IMG/VR virus record: IMGVR_UViG_3300008448_000358
Span: 1-32,851 of that record
Origin: a virus
DNA: 32,851 nt
Reading direction: 5' to 3' (one strand)
The notes beneath the pieces were generated by a model. That model was not told where the DNA came from, searched no databases, and saw nothing but the letters and a program-made list of their open reading frames with translations. How positions within the stretch are numbered: position 1 is the stretch's first letter; every line of letters starts with the position of its first letter. Of the stretch, positions 1 through 32,851 are shown one piece after another. The position numbers and the translations under genes were made by a program.

Positions 1-99
1 ATTTTTAAATCACTACTGTCTATGTCATACTCAATAAAAATTTTCTTACCCGCCATAATCTTTTATAATAATTATTCTGTTATATGTAGAGATAGTTCT
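1..99. repeat. 99-bp terminal direct repeat (left copy), circle joint
   Basis: The first 99 bases are identical to the last 99 (32753-32851). The left copy contains the first 18 codons of the tape measure gene (start codon at 56-54, minus strand) and the end of the 65-residue gene that starts at 269. Both genes become whole and adjacent when the ends are overlapped, so the molecule closes into a circle of about 32,752 bp. A repeat of exactly 99 bases is what a de Bruijn assembler leaves on a circular contig. A true short terminal repeat cannot be excluded from sequence alone. Confidence 0.95.
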
Positions 100-269
100 T
101 CTAAGAACGCTTTGCTTAAAATATTCTTATCTCCTTTTAGTGTGTTGATTGAACTAAAATCTAATTGGTGATTTTCAAATAATTCTCTACTTCTTAAAAA
201 GTTTTCTGTTTCGTTATTAATCACAATTTGATTTTGGTGACTCTTGTCTATTTCTAAGTATATCTTCAT
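72..269 (-). CDS. hypothetical 65-residue protein upstream of tape measure
   Basis: This is a small charged protein starting MKIYLEIDKSHQNQIVINNE and ending ELSLHITE. It has no membrane segment and no cysteine motif, and I do not recognise it. Its stop lies 15 bp before the tape measure start (56, equivalent to 32808), so it belongs to the leftward structural operon between the adhesin genes and the tape measure. The start codon follows an AT-rich stretch (270-285) with no Shine-Dalgarno, as for the other genes here. It may be a small tail accessory or a tape-measure partner, but that rests only on position. Its C-terminal end is duplicated at 32824-32851 by the terminal repeat. Confidence 0.6.
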   Translation of the reverse strand: MKIYLEIDKSHQNQIVINNETENFLRSRELFENHQLDFSSINTLKGDKNILSKAFLEELSLHITE

Positions 270-285
270 ATATATGTATATATTT

Positions 286-1128
286 TTAACATTGTTGATT
301 TGAAAGTCCTATTACATAACCACTTGAATCATCAACATCATAATTAGCACCATTCATAAATATGAATGGGTATCCTGTTAATAATGTTCCGAGGTTATCA
401 ATGTAAACATAACAACCCGTACCAAATGAACCAGGTGTACAATCTGAATAGAATGTTCTTGAATTAAACACCGCATCGTTACAAGCTTCTGCAATACTAC
501 TACCTCTACCACAGAAACTAAATTCAATGAAAGATGGTGTTGGTGTTGGAGTAGGTGTAGGCGTTGGTGTAGCTGTAGGTCCACCAGGTGTCGGTGTTGG
601 AGTACTCGTTGGTGTTGGTGAAGGTGTTGGGGTTGGAGTAGGTGTTGGTACTGCTATAGGTGTAAGATTTAAACTTGCACAAATAGGATATACCGCTAAG
701 TGACCAATAAATCTAAATTCAAAATAGTAAGTACCATTTGTAAAAGATGTTAAACCAAATTGTGATGGGAACATAACAACAGCAGCAGTACCACTACGTG
801 TTGGTGATAGTGGTAAAGCGTAACTAACACTAGAAATTATATTCCAAGGTTTATAATATGTTTGACCTGGTACCATACAATGAACAGATAAAACACCATT
901 AGTTCCTGAATTTCTAATCCAAGGTTCTGCATTATTTAAAGACCAACTAAAAGTGTATGTTAGATTAATTTCAGAAGTTGTAACAGTTGTTGCGGAAAAA
1001 TTGGTTACAGTTCCACTTACAATATTTGAATTAAAATCTTGTACTAATTCAATATCATATTCTGATACCTCATTATTTGGGTAAACAAAATCTTGGTTTA
1101 TTATTTGTTTTATATATTTTCTACTCAT
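286..1128 (-). CDS. Pro-Thr-hinged tail adhesin with cysteine-bearing C-terminal domain
   Basis: The 280 residues fall into three parts. Residues 1-158 are a beta-rich N-terminal domain. Residues 161-198 are an almost pure Pro-Thr hinge with Ser and Gly-Gly interruptions. Residues 199-280 form a compact C-terminal domain with Cys206, Cys216, Cys230, Cys239 and Cys280. The hinge is typical of surface-exposed spacers in phage fibres. The gene is the last of the tail cluster, 14 bp after the neighbouring 490-residue adhesin, which has the same kind of hinge but different flanking domains. I infer a receptor-binding or accessory fibre role. No enzyme motif is visible. The repetitive hinge DNA (535-648) is a likely site of recombination with the neighbour's hinge. 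Confidence 0.7.
   Translation of the reverse strand: MSRKYIKQIINQDFVYPNNEVSEYDIELVQDFNSNIVSGTVTNFSATTVTTSEINLTYTFSWSLNNAEPWIRNSGTNGVLSVHCMVPGQTYYKPWNIISSVSYALPLSPTRSGTAAVVMFPSQFGLTSFTNGTYYFEFRFIGHLAVYPICASLNLTPIAVPTPTPTPTPSPTPTSTPTPTPGGPTATPTPTPTPTPTPSFIEFSFCGRGSSIAEACNDAVFNSRTFYSDCTPGSFGTGCYVYIDNLGTLLTGYPFIFMNGANYDVDDSSGYVIGLSNQQC
535..648 (-). repeat. Pro-Thr codon repeat (hinge of the first adhesin)
   Basis: Degenerate hexanucleotide repeats read GGTGTT/GGAGTA/GGTGTA on the plus strand and encode (Pro-Thr)n on the minus strand. They match in kind, though not base for base, the repeats at 2094-2225 in the next gene. Confidence 0.85.
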
Positions 1129-1142
1129 TGTTATAAATATTT

Positions 1143-2615
1143 TTATTGAATATAAGAATAATCAAATCCTTGGATACCTTTATTGTTAGTATATGTTTGT
1201 GTCCAATTTGCACCGTTATCTGTACTTCTCCAAACCTCTAATTCATATGTACCTGTTTTTATAAAAGCAAATACTATTCCCGTATTTTGTATAAATAATC
1301 CACCCCTACCTGTTGCTCCTGAAAAAGGACTTAACCTTGTAAAAGAAACACCATAATCAGTGGAACGCCACAGATAATCTGATACTATAATAATATATTG
1401 ACCATTTGGTGAAATTGCTGAAAATCCTGTTGGTTCCGTGAAACCACCATTGAATGTTGGTTTAGCCCAACTACTTCCACTATTTTGTGATGTGTACCAA
1501 CCAACAGTTGCAGTTGTCCTACGTGCAATCATTGTTTGACCATTATCTGAAATTTTACAATCCGCCCAAGTTCCTGTCAAAGACGAAGCTGTCCAAGTTG
1601 TTCCACTATCTGAAGAATAATATAATCCTGTACCTGCTGCTGGTTGTTGACCAACAATCATATATTTTCCATCTGTTGATATTCCCCATTCGGTATTATT
1701 TAAACCACCAGGAGAAGAACTTCTCCAAGTACTACCATAATTTTCTGTGATGTAAACTGTACTTGAACCCCCACCAATCAAAGCCATTATACTTCCTGTT
1801 TTACTTAATTTTGGTTTTACAGGTATGTTCACAAATACTAATCCGTCAACATAATATTGATTCCAAGTTGTTCCACTATCTGAAGAATATGTATATGTTT
1901 TATTATCATCAGTACAAGCAACTTGATATTGTTTTGTTTTATCAACAGCAAAACCATTCCATCTTGGAACTGAACCTTTAGGTGCACCCAAATTTGTGTT
2001 ATTTGTAAATGTCACACCGCTATCAATAGAATATGCAGTATATCCTGTATTTCCAACACTTCCTTCTTGTATAAATAAAGTAAACGAAGAAATTGGTGGA
2101 ATAGGTGTTGGTGTTGGGGTAGGTGTAGGTGTTGGTGTCGCTGTAGGTGTTGGTGTCGCTGTAGGTGTGGGTGTTACAGTAGGTGTCGGAGTAGGAGTAC
2201 CTGTTGGTGTTGGAGTAGGAGTTGGTCCAATTGAAATAACATCAGCATTTATTCTATATTCAAAATCATACGCATCTGTTCTTGTAGTTGCGGTAAAATT
2301 TCCTATACTATATGAAGCACTTGAAGTTGTTACAGTATAACCTGTAACTAAAGTATCAACAACTCCATTATTTCCACTAACATCATCTGTTGTATAATCT
2401 CTTCTTATTACTGATACATTAATAGTTTTTGCACCTGCTTCAGAAAAAACTAAATTTATTCTAAAAACATCATTAAGATTTAATCTTGTTGTATATAAAT
2501 TTGTTATATCTGTGAAATGTCTGGTTCTGTTTACATTATTTACTATTGCATCAAAATAAGAACCACCAACAAAATCATTTAATTCATCATATGTAACGAT
2601 TAAAGAACCTCTCAT
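1143..2615 (-). CDS. Asp-box beta-propeller adhesin with Pro-Thr hinge
   Basis: The 490 residues comprise an N-terminal beta-rich domain (1-130), a Pro-Thr hinge (131-174) and a C-terminal domain with seven Asp-box/BNR-type motifs (S-x-D-x-G-x-[TS]-[WF]). The motifs lie near residues 196, 244, 290, 334, 376, 418 and 464, a period of 42-48. This fits a beta-propeller of the sialidase/photosystem-stability-factor fold, probably seven-bladed. The Arg triad expected of an active sialidase is not evident, so I favour glycan or surface binding over hydrolysis. Two Asp boxes are encoded by an exact 28-bp repeat (1592-1619 and 1862-1889), which suggests blade duplication. It lies between the large tail protein and the first adhesin in the leftward operon. 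A tail-fibre receptor-binding role is inferred. Confidence 0.8.
   Translation of the reverse strand: MRGSLIVTYDELNDFVGGSYFDAIVNNVNRTRHFTDITNLYTTRLNLNDVFRINLVFSEAGAKTINVSVIRRDYTTDDVSGNNGVVDTLVTGYTVTTSSASYSIGNFTATTRTDAYDFEYRINADVISIGPTPTPTPTGTPTPTPTVTPTPTATPTPTATPTPTPTPTPTPIPPISSFTLFIQEGSVGNTGYTAYSIDSGVTFTNNTNLGAPKGSVPRWNGFAVDKTKQYQVACTDDNKTYTYSSDSGTTWNQYYVDGLVFVNIPVKPKLSKTGSIMALIGGGSSTVYITENYGSTWRSSSPGGLNNTEWGISTDGKYMIVGQQPAAGTGLYYSSDSGTTWTASSLTGTWADCKISDNGQTMIARRTTATVGWYTSQNSGSSWAKPTFNGGFTEPTGFSAISPNGQYIIIVSDYLWRSTDYGVSFTRLSPFSGATGRGGLFIQNTGIVFAFIKTGTYELEVWRSTDNGANWTQTYTNNKGIQGFDYSYIQ
2094..2225 (-). repeat. Pro-Thr codon repeat (hinge of the propeller adhesin)
   Basis: This is a hexanucleotide-type low-complexity tract encoding 44 residues of mostly alternating Pro and Thr with Val, Ala and Gly interruptions. 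It resembles the tract at 535-648. Its plus-strand reading gives a spurious Val-Gly ORF. Confidence 0.85.
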
Positions 2616-2629
2616 ATATTATAAATAGT

Positions 2630-5600
2630 TTAAGGACACGCAGAACCACAATCTACGATGGTAAATGATGCAAGGTCTGCGTATGGGATACCTACCATTA
2701 TTGATGTACACGAAGCACAAGCAGGAATATCATAATTTCCTAATGTACTTATATATTGATAGAATGTTCCTGTTGCAGTTGAATATTTAATCCAACCAGT
2801 ATCAGTTACGTTTATGGTTATACCTGTTGTATATGGTGATGATGATGACGAACCAAGAACACTTGCACCAATTGATGCTGCTTGTGTATTAAAGTCCGTA
2901 CATCCTGTAAAGACATTAAGTGTTGCTTTAGTTTGATTCGCACTTAATAAAAAGACAGGATTCCTTTGATTATATATGCTTCCTTCAGGCGCTTCTTCTG
3001 CAGCAAGTAAGAAATAGTTAGATTGTGGGTCAGATATGTATGTCGTACCACTCAAGTTATAATCGTCTTTTGTTGTTTCCCAAATTGAATATGGAATATA
3101 TGTATTACCTGTGAATGGAATAGATGACGTATAACCACTCACACCACCACCTAATGCACCAACAAAATAGTCATATAGAATTGACCAATAATATAAACTA
3201 CCATACACACTATTACTTCCTGTAAAATTGGTTTTAAATCTATATGTTGCAGTATCTCCTGAACAATATTGATATTTGAAATATCTTGTAGGATATTCTG
3301 CTCCACTATTATTATATTGAACCAGTTCAACCTTTGTCAATTCAGGACTTGTTAAATTAAAATCTTCAACTTTATTCCACGTAAAGTATTGGTCATTGAC
3401 CTTAATCAAATCCTTTGCATTTAAATTTCTAATATCATTTATTGATAGATTAAAATAACCTGTCAACATTCTTGTATTTTTATCAAACGCGTTTTGGATT
3501 CTATTGAAATAAAATTTATTATATATATTATTTTCTGTAAAAATGTTCAATGTTGAACCACTACCTAATAACTCCACAGATTTACCTTGAATATCTATTT
3601 GTGGTTCACAGTTAAATAAGATTGATAAACTATCATTGTTTATCTTGTTACCATCAGGATTACCCAACGGCATTGTATGTGATACAACAGGACTAACCAA
3701 ACTACCTTGTGGGTCAGTTCCATCGTTTTTTTCAATTTTGTAATAATAAGATGTAAAACCTGTTAAAGTTATAACTTCTCTTGGGTCATCCAAAAATGGT
3801 GAGAAGTTTCCAAGATTAAAAATTAATCTTGGATTTGTTTTAACACCTGTGTATGTCCAATCCACGACTTTATCAGTCTCTTGTGAAGATTCTGCATAAT
3901 TAATCATCAATGGGATACCAACATCATTGGTTACACCTGTTAATGTACTTGGATTCCACTTTCTTAAAAGTTGTGGGGAGAATATTGTTTCAATTTTCTT
4001 TTGTGATGATTTAAACTCTGTTGGGTTATATACAATATTTCTACCGTATATACGTGCATTAGTTTTCTTAAACTCATCATTACCCGCATCACCATCTTCC
4101 TTATCAGAAAGATATATCTCACTCTCAACAAAGTTCTGTGCAGGTTGTACTGTAAAACCTTTATCAAAACTTAACTTATCTGTCCAATCATATGTATTAC
4201 CTTTACCGACATAATATTCGTAAGGTTCAACAATAATCTCATTTGGATTTTCTTTATTTGGAATAAAGACCAGATTAAACTTCTTTGCAATTGATGATAC
4301 AAAATCAATCTGTTTAATATCAGGATTGATTAATGTGTTCATATCTAAATACTCACCATCAACAATATCAACGGTTGTCCCTGATTGAGATGGTAGATAG
4401 TTTAATGGTCTATTTGATACACCAACTGAAGATGTTACATTATATAAAGAATATCCTGCACTCCAATTAAGTCCATATGTTGCAGTATTTGCTGGTATTG
4501 TAAAATTAAAAGGAATGACAAAACCAAAAAAAATATTTCTAACTGATAATGTTCCTGTTATATTTGTATCGCACAAAGCGGGTGTACCTGTTCCTTCTTT
4601 AACAACAGTAAAACCTATATTGGTAGTGCCTGTTTGTGTATAAACCAAATCAACACCTGAAGGACCGAATGTTGAAAGTGGTGGTGCCGTATAAGATATT
4701 TTTGGATTGTTGTCCGAAAAATATCCATACATATATAATAACTTTGCCCAAGGCGTAGTTAAAAAGTCTGATTTGATTGAATATCCATTCTCCTTGAATA
4801 TTAATTGGAATAATGAATAAACATTCAATGCTGGTTTCAACTGATTATCTCTAACACCATCATCAACTGAATTGATGTGACCTTGTTGTGAACCATCGGT
4901 ATATGCTGCAGCAGTTGTTGCCCAACTACCTAATTTTGTTGTTGTGTATATTGTTGTTCCTGATGTAGTTCCTGTTTGAACTGCTAGTCTGTTATTCTGT
5001 TCTGAATATACATAACCATTGTGTGCAACAGGATAAAAATAAGTTGATGGAACTATGTTAGTTGATTTTAAACTTTCGTATCTCCAACCATATAAAGTAT
5101 TATCTCTTGTAAATGTGTGATTAAAGAAATAATCAGGGTCTCTAAAGTTAAGGTCCTTTAAAAGTTTGTTACCAATTTGACCATATAAATCAGATACAGT
5201 TGAGAATAATGTTACATCATACTCAACCTTAGAATTTAATACACTTACGTTATTTAGTCTTAAATAACCTGTGAAGAAACTCTCGTCATTAATTAAAACA
5301 TCACATTGTACCTTTCTGGTTACATCAAAATAGTAAGATACGTTATCTACATTATAAAAGTTTTCAAAGAATCTATTGTTCTTTTTTGTACCAGGTAATC
5401 TTAAACCAACAGAATAATCAGAATTTTTCTTTGAAATATCCTGTAATTCTGCAAATGATTTATTAATTTTAATTGGAATATCATCATATAAATCTAATAC
5501 ATCATATTCATCAATTGTTTGTGTGATATAATCTGTATCTGGTACAACATAAATTGAATATTTACCACCTGAAACTGGTGTACCTCCTTGTTTAAATGTA

Positions 5601-5971
5601 ACAATGTCACCATCTTTTACCTTAAAATAATCAATGTAGTTTGTGTTACTTAATGGGTATGTTGTTAATACCCTTCTTGAAAATGTTTCGCCAGGATGTT
5701 GAATAAAAACTTGTAGGTAATTACCTCCAACCGATACACTAAATAATTTAATATCAAAATTGAGTGTACCATTTCCTGTAACATTAACTGTTAAGAACGA
5801 AGGTGCCGCAGGATAATCACCTTGGTATGGACTACTTGGTGTACCTGTTCCTCCCGAATATACAAATCCTCCTGTATTTCCTGTTAGAGTTATTGTTGTT
5901 GTACCAGTGACAACCATATCACTTGGTTTACTTGTTTTAACTCTAAGGACTGTTTGTTGTAATTGAGACAT
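2630..5971 (-). CDS. large tail protein (tail tip / baseplate hub-like)
   Basis: The 1113-residue protein lies between the 529-residue tail protein and the adhesins. The N-terminal ~150 residues are Gly/Thr-rich and beta-predicted. A following segment contains LDLYDDIPIKINKSFAELQD and a folded region with LINDESFFTGYLRLNNVSV, a pattern common to tail proteins of Bacteroidota phages and prophages. The C-terminal third is Thr/Ser/Gly-rich and ends in a Cys-bearing segment with a CxxC motif. Tail tips and hubs of this size usually carry the Tal/gp27-like fold, but I see no specific signature or lytic domain, so hub or tail-tip is inferred from size and position. It starts 3 bp after the upstream gene stops, which implies translational coupling. 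Confidence 0.7.
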   Translation of the reverse strand: MSQLQQTVLRVKTSKPSDMVVTGTTTITLTGNTGGFVYSGGTGTPSSPYQGDYPAAPSFLTVNVTGNGTLNFDIKLFSVSVGGNYLQVFIQHPGETFSRRVLTTYPLSNTNYIDYFKVKDGDIVTFKQGGTPVSGGKYSIYVVPDTDYITQTIDEYDVLDLYDDIPIKINKSFAELQDISKKNSDYSVGLRLPGTKKNNRFFENFYNVDNVSYYFDVTRKVQCDVLINDESFFTGYLRLNNVSVLNSKVEYDVTLFSTVSDLYGQIGNKLLKDLNFRDPDYFFNHTFTRDNTLYGWRYESLKSTNIVPSTYFYPVAHNGYVYSEQNNRLAVQTGTTSGTTIYTTTKLGSWATTAAAYTDGSQQGHINSVDDGVRDNQLKPALNVYSLFQLIFKENGYSIKSDFLTTPWAKLLYMYGYFSDNNPKISYTAPPLSTFGPSGVDLVYTQTGTTNIGFTVVKEGTGTPALCDTNITGTLSVRNIFFGFVIPFNFTIPANTATYGLNWSAGYSLYNVTSSVGVSNRPLNYLPSQSGTTVDIVDGEYLDMNTLINPDIKQIDFVSSIAKKFNLVFIPNKENPNEIIVEPYEYYVGKGNTYDWTDKLSFDKGFTVQPAQNFVESEIYLSDKEDGDAGNDEFKKTNARIYGRNIVYNPTEFKSSQKKIETIFSPQLLRKWNPSTLTGVTNDVGIPLMINYAESSQETDKVVDWTYTGVKTNPRLIFNLGNFSPFLDDPREVITLTGFTSYYYKIEKNDGTDPQGSLVSPVVSHTMPLGNPDGNKINNDSLSILFNCEPQIDIQGKSVELLGSGSTLNIFTENNIYNKFYFNRIQNAFDKNTRMLTGYFNLSINDIRNLNAKDLIKVNDQYFTWNKVEDFNLTSPELTKVELVQYNNSGAEYPTRYFKYQYCSGDTATYRFKTNFTGSNSVYGSLYYWSILYDYFVGALGGGVSGYTSSIPFTGNTYIPYSIWETTKDDYNLSGTTYISDPQSNYFLLAAEEAPEGSIYNQRNPVFLLSANQTKATLNVFTGCTDFNTQAASIGASVLGSSSSSPYTTGITINVTDTGWIKYSTATGTFYQYISTLGNYDIPACASCTSIMVGIPYADLASFTIVDCGSACP

Positions 5972-5974
5972 AAA

Positions 5975-7564
5975 TTAGAAACCTTTATTTACGAAGAACC
6001 CGTCTGCGTATTTACAAGTTATTCTATACTTGTTTAATTTTTTATGTTTTGTGTTTATAGTTTCAACTTCAGTTGACAACACTTGTATTGGTCTTAAGTC
6101 TTTGTAGACTTTATCTTGTCTATCTAATGGTGAAATAAAATCTTCTTTTATTTCATAAACCTGTGGTGAGTAGAACAATTGTTCCAACCAATCACCCATT
6201 GGTTCACTTAGAAAATCACTTTCCAAAACAAATTCCCTTTGAACATCCGTATCAAAAGTCTTAACTGTTCTACCGATATTTCTGTCAGCAGAATTAAGAT
6301 TGGTAGAATAATATCTGTTGTCATATGTTTGTCTTGTTATTTTTTTAATATCTTGTCTGAACTTTGTGAATGTATAATAATCATATCCACCACGATTGTT
6401 CAAGAATCCAAGTCTTGTATCTTCAGGTCCACAATTATCGTATAGATAAAAGTAGAACGCTTCTGACACAGGACCAATCGGACCTAATGTAGTTCTACTT
6501 GTGGAATTGGTTGGATACGCATAAAATAATTGAACACGATAATAAGCAACTTGACTAAAATCAATTGTTGCAAATAAGTTTGTTATATCTTTTGGTCCAC
6601 AAGGTAACGCCCATACTTTTAATGTATCAGTAAAACCTGTTGGTGAAGCATATGTTGTACCTGAAAAGTTTAATTCCTGTTCAAAATATGTTCCTGCAAT
6701 TTGATTATTATTCACATCATAAAATTCAAAGACCGCAAAATCCGCCTCAATAACCTGTCTATCCCCTGTTTGTCCGTTTAAATAATATAATACATAATTT
6801 TCCTTGGATTGTATATATTGGATACGTGGTGCATCGGTCAAAAATCTTGATGTTTCACTCATCTCAGGTAGTGATGGATAGTCAAACAAATACTGTGACA
6901 TAGGAGATAATCTTCTATTCACATCTATTGTATTGATTGTCAATCCTGTTCCAACTACCGTTCCTAATTCTTGGTCAAAGTTGGATAAGAAATACTTTTC
7001 TTTACCCATTTGAAATGACCCACCTACATAGTTAAAATAGTTTCCTGTGTTTGTAAAACCACTAGCAGTAAATCCTGTTGATGTTGCACAATATGGAATA
7101 TCTGTAAAGTGATTTAAATTGTTGGTTGGTGAACCTGAATATTCTGTTACTTGAGTAGTACCTGATAAAAACTTATATCCATATTTAAAATTAGCCTTAA
7201 TAATATTTGGATATTGGTTATTAATATTGATTGTTTCATTTGTGGAGTACCAATCATTTAACCAATAGTATTGATAATGTTGTGATTGTACGTAGTTAGA
7301 AAGATACTCATAAGGTCTTATGTTAAAACGATATGTGTAAGTTGAACCTGATTGTGAAACATCGTATGGAACAATTGACATAGTTCCTACCTGTTCATCG
7401 TCAGAAAATAAATCTACTTCTAACTGCATAGATGATTGGTAAGAGGTACCTGTCAATACCACCTCGTAGGTTCCACCTCTTTGGTAAACCATATCCGTTG
7501 ACCTTCTTAATTGGGTATTACTATTTAACCCGTTACTGTATAATGTTTGATAGCCGAAACTCAT
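5975..7564 (-). CDS. tail structural protein (Dit-like position)
   Basis: The 529-residue beta-rich, Tyr- and Asn-rich protein has no signal peptide. A conserved-looking C-terminal block runs from GFLNNRGGYDYYTFTKFRQD through the region ending in TCKYADGFFVNKGF. That organisation (Cys-Gly-Pro, then an F-x-N-x-x-G-G-x-D-x-Y-x-F motif) recurs in tail proteins of Bacteroidota phages and prophages. It lies between the gp10-like completion protein and the 1113-residue tail protein, where a distal tail or baseplate component would be expected. The call is from pattern and context, and the exact tail position is not shown by the sequence. The start at 7564 follows the AT-rich ATATAATATG context. Confidence 0.65.
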   Translation of the reverse strand: MSFGYQTLYSNGLNSNTQLRRSTDMVYQRGGTYEVVLTGTSYQSSMQLEVDLFSDDEQVGTMSIVPYDVSQSGSTYTYRFNIRPYEYLSNYVQSQHYQYYWLNDWYSTNETININNQYPNIIKANFKYGYKFLSGTTQVTEYSGSPTNNLNHFTDIPYCATSTGFTASGFTNTGNYFNYVGGSFQMGKEKYFLSNFDQELGTVVGTGLTINTIDVNRRLSPMSQYLFDYPSLPEMSETSRFLTDAPRIQYIQSKENYVLYYLNGQTGDRQVIEADFAVFEFYDVNNNQIAGTYFEQELNFSGTTYASPTGFTDTLKVWALPCGPKDITNLFATIDFSQVAYYRVQLFYAYPTNSTSRTTLGPIGPVSEAFYFYLYDNCGPEDTRLGFLNNRGGYDYYTFTKFRQDIKKITRQTYDNRYYSTNLNSADRNIGRTVKTFDTDVQREFVLESDFLSEPMGDWLEQLFYSPQVYEIKEDFISPLDRQDKVYKDLRPIQVLSTEVETINTKHKKLNKYRITCKYADGFFVNKGF

Positions 7565-7565
7565 A

Positions 7566-8051
7566 TTATATACCTTCTAATCTGTTTACTAATTCTTCAA
7601 AAGCCACATCACCTAAAGCGTCAGCAATTCTTTGGTCTGTTTCCAAAAGATTAAATGCTTTGTCTAAAAAGTTTGATGGTCTTATTCCGAATTTTTTTAT
7701 GTTTGTTTGTATTGCAAATGCAAAACTTCTTCTTTTTGTGAATCTACCTTTTTTATCTCTACCTAACAATCCTCTTTCTTTTATCCATTGTTCAATTACA
7801 TCTACAGGGACTCCTTTCTTACCTGGCATTCTACCAGATTGAACCCATTGCCAATAATCTAACATAAAGATTTGAATGATAGGTCTAACCTCTGATGGAA
7901 TTACATTAACCTGAACACTATTCTTTAATCTACCACTAGCAACTTTATCACTCAATCCTCTATATTTAGCAAATCCAAAAGGATATACTCTTTGTGACAG
8001 TACATCCTGAATGGTATCTTTTATGATGGGTGCAATAACGTTATAATCCAT
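7566..8051 (-). CDS. HK97 gp10-like tail completion protein
   Basis: The 161 residues resemble the HK97 gp10-like family, which joins head-neck and tail in siphophages. Recognisable features are WVQSGRMPGKKGVPVDVIEQ followed by WIKERGLLGR, then SFAFAIQTNIKKFGIRPSNF. This gives the family pattern G-R-x-P, then a W-I helix, then [AS]-F-A-I-x-x-x-I and a G-I-x-P-x-x-F ending. Length matches the family. It lies 1 bp from both neighbours (the 1174-residue fibre upstream, the 529-residue tail protein downstream). It is one of the clearer signs that the phage has a long tail with a siphovirus-type neck. Confidence 0.7.
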   Translation of the reverse strand: MDYNVIAPIIKDTIQDVLSQRVYPFGFAKYRGLSDKVASGRLKNSVQVNVIPSEVRPIIQIFMLDYWQWVQSGRMPGKKGVPVDVIEQWIKERGLLGRDKKGRFTKRRSFAFAIQTNIKKFGIRPSNFLDKAFNLLETDQRIADALGDVAFEELVNRLEGI

Positions 8052-8052
8052 A

Positions 8053-11000
8053 TTATCTTACTTGGTTTACTGTCAAGATTATGGATGGTGAACGAGGTAT
8101 GTTTCCTGTTGCTGCTACAGTTTCAAATGTTGTATTGTTACTATCTGATTGATACGCCAATTCATAATAAGAACCTGATGTTGCAGTATCCCATAAGTTC
8201 AACGCTAATACATCTTTATGGTTTGAAGCAACGGTTATATATGTCGCAGTGTCCGCTACATTTGTTCCATCTTTCTTTAACCATACTGCTATATTACCTT
8301 CACCTGAACCTTGTGATATTTGTGTACTGAATTGAACATTATAAGTTCCACTTCTATCAACAAGAACTTTTGAACCACTATTAATTAATTGAACTGAATT
8401 TACGTTTAATGATGTGTCAAATATAAATGAACCTGATTGATTTGCGGTTGCTGTATATGACCCTGTTGAATAGAACGCACCTACTCCCATTAACACTGGT
8501 AGTGCTTGTAATGGTGTTGCTCTTGTTAATACACCTGTACTATCTGTGGTTACAAAATAAGAACCTGTATTGTCATTTAAATTACTTACTCTTAATGAAC
8601 CTGTTACTTGTGTATCATCACCAATTTGTAATGGGTCTGTTCCTTGTTTATGGAATATTCTTGATGATGCTTGTGTACCTAATTCAAATTTATCATCAAA
8701 TACTGAACCTGATGAATAAGATGTTGCACCTAATAAAAGGTTTTTAGAACCACCTGCGTGACCATTATGTGAACCGATAAAAATGTTACCTGAACCTGAT
8801 ATAAAGTCATCACCCGCACCTTGAATAATTGAGTTATTAGAACCTGTGGCAAATGGTGAGAAGAATCCGTTAAACACCATATTCTTTTCAGAACCTGCAA
8901 AGAATCCACCATTTAAACCTTGAACGTTACCAACAACTGTGTTGTATGTATCTGTATTTCTATATAACCAGTTTGAACCACCTAATGTCCTAATTACACC
9001 TTCATTACTTGATGTACCAACTCTTAATGGTGATGAACCTGATATTAATACACTACCTGTAATATTTTGTGTTGCTGCAATTGAACCTGTTGTGATTACA
9101 AAATTTGGTATTTCAATTGCACCTGTGATACCACCTGATACATTCAATCCACCTGATACAATTAATGAACCTGATACGTTTACTAATGAACCTGATGTAA
9201 TCCAAAATCCTGTTCTTCTTGCACTTGTTCCTGTACCTGTACCTACTGCAAATACAATCTCTTGTGATTGATGTAAACTTGTTGCGTCATTATATCTACC
9301 AAATATTGCAGTACCACCGAACGCATTTGCTGGATGTGTTCCTGAAACAATTAAGTTTTGTCCCCAAACAACTGAGTTTTGTAAACTTGAAAATTCTGAA
9401 CCTACTGCTGATGCGGTTACTGATGTTGAACCACCACCTAATAAGTTACCTGTTATAGTTCTTCTATTTGTAGGATTTGAACCTGATACCCAAATACCAA
9501 CCCCATTACCACCAATAATATTATTATTTAAAGATAACCCATTTTGTAATCCTGATGCTGAACTTGATACCAAGTTAGTCACAGTTAATAAACTACCATT
9601 AGTTAAGTTATTGGTCATCGTTACAGATGAACTAATGTGGTTTATAGTATTTGTTGCCGCTCCAAAATAGTTTTGTTGAATTGTTGTTAAGAATGGTAAT
9701 TGAATGTTGTTAGCAGTAGATGTTACCGCACCATTATTAATGTTATTCGAATAGTTTATTGAACCACTCTGATGGTTAATATTTACAGAATTGAAAACAC
9801 CATTATTACTAATAGTTGGTGTTAATAACGCTCCTGATGTAAACGCCATCGCAATAGATGACATATTAATATTGGAGTTTGTGTTTGGTCTATAAACAGA
9901 TGCGGTATTTAAAGTTTGTTGACCTGCTTGAATATTTAAATTACCATTACTATAACCATAAGTTCCTACTGCAATTGAACTTGGTCTTGGTCCACCCATA
10001 AAAATATTATTGGAACCTGATATGACAATTGAACCTGTTAAGTTTGCTGTTGCAGGTCCTGCTGTACCACCAAAGAATATATTTGATTGTGATATTGCCG
10101 CTGATGCTGATATGTTCGCTTTAACCGAACCTGATTCATAAGCTTCAGAACCAATAAAAATCATTCCGTTATTTAGACTGTTTCCAATTAAGGAACCTGA
10201 AATAACTTGACTACCTCTGAATATATTTGAACCTGTTGTTGCAAAAGAACCTGTGTTAATTGAAGCTGCTGAACCTGTATTAACTGTTAAGTTGAAAGTT
10301 GTTCCATCTCCTTTTGTAAAAGTAAGAACGTTTCCTGCTACACTACCTGTGGTCATAAATGAACCACTCTCTGCTTCTGTTACATAAGAACTTGTTGCTG
10401 CAATCAAAGAATTAACCTTACCATCATTTGATGATGTATAAGAGTTGAATGAACCTGTATCTAATTTTTGATTTACTGAACCTGTTGTTGCAAATCCTAA
10501 ATCAACTATTTGTTGTGAACCTGAAATTACACCATTTGGTAATACTGTTGGTGCATAACTTGCTGACAACGCTTGTGTTGCGTATGATGCAGTTCCTTGT
10601 AAAGAACCTGTGATACCACCTGTTACTTTTAATGTTCCTGTAACTTCTGTATCACCATCTATTACAACTTTGAATAATCCACTATTAATTGTAATATCAC
10701 CAGCGGTGCCAGGGTTTCCAATATTGTTTGTTAATAGTGTATTACCAACAACGACATTACCATCAGTTCTAATCTCACCTGTACTTCTTAATGAACCTGT
10801 TATAGATAATGGTCCGTTTGGTAATACTACTGTACCATATAATGTTTGTACGTCATCTGATGCATCACCAAATTGGTTTGAACCACTTGAGTATATTACT
10901 GAAGCAGTTTCGTAAACTGTGTTTACATATGTGAACGATGCGGATGTAGCACTGATGTTTCCTGTTATGTTAACTGAACCTGTTACATTAACACTACCAT

Positions 11001-11577
11001 TTATATTTTGTTGACCCACAAAGTTGTTTGAACCTGTGGTTGCGTAACTACCTGTCTTACCTTCTAAACTACCTAATCTATTGTCCTGACCTAAATCAGT
11101 TGTTGCTATGCTTTGCGAAAGCGAAGTAAGCGATGAAGTAGTAGCATAAGAACCAGTGCTAGCGATAAGACTATTAACCTTACTATCATTTGAACTTGTG
11201 TACGAATTGAAGGAACTTGTTTGTAAGAATCCTAAATCTATTATTTGTTGTGAACCTGATATTGTTCCTGATGGGACTGAACCTGTATCAACACTCAAAT
11301 TGAATGTTGAACCATCTCCTTTTGTGAATGTCAAAACATTTCCTGCAACACTACCTGTCTTCATTAAAGAACCAGTGTCTGCACCACCAACAGGTGCACC
11401 ATTTACGGTGAATGTACCTGAGATGTTTACCTGTGTTTGACTTATTTGTAAAGGAGATGACCCACCCAAACCATCTGTTACGGTTTGTAGGTTAGCTGTC
11501 AGTCCCGTATTAGCATTATTAAGGTTTAATAAACCTTGATAAGATTGTGAGACATATTGATTAGTAAGTTGACCCAT
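8053..11577 (-). CDS. long Gly/Ser/Thr-rich tail fibre with C1q-like C-terminus
   Basis: The 1174-residue fibre is dominated by short SGS, TGS and SITGS beta-repeats, typical of trimeric phage fibres. The module GSVAGNVLTFTKGDG occurs near residues 75-100 and again near 409-435. A second module with SFNSYTSSND and VNSLIA occurs near 123-144 and again near 375-400, but in swapped order relative to the first, so the gene grew by modular duplication. The last ~140 residues (from about 1035) contain VLVDRSGTYNVQFSTQISQG and AVWLKKDGTNV, then IILTVNQVR at the end. This is the layout of a C1q/TNF-like jelly-roll head, a fold used for receptor binding. Its position between the duplicated neck protein and the gp10-like gene is unusual, since fibres usually follow the tail tip. 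Confidence 0.8.
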   Translation of the reverse strand: MGQLTNQYVSQSYQGLLNLNNANTGLTANLQTVTDGLGGSSPLQISQTQVNISGTFTVNGAPVGGADTGSLMKTGSVAGNVLTFTKGDGSTFNLSVDTGSVPSGTISGSQQIIDLGFLQTSSFNSYTSSNDSKVNSLIASTGSYATTSSLTSLSQSIATTDLGQDNRLGSLEGKTGSYATTGSNNFVGQQNINGSVNVTGSVNITGNISATSASFTYVNTVYETASVIYSSGSNQFGDASDDVQTLYGTVVLPNGPLSITGSLRSTGEIRTDGNVVVGNTLLTNNIGNPGTAGDITINSGLFKVVIDGDTEVTGTLKVTGGITGSLQGTASYATQALSASYAPTVLPNGVISGSQQIVDLGFATTGSVNQKLDTGSFNSYTSSNDGKVNSLIAATSSYVTEAESGSFMTTGSVAGNVLTFTKGDGTTFNLTVNTGSAASINTGSFATTGSNIFRGSQVISGSLIGNSLNNGMIFIGSEAYESGSVKANISASAAISQSNIFFGGTAGPATANLTGSIVISGSNNIFMGGPRPSSIAVGTYGYSNGNLNIQAGQQTLNTASVYRPNTNSNINMSSIAMAFTSGALLTPTISNNGVFNSVNINHQSGSINYSNNINNGAVTSTANNIQLPFLTTIQQNYFGAATNTINHISSSVTMTNNLTNGSLLTVTNLVSSSASGLQNGLSLNNNIIGGNGVGIWVSGSNPTNRRTITGNLLGGGSTSVTASAVGSEFSSLQNSVVWGQNLIVSGTHPANAFGGTAIFGRYNDATSLHQSQEIVFAVGTGTGTSARRTGFWITSGSLVNVSGSLIVSGGLNVSGGITGAIEIPNFVITTGSIAATQNITGSVLISGSSPLRVGTSSNEGVIRTLGGSNWLYRNTDTYNTVVGNVQGLNGGFFAGSEKNMVFNGFFSPFATGSNNSIIQGAGDDFISGSGNIFIGSHNGHAGGSKNLLLGATSYSSGSVFDDKFELGTQASSRIFHKQGTDPLQIGDDTQVTGSLRVSNLNDNTGSYFVTTDSTGVLTRATPLQALPVLMGVGAFYSTGSYTATANQSGSFIFDTSLNVNSVQLINSGSKVLVDRSGTYNVQFSTQISQGSGEGNIAVWLKKDGTNVADTATYITVASNHKDVLALNLWDTATSGSYYELAYQSDSNNTTFETVAATGNIPRSPSIILTVNQVR

Positions 11578-11596
11578 AGTTTAAAATATATTTGTG

Positions 11597-12601
11597 TTAT
11601 ACGTTTTTCCAATCTGTTGATATAGTGTTCCATAGTTCAGCCAATTCAAACCATTTCTTGTTTACAAATGGTCTTTCAGGAACGTTACATCTATTGTAGT
11701 CGAAAGGTTGTGTTATTACAAGTGACATAGTCCAACCAGCCAATACATCCTCAAATCTTTCAAGAAATGGTTCCACGGTTGCGTCCCACTCACTTTCGTA
11801 CTCTGATAAATATAGATAAGTGAACACATCCTTCATTATTTCAAGAGTATCATTCATAACATCTCTTTGGTTAGAATAATCATCTTTGAGTCTATCTGCT
11901 ACAATTATTTGGAGATTATACGTTAATTGATTTTGGTCTAATATAGTGTCATTTGGTATAACATATAATTTTGTATATATGGGAGATTGTTTGGTCTCAA
12001 TATCCATTGTTAATTGGGTTAAATCACCAAAACCAAATGAGTTAATCTGTTCGTGTGCCTGTGCAAGTCCTTTCAAGTCATCAATAATTTGATAATATGT
12101 TACCTTGTTCACACTTCTTGGTAATGTAAATCCTGACATTATTGGAAGTACACAGGTGTTATAATCAAAAGGTTGTTCAATTTGAATGTTCATCGTCCAA
12201 CCACCTAATACAGTTTCAAACCTTTCAAGAAAAGGAGTGACATTTGGACTCCATAATGGAGTATAATCTATTGAGAAACCACCCCAAGTTGCAGTATAAG
12301 ATTGGTATAATATGGTAAAAATATCCTTACAAATCTCCAAAGTATCGGACATTACCTCCTGTTGATTGGATAAATCATCCTTAATTTGGTCCAATATAAT
12401 TATAGAAAAGTTATATAATAATCTATTTTGTGCTAGTTGTACCTGACCAGGAACCACATACATCTTTGTATATACGGGTTCTTGTTTGGTCTCAATATCC
12501 ATCGTGATTTGGGTTATATCCCCGTATCCAAAAGAATTGATTTGGTTGTGATAGTATGCAATACCGCTAAGGTCTTGAATAATCTGTTTGTAATTAACCA
12601 T
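11597..12601 (-). CDS. tandem-duplicated tail/neck protein
   Basis: The 334 residues are two copies of one ~150-residue domain. Copy 1 (about 1-155) has INSFGYGDITQITMDIETKQ and copy 2 (about 167-310) has INSFGFGDLTQLTMDIETKQ. Each copy goes on with YTK-x-YV-x-P, a helix containing D-x-L-E-x-x-K-D-[IV]-F, then PFLERFE, GWTM and QPFDYN. A ~25-residue tail with Trp residues closes the protein. Each single domain has the size and helix/strand order of small tail-terminator or neck proteins. Placement next to the chaperone-like gene and upstream of the fibre and gp10-like genes supports a neck or tail-completion role, by inference. Other phages may carry this as a single-domain protein. Confidence 0.65.
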   Translation of the reverse strand: MVNYKQIIQDLSGIAYYHNQINSFGYGDITQITMDIETKQEPVYTKMYVVPGQVQLAQNRLLYNFSIIILDQIKDDLSNQQEVMSDTLEICKDIFTILYQSYTATWGGFSIDYTPLWSPNVTPFLERFETVLGGWTMNIQIEQPFDYNTCVLPIMSGFTLPRSVNKVTYYQIIDDLKGLAQAHEQINSFGFGDLTQLTMDIETKQSPIYTKLYVIPNDTILDQNQLTYNLQIIVADRLKDDYSNQRDVMNDTLEIMKDVFTYLYLSEYESEWDATVEPFLERFEDVLAGWTMSLVITQPFDYNRCNVPERPFVNKKWFELAELWNTISTDWKNV

Positions 12602-12618
12602 ATATAATAAATATAAAT

Positions 12619-13436
12619 TTAGATGGTTTTGGTTTGTTTATTTTGTAATTTCTTTTGTTCTCTATCATAATCCAATAAATAGGATAGTTGATTCAATATC
12701 TCAATTAACTTTTTTTGGTAGATAAGTTCGTGTTTTGCAATATCGTTTGCAGCAACTCTGTTGACGATAATGAACCAACCGTACGCCTTTTGAAAATTGC
12801 TGCGAATATCCATTTCCTCATCACCCACATTAGCTTTATCTTCATCCATATCGATAATGTCGGCATCGAAGACAGATGGGAATAATTTAAAAATCTGTTT
12901 GCGTAGTTGATAAAAAAAAACTGAGCACCTAATATATACTTCACATCTAACTTCTTTTTAAACAATTCAGACCTTTCTTTCATTGTATCAACATTATATT
13001 TCTCAATCTTATAATCGTGTTCTGACTTTTCTTCTGTGATTGGTCTATACATTACCGCTGCAAGTATGTGTAACATATTGAGTAACTCATCTGCTTTCTT
13101 TGTTGAAATGGTGTCCATATCCACAAACTCAGCAAAAGTTAAGTCCCTCCAATTTGGAAAGAACCCATAATGAACACCATCAATTTCAAATCTGTCAATA
13201 AACTTTGGTTTCTCTAATGGAATTTGTGACATTATATATGCCGCAAGATATTGTACCTCCTGATAATCTGCATCCAATAGTTCTTCTAATGGTGCATCAG
13301 AAATTATGTTTACAATCTTTGCCGCAAAGTAGTCATCAGAAAATAAGTCTTTAACCTTATATATCTTTGAATAACTTTCAATAGATATAAAATCTGGTAT
13401 TACATATTCTTGTTCTTCTAATTTAAATTTTATCAT
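12619..13436 (-). CDS. tail-chaperone-like protein with apparent -1 frameshift at T9
   Basis: The first frame starts at 13436, overlaps the terminase stop by ATGA and runs to 12705 (243 residues). At residues 173-175 (Phe-Phe-Phe) it crosses nine T on the coding strand (12920-12912). Beyond this point the 0 frame becomes atypical, while the -1 frame stays open to 12619. The -1 frame continues FFFYQLRKQIFKLF, then an acidic stretch (DMDEDKANVGDEEMD) and a helical end. Reading one T twice gives a 272-residue product. The N-terminal part (PNWRDLTFAEFVDMD, then AAVMYRPITEE) resembles tail assembly or chaperone-type proteins, a class that often uses -1 frameshifting. A homopolymer indel in the assembly would give the same picture. 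The spurious separate ORF for the second half would start at 12849. Confidence 0.65.
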
Positions 13437-14761
13437 ATTCTTGCTATTAAGTATCTTCCTGTTGTTTTTAGGTTTTTTATTTCAGGTAACATTCTCATCA
13501 TCAGTGCGTCAGATAAATCGGGTGACTTACCCAATACTCTTTTCATTTCATCCTTTGATTGAACAGCTACCTTATTATCTTTATCAATATCTTTTAATTT
13601 AACCGCTAATAGTTCCTGTGTCAAGTCCTCAATCATACTTGGTTCTAATATGTTAATACTAATCTTACCTTCCCTAAACATATCAGATAGTTTTACATAA
13701 CATTGTGATTTAAGATTGGAAAAGTTCTGTCCGTGTAATGGTGATGAGTTGTTAACAAAGTTTGTTGCTCTTAAAATATCTGCTGTTCCTCCTCCAACGC
13801 CATCACTATCTACAATACAATTCTGTGGGTGTATCCCGTGTGAGCGCATTAGGTCTTGTATATTGGACGATAATTCTGTGGTTGATAGTTTCCTATACAC
13901 GTGACATTCTACAAGAACCAGACCAACCCAAACCATTACTACGGACCTATCATCACCAAACCTCGCTACGTCAATTGTCATATATTTTTTATCCTGTGTA
14001 TTTGGAACCATTCTAAATACTGAACCTGATATTTCATCAAACTTGAATAGACTATCTGACTCATCCAAATAATCCCAATCACCTTCTAACAATCTTCTTC
14101 TTTGTTGTGGAGGTAACTCCTTTAACATTTCAATATATGATGGTGGGAGGTATGGGTTGTCCAGAGGTAACGAGGGTATGAAAACTTTGTTTTCTTCTAA
14201 TGTTCCTTGTGTATGTGGTAAATAAAAATCTTTTTTAATCCAATTGTTTGCAGGGTTACACGTCATTAATATTTTAGGTATAAGATTATATTCATTTAAT
14301 TTATATCTTATACGTGACTTAACAATACTAAATGCTAGTGATGTTATTTGTGTAGCCTCATCAATGAAACAAGCGGATACCTCCAACGAACCTAAAGAAT
14401 CATAGTTGGGGTCAGAGGGATTGTAAGCAAGGTCCTTGAATATAATTTCTGAACCGTTATAGAATGTAAGAACGTTTGACTGACCATTGTAATTGAAATG
14501 TTGACCACTCTTAAATCCCATTGTACTGAGTAAGTCAAAGAGAGTATTGAGTGTGGTTAGTTTTAATTGTGTCAATACTGCACGACCAATCAAACATCTA
14601 ATACCTTGATGTTGTAGACATAAGGTGGTAATCCAAAGTGTCCCAACCCAACTCTTTCCTCCACCTGCCGACCCACCAAATAATACAACGTTAGTCTTGT
14701 TGTCCGTCAGGTATCTCCACGCTTCCGATTGTCTCTTGGTCGGTGATATTGTTATCTCCAT
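13433..14761 (-). CDS. terL: terminase large subunit (ATPase-nuclease)
   Basis: This is the DNA-packaging motor. Numbering from the upstream in-frame ATG at 14788, Walker A is GGSAGGGKS (38-46), Walker B is ACFIDEA (139-145) and the coupling motif MTCNPAN is at 175-181. The RNase H-like nuclease domain shows TIDVARFGDD (Asp273), CIVDSDGVGGG (Asp327/Asp329) and SPDLSDALMMR (Asp427). All expected catalytic features are present, so it should be active. I prefer the start at 14761 (MEITISPTKRQ) because it follows ACAAACAA, the A-rich context of real starts here, and matches usual family N-termini. The 14788 start would add nine residues. It overlaps the small Cys gene upstream by 71 bp and the chaperone-like gene downstream by 4 bp. 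Confidence 0.93.
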   Translation of the reverse strand: MEITISPTKRQSEAWRYLTDNKTNVVLFGGSAGGGKSWVGTLWITTLCLQHQGIRCLIGRAVLTQLKLTTLNTLFDLLSTMGFKSGQHFNYNGQSNVLTFYNGSEIIFKDLAYNPSDPNYDSLGSLEVSACFIDEATQITSLAFSIVKSRIRYKLNEYNLIPKILMTCNPANNWIKKDFYLPHTQGTLEENKVFIPSLPLDNPYLPPSYIEMLKELPPQQRRRLLEGDWDYLDESDSLFKFDEISGSVFRMVPNTQDKKYMTIDVARFGDDRSVVMVWVGLVLVECHVYRKLSTTELSSNIQDLMRSHGIHPQNCIVDSDGVGGGTADILRATNFVNNSSPLHGQNFSNLKSQCYVKLSDMFREGKISINILEPSMIEDLTQELLAVKLKDIDKDNKVAVQSKDEMKRVLGKSPDLSDALMMRMLPEIKNLKTTGRYLIARI

Positions 14762-14882
14762 TTGTTTGTAACTTACTATACCAGTCATTCAATTGTTTTG
14801 AATGTAGTTCATCTGGTGTCATTATTGGTTCGGGTGTTGGTTCATATATTACCCTCTTTGGTTTTCCACAATTACATCCCAT
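14691..14882 (-). CDS. small Cys-motif protein overlapping terL
   Basis: The 63-residue protein begins MGCNCGKPKRVIYEPTPEP, a Cys-x-Cys-Gly-Lys start followed by a Pro/Glu-rich and then a polar segment. I recognise no family. It starts 1 bp after the methyltransferase stop, in the ATATAATATG context, and its last 71 bases overlap the start of terL, which points to coupled translation. Small CxC-starting proteins near terminase genes may bind a metal, but the function is unknown. The start context and the lack of a gap support a real gene despite its size. Confidence 0.6.
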   Translation of the reverse strand: MGCNCGKPKRVIYEPTPEPIMTPDELHSKQLNDWYSKLQTNGDNNITDQETIGSVEIPDGQQD

Positions 14883-14883
14883 A

Positions 14884-15426
14884 TTATATTGTTCTTTGTT
14901 TATATGTTATACTTTTCTTATGTCCGTATATCACACCTTGGTAATCAATATCAAGATGTGGGAATTTATAGTATTCTATTTCATATCCGTTTTCTTTGAA
15001 CAAATGTTCACACGCAAGTAAAGCCGATAAGTTGTGGTACTCAATACCAATGTGTCTTACACTTTGTAAACTTTCAGGTTTCAATCCCATAAGGAATATC
15101 TCTGAACCTTCCACATCAATCTTTGCAACATCAGGTTTAACTGCATCAAAATAGAAACTGAACTTTTCTAACCTATCAACATAATCACAGAATTGAACAA
15201 AGTTCTTTACGTTGAAGTTTTGTTTATACCAATTATAACTTTCTTGTGATGGGTCAACACCATAAACCATCTTGGCTTCTTTCTGAATCCAATACATTGG
15301 TGTTGGTGTGTGTTCTGAATTGATACCTGAACCAAGGTCCAATACGACCTGTGACTGCACTGGTAAAAACCTCCAATGGTCGGAGGGGTTTTCTGAATTA
15401 ATTAATCCTGATATTTCTCTTGTCAT
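14884..15426 (-). CDS. FkbM-type SAM-dependent methyltransferase
   Basis: The 180-residue class I methyltransferase has motif I VVLDLGSGI (27-35), the acidic loop VYGVDPS (54-60) and the FkbM signature AKIDVEGSE (101-109). A strand with IGIEYHNL follows. Known FkbM enzymes O-methylate sugars and other small hydroxyl substrates. The length is near that of a minimal FkbM domain, with no fused glycosyltransferase. It lies between small and large terminase genes, 54 bp after the first and 1 bp before the small Cys gene, so it is co-transcribed with packaging genes. Possible roles are modifying a glycan on the virion or the host surface. A DNA target is unlikely because the NPPY/DPPY motif of DNA amino-methylases is absent. 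The substrate is not predictable. Confidence 0.8.
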   Translation of the reverse strand: MTREISGLINSENPSDHWRFLPVQSQVVLDLGSGINSEHTPTPMYWIQKEAKMVYGVDPSQESYNWYKQNFNVKNFVQFCDYVDRLEKFSFYFDAVKPDVAKIDVEGSEIFLMGLKPESLQSVRHIGIEYHNLSALLACEHLFKENGYEIEYYKFPHLDIDYQGVIYGHKKSITYKQRTI

Positions 15427-15480
15427 ATATATGTATGTATGGAAAAACGAAATTTTTGTCGCAATAAAAACAAAAAAATA

Positions 15481-15867
15481 TTAATCCGTTAAGTTTATAT
15501 TGATACTGATTGGTTCTCCGTTTGATGTAATATCAATCTTTCTTTGTTCCAATCCGTATAGTTTATTTATATCTGCTAATGTTTCCCGTTCCACCCTTTT
15601 ATTGTTGTCAGCGCGGGCCCTACTAAGCAAATCAAAGTACCTTGATAACTGTTCTGCAATAATCTCTTCCGTCTTCTCTTCAAACCTTTCTTTAAGTCTA
15701 GCCTTACAGTCTGACCAAACATTCTCAGCCTGACGTTCTGTGACTCCGTATTTTTTTGAGTATTGTCTTCTAAATTCACCGTAATTAAGTTTTTGGTATA
15801 GTATCATCTCCATCGCATCAGGGATACGTTCTTCATATTCTGCTTCGGTTGTTTTTCTTCCAGCCAT
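15481..15867 (-). CDS. terS: terminase small subunit
   Basis: The 128 residues have the small-terminase plan. An N-terminal helix-turn-helix-like region (about 20-60, with YGEFRRQYSKKYGVTERQAE) would recognise the packaging site. It is followed by a long helical oligomerisation segment (about 60-100). The C-terminus ends in EQRKIDITSNGEPISININL, a tail widely found in small terminases. It would form the ring that recognises viral DNA and hands it to the large subunit. Its start overlaps the preceding gene's stop by one base (TAATG). The large subunit lies two genes downstream, separated by the methyltransferase and a small Cys protein, which is an unusual interruption. Confidence 0.8.
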   Translation of the reverse strand: MAGRKTTEAEYEERIPDAMEMILYQKLNYGEFRRQYSKKYGVTERQAENVWSDCKARLKERFEEKTEEIIAEQLSRYFDLLSRARADNNKRVERETLADINKLYGLEQRKIDITSNGEPISININLTD

Positions 15868-16226
15868 TATACATTCATTTTTAAATGGTATCTGATGTAA
15901 TTTCTCAGTTTATGGTATTGGTTATTCTTGCAACTAATACAATTATCAAATCTAAACTCTTCATTGAATAGTTGTTGATAAACCCCATTAATAAATACTT
16001 TCGCTTCCTCTCTTATTCCATCTCTGTTTACCACCTCGTGATATGCTTTAACAATATCCTCATCATCAAATACGATTAATGGTTCAGGTGTTAAATCAAT
16101 TGTTGGTAGTTCTGTTACCTCGTTGTTCTTCTTCTTACAGGATGTGCAACCTTTCTTCTTCTTTGGAGGATTTTCTATTGCTTCCTGTTTTGCTTTGTTG
16201 AACTTTTCTAATATATCCTCAGTCAT
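15867..16226 (-). CDS. small protein with two CxxC pairs (possible zinc binding)
   Basis: The 119-residue protein has a Lys-rich N-terminal part and Cys pairs at 27/30 (GCTSCKKK) and 96/99 (NCISCKNN). Four such cysteines could bind one zinc ion. The linker is acidic and Pro-rich, and the C-terminus is basic (HKLRNYIRYHLK). No family is recognised. It overlaps the sigma-like gene by 8 bp (ATGACTGA) and the small terminase by 1 bp, so the three are translated as a coupled set. This position suggests a role in late gene control or packaging initiation, but there is no direct evidence. Confidence 0.6.
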   Translation of the reverse strand: MTEDILEKFNKAKQEAIENPPKKKKGCTSCKKKNNEVTELPTIDLTPEPLIVFDDEDIVKAYHEVVNRDGIREEAKVFINGVYQQLFNEEFRFDNCISCKNNQYHKLRNYIRYHLKMNV

Positions 16227-16758
16227 TTTCTTTAAGTTTTTGTATTACGTTTTTCTTAATTGTTTCTTTGCTCTCTTTGATATATTTGATAATGGATGAT
16301 TTTGGTATTTCTGTGTGTTTTGCCACTTTATTTACACTACCTAAACATAAATAGAGTCCTAATAAATTTTTGTGAAACCACGTTAATTCTGAGTACTCTA
16401 GTTCTAATATACTGAATAATTGTTGTTTTTCAAAGGATTTTTGTTCATCTGATGCTTCAAATAAACTATTGGTATTAACGTTAGACATAAAGTCATCATA
16501 CTTGAGAAACTCTCTTCTTATCTTATAGTAGAATGGACTGGTCTTACTTATCCAATTTATTCTGATGATTGAAACGATGTAGTATTTTATACTACTGTCA
16601 TCATAGAATTTAAGTGTGATATGTTCTTTTTGATATAGTTGGATTATTACTTCGTGTAATAAGTCCTGAGTTAAATCGTGATTCTTGGTTATTTTCTTTG
16701 TAATCTTCAATAACTCGTAATAGTTCTTGGTAATGAACTGTTCAACTTCTTTATTCAT
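16219..16758 (-). CDS. phage sigma-70-like (ECF-type) transcription factor
   Basis: The 179-residue protein has the two-domain plan of a small sigma factor. The region 2 helix NHDLTQDLLHEVIIQLYQK (about 27-45) is followed by a Trp-bearing segment (SIIRINWISKT). A C-terminal region 4-like helix-turn-helix is seen in SVNKVAKHTEIPKSSIIKYI (about 139-158). Length matches ECF sigma factors. It should bind host core RNA polymerase and redirect it to phage promoters, most simply those of the structural genes. The similarity is judged by eye and the N-terminal sequence is divergent. It overlaps both neighbours by 8 bp, so its amount is tied to the upstream small gene and to the CxxC gene. Confidence 0.7.
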   Translation of the reverse strand: MNKEVEQFITKNYYELLKITKKITKNHDLTQDLLHEVIIQLYQKEHITLKFYDDSSIKYYIVSIIRINWISKTSPFYYKIRREFLKYDDFMSNVNTNSLFEASDEQKSFEKQQLFSILELEYSELTWFHKNLLGLYLCLGSVNKVAKHTEIPKSSIIKYIKESKETIKKNVIQKLKEND

Positions 16759-17014
16759 TTAATAATTTTCTAATTTTATACATCACCTCACAAATCTCAT
16801 ATTGTTCATTTGATTCATTGACCATAATACTTGATTCCAACATCTTATCTAATATATCCATCCTGTTAATCTCTGCGTTGAGGGTTTTATCTAATATGGT
16901 TAACATTGAATCCATAATGGTTAAACATAGTTGTTCTTTATCTTCTTCTGTCATATCCCAATAGGATTCTGGTATTTCCAATTCTCCCACTTTAATGTGT
17001 TTTGAATGAGACAT
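16751..17014 (-). CDS. hypothetical 87-residue protein
   Basis: This is a small acidic, mostly helical protein starting MSHSKHIKVGELEIPESYWD and ending YKIRKLLNE. I do not recognise it. An in-frame GTG at 17035 would add seven residues. The ATG at 17014 is preferred because it follows TATAGAT, like other starts in this operon. It overlaps the zinc/HTH gene by 23 bp and the sigma-like gene by 8 bp. Located directly before a sigma factor, it could be an anti-sigma or accessory protein, but that is speculation from position. Confidence 0.6.
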   Translation of the reverse strand: MSHSKHIKVGELEIPESYWDMTEEDKEQLCLTIMDSMLTILDKTLNAEINRMDILDKMLESSIMVNESNEQYEICEVMYKIRKLLNE

Positions 17015-17690
17015 ATCTATAAATTGTTGTATCACTTATTTTCATTTCAATTGCAATATCACCAACACTTTTTCCATTGTTATATAAATCAGCAATTTTT
17101 TGTTTATCCTGTTGAGTTAATCTTTTACCTCTTCTTCTTTTGGTTGTTATTTTTGGAAAATATGGTTGACCATCTCTTATTTCTTTCCAACCAGGTTTGG
17201 TCCAAATACCAGTCTCTTCATCATATAAATATCCCATAATCTTCATAAGTTTGAATGTACATTCTTTTTGAAATTCATCTGGATACCTATTGGGTTCAGC
17301 AAATACAAACTCGGAACCACCATTTTCTTGGCGTTGTTGTAACCTTTCCTCTCTTTCTTTTTCTACTATACAAGATTTACAACTGTGCGAATTAACTTTT
17401 CCATCTGGTTTAACATAAAATGATGTGGCTATCGGTAAATATTTCTCACATTGTTTACATAAATGATAATCAGGATTGGTTGAATAATCAATGATGTGGT
17501 CTGGTTGCAATTCTGGTACGTATGGTTGAGTGATAATTGGTTCATTGACCATTCTTCTCTTCTTTTCGTTTTTTCTGTTATAATAACATTCTGTACATTG
17601 CTTCCTAATCCTCCATTTATTTTGTGTTGAGTGAAAATATTTTAGGAATTTATCTTCTGGCTTATCAATTAAACAAATGTTACATAACAT
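16992..17690 (-). CDS. zinc-knuckle and helix-turn-helix regulatory protein
   Basis: The 232 residues contain two four-cysteine modules: C3-x2-C6 with C32-x2-C35, and C78-x2-C81 with C104-x2-C107. A C-terminal resolvase-type helix-turn-helix lies at about 191-227 (LTQQDKQKIADLYNNGKSVG, then DIAIEMKISDTTIYRYV). A very basic patch, KRRRGKR (184-190), precedes the HTH. The paired CxxC spacing recalls the zinc scaffold of HNH nucleases, but no H-N-H catalytic set is visible. I therefore read it as a DNA-binding regulator. It follows a terminator-like hairpin (17720-17754) and precedes the sigma-like gene, so it may act in the early-to-late switch. An inactive nuclease relative is the alternative. 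Confidence 0.65.
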   Translation of the reverse strand: MLCNICLIDKPEDKFLKYFHSTQNKWRIRKQCTECYYNRKNEKKRRMVNEPIITQPYVPELQPDHIIDYSTNPDYHLCKQCEKYLPIATSFYVKPDGKVNSHSCKSCIVEKEREERLQQRQENGGSEFVFAEPNRYPDEFQKECTFKLMKIMGYLYDEETGIWTKPGWKEIRDGQPYFPKITTKRRRGKRLTQQDKQKIADLYNNGKSVGDIAIEMKISDTTIYRYVSFKTH

Positions 17691-17709
17691 ATAAATAGTC
17701 TGGTTTAAA

Positions 17710-17754
17710 CAAAAAGAAAATCCCGCTGGCTAAAATGGGAAAGACCAACGGGAT
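17710..17754 (-). terminator. hairpin terminator, leftward
   Basis: Read leftward, ATCCCG (17754-17749) pairs with CGGGAT (17725-17720). After one mismatch, TGG/CCA pairs inside, and the run TTTCTTTTT follows at 17719-17711. It lies between the 61-residue gene and the zinc/HTH gene, so it could end or attenuate the first leftward transcript before the late regulators. Confidence 0.7.
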
Positions 17755-17814
17755 ATAGACGAATCAAAAATCTATTATAAATATAACCAAGAAGATTGTT
17801 GAAGTAAAGAGAAA

Positions 17815-18000
17815 TTATTCCTCTAGCACCAGTACTTCTAGTTGATTAACACCAACTGAATTAAATTTGAGGATATGTTTATCAATACTAGTTCTATTTT
17901 GTTCTGGTATTGAAAGCAACCAAATGATATAAGTATTTTTATCTTGTTGAGATAAGTTATCAAATTCAACAATTGTAATTTTATCTAGTTCTATTGTCAT
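17815..18000 (-). CDS. hypothetical 61-residue protein
   Basis: This small acidic protein starts MTIELDKITIVEFDNLSQQD and ends NQLEVLVLEE, with no recognised domain, no cysteine and no membrane segment. It is the second gene of the leftward unit, 48 bp after the DUF6291-like gene. A terminator-like hairpin follows it. The clean ATG and its placement between two real genes support coding, although its size leaves some doubt. Confidence 0.55.
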   Translation of the reverse strand: MTIELDKITIVEFDNLSQQDKNTYIIWLLSIPEQNRTSIDKHILKFNSVGVNQLEVLVLEE

Positions 18001-18048
18001 AGCTGTAGAATTTATATATATAAATATATGTAAAATAATTAAATTATT

Positions 18049-18633
18049 CTAATTGTTGAGATAAACCTTTAATAATTCTAATTCAACAGGACTATAGCAA
18101 TTATACTTTTCAATAAATTTATCAATACCTAACTTCCAAAATTCTTTCTGCCACTCTGGTATATCAACATAAATTTCATTTAACATTTCTCTTACTTCTT
18201 TTATATCATATTCCATATCTCCTTCTTCCTTCAACATATTACCTTCTTCCTTCTTCATATATCCTTCATCATATATCATATTACATATAACAGGTTGTTT
18301 TGTTTGTTTTTCAACCATTTGGTTGTTTTGTTTGTTTTTGGTTGTTTCTTCTACATCAGTTTTTTTTTGCGCGTTATTGTTTCCAACAGGTGCACCACCT
18401 TTTTTACCAGCTTCTCTTCTCTTCTCAATAGTTCTTTGTCGTTTGGTTTCATTATGATTTAACAATTCAACCACATCATTCCAAACCATCTGGTCAATCC
18501 TCGTTGGTAATTCTATTTCATTACCTTCGGTGTAGTTTATAAGATTGTTGATAAATCTTCTTAGTTCAACATCATCCATTATGTCTATATTTTTTTTCCA
18601 AGATGTGTAGAACAAAAATGTTTTCTTTTCCAT
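18049..18633 (-). CDS. DUF6291-like phage protein (possible replication role)
   Basis: The 194-residue protein is the first gene of the leftward unit. The N-terminal ~90 residues (KTFLFYTSWKKNIDIMDDVE, then EKRREAGKKGGAPVGNNNAQ) match the pattern of DUF6291-type phage proteins: an aromatic start, a small helical domain and a [KR]REAGKKGG basic motif. Some members occur near phage replication genes. The middle (about 90-120) is polar low-complexity. A Glu/Met-rich stretch with two near-copies of M-x-K-E-E-G follows, and the C-terminal ~55 residues are helical. A DNA-binding or replication-organising role is possible. Its leader contains a hairpin followed by T6, so attenuation is conceivable. 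Confidence 0.6.
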   Translation of the reverse strand: MEKKTFLFYTSWKKNIDIMDDVELRRFINNLINYTEGNEIELPTRIDQMVWNDVVELLNHNETKRQRTIEKRREAGKKGGAPVGNNNAQKKTDVEETTKNKQNNQMVEKQTKQPVICNMIYDEGYMKKEEGNMLKEEGDMEYDIKEVREMLNEIYVDIPEWQKEFWKLGIDKFIEKYNCYSPVELELLKVYLNN

Positions 18634-18643
18634 ATTATTGTTT

Positions 18644-18732
18644 AATAAAAAAGGGTCACCAAATACTCACTGTGCTTCACTTCAGCTTTCTTTGGCAACC
18701 CTAAAAATCTTTAATGTCCGTAATGTGAAGCA
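18644..18732 (-). promoter_or_regulatory. structured leader of the leftward unit (hairpin + T6, alternative pairing)
   Basis: On the leftward transcript, GGGTTGCCAAA (18701-18691) can pair with TTTGGTGACCC (18663-18653), apart from a two-base internal mismatch. TTTTTT follows at 18652-18647. A second inverted repeat, TGCTTCAC (18732-18725) with GTGAAGCA (18680-18673), places its distal arm inside the loop of the first hairpin. The two pairings would compete or form a pseudoknot. This could be an attenuator for the DUF6291-like gene (start 18633), or the dyads could be DNA operators. No clear leftward promoter of the TAnnTTTG type was found. Confidence 0.45.
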
Positions 18733-18798
18733 GGACTACTTAGATAAGTATAAGAAATTTTATCAAAAGAAAAAAATCTCAATAAATTTTTTTAAGAA

Positions 18799-18815
18799 TT
18801 TTGGAATTTCCAAAA
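18799..18815. promoter_or_regulatory. perfect 17-bp dyad, putative operator
   Basis: TTTTGGAATTTCCAAAA is a perfect palindrome around a central T. Its left arm contains the TTTG -33 element (18800-18803) of the promoter for the winged-helix gene. A bound protein would block RNA polymerase, which fits autoregulation. A related dyad lies at 19853-19868. Confidence 0.65.
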
Positions 18816-18831
18816 GTTTTGATTATATTTA
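18800..18831 (+). promoter_or_regulatory. Bacteroidota-type promoter for the rightward unit
   Basis: TTTG (18800-18803), a 20-bp spacer and TATATTTA (18824-18831) match the Bacteroidota TTTG-N19-21-TAnnTTTG form except for the last base. Transcription would start about 12 bp before the ATG at 18851. Confidence 0.6.
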
Positions 18832-18850
18832 TATTATAAACAAATTTATT

Positions 18851-19309
18851 ATGGCAATACAAATCAAATCTTATTACAAGACAACTCCGATAGCGGAGGA
18901 GATACTAGCAAAGGCTATTGCTGGTGCAAAGGACCAAGAAAACAAAATCTACCAAATATTCAAGAAGTTTGGTTGTATGACAAATTGGGATGTATATGAG
19001 GTGTACAATCAATTAATAGGTCCAATTTTACCTTCTTCTGTTGGAAGGAGTATTGATACCTTAAAGAAACAAAACATCATCTATGGAATCGGCACGATAC
19101 CTGGTGAGAATGGTAGACCAGTTACCTTGTATGAATTAAATAACGTTCTTCCTGAAGTGGTTGATAGAAAGTACAGTAATGAATTACCAAAGTCAATTAA
19201 ATTAGATTTGGTGTTAGACAAAGATGGTAACATTGATACTGAAAAGATTGTGGATAACTTGGATTTGTTATTATCAAAAATTTCTCGTAAATTTAAAATA
19301 GATTATTAA
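18851..19309 (+). CDS. winged-helix DNA-binding protein, putative regulator
   Basis: The 152-residue protein starts at the ATG at 18851 (MAIQIKSYYKTTPIAEEILA). Upstream in-frame codons back to 18638 run through the promoter and are not used. Residues ~30-95 have a winged-helix plan: helices with FKKFGCMTNWDVYEVYNQL, a recognition region (PSSVGRSIDTLKKQNIIYGI) and a beta-wing (PGENGRPVTLYELN). The C-terminal ~50 residues are acidic and helical and may dimerise. It is the first rightward gene, directly behind a promoter overlapped by a perfect 17-bp dyad, so it is a good candidate for an autoregulated repressor or early regulator. A replication-initiator winged helix is an alternative. Confidence 0.75.
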   Translation: MAIQIKSYYKTTPIAEEILAKAIAGAKDQENKIYQIFKKFGCMTNWDVYEVYNQLIGPILPSSVGRSIDTLKKQNIIYGIGTIPGENGRPVTLYELNNVLPEVVDRKYSNELPKSIKLDLVLDKDGNIDTEKIVDNLDLLLSKISRKFKIDY

Positions 19310-19327
19310 TCATTAAACACAAACAAA

Positions 19328-19549
19328 ATGGCAGACTTTCAAAAAAATCAAGGAAGCATCGAAAGACAATCAACTTTGAAAATGGTTGTAGAATATTGTA
19401 GAATGATTGGGACACCAATGACACTTCAAGAAATTGTGGGTATCACAAATGTTCTTGTAGATTATTGTCAATCTGGTTACAGTAAACAAATTGGTGAGAG
19501 ATTGCAGAAGATAGACAAACACATCTCTTCCAAATTTGAAGAATCTTAA
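19328..19549 (+). CDS. hypothetical 73-residue protein
   Basis: The protein starts MADFQKNQGSIERQSTLKMV and ends HISSKFEES. It is largely helical, with a central TPMTLQEIVGITNVLVDYCQ segment that could be a small DNA-binding or dimer helix pair, but no family is recognised. It lies 18 bp after the winged-helix gene in the same transcript, with the A-rich start context ACAAACAAA. A strong terminator follows 28 bp downstream, so these two genes form a complete early unit. Confidence 0.65.
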   Translation: MADFQKNQGSIERQSTLKMVVEYCRMIGTPMTLQEIVGITNVLVDYCQSGYSKQIGERLQKIDKHISSKFEES

Positions 19550-19576
19550 ATTCCTGTTTATCTATATATATGAATT

Positions 19577-19606
19577 GGGTGGAGTGGTGTCCACCCTTTT
19601 CTTTTT
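19577..19606 (+). terminator. rho-independent terminator after the winged-helix operon
   Basis: The arms GGGTGGA (19577-19583) and TCCACCC (19590-19596) form a 7-bp stem with a 6-base loop, followed by TTTTCTTTTT. This is a classical terminator for the two-gene rightward unit. Confidence 0.85.
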
Positions 19607-19625
19607 AATATACATTTCATATATT

Positions 19626-19706
19626 TATATTTGAGGGAAGGTTGGATACTTTTTATACAAATACTGCCATTTATTGTTTCCTTGATTTTCCGCCTTCCCT
19701 TTTTTT
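19626..19706 (+). ncRNA. candidate short transcription unit A (promoter -7 box plus long-range stem and T7)
   Basis: A TATATTTG -7 box at 19626-19633 lacks a clear -33 TTTG (TTTT is at the expected place). It is followed by GGGAAGG (19635-19641) and, 51 bases later, its complement CCTTCCC (19693-19699) with seven or more T. No reading frame of note is present. The first arm lies so close to the expected start point that the RNA may carry only part of it. It may be a small RNA, a terminator with a large loop, or chance. Confidence 0.35.
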
Positions 19707-19723
19707 ATTTCAAAATTTTTTCC

Positions 19724-19804
19724 TATATTTGTATTACTATCTTATCTTATAGATACGTAATTCAATCAACGTAACCCCCGACTATTCTTGGTTGGGGGTT
19801 TTTT
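19724..19804 (+). ncRNA. candidate short RNA unit B (promoter plus terminator)
   Basis: A TATATTTG -7 box (19724-19731) would start transcription near 19738. A strong hairpin follows: AACCCCCGAC (19773-19782) pairs with GTTGGGGGTT (19791-19800), a 10-bp stem with one G-T pair, and a T-run follows. The implied RNA is about 65 bases and ends before the next gene's own promoter at 19853. The -33 element is weak (TTTT). It could be a small regulatory RNA or just a terminator for read-through from upstream. Confidence 0.4.
19773..19804 (+). terminator. strong hairpin terminator in the 19550-19924 intergenic region
   Basis: A 10-bp stem (AACCCCCGAC/GTTGGGGGTT), an 8-base loop and TTTTTT including the last stem bases isolate the following gene from upstream transcription. 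The hairpin itself is directly visible. Confidence 0.8.
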
Positions 19805-19852
19805 ATTGATTATCAATCAGTTAGAAAAAAATCAAAAAAAAAGTTAAAATTA

Positions 19853-19884
19853 TTTGGAATATTCTAAATCTCGCCGTTACTTTG
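19853..19884 (+). promoter_or_regulatory. promoter with overlapping dyad upstream of the 154-residue gene
   Basis: TTTG (19853-19856), a 20-bp spacer and TTACTTTG (19877-19884) match the TTTG-N20-TAnnTTTG form with one mismatch. The sequence TTTGGAATATTCTAAA (19853-19868) is a palindrome with one mismatched pair. It shares the half-site TTTGGAA and the same register over -33 with the dyad at 18799-18815, so both promoters may answer to one regulator. Confidence 0.6.
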
Positions 19885-19924
19885 TGAAACAAAAACGGGG
19901 ACAGGTATCTGAACATAAAAAGTT

Positions 19925-20389
19925 ATGACACAAGTAAAAACGGATTTAACTCCAGCACAGGTGGTAATTAACACTTATCCTACGTTCACACAAATTTTTG
20001 AACACGCTCTCAAAAAGATTAGTAATCTGAAAGGTCATATGACACACAGATTTTATACGACTTTACCTGAAGAATATCGTTGGGAAGCGGTAAGTGATTT
20101 AATTGATTTGATTGTAGAACCAAGTCTTGGAAGACCATTCCATAAAACTTATGGTATTAAGGTTAATAAGAAAACAGGTTTCTCATCACAGTTACATAAT
20201 TCTGCTAAAGTTTATGATTGTAATGGTCAAATTAAACAAGTTGATGGTGACCAATTTTTAGCATTATTAAAAATTATGTCTTACAGTTGGTTAGCTATGT
20301 ATAATGATTTTCCTTATACTGATGAAATGGATGAAGCTCAAAGTAATTTCAAAGGTTCAGATTTTAAAATTTATCAAATTTTAGATTAA
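19925..20389 (+). CDS. hypothetical 154-residue early protein
   Basis: The protein starts MTQVKTDLTPAQVVINTYPT in the AAAAGTTATG context. It has helical segments and a polar middle with KVNKKTGFSSQLHNSAKVYD. There is no catalytic motif, cysteine cluster or membrane segment, and I do not recognise the family. It heads the second rightward unit, behind the dyad-covered promoter at 19853-19884, and is followed after 5 bp by the 82-residue gene. Co-occurrence with the AAA+ gene suggests a part in early DNA metabolism or host takeover, by context only. Confidence 0.65.
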   Translation: MTQVKTDLTPAQVVINTYPTFTQIFEHALKKISNLKGHMTHRFYTTLPEEYRWEAVSDLIDLIVEPSLGRPFHKTYGIKVNKKTGFSSQLHNSAKVYDCNGQIKQVDGDQFLALLKIMSYSWLAMYNDFPYTDEMDEAQSNFKGSDFKIYQILD

Positions 20390-20394
20390 TAGTT

Positions 20395-20643
20395 ATGACA
20401 AACGATGGATTAGGTCAAGGTTTGGTAAGAACCTGTATTTTACAAGGAAACAAGGTTTATTGTAAAAGAAGTGATTATGATGTTTTTGCGTCAGAATATA
20501 TTGCAAAGTCACATCATTGGATGATTAAACAAATCTTATTAAGACAACTTAAATCATCTGGTTGGATTGATAGAGTTGAGGATTTTACTGTTTCAATTTT
20601 ATCAGATGTATCATTTAATAATAAATTTGGTAAAACAAAATAA
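20395..20643 (+). CDS. hypothetical 82-residue early protein
   Basis: The protein starts MTNDGLGQGLVRTCILQGNK and contains a helical middle (YIAKSHHWMIKQILLRQLKS). No family is recognised. It lies 5 bp after the 154-residue gene and shares its AGTTATG start context. Its last codons contain the TTTG -33 element of the promoter for the next gene (20626-20629). Confidence 0.6.
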   Translation: MTNDGLGQGLVRTCILQGNKVYCKRSDYDVFASEYIAKSHHWMIKQILLRQLKSSGWIDRVEDFTVSILSDVSFNNKFGKTK

Positions 20644-20657
20644 TATTTATATCTTTG
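20626..20657 (+). promoter_or_regulatory. Bacteroidota consensus promoter for the AAA+ gene
   Basis: TTTG (20626-20629), exactly 20 bases and TATCTTTG (20650-20657) match TTTG-N19-21-TAnnTTTG at every fixed position. The expected start of transcription is about 19 bp before the ATG at 20682. This is the best promoter in the window and strong evidence for a Bacteroidota host. Confidence 0.75.
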
Positions 20658-20681
20658 TCTTTCACAATTAAAACAAAAGTT

Positions 20682-21548
20682 ATGGCAAGAATAACAAAAA
20701 AAGTTACAACAAAAAAAACAACTCCATTCTCAACTGAGTTAATGGGTTACATCAAAGAAGGTCAGATTGCAAGAAAGAAATTCTTGGACTTATCAGAAGA
20801 CTTAAAGAGAATTTCTCCAAAGGATAAATTCCCACACCATTACATTTATTCTCAAGCAGGTTTGGGTAAAAGTCATACTGTTAAGACTACCTTTGAAAAG
20901 GCTAAAATTACTAATTACGATATATTCGGTGCGGGATTATCAATTAATGGTTTAATTAATCGTTTGGCCGTTATTGTTATGAACCTTAAAAAGAACGAAC
21001 ATCATTATATTTATCTTGAAGATTGTACTTCTTTATTAAGAAAAGAAGAAGATTTGAACATCTTAAAAAATATTTTAAATGATGAAAGATGTATTTCATA
21101 TAATAAGAACCCAAGCAGAATTTTAAATGATGCAACTCCAACACAAAGAGAAGCCTTAAAACATTTTATGAGTAATTCAAATGGTATTAGAATCCCAACT
21201 GATAAACTTATCTTCATTCTTACTTCAAATAGAAAATTACCTACACAGGATGAAATTAGAACAAAGATTGATGAGGATTTATACGCATTACGTTCAAGAT
21301 TTAATACCTTTGATTTTTATATGAATCCAAGCATTATGTGGGGATATATTACAGATGTTATTATGAACACCAATGCAGTATCTAAATCTATTCCACAAAA
21401 AGTTAAGATTGATGCTTGTCAATTTATGTTTGATAATTGGTCTTCACTTAATGAACGTTCAATTAGATTTGTTCAAAAGATGATTGAAAAATACGAGAAG
21501 TATCCAAAAGAATATATTTCTAAATGGGAGTCAGAATTTAAAAAGTAA
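20682..21548 (+). CDS. AAA+ ATPase (possible replication initiator or helicase-loader type)
   Basis: The 288-residue protein starts at ATG 20682 (MARITKK), in the AAAAGTTATG context. An in-frame start at 20655 lies inside the promoter and is rejected. It shows Walker A-like SQAGLGKSHT (57-66), Walker B YIYLED (109-114), a sensor 1 segment FILTSN (178-183) and an Arg-finger-like LRSRF (203-207). A helical C-terminal lid follows. The N-terminus is basic (KKVTTKKTT). The architecture fits an AAA+ protein acting on DNA or a partner protein. As no polymerase, primase or helicase is seen, a role in recruiting host replication machinery is plausible, but a different ATPase role is possible. Confidence 0.75.
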   Translation: MARITKKVTTKKTTPFSTELMGYIKEGQIARKKFLDLSEDLKRISPKDKFPHHYIYSQAGLGKSHTVKTTFEKAKITNYDIFGAGLSINGLINRLAVIVMNLKKNEHHYIYLEDCTSLLRKEEDLNILKNILNDERCISYNKNPSRILNDATPTQREALKHFMSNSNGIRIPTDKLIFILTSNRKLPTQDEIRTKIDEDLYALRSRFNTFDFYMNPSIMWGYITDVIMNTNAVSKSIPQKVKIDACQFMFDNWSSLNERSIRFVQKMIEKYEKYPKEYISKWESEFKK

Positions 21549-21553
21549 TTATT

Positions 21554-22384
21554 GTGCCAGCAGGATTTAGAAAAGTTTATCAATATGATTTAGATGGTAA
21601 CTTTGTTGCTGAATATGAGAATATCAGTGCAGCTTCTTTTTTTATGAAAGAAAAAGCACAAAGCTTATATTTTTGTCTAAATGGAAAATATAATTTTAGT
21701 AGAGGTTTTTTTTGGTCTTTCAATTACCATATAAAATTATCTAATGAAATTTTAAATAAAATTAGAAAAAGTAAAAGTTATAAAACTTTAATTTTAAACA
21801 ATTGTAAAATATATCAATATGATTTAGATGGTAACTTTGTTGCTGAATATGATAATATTAATGTGGTCTCTAATGATGTTATCGTTAGAATGAATATAAA
21901 AAGAATTTTAGAAGGTAGATATAAAACTTCAGACAGTTACATTTGGAAAACACAATTTTTCAAAAAATTACCAAAAGAAATTCTAAATTTACATCATAGA
22001 ACAAATAAAATAGAAGTATATGTATATGACATTAATGGTAATTTTATAAAAAAATTCAATAATTTAAAAGATGTATCTGATGAATTTAAAATTAATAGAG
22101 GCACTGTTTCAAATTTATTAAACGGCATTCGTCAAAAACAATATAAAAATTATATTTTTAGAAGAGAGTATTATAAGAAATTACCAAAAGAAATTTTAAA
22201 TCAACATATTGATATTAGATTTAAAGAAATTATTCAATTTGATTTAAATGGTAAATTTATTAAAGAGTGGTCATCATTAAAAGAAATTAGAAAAAAATAT
22301 AATAATTCAAATATCGCCAGTGTTTTAACTGGTAATAGAAATAATGCTTCTGGTTTTATTTGGAAATATAAAGATAATGTTTAG
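21554..22384 (+). CDS. tandem NUMOD1-repeat protein without nuclease domain
   Basis: The 276-residue protein starts at GTG (21554), 5 bp after the AAA+ gene. It is made of four NUMOD1-like units at about 8-55, 86-132, 155-203 and 226-272. Each has a [VI]-x-x-[YF]-D-[LI]-[DN]-G-[NK]-F strand pair, a helix-turn-helix, then a LxGxR/K turn and a Y-I-W-K or F-I-W-K ending. Linkers carry a repeated KKLPKEILN. NUMOD1 modules normally confer DNA binding on HNH or GIY-YIG homing nucleases, but no nuclease motif is present. It may be a stand-alone DNA-binding protein or the remnant of a homing enzyme. Units 1 and 2 share an exact 41-bp DNA repeat, showing recent duplication. Confidence 0.75.
   Translation: MPAGFRKVYQYDLDGNFVAEYENISAASFFMKEKAQSLYFCLNGKYNFSRGFFWSFNYHIKLSNEILNKIRKSKSYKTLILNNCKIYQYDLDGNFVAEYDNINVVSNDVIVRMNIKRILEGRYKTSDSYIWKTQFFKKLPKEILNLHHRTNKIEVYVYDINGNFIKKFNNLKDVSDEFKINRGTVSNLLNGIRQKQYKNYIFRREYYKKLPKEILNQHIDIRFKEIIQFDLNGKFIKEWSSLKEIRKKYNNSNIASVLTGNRNNASGFIWKYKDNV
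21578..21618 (+). repeat. 41-bp exact direct repeat, copy 1 (NUMOD1 unit 1)
   Basis: Identical to 21812-21852, exactly 234 bp (78 codons) downstream in the same frame. It encodes the YQYDLDGNFVAEY strand pair. Confidence 0.9.
21812..21852 (+). repeat. 41-bp exact direct repeat, copy 2 (NUMOD1 unit 2)
   Basis: Second copy of the repeat at 21578-21618. The sequence around it has diverged, so selection or gene conversion may hold the strand pair constant. Confidence 0.9.
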
Positions 22385-22416
22385 GGTTTCTGTGTCATAA
22401 CTTTCCTTAAACAATC

Positions 22417-22441
22417 AAGGGTCCTTTTTAGGACCCTTTTT
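22417..22441 (+). terminator. terminator between convergent units
   Basis: AAGGGTCC (22417-22424) pairs with GGACCCTT (22431-22438) around a 6-base loop, followed by TTT on the plus strand. It lies between the end of the rightward unit (22384) and the end of the leftward unit (22468). Its minus-strand tail is weaker, so it serves the rightward unit best. Confidence 0.8.
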
Positions 22442-22467
22442 CAATTGTGTTTGGTTATACGTTTAGT

Positions 22468-22803
22468 TTACGATTCTCTCCACTTAGAATAACAGATAGC
22501 TGCACTCTGCTCGCTACCATATTCATCATACAATTCACTTATACATCTTGATACGAATGTTTGTTCATCTTCACCACCTTCAGGAGAAGGAACGGGAAAC
22601 CCTTCTTTAACTACCTTTGACGCTTCTAATGGTACACAATTTGGAACCTCTCTTCCATCAACAATCTTTGTACCCACTTGGACATAATCTTCCCAACAAG
22701 GGTCGTTTTCATCTTTTTCTAATGGTGCATATTCGCTTGGTTTTGCATCAGATAAATTTAACTTTATCTTTCTTACCAGATTAAATCTTTCGTTCTTGTT
22801 CAT
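22468..22803 (-). CDS. small Cys-containing protein at the end of the leftward operon
   Basis: The 111-residue acidic protein has a CWEDYVQVGTKIVDGREVPN-CVP block (Cys36, Cys56) and a C-terminal FVSRCISELYDEYGSEQSAA-ICYSKW block (Cys87, Cys104). Both blocks occur widely in phage head-associated proteins and protease tails. The function is unknown; a virion-associated role is inferred from the operon. It overlaps the upstream gene by ATGA. It is the last gene of the ~29-kb leftward unit. Confidence 0.6.
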   Translation of the reverse strand: MNKNERFNLVRKIKLNLSDAKPSEYAPLEKDENDPCWEDYVQVGTKIVDGREVPNCVPLEASKVVKEGFPVPSPEGGEDEQTFVSRCISELYDEYGSEQSAAICYSKWRES

Positions 22804-23009
22804 ACTGAAAATTTTTTTAATTGTTGTATGTTAATTGATTTACCATACAATAATACACTTGTATAGTTGTGATGTATCCAATCCAAAAATTGTTTTTGGG
22901 TCATCTTATATTTCTTCTCATAATCAATTTCTAACATCCTTTTGTAATAAAGATTTTTATTAAAGGGTGCAAGTTCTTGTTCATTAGGTCTAGATAATTC
23001 CAATATCAT
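22800..23009 (-). CDS. hypothetical 69-residue protein
   Basis: The protein starts MILELSRPNEQELAPFNKNL and contains a basic helical stretch (YYKRMLEIDYEKKYKMTQKQ). No domain is recognised. It overlaps both neighbours by 4 bp (ATGA junctions), which shows translational coupling at the end of the head-connector genes and supports it as a real gene. Confidence 0.6.
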   Translation of the reverse strand: MILELSRPNEQELAPFNKNLYYKRMLEIDYEKKYKMTQKQFLDWIHHNYTSVLLYGKSINIQQLKKFSV

Positions 23010-23266
23010 AATCCGTTTTTCTTTTTTAAATTTCTATTCTCATCCATCAACATTTCAACTTTCTTTTCAAGTTGTTGAATTTTATTATTTAGTTCGTGTA
23101 TCTCTTGTTTTAAGTCATCTATTATGTTCTTATAAAGACCAATAGATAATTCTAAATTACGCAGTACTTGATTGTCAGTTTCTGCGTTACTTCTTCTTCT
23201 ACCAACGGCCCAACCAGCTATTGCAGTTAAAGAATTTGAAATAAGTAATATTATAGTTTCATTCAT
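23006..23266 (-). CDS. membrane-anchored coiled-coil protein (possible holin or spanin-like)
   Basis: The 86 residues begin with a hydrophobic segment (about 4-21, IILLISNSLTAIAGWAVG), followed by RRR. A long heptad-rich coiled coil (about 30-80, with LKQEIHELNNKIQQLEKKVE) comes next. The plan of one N-terminal membrane anchor and a charged coiled coil suits an inner-membrane spanin-like or holin-accessory protein. Phages also have such proteins as virion or connector parts. It is the only small single-membrane-segment protein seen, so it is the best lysis-related candidate, but no endolysin gene stands next to it. Confidence 0.6.
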   Translation of the reverse strand: MNETIILLISNSLTAIAGWAVGRRRSNAETDNQVLRNLELSIGLYKNIIDDLKQEIHELNNKIQQLEKKVEMLMDENRNLKKKNGL

Positions 23267-23267
23267 A

Positions 23268-23900
23268 TTAATAGCAATCGTAGCAATCAGGATTTGATGA
23301 TTCTATTTCACTATATGATGGTAAGTTACCAAACATACCATTTCCACCGTGTCCTCTATATGCATATCCGTAACGGCTTGTGTGATTTAGAACAATTGGG
23401 TTATTGTATTTTGCTGATTTGTCAGGTATCATACCATCAATTGTAGATGTAGATAGATAATCAGGGAATAGATTTTGACCACGTCCTGTGATTAGATAAT
23501 CCTGTAGTCTCATCTTATAAAAATCAGAACGTTGTTTTTGCACCGTTCTTAAATATTTCATCGTTTCTAAGTCCACAGGTGATGCCGACTCCATCTGTCC
23601 TTCTACTATTGACCTATTAGCCGTTCTATAATGGAGGTGAGGAATAGCATTGAAATATGAAACCTGAACTAAAAATGGTGCAATATAATCATTTACCAAA
23701 GTAAGTTCATCAGAATTAAATGTATTACCTGTAGAAGATACTTGGTCTAATAGATGTTCATAAAACTTTGTACCTAATAGTGGTTGTAGTTCTGTATCTT
23801 GTGCAATTTGTATTTCTGCACGTAATACATCCATATCTAAATTTTTCGATATGTTAGTGAATTGTTTTAGTTTCGTTTCTGATATTAAGAGTACTCCCAT
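23268..23900 (-). CDS. head-tail connector protein (DUF6712-like)
   Basis: The 210-residue protein starts at 23900 (MGVLLISETKLKQFTNISKN), in the context TTATAATATG, 1 bp after the portal stop. An upstream extension to 23963 overlaps the portal gene and is rejected. The N-terminal block (LKQFT-x-ISKN, then LRAEIQIAQDTELQPLLG-TKFYEHL) matches connector proteins of Bacteroidota phages, which attach to the portal ring. The C-terminus is Gly/Tyr-rich, with Cys residues in the last six positions (CYDCY). Placement directly behind the portal fits an adaptor role. Confidence 0.7.
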   Translation of the reverse strand: MGVLLISETKLKQFTNISKNLDMDVLRAEIQIAQDTELQPLLGTKFYEHLLDQVSSTGNTFNSDELTLVNDYIAPFLVQVSYFNAIPHLHYRTANRSIVEGQMESASPVDLETMKYLRTVQKQRSDFYKMRLQDYLITGRGQNLFPDYLSTSTIDGMIPDKSAKYNNPIVLNHTSRYGYAYRGHGGNGMFGNLPSYSEIESSNPDCYDCY

Positions 23901-23901
23901 A

Positions 23902-25068
23902 TTATAATACTTGTGTTGGTTGTTCTGGTTTATTTTCAACAACAGGCTGTTCAACAACATCACCTACTTCATAAATTGATAAAGGTTTAATTTCAAATGT
24001 TGTTGGTTTTTGTGATTTAAGACTTACCAATTTGTTGAATGTTGGTAATAGTTCGTGTTGATACGGCATAATCACCATCTTACGAATATATTCTGAGTGG
24101 TCCACAATCTCATTACGTGTACCTAACTTACCCGATGTACTGATACCAAACAATTCACCAGATGAGATTCTATGACCACTTAAAATGGTTCTAATAATGT
24201 CATCGTATATTGCTTGATAATATCCATCGTTTGATGATGGTGCAATCTGTGTAATTTCAGGAGCTAACTCCTTACTTTCGTTGAATGATATAATAGGTCT
24301 TCCCGCATTGTTTACAGAAGAATATTGTTCTTCCAATGCACGTGTGATAAGTCTTTGTTCTTCATCAGCAGGGATACCATTATTCATTGATATAAATAGA
24401 GATGGTAACATACCATTCTTTAAATTGTTTGAGTGAAATTCTTTGATGTTTACATCAATTTCGATAGCAGCCAAAGCACCGCTATAATCTGGATTAGGAT
24501 AATAGCTATTACTTGGTTGGTATTGTTTGTAATAAAGGATTTGAGATGGTTCACCATCTTCTTGATTGAAAGCATCATATTCTTCAACGGGATGTTTTTT
24601 AATATTTGTCCAATCAGCGCTATAATAATATTTTTCAATTTCATCTGTTTCAGGATTAATTTTACCGACTCTAACTCTACTAAAGTCTATGTGATATATT
24701 TCAGCAATACTTTCTCTGTCTCTACTCCATATCACGTTGATTGCATACCCCCCAAATAAAACAAGGTCCAATGCACATTTCTTCATTACTTCAGAAACGT
24801 TTTCTTTCTTGTTGATAAGATTAATAGTTCCCATTGGATTATTGATGGATACAACTCCATCACCCATAATCTGATTTACCTTGCTCGTTACAATAGCTTT
24901 ATGGATAGCACTATTGTTGTAACGTGTTATAAGATATTGTGGCATCAAATTATTGTCACCATAATATACCCAAGGTACTCTCTGAAATACTTCAGAAAAT
25001 CTTGGTAATATTGGTTCTTGTCTAAATTCAATTTTTGATAATTGATATTTTTTCTTTTCTTCACTCAT
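23902..25068 (-). CDS. portal protein
   Basis: The 388-residue protein would form the dodecameric DNA channel at the capsid vertex. The N-terminal portion (PWVYYGDNNLMPQYLITRYN, then SAIHKAIVTSKVNQIMGDGV) and the block LDLVLFGGYAINVIWSRD with IYHIDFSRVRVGK are the portal pattern of Bacteroidota phages. A long helical segment near 260-330 (YQAIYDDIIRTILSGHRISS) fits the portal stem and crown. It is rather short for a portal, and the C-terminus ends in a Pro/Glu/Val-rich tail. It is followed at once by the connector gene. It is far from the terminase (about 22 kb along the transcript), unlike the usual neighbouring arrangement. Confidence 0.8.
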   Translation of the reverse strand: MSEEKKKYQLSKIEFRQEPILPRFSEVFQRVPWVYYGDNNLMPQYLITRYNNSAIHKAIVTSKVNQIMGDGVVSINNPMGTINLINKKENVSEVMKKCALDLVLFGGYAINVIWSRDRESIAEIYHIDFSRVRVGKINPETDEIEKYYYSADWTNIKKHPVEEYDAFNQEDGEPSQILYYKQYQPSNSYYPNPDYSGALAAIEIDVNIKEFHSNNLKNGMLPSLFISMNNGIPADEEQRLITRALEEQYSSVNNAGRPIISFNESKELAPEITQIAPSSNDGYYQAIYDDIIRTILSGHRISSGELFGISTSGKLGTRNEIVDHSEYIRKMVIMPYQHELLPTFNKLVSLKSQKPTTFEIKPLSIYEVGDVVEQPVVENKPEQPTQVL

Positions 25069-25070
25069 AA

Positions 25071-25445
25071 TTAATCTTGTATGTAGATGTAGTTTTCATT
25101 ATCTTCATTTGGTGAAACATATTCTGTAAATGGATTAGCTTCTTGACTACCATTTAATTGTGCCATACCCGTATAAACGAGGTTTGTACCATTACCAAAT
25201 ATTTGAAGGTTGTATTGTCCCAAGTAATTTAAATCTTGACCTGGTGTTTGTAGATTTAAGACTATCTCACAATACCTATCATTCTCACCATATTGTGCAG
25301 GATTAGATGTACTAATCGTATAGGATTTTACTTCCTGTGATACAACGTGTGTGAATGTTAAAGTATAACCTGAAAAGTCTGTTCTTGAATTGTTATTAAT
25401 GTTTAATACCAATTCGTTTTGTTGACCTTTGTTTAATATAAGCAT
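25071..25445 (-). CDS. small beta-rich structural protein
   Basis: The 124-residue protein starts at 25445 (MLILNKGQQNELVLNINNNS). The longer frame to 25565 would run back through the terminator and is rejected. It is predominantly beta (FSGYTLTFTHVV, then LGQYNLQIFGNG) with an acidic tail. This resembles small immunoglobulin-like or baseplate-upper-protein N-terminal domains, but no firm family can be named. It lies between the tail-tube-like gene and the portal, behind a terminator and 2 bp before the portal start. A virion role is inferred from context. Confidence 0.6.
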   Translation of the reverse strand: MLILNKGQQNELVLNINNNSRTDFSGYTLTFTHVVSQEVKSYTISTSNPAQYGENDRYCEIVLNLQTPGQDLNYLGQYNLQIFGNGTNLVYTGMAQLNGSQEANPFTEYVSPNEDNENYIYIQD

Positions 25446-25501
25446 ATTAATGACTGTATATCTATAAATATAAAAAAAATGAAAGTGAAAGGGTATATTA
25501 T

Positions 25502-25523
25502 AAAAAAAAGGGTCCGAAGACCC
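25502..25523 (-). terminator. leftward terminator with UUCG loop
   Basis: Read leftward, GGGTC (25523-25519), TTCG and GACCC (25514-25510) form a short, very stable hairpin with a UUCG tetraloop, followed by TTTTTTTT. It lies downstream of the tail-tube-like gene and upstream of the 124-residue gene, so transcripts of the capsid genes would partly end here. Confidence 0.85.
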
Positions 25524-25574
25524 TCTTTTATCAGGATATATGTATATAATTGGAGGATTTACCACCCAAATTAA

Positions 25575-26126
25575 TTATCCAACGAATGTAGCACCTGAGA
25601 ACACAGTAGCCAAAGTTCCAGTGATAACTCTACTTGGAACGGGTTCTTGTCCTGTTAGTGTGAAATTCATTCCGTTTCTGTCTCCTAAAGCCAAACCTGA
25701 AGTTAAAGCTCCTGCAGATACGTACATACCTCTTACTTGACCCAACATATACTGTGTACCATTTTGGTCAATACCGATAACTTGTAAGTTATCTTTTTGA
25801 GCCAAATTCAAAATGATGTTTCTTTTATCTTCATCATATTTGAATAAGACCATTTCCAATACTTGTTCAAAGAACACTGTACCGTTTTCAAATGACTTTT
25901 GGATATTTTGAGTAAGTTGAGAAGTACCTCTTTTAAGTTCAAATCCGTAAAAGATTGTACCAGCGGCTGAAGTAGCACCTGTGATAGCGTCATCTACGTT
26001 GTATGTGAAACCTGTCACACCACCAACTGTAGTACCTGTACCACCAGCGATATATACTTTCTGGATACCACCAATACTATCAGAACATTGGTTTAAACTA
26101 ACTCCTTCTGAAATATAGCAACTCAT
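25575..26126 (-). CDS. virion protein, tail-tube-like
   Basis: The 183-residue protein begins MSCYISEGVSLNQCSDSIGG and is beta-rich. A central block reads FELKRGTSQLTQNIQKSFEN, and the end contains GMNFTLTGQEPVPS. This layout (Cys-bearing N-terminus, Gly-Gly-I-x-x-V-Y-I strand, then an [FE]-N-G-T-x-F block) resembles tail-tube proteins annotated next to major capsid genes in Bacteroidota siphophages. It has its own gene unit, bracketed by hairpins at 26168-26186 and 25502-25523, consistent with high, separately controlled expression. A head decoration protein is the main alternative. Confidence 0.6.
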   Translation of the reverse strand: MSCYISEGVSLNQCSDSIGGIQKVYIAGGTGTTVGGVTGFTYNVDDAITGATSAAGTIFYGFELKRGTSQLTQNIQKSFENGTVFFEQVLEMVLFKYDEDKRNIILNLAQKDNLQVIGIDQNGTQYMLGQVRGMYVSAGALTSGLALGDRNGMNFTLTGQEPVPSRVITGTLATVFSGATFVG

Positions 26127-26167
26127 AATTTATATTTATTAATTTTTCTTTTTTATTTTTTAAAATT

Positions 26168-26186
26168 GGGAGGACTTTCACCTCCC
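26168..26186. terminator. hairpin between capsid gene and tail-tube-like gene
   Basis: GGGAGG (26168-26173) and CCTCCC (26181-26186) form a 6-bp stem with a 7-base loop. The T-run TGTTTTTTTT lies on the plus-strand side. On the leftward side the tail is AATTTT, so leftward termination is probably partial. It follows the capsid gene stop (26210) directly. Confidence 0.6.
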
Positions 26187-26209
26187 TGTTTTTTTTCTAT
26201 TTAGATGAA

Positions 26210-27187
26210 TTACGCGATGTTGTTTGTTGCGAAGTAGTTTACACCTGCGAAACGAACTAAAGCTGCACCGTAGTTGTAGTTACCTCTGATACGAATTTCA
26301 TCGTTATCACGAGACCACCACATATCTAATTTCTCGTGGTCAGACAATAAGTCAAAACCTACTACGAAGTAGTCAGCTGGTCCTACTACAACTCTACCAG
26401 AACCGTTAAGACCGATAGTTGGATATACCTTTACAGTTGAGTTTGGATGTACTGCGAATGAGTTAGCCTCACCACCAATTACAACAGAAGAACCGATGTA
26501 GTTTTGGAAGAAGTTAGCTTTAGTTAACGCTTGAACGTATAATCTGTAGTTAGAATAAGACATATAACAAACTAAATTTTCTAAAGCTTGTGCGTTGTCA
26601 TCTAAAGCAGAGATTAATTTATCAACTTCTGTAATTGGGTTACCGTCAGTACCATAAGATGCCGCTGCAGAGAATGCAGTTGGTGTAGCAGATATTGCTG
26701 TACCAGTTGCACCTGAAACTAACAATGCTTTGAAACCTTGGAAACAATCACCACCTGCGGTAGTTGCTTGCCATAATTTTTGTTCAATTCTTTGTTGAAT
26801 TTGTTTTACTTTCAAATCAGCGATTTGTACTTCAAAAGGTACTACTTCTTCAGTTTCACCTTTTTGTAAAAGTAATGATTGATATGTGCTGTACAATGCG
26901 TCAGGACATAAGTTTTCGTTAATTCTCTCAGGACATACAGTCAAAGAGATTTGTGAGAAAGTGGTTGTACCACTTGGAGACCATCCACAAGCACCCGCTT
27001 GGAATGCTGGAGTTGAGTCTAAAATTTGAATTTGTTGTGTACCTTTGATACCAAGTTTCACATTACTGTTTTTTGCAGTAGTTCCACCTACAAGGGCTTT
27101 CATCATCAACTCAGTTGATGTTTGGTCTGTAAAACCAGTGATACTTGACACTACATATGCAAAATCTTCTTTTGAATAAGTTTTCAT
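26210..27187 (-). CDS. major capsid protein (HK97-fold)
   Basis: The 325-residue protein has the size and context of an HK97-fold capsid protein. It starts MKTYSKEDFAYVVSSITGFT. It has an E-loop-like region rich in Gly and Thr, a helical spine segment (ADLKVKQIQQRIEQKLWQAT), and a C-terminal P-domain with LLSDHEKLDMWWSRDNDEIR and RGNYNYGAALVRFAGVNYFA. That end is highly characteristic of Bacteroidota phage capsid proteins. It follows the scaffold gene by 28 bp and is followed by a terminator-like hairpin. The base composition is less extreme than the neighbours, with more C-ending codons, as expected for the most heavily expressed protein. Confidence 0.85.
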   Translation of the reverse strand: MKTYSKEDFAYVVSSITGFTDQTSTELMMKALVGGTTAKNSNVKLGIKGTQQIQILDSTPAFQAGACGWSPSGTTTFSQISLTVCPERINENLCPDALYSTYQSLLLQKGETEEVVPFEVQIADLKVKQIQQRIEQKLWQATTAGGDCFQGFKALLVSGATGTAISATPTAFSAAASYGTDGNPITEVDKLISALDDNAQALENLVCYMSYSNYRLYVQALTKANFFQNYIGSSVVIGGEANSFAVHPNSTVKVYPTIGLNGSGRVVVGPADYFVVGFDLLSDHEKLDMWWSRDNDEIRIRGNYNYGAALVRFAGVNYFATNNIA

Positions 27188-27215
27188 AATTTTTGTTTTA
27201 TTTTTTTTAATGTTT

Positions 27216-27971
27216 TTATTTTTTTCTCATACTCATAATAGAAGCAATTCTTGCATCTACAGAGTCAATTTTTTCTTCTTTATTAAAATCTGTTTTACCA
27301 TCAGCAATTTTCTTTCCTGCTGGTTGTTTCTTGAATGAAGAAAAATCGTTTTCCATTTTCTTCATACCGTCTTTCATTTTTTTCATTTCTTCGACAAGGA
27401 CTTTAACTTCGTCCATTAATGGAACTAAAGCTTCAACAACTGCTTCAACCACTTCTTGTGCAACAGGTGCAACTTCAGCTGGTACTTCAACAGGTACTTC
27501 TACTTCTTCCATTTCCTCAGAAACTTTTTCTTCAATCTTAACGATGATACCATCTTTGGTCTCAACTTTCATTCCACCTTCTAATTCGTGTACTCCATCT
27601 GGTGCAGGAACCTCAGCATCTTCAGTTACAACTTTAACAGCAGCACCTTCAATAACTTCTTCACCTTCAACTTTAATAGCAGTACCATCAACTAACTTAG
27701 CGTCAACGAAAATTTCCTTAACTGACATAATCTCACCATCTTTAACTTCAATTTCAAAGTTTTCTACAAGACGATAAGAACCTGACTTTAACGCAACTCT
27801 GTTAAACTCATCACTTAGTTTGGTGATTTTCTCACCTGCTTTAAGTTTTAAAGTTTCAACAATCGTATTATCTTCTAATTTAAAAGACTGCAAAGTAGGT
27901 TCGTCATTCAAGAAACCGTATTGTTTCATCAAATTTTTGATTTGACTAATAGCGTTTTTTGGATTTGACAT
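27216..27971 (-). CDS. capsid scaffold-like protein
   Basis: The 251-residue acidic protein has repeated Val/Glu/Gly strand motifs (V-x-x-G-x-x-I, about 50-150), a Glu/Val/Pro-rich stretch, and a C-terminal coiled coil (about 180-215, VKVLVEEMKKMKDGMKKMEN). It ends in a basic tail. It lies directly upstream of the capsid gene and downstream of the protease gene, the classical scaffold position. It should assemble the procapsid and be removed by the XkdF-type protease. The call rests on position and composition more than on a conserved motif. Confidence 0.7.
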   Translation of the reverse strand: MSNPKNAISQIKNLMKQYGFLNDEPTLQSFKLEDNTIVETLKLKAGEKITKLSDEFNRVALKSGSYRLVENFEIEVKDGEIMSVKEIFVDAKLVDGTAIKVEGEEVIEGAAVKVVTEDAEVPAPDGVHELEGGMKVETKDGIIVKIEEKVSEEMEEVEVPVEVPAEVAPVAQEVVEAVVEALVPLMDEVKVLVEEMKKMKDGMKKMENDFSSFKKQPAGKKIADGKTDFNKEEKIDSVDARIASIMSMRKK

Positions 27972-28032
27972 ACGTATTTATTTGTTTTTATTTATTTGTT
28001 TATATATAGAAATATAAATTATTATGTGTAGA
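27972..28032 (-). promoter_or_regulatory. AT-rich leader with a weak -7-like box upstream of scaffold/capsid
   Basis: The leftward strand contains TATATTTC (28016-28009), one base off TAnnTTTG, with TTTA at a 19-base spacing instead of TTTG. Two ACAAATAAATA repeats follow before the ATG at 27971. It may be a promoter for the scaffold and capsid genes. The match is weak. Confidence 0.3.
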
Positions 28033-29946
28033 CTATAAATCTTTTAAAATTTTAGCAACCTCTTTTAAAAATTCTTGTTCTCTGTAGAATTGTTCTATCT
28101 CCTCAAAGTAACCAGATACACTAAATCCGTTCAATTCCTTATTCTTTATTCTTTCCCAAATCAATGGATTACGGACTTTCATACTAACAAACCAAGTTCC
28201 AATTGGTAAGTCACCAAAACCATATTTGGTTGATTTGTCTTCCTGACTTTCCTTAATCCAACTTTCATAAACATATACATCTTCTGCAGCTTTACCATTA
28301 TGTTCGGTATCGTTGTTGTCAATGTACTTGTTTCTCATATACTTGTCAGCAATCATCTTGATTGTGTCCTCTTTGAATGTAACATAGTATGGGTTACCTT
28401 TCTTATCTTTTCTATAGATTTTAAGGTCAGGAACCATTGCGGGACCAACCACAATACGTTTTTCTTCATCAGTTTGGAAGTTCTGTTTTGACATTTTCTC
28501 TCTGTCAATAGAATTGATTTTACTCTCAGCCCAACTAAGTGCTGATTTACCTCCCCAACTATCATACATTAACTTTCCACAACCATCATCATAAGATTTA
28601 CTTGATTGTAGGTCCACTTTGTGTCTTGATAGATAAGAGTACATCCTACGTATCGTGTCCTCTGAGATTGGTTCACCATTAGCTAATTGATTAGCACGTT
28701 GTTTACCCACATCAGTTCCACAAGAACCCCATCCATTTTCTTCTACATACTTAAGTACAGCTTTAGCGTTGTTCTTTACACTATCAGGATAGTCAGTATA
28801 TGACTCATAGTTACTTCTTTTCTTCTTTTTCTTTCTAATACCTTGGTCAACATATCCTGTGATTGTACTAACATCATATCCCATATCTTCCTGTAGATAT
28901 TCCTCAATCTTGTCAATATGACCATCCATATAAGATACATCGTGTTTCATTCCACTAATCTTATCTACCTCACCAATAATATCTTTAAAGTCATCTACCA
29001 ATATAACCGCCTCTTCGTATTGATGTTCTGTTGCAGCTTCTGCTTTGATTACTTCATCCTCAATTCTAAACACATTATCAGCAACCTGTGCAGCACTTCT
29101 AATCATTCCTTTGGTATCATCATCATTATCCATAGATATTAGATGTTCAAAGGTAGCTTGTGCACCAGGACATATTTGGAAGAACCTCGTATGGTAACCA
29201 TATACGTTTACATTTGGTGGAATAATTTCCATTTTTTCTTTTGATAATCCCAAGTTCTTAATTGTACTTGGTGATGGATTACCTAAAGTCTTATTTGTAA
29301 CTGTATCTGGTTCAGAATAACCTAATACTCTTGGGTCAGGAATTAAGTCATTTGGAAAACCACCAACTTCTACCTTACCCTTATTGACTGATGCTTTGTT
29401 TGTAATTGTTGCATCTTTTTTATATTTGATACGAGACCACACGTGACGACAATTATAACCACCTCTCCAAACCATTGCTGATTGGCCAAAATCATTAGTT
29501 GTTACATCCATATCTTCTACTCTCCAAACGTAATTACGATTGATTAGAGTTTTACAAAAATCTCTTGTTGTTTTGATAACAGGTCCTTGTCCTGTAATTC
29601 TTGGATTGAGAATATACTTGTATCTAACATTATATTCTTGTTCATCTTCTATAGATGGACCATTTGGATTAGTTGAAATAAATTTATTAGTGCCATCTAA
29701 TATCTCAACACTATCCACAACCCAACCTTCATCAAATAATTCCTGTTCGTTTTGTGCTGTGGATATTAATTTTTGAATGTACTTGTCATCCTCACCATCA
29801 GGAATATGAAACTCTTCAGGTTTAACCTTATTGAATGCAACCCAATTTATTTCAATTGCTGGTTCAGAAACCAAGGATATACTATCGATGCCTGATATTT
29901 CATCATCTTCTTCAATCCTTAGTTCGTATGTTTTATCTTTCTTCAT
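28033..29946 (-). CDS. XkdF-type prohead protease with large internal insertion
   Basis: The 637-residue protein contains a split XkdF-type serine protease. The family's N-terminal block is at 18-40 (SGIDSISLVSEPAIEINWVA). The catalytic part is at ~495-620, with VGPAMVPDLKIYRK, a His box DTEHNGK (His549), WFVSMKV and the Ser motif GFSVSGYF (Ser609). Between them lie ~450 extra residues. At 125-175 they resemble the C-terminal end of Mu F/SPP1 gp7-type minor head proteins (TTRDFCKTLINRNYVW, GGYNCRHVW). A helical domain at 385-485 (ENGWGSCGTDVGKQRANQLA, then DDGCGKLMYDSWGG) follows. Thus one polypeptide may combine minor head protein and protease. It lies just upstream of the scaffold and capsid genes, as expected for a maturation protease. 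Confidence 0.8.
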   Translation of the reverse strand: MKKDKTYELRIEEDDEISGIDSISLVSEPAIEINWVAFNKVKPEEFHIPDGEDDKYIQKLISTAQNEQELFDEGWVVDSVEILDGTNKFISTNPNGPSIEDEQEYNVRYKYILNPRITGQGPVIKTTRDFCKTLINRNYVWRVEDMDVTTNDFGQSAMVWRGGYNCRHVWSRIKYKKDATITNKASVNKGKVEVGGFPNDLIPDPRVLGYSEPDTVTNKTLGNPSPSTIKNLGLSKEKMEIIPPNVNVYGYHTRFFQICPGAQATFEHLISMDNDDDTKGMIRSAAQVADNVFRIEDEVIKAEAATEHQYEEAVILVDDFKDIIGEVDKISGMKHDVSYMDGHIDKIEEYLQEDMGYDVSTITGYVDQGIRKKKKKRSNYESYTDYPDSVKNNAKAVLKYVEENGWGSCGTDVGKQRANQLANGEPISEDTIRRMYSYLSRHKVDLQSSKSYDDGCGKLMYDSWGGKSALSWAESKINSIDREKMSKQNFQTDEEKRIVVGPAMVPDLKIYRKDKKGNPYYVTFKEDTIKMIADKYMRNKYIDNNDTEHNGKAAEDVYVYESWIKESQEDKSTKYGFGDLPIGTWFVSMKVRNPLIWERIKNKELNGFSVSGYFEEIEQFYREQEFLKEVAKILKDL

Positions 29947-29975
29947 ATATTAAAATATAAATATTTTGGTTTTGA

Positions 29976-30104
29976 TTATCTACCTTGGCCACGGTACTTC
30001 TTTGGTTTCTGTGATTTAGGACCATATGACTTTTTACCATTTGGTTGTGACTTACGTTTACCAAAGGAGATTTTATGACTTGATTGTGATTTACCTTTTG
30101 CCAT
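29976..30104 (-). CDS. 42-residue highly basic protein
   Basis: A short open frame starts at 30104 in the context TTATAATATG, 1 bp after the tape measure stop, and ends at 29976, 29 bp before the protease gene. It encodes a Lys/Arg/Gly/Ser-rich protein starting MAKGKSQSSHKISFGKRKSQ and ending KKYRGQGR, with no acidic residue. The start context and tight packing support a real gene. Such a basic peptide could bind nucleic acid or the capsid interior. It somewhat recalls small basic ribosomal proteins, but the resemblance is weak. Confidence 0.65.
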   Translation of the reverse strand: MAKGKSQSSHKISFGKRKSQPNGKKSYGPKSQKPKKYRGQGR

Positions 30105-30105
30105 A

Positions 30106-32808
30106 TTATAATGTACTTAATTCTTTAAGACGTGCCTGTTTTTGTTGTGATGATGTTAATTCACTTTCAACAACATAGGTCTTCATTATTACAGATTGTG
30201 ATTGCATTGCTGGATTTGTTCTATTTGGATTATCTGATGAAGCTACACTAATATCGGAACTAAATGAAGTTCCACCACCCATTTGGTTCATCATAGATAA
30301 TAATGGTGCAAACATTGTTACTGCACCACTTGTCATTACAGCTTCACCATTTGATAGGTTTGTTGGAACACTATCGGATTTAGGTCCACCTGGTCCTCTA
30401 ACAATACCACCATTAGCCATACCTCTTACAGTACCAGCCTGTCTTTCTCCACCACCGCCTCCTTCAAATTGTGTGTTCTTGATATTCTTGATTTGAACTG
30501 CAGTTGCTATTGCAAGTGCTGCAGCATTAACACCTTTAACAATCCAATCAAATGGTGATGGTAAAGTTGAAGGTTGTGCAAGTATTTGAATTATACCTGA
30601 AGCTGCAGACATTGTTGCAGTTGCAATTTGAAGTTTCTTTCTCTTCTCAAATGCCGATTTACTTGTCTTAGCTTCCTCATCATAAGATGATGCGATGGCC
30701 GCGGTCAAACTTCCAATTGCACCAATTGTTTCACCAATTGCCGCAAGTGTGGCCATCTTTTCCTGATTATCAAGGTCCTTTCTTAATTTAACATACTTCT
30801 CCTTGATTGCAGTAATTTCTCTTTCCTTACCTTCAGCCGCCGCAATTTCTCTTGCTTCAGCAGCTGCTAAAATATCTCTTTGACCATCAAAGAACGCTTT
30901 GGTTCCTGCTCTGATGGCTTCTTGACGTATTTGTAAAAATCTTAATTCATCATCAAGTTTCTTAAGTCTATCATCTTGTTCTTGTTTATCCCTACCCTTC
31001 TGTATTTCTTTATCTTCATTTGCGTACTTTTGACGTATATTCTTTCTAACCTCTTCCTTAGCAGTTTCAGATAATTTTATAAATTCTTTATCTTCTTCTA
31101 AATCCTCTAAATCTCTTTGTAGATTTTTTTGTCTTTGTTCATCCTCTCTTTTATTCTTATCCTCAATTGCGGCTATCTCAATATCCTCAACCTTACGAAC
31201 AAAATCCCTTAATAATTTTAAATCTTCTTCTTGTCTTTTAAGATTAATATCGTTTTGTTTTGCGTCAAATTTGAGTCTAACTTGTTCTAATAATTTGTTC
31301 TTTTTTTCCTCACTAATCTCTAAAGCCTTAATCTTGTTTTCTTCATTGGTTCTTTGATTTGCTAATTCTTTGTCCTGTCTTTCTCTATCTGTCTTTAATG
31401 ATAATACTGCATTCTCTTGTTGTAATGTAATAAGTTGTTCATCTGCAATTTTATTATCTGCGGCAATTTTATCGTTCTTTTGTTTGTTTGCAGCAATTGC
31501 TTTATCATCATTGGCTTTTTGATTAGCTCTTCTTTTGTCCGCTTGGGTTACCTCAAAATCTAATCTAGCTTGTTCATTAGCGTTGATTTGGTCAATAATA
31601 TCTTGGTTAGATTTTAATGACTTAGCTTGTAATTCATCTAAAGTTTTATTTTTATCCTCTTGTTTAAGAATAGTATTTTTAGAAACCTCATCAATTTGTT
31701 TTAAAATCTTGGCATCATTGTCTCTTAATTCTTTTAATCTTTCTTCACCACCCTTCTTTTGTATTTGGAATATCTCTTGTTCACTCTTACCTGCAATCTT
31801 GGCTCTTGATACTGCTTGTTTGGTTGCAACATCTACGGCTTTAAGGTTGACAGCTAAAAGTCTATCCTGTTCTTTAATTGTTTCATTTAGGGCTTTGTTT
31901 GCTGCATCGGCTTCTTCTGTTGAAGTTACCCATTTGTAAATCATTGAGATTAATTCACCAATAACAACAATGGCAATACCGATACCTGTACTAATTAAAA
32001 CTGATTTGATTGTAACACCTAAAGTGGTAGTCCAAAAGGTTGCTGCTTTTTCTGCAACAACTAAACCCTCTGTTGTTACAGTTAAGGCTTTTCCTGATGC
32101 AACAGCTTTAGCTTGTTCTTCAGTTAATTTAAAAGTTGCACCTTCTGCATTCTCAAGTGAAATTACAAATTTTTCAGCACCTGTCTCAGCGTCAATAAAT
32201 TCATCAGTTAATGGGTCAAGTCCTTGTTTATACAACTTACCCATAGTATCTAAATAAAGGTCTAAATCAAGAACTGAATTACTAATACCTTCACTTAAAT
32301 TTTCAACTTGTTTAGTTGCGGATGAAACTGCACCACCAATCACACCAGCCTGTGCTGCTGTATTAGTTAAACTATTTGAAAAAGTGTCAACTTGAACAGA
32401 AGTTTGTTCTACCTTATCTCCAAATCCTAAGAAGTTTCCACCAATCTCTTTAACATCATCCAATACATCACTCAAAGAGTTTTTAATATCCCTGAATGAG
32501 AATGAACTAAAGACCTTTAAAGTATCTACAACACCTAATAATGAACTACCAAATTGACCAACAGGACCAGGTAGAGTTGATAAAACACCAAAAAAGTCCT
32601 TAGACTTAACAGTAGTTTTGGCAATCTGGTCTTCTGTATCACCAATCTTTTTACGAAGAATATCAAATTGTTCAGGTTTTAAATCACCCTTTTGAAGTTC
32701 TTTCTTTAAAATACGGAGTTGTTGAGTAAGTGACAGAGTTTCACCATTAGCAATTTTTAAATCACTACTGTCTATGTCATACTCAATAAAAATTTTCTTA
32801 CCCGCCAT
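30106..32808 (-). CDS. tail tape measure protein
   Basis: The 900-residue protein sets tail length and passes through the tail tube. Residues 1-250 are mixed. A hydrophobic segment lies at ~262-292 (SVLISTGIGIAIVVIGELIS), followed by a long Lys/Glu/Gln-rich coiled coil at ~300-680. A second hydrophobic, Ala-rich region is near 690-790. The C-terminal NGGIVRGPGGPKSDSVPTNL, followed by SNGEAVMT, is a strong hallmark of tape measure proteins of Bacteroidota phages. At roughly 1.5 Å per residue, a tail of about 135 nm is expected. Its first 18 codons are repeated at 1-56 by the circle joint. On the circle it follows the 65-residue gene. Confidence 0.88.
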   Translation of the reverse strand: MAGKKIFIEYDIDSSDLKIANGETLSLTQQLRILKKELQKGDLKPEQFDILRKKIGDTEDQIAKTTVKSKDFFGVLSTLPGPVGQFGSSLLGVVDTLKVFSSFSFRDIKNSLSDVLDDVKEIGGNFLGFGDKVEQTSVQVDTFSNSLTNTAAQAGVIGGAVSSATKQVENLSEGISNSVLDLDLYLDTMGKLYKQGLDPLTDEFIDAETGAEKFVISLENAEGATFKLTEEQAKAVASGKALTVTTEGLVVAEKAATFWTTTLGVTIKSVLISTGIGIAIVVIGELISMIYKWVTSTEEADAANKALNETIKEQDRLLAVNLKAVDVATKQAVSRAKIAGKSEQEIFQIQKKGGEERLKELRDNDAKILKQIDEVSKNTILKQEDKNKTLDELQAKSLKSNQDIIDQINANEQARLDFEVTQADKRRANQKANDDKAIAANKQKNDKIAADNKIADEQLITLQQENAVLSLKTDRERQDKELANQRTNEENKIKALEISEEKKNKLLEQVRLKFDAKQNDINLKRQEEDLKLLRDFVRKVEDIEIAAIEDKNKREDEQRQKNLQRDLEDLEEDKEFIKLSETAKEEVRKNIRQKYANEDKEIQKGRDKQEQDDRLKKLDDELRFLQIRQEAIRAGTKAFFDGQRDILAAAEAREIAAAEGKEREITAIKEKYVKLRKDLDNQEKMATLAAIGETIGAIGSLTAAIASSYDEEAKTSKSAFEKRKKLQIATATMSAASGIIQILAQPSTLPSPFDWIVKGVNAAALAIATAVQIKNIKNTQFEGGGGGERQAGTVRGMANGGIVRGPGGPKSDSVPTNLSNGEAVMTSGAVTMFAPLLSMMNQMGGGTSFSSDISVASSDNPNRTNPAMQSQSVIMKTYVVESELTSSQQKQARLKELSTL

Positions 32809-32851
32809 AATCTTTTATAATAATTATTCTGTTATATGTAGAGATAGTTCT
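32753..32851. repeat. 99-bp terminal direct repeat (right copy)
   Basis: Identical to 1-99. It includes the tape measure start (32808-32806) and, at 32824-32851, a partial copy of the end of the 65-residue gene whose full copy is at 72-269. Joining the copies gives the circular genome. Confidence 0.95.

Follow-up and report, generated by a model that had tools for sequence, protein, structure and literature searches.

Lysogeny switches of the lambda/P22 type are built on divergent promoters with shared operators, and winged-helix repressors of the PadR/MarR type are dimeric and autoregulate through a palindrome that overlies their promoter. Little work has been done on gene timing in phages of the Bacteroidota, and the primary sigma factor of the bacteria that they infect is unusual; a protein/operator pair conserved across a phage group, such as the putative one considered here, would be a useful entry point to this question. 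The sigma-ABfr promoters of Bacteroidota combine TTTG at -33 with TANNTTTG at -7, according to two reports (PMC6847099, PMC7366714), and the former also lists TAHHTTTG and places transcription starts 4-5 nt past the -7 box.

The window analysed here is a complete IMG/VR record of 32,851 bases, and the contig may be incomplete as a phage genome. Its terminase is of the Flavobacterium phage 11b type, and the nearest named phages by this protein are Flavobacterium phage 11b and Cellulophaga phage phi10:1 (43-45% identity). A first-pass annotation had described two rightward promoters, here termed P1 and P2, whose -33 elements are overlaid by related palindromes, and had proposed a phage control switch exerted by the winged-helix protein encoded behind the first. 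The features of this region are as follows:

18049..18633, minus strand: DUF6291 gene, divergent and leftward, preceding the terminase and structural genes
18799..18815, no strand assigned: P1 dyad TTTTGGAATTTCCAAAA, with the conserved core TTTGGAANTTCCAA at 18800-18813
18800..18831, plus strand: P1 promoter, with the -33 TTTG at 18800-18803, a 20-nt spacer and the -7-like box TATATTTA at 18824-18831
18851..19309, plus strand: gene of the 152-aa winged-helix protein, which falls in phrog_9069 and has no Pfam match; fold predicted with AlphaFold and Foldseek
19328..19549, plus strand: second gene (gene 2) of the P1 operon, 73 aa, function not assigned, start codon region complementary to the small RNA loop
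19577..19596, plus strand: terminator-like hairpin closing the P1 operon
19620..19627, plus strand: putative small RNA promoter, -7-like box TATATTTA
19633..19701, plus strand: predicted small RNA, 69 nt from one stem end to the other, with GAGGGAAGGT/GCCTTCCCTT as the closing stem and GCCAT in the loop at about 19666
19773..19800, plus strand: terminator-like hairpin 5' of P2
19853..19884, plus strand: P2 promoter, with TTTGGAATATTCTAAA at 19853-19868, TTTG at 19853-19856 and the -7-like box TTACTTTG at 19877-19884; its dyad is judged coincidental
19925..20389, plus strand: P2-driven gene, 154 aa, function not assigned

Several observations concern the surroundings of these features. A minus-strand gene of the late operon (16222-16758) specifies a sigma-factor-like protein (phrog_1740, E 1e-4), and the plus-strand gene at 21554-22384 specifies a NUMOD1-repeat protein that resembles a free-standing homing endonuclease or a remnant of one. 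In the divergent region, L002, L003, L007 and L004 have in common a conserved element some 90 nt long (CCAACAGGAGTTTACCTGAAGTATAGTAGTTT...), in place of which the window (18640-18790) has other sequence, and a leftward promoter of L161 reads into the equivalent region. A 5' leader motif, GGGGACAG-N4-CTGAACATAAAAG-N2-ATG, is repeated with small variations before different genes, namely at 19893-19924 in the window, at P2 in L005, L007 and L064, and at P1 in L012 and L013. Two promoters of L018 (6394 and 6920) contain a GC-rich hairpin in the spacer between the -33 and -7 boxes, for instance TTTGGTGGGGGATGAATAATCCCCTACCTTTA.

Inspection of the two palindromes bore out their description, the P1 dyad being perfect and the P2 dyad containing one mismatched pair, with half-site spacings that differ by one base. 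Their placement is identical, as TTTG is followed at both promoters by 20 nt and a -7-like box that is one base off TAnnTTTG. The shared half-site TTTGGAA is likewise present at both promoters but carries little weight, since promoters of this phage group usually extend the -33 box to TTTGG[AT]A, with a G after TTTG in 10/14 of them. As lone palindromes, neither P1 nor P2 stands above chance in the AT-rich window: perfect 8-1-8 palindromes occur three times compared with 0.8 in shuffled sequences, and 7-2-7 palindromes with at most one mismatch occur 108 times compared with 83, so that the palindrome at P2 is unremarkable.

Judged by comparison across phages, P1 is a real conserved element, and its conservation alone rises above chance. 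The relatives were collected with the 152-aa protein and subsequently with a four-sequence alignment, and were thus selected by the protein and not by the dyad. This search yielded 13 other loci with winged-helix proteins 62-95% identical, or 14 loci including the window, 11 of which are distinct. The sequence TTTGGAA-N-TTCCAA covers the -33 box of the winged-helix gene in 14/14 loci, and the core TTTGGAANTTCCAA occupies the same promoter position, 51-74 nt before the ATG, in all of them. The proposal of the first-pass annotation to look for the dyad beside winged-helix homologues of related phages was accordingly borne out at P1; the dyad at P2 was variable or absent. Column conservation was counted over six representatives that are 62-78% identical to each other. 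Invariant columns amount to 13/14 in the operator, the exception being the centre base, compared with 7/40 upstream, 2/18 just downstream and 33/150 at third codon positions (Fisher p 8e-7 against the upstream columns and p 2e-7 against third codon positions); when the TTTG is left out, 9/10 operator columns are invariant (p 2e-5 against third codon positions). The centre base is T, A or C and both arms are fixed, a pattern as for a two-fold symmetric site. Since the base after the core varies (A/G/T), the right arm does not serve the opposite strand as a -33 box, and divergent back-to-back -33 boxes sharing the dyad were rejected because the right arm ends with CCAAG or CCAAT in about half of the lineages.

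The exact dyad is present as a single copy, at P1, in nearly all of the contigs with a winged-helix gene that were checked. Moreover, several lineages have another gene in the gene 2 position of the operon and the dyad persists there, so the dyad tracks the winged-helix gene; the gene 2 protein is for the same reason disfavoured as the binder. No dyad was found at the equivalent of the P1 promoter in L004 and L005, which are devoid of the winged-helix gene, and in L161, which encodes a distant homologue (E 2.4e-9), the promoter reads TTTGGAAACTCAAA with a changed right arm.

The assignment of a winged-helix protein to the gene directly behind P1 agrees with structure prediction. The AlphaFold model (pLDDT 80) comprises helices at residues 29-40, 45-55 and 61-73, wing strands at 77-84/90-96 and a C-terminal helix at 130-148, a topology of three helices and a wing. 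Foldseek matches in the PDB were mainly winged-helix regulators (ROK, PadR, MarR, Fur) and weak; as the best E value is only 1.6e-3, the winged helix-turn-helix fold is regarded as a prediction only. The protein gave 0 matches in Pfam at E 0.1 and 0 among PDB sequences at E 1, fell outside the PadR and MarR family profiles, and had no relatives in the INPHARED phage records searched by tblastn. Residues 4-96 match phrog_9069 (E 1.1e-8), which offers no mechanistic information since PHROGs gives no function for it.

The site at P1, its position, its near-absolute conservation together with the gene and the prediction of a winged-helix fold are observed, and the P1 dyad is probably the operator of the winged-helix protein, with P2 outside the circuit. 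A homodimer would bind the core TTGGAA-N-TTCCAA over the -33 element and keep RNA polymerase off this region, and would limit transcription of its own two-gene operon by negative autoregulation. A dimer is the natural reading of a two-fold symmetric site, and dimerisation is assumed here; we infer that the binder is the winged-helix protein, that it acts as a dimer and that binding leads to repression. A site over the -33 element could alternatively take a host protein or serve activation. The operator reading of the first-pass annotation is hence retained for P1, where the core is invariant before every homologue, and abandoned for P2. Counterpoints are the occurrence of the exact dyad at other promoters, in Bacteroidales and other phages, and the perfect late-promoter dyads of L005 and L161.

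It is unlikely that both P1 and P2 are operators through which the winged-helix protein coordinates two early promoters, although both dyads overlap the -33 element with a 20-nt spacer. The homologous P2 promoters read TTTGGAATATTCTAAA in the window, TTTGGAATATTCAAAA in L050 and L064, TTTGGATATTCCGAAA in L065 (the contig of L018) and L062 (the contig of L161), and TTTGGAATATATAAAA in L063 (the contig of L005) and L004. A weak tie to the winged-helix gene can be seen in these forms, as P2 is dyad-like in the window, L050 and L018, where the gene is present, and L004 and L005, from which the gene is absent, have a broken right arm and keep TTTGGAATAT but not the dyad. This tie is broken by L062/L161, which has the diverged homologue only and shares the P2 form of L018. 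Furthermore, L009, L010, L011, L013 and L016 encode the protein and have an unrelated promoter without a dyad at the place of P2. Since the homologous forms vary and these five lineages use an unrelated promoter, the P2 dyad is no conserved feature; the gene at the P2-driven position is also not the same among the relatives. With the half-site spacing one base different, the palindrome at chance level and the left half generic for the group, P2 as an operator is disfavoured, and so is the two-promoter switch with a shared operator that had been proposed. P2 is probably an ordinary extended -33 region (TTTGGAATAT...AAA) that is palindromic by coincidence.

Binding of the P1 dyad by a host transcription factor exploited by the phage, instead of by the winged-helix protein, also appears improbable. 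The observations in its favour come from a scan for the dyad combined with a -7 box, which detected 95 loci, mostly in Bacteroidales genomes and with a 20-nt spacer in 73/93 matches, and unrelated T4-like phages that carry the dyad at the portal gene and are devoid of the winged-helix gene. However, the Bacteroidales genes behind the dyad are unrelated housekeeping genes, and Prevotella promoters contain a generic TTTGGTRNTTTCAAA region from which small changes give the dyad. In the T4-like phages, the exact dyad is found in only 7/45 distinct homologous portal upstream regions, a fraction that is if anything high because phages with the dyad served as the seed of this set, and the remaining regions read TTTG[GT][AT]AATWTCAAA and similar. 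The difference from P1 (12/12) is significant (p 7e-8), and the conclusion is little changed when the protein-found distinct haplotypes alone are counted (11/11). The dyad is not common in Flavobacteriaceae either: among about 130 TTTG-N7-CAAA promoters in 80 genomes, only one equals GGAANTTCC, and its genome had been picked as the seed for carrying it. The joint retention of dyad and winged-helix gene at P1 likewise argues against a host factor.

Palindromic-looking extended -33 elements of the form TTTGG[TA]..TTYCAAA were observed in promoters of Prevotella and of Bacteroidota phages. Based on the surveys of T4-like, Flavobacteriaceae and Prevotella promoters, -33 regions of Bacteroidota thus appear to be often quasi-palindromic by themselves and sometimes to drift into the exact dyad; among the promoters compared, the dyad was seen to be held fixed only at P1 of the phages with the winged-helix gene. 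Palindromes over TTTG boxes that arise so easily from the promoter itself are a trap for operator prediction in these genomes. Dyads with 20-nt spacing were also noticed at divergent late promoters, in L011 (TTTGGAATTTTCAAA) and, as the perfect TTTGGAAGTTCCAAA, in L161 and L005, with the -7 box TACCTTTA, or GACCTTTA in L005. They are possibly additional operators or generic -33 drift, and were not counted as support because no winged-helix gene or protein was detectable in L005; the dyad of this phage is compatible with a host factor as well.

A purely promoter-based explanation, in which the P1 dyad is merely an optimal extended -33 element conserved for promoter strength, is rather improbable. 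Such extended elements are indeed common in Bacteroidota promoters, but TTCCAA is absent from the other promoters of the same phages, the orthologous T4-like promoters drift freely, and the -33 motif is weak in F. johnsoniae (PMC6847099). That both dyads are chance palindromes of AT-rich DNA is highly improbable. The near-shuffled palindrome counts of the window suit this reading, which is preferred for P2, but invariance across six diverged clades excludes a chance origin of P1.

The region between the two dyads contains a further element, for which 13 phages were compared (the window at 19620-19709, L050, L009, L028, L011, L013, L016, L018, L019, L005, L004, L161 and L061). Downstream of the P1 operon, all 13 possess a separate -7 box with the sequence TATATTTA or one close to it. 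A helix of 8-16 bp begins 1-7 nt further on (4-7 nt in most), and the loop that it encloses is 38-49 nt long and contains GCCAT. A comparison of the stems sequence by sequence revealed that the stem sequence changes between lineages and the pairing is kept by covariation, the architecture being present in 13/13 phages; shuffled sequences matched the observed helix in at most 1/100. No Rfam family was matched at the gathering threshold, and the only matches were weak and below it. The GCCAT loop shows complementarity to the start region (AUGGC) of the gene that follows the winged-helix gene (19328 in the window). The duplex energy of loop and start was -13.4 kcal/mol for matched phage pairs, compared with -11.3 kcal/mol when the pairs were mismatched (permutation p 1e-4, and 0.007 with nine lineages), a test that overstates independence because related phages share history; the same test with the start of the winged-helix gene gave no effect (p 0.58). 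Compared with all ORF starts of the same locus, gene 2 takes the first rank in 8/13 phages and a rank from second to fourth in the others, with the caveat that genes of these phages commonly begin with ATGGC behind A-rich sequence. A small RNA whose loop pairs with the start of gene 2 is a strong lead; such a phage RNA, if real, would follow the second position of the operon whatever gene occupies it. Another candidate for a short transcript was noted at 19724-19800 on the plus strand, where the perfect -7 box TATATTTG precedes a strong terminator; it is conserved in L002 and L003.

Combining both elements, we tentatively suggest, as a reading somewhat short of even probability, a two-layer module in probably virulent Bacteroidota phages, in which the winged-helix protein would repress the operon from P1 and the small RNA would block translation of gene 2. 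The RNA would start near the predicted transcription start, its ends would be joined by the long covarying stem, and the displayed GCCAT would pair with AUGGC of gene 2, a pairing that would be retained where an unrelated gene replaces gene 2.

The locus shares some features with described systems and differs from them in others. Flavobacterium phage 11b and Cellulophaga phage phi10:1 provide terminase relatives, and a relative of the winged-helix protein was not found in the phage records searched. The regulator gene lies beside a divergent intergenic region, with a putative operator on its promoter, as in lambda/P22-type switches, but the window locus has one operator and not an array. Moreover, neither an integrase nor a CI/Cro-like protein was found among the scanned window proteins and no prophage relative in the scan of genome contigs, so the proposed control switch is not supported as one of the lysogeny type. 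The sigma-ABfr promoters account for both boxes, TTTG and -7, at P1 as well as at P2, but not for the invariant right arm TTCCAA of P1. The PadR/MarR-type repressors differ in that the winged-helix protein shows weak fold similarity and neither Pfam nor PDB sequence matches, and no known member with the putative P1 operator sequence was identified. The likeness to these repressors consists of the predicted fold, a winged helix that includes a recognition helix, a wing of two strands and a helix at the C-terminus, of top PDB fold matches that include PadR, MarR, Fur and ROK, and of a putative palindromic operator, P1, that overlaps the promoter of the regulator's own gene.
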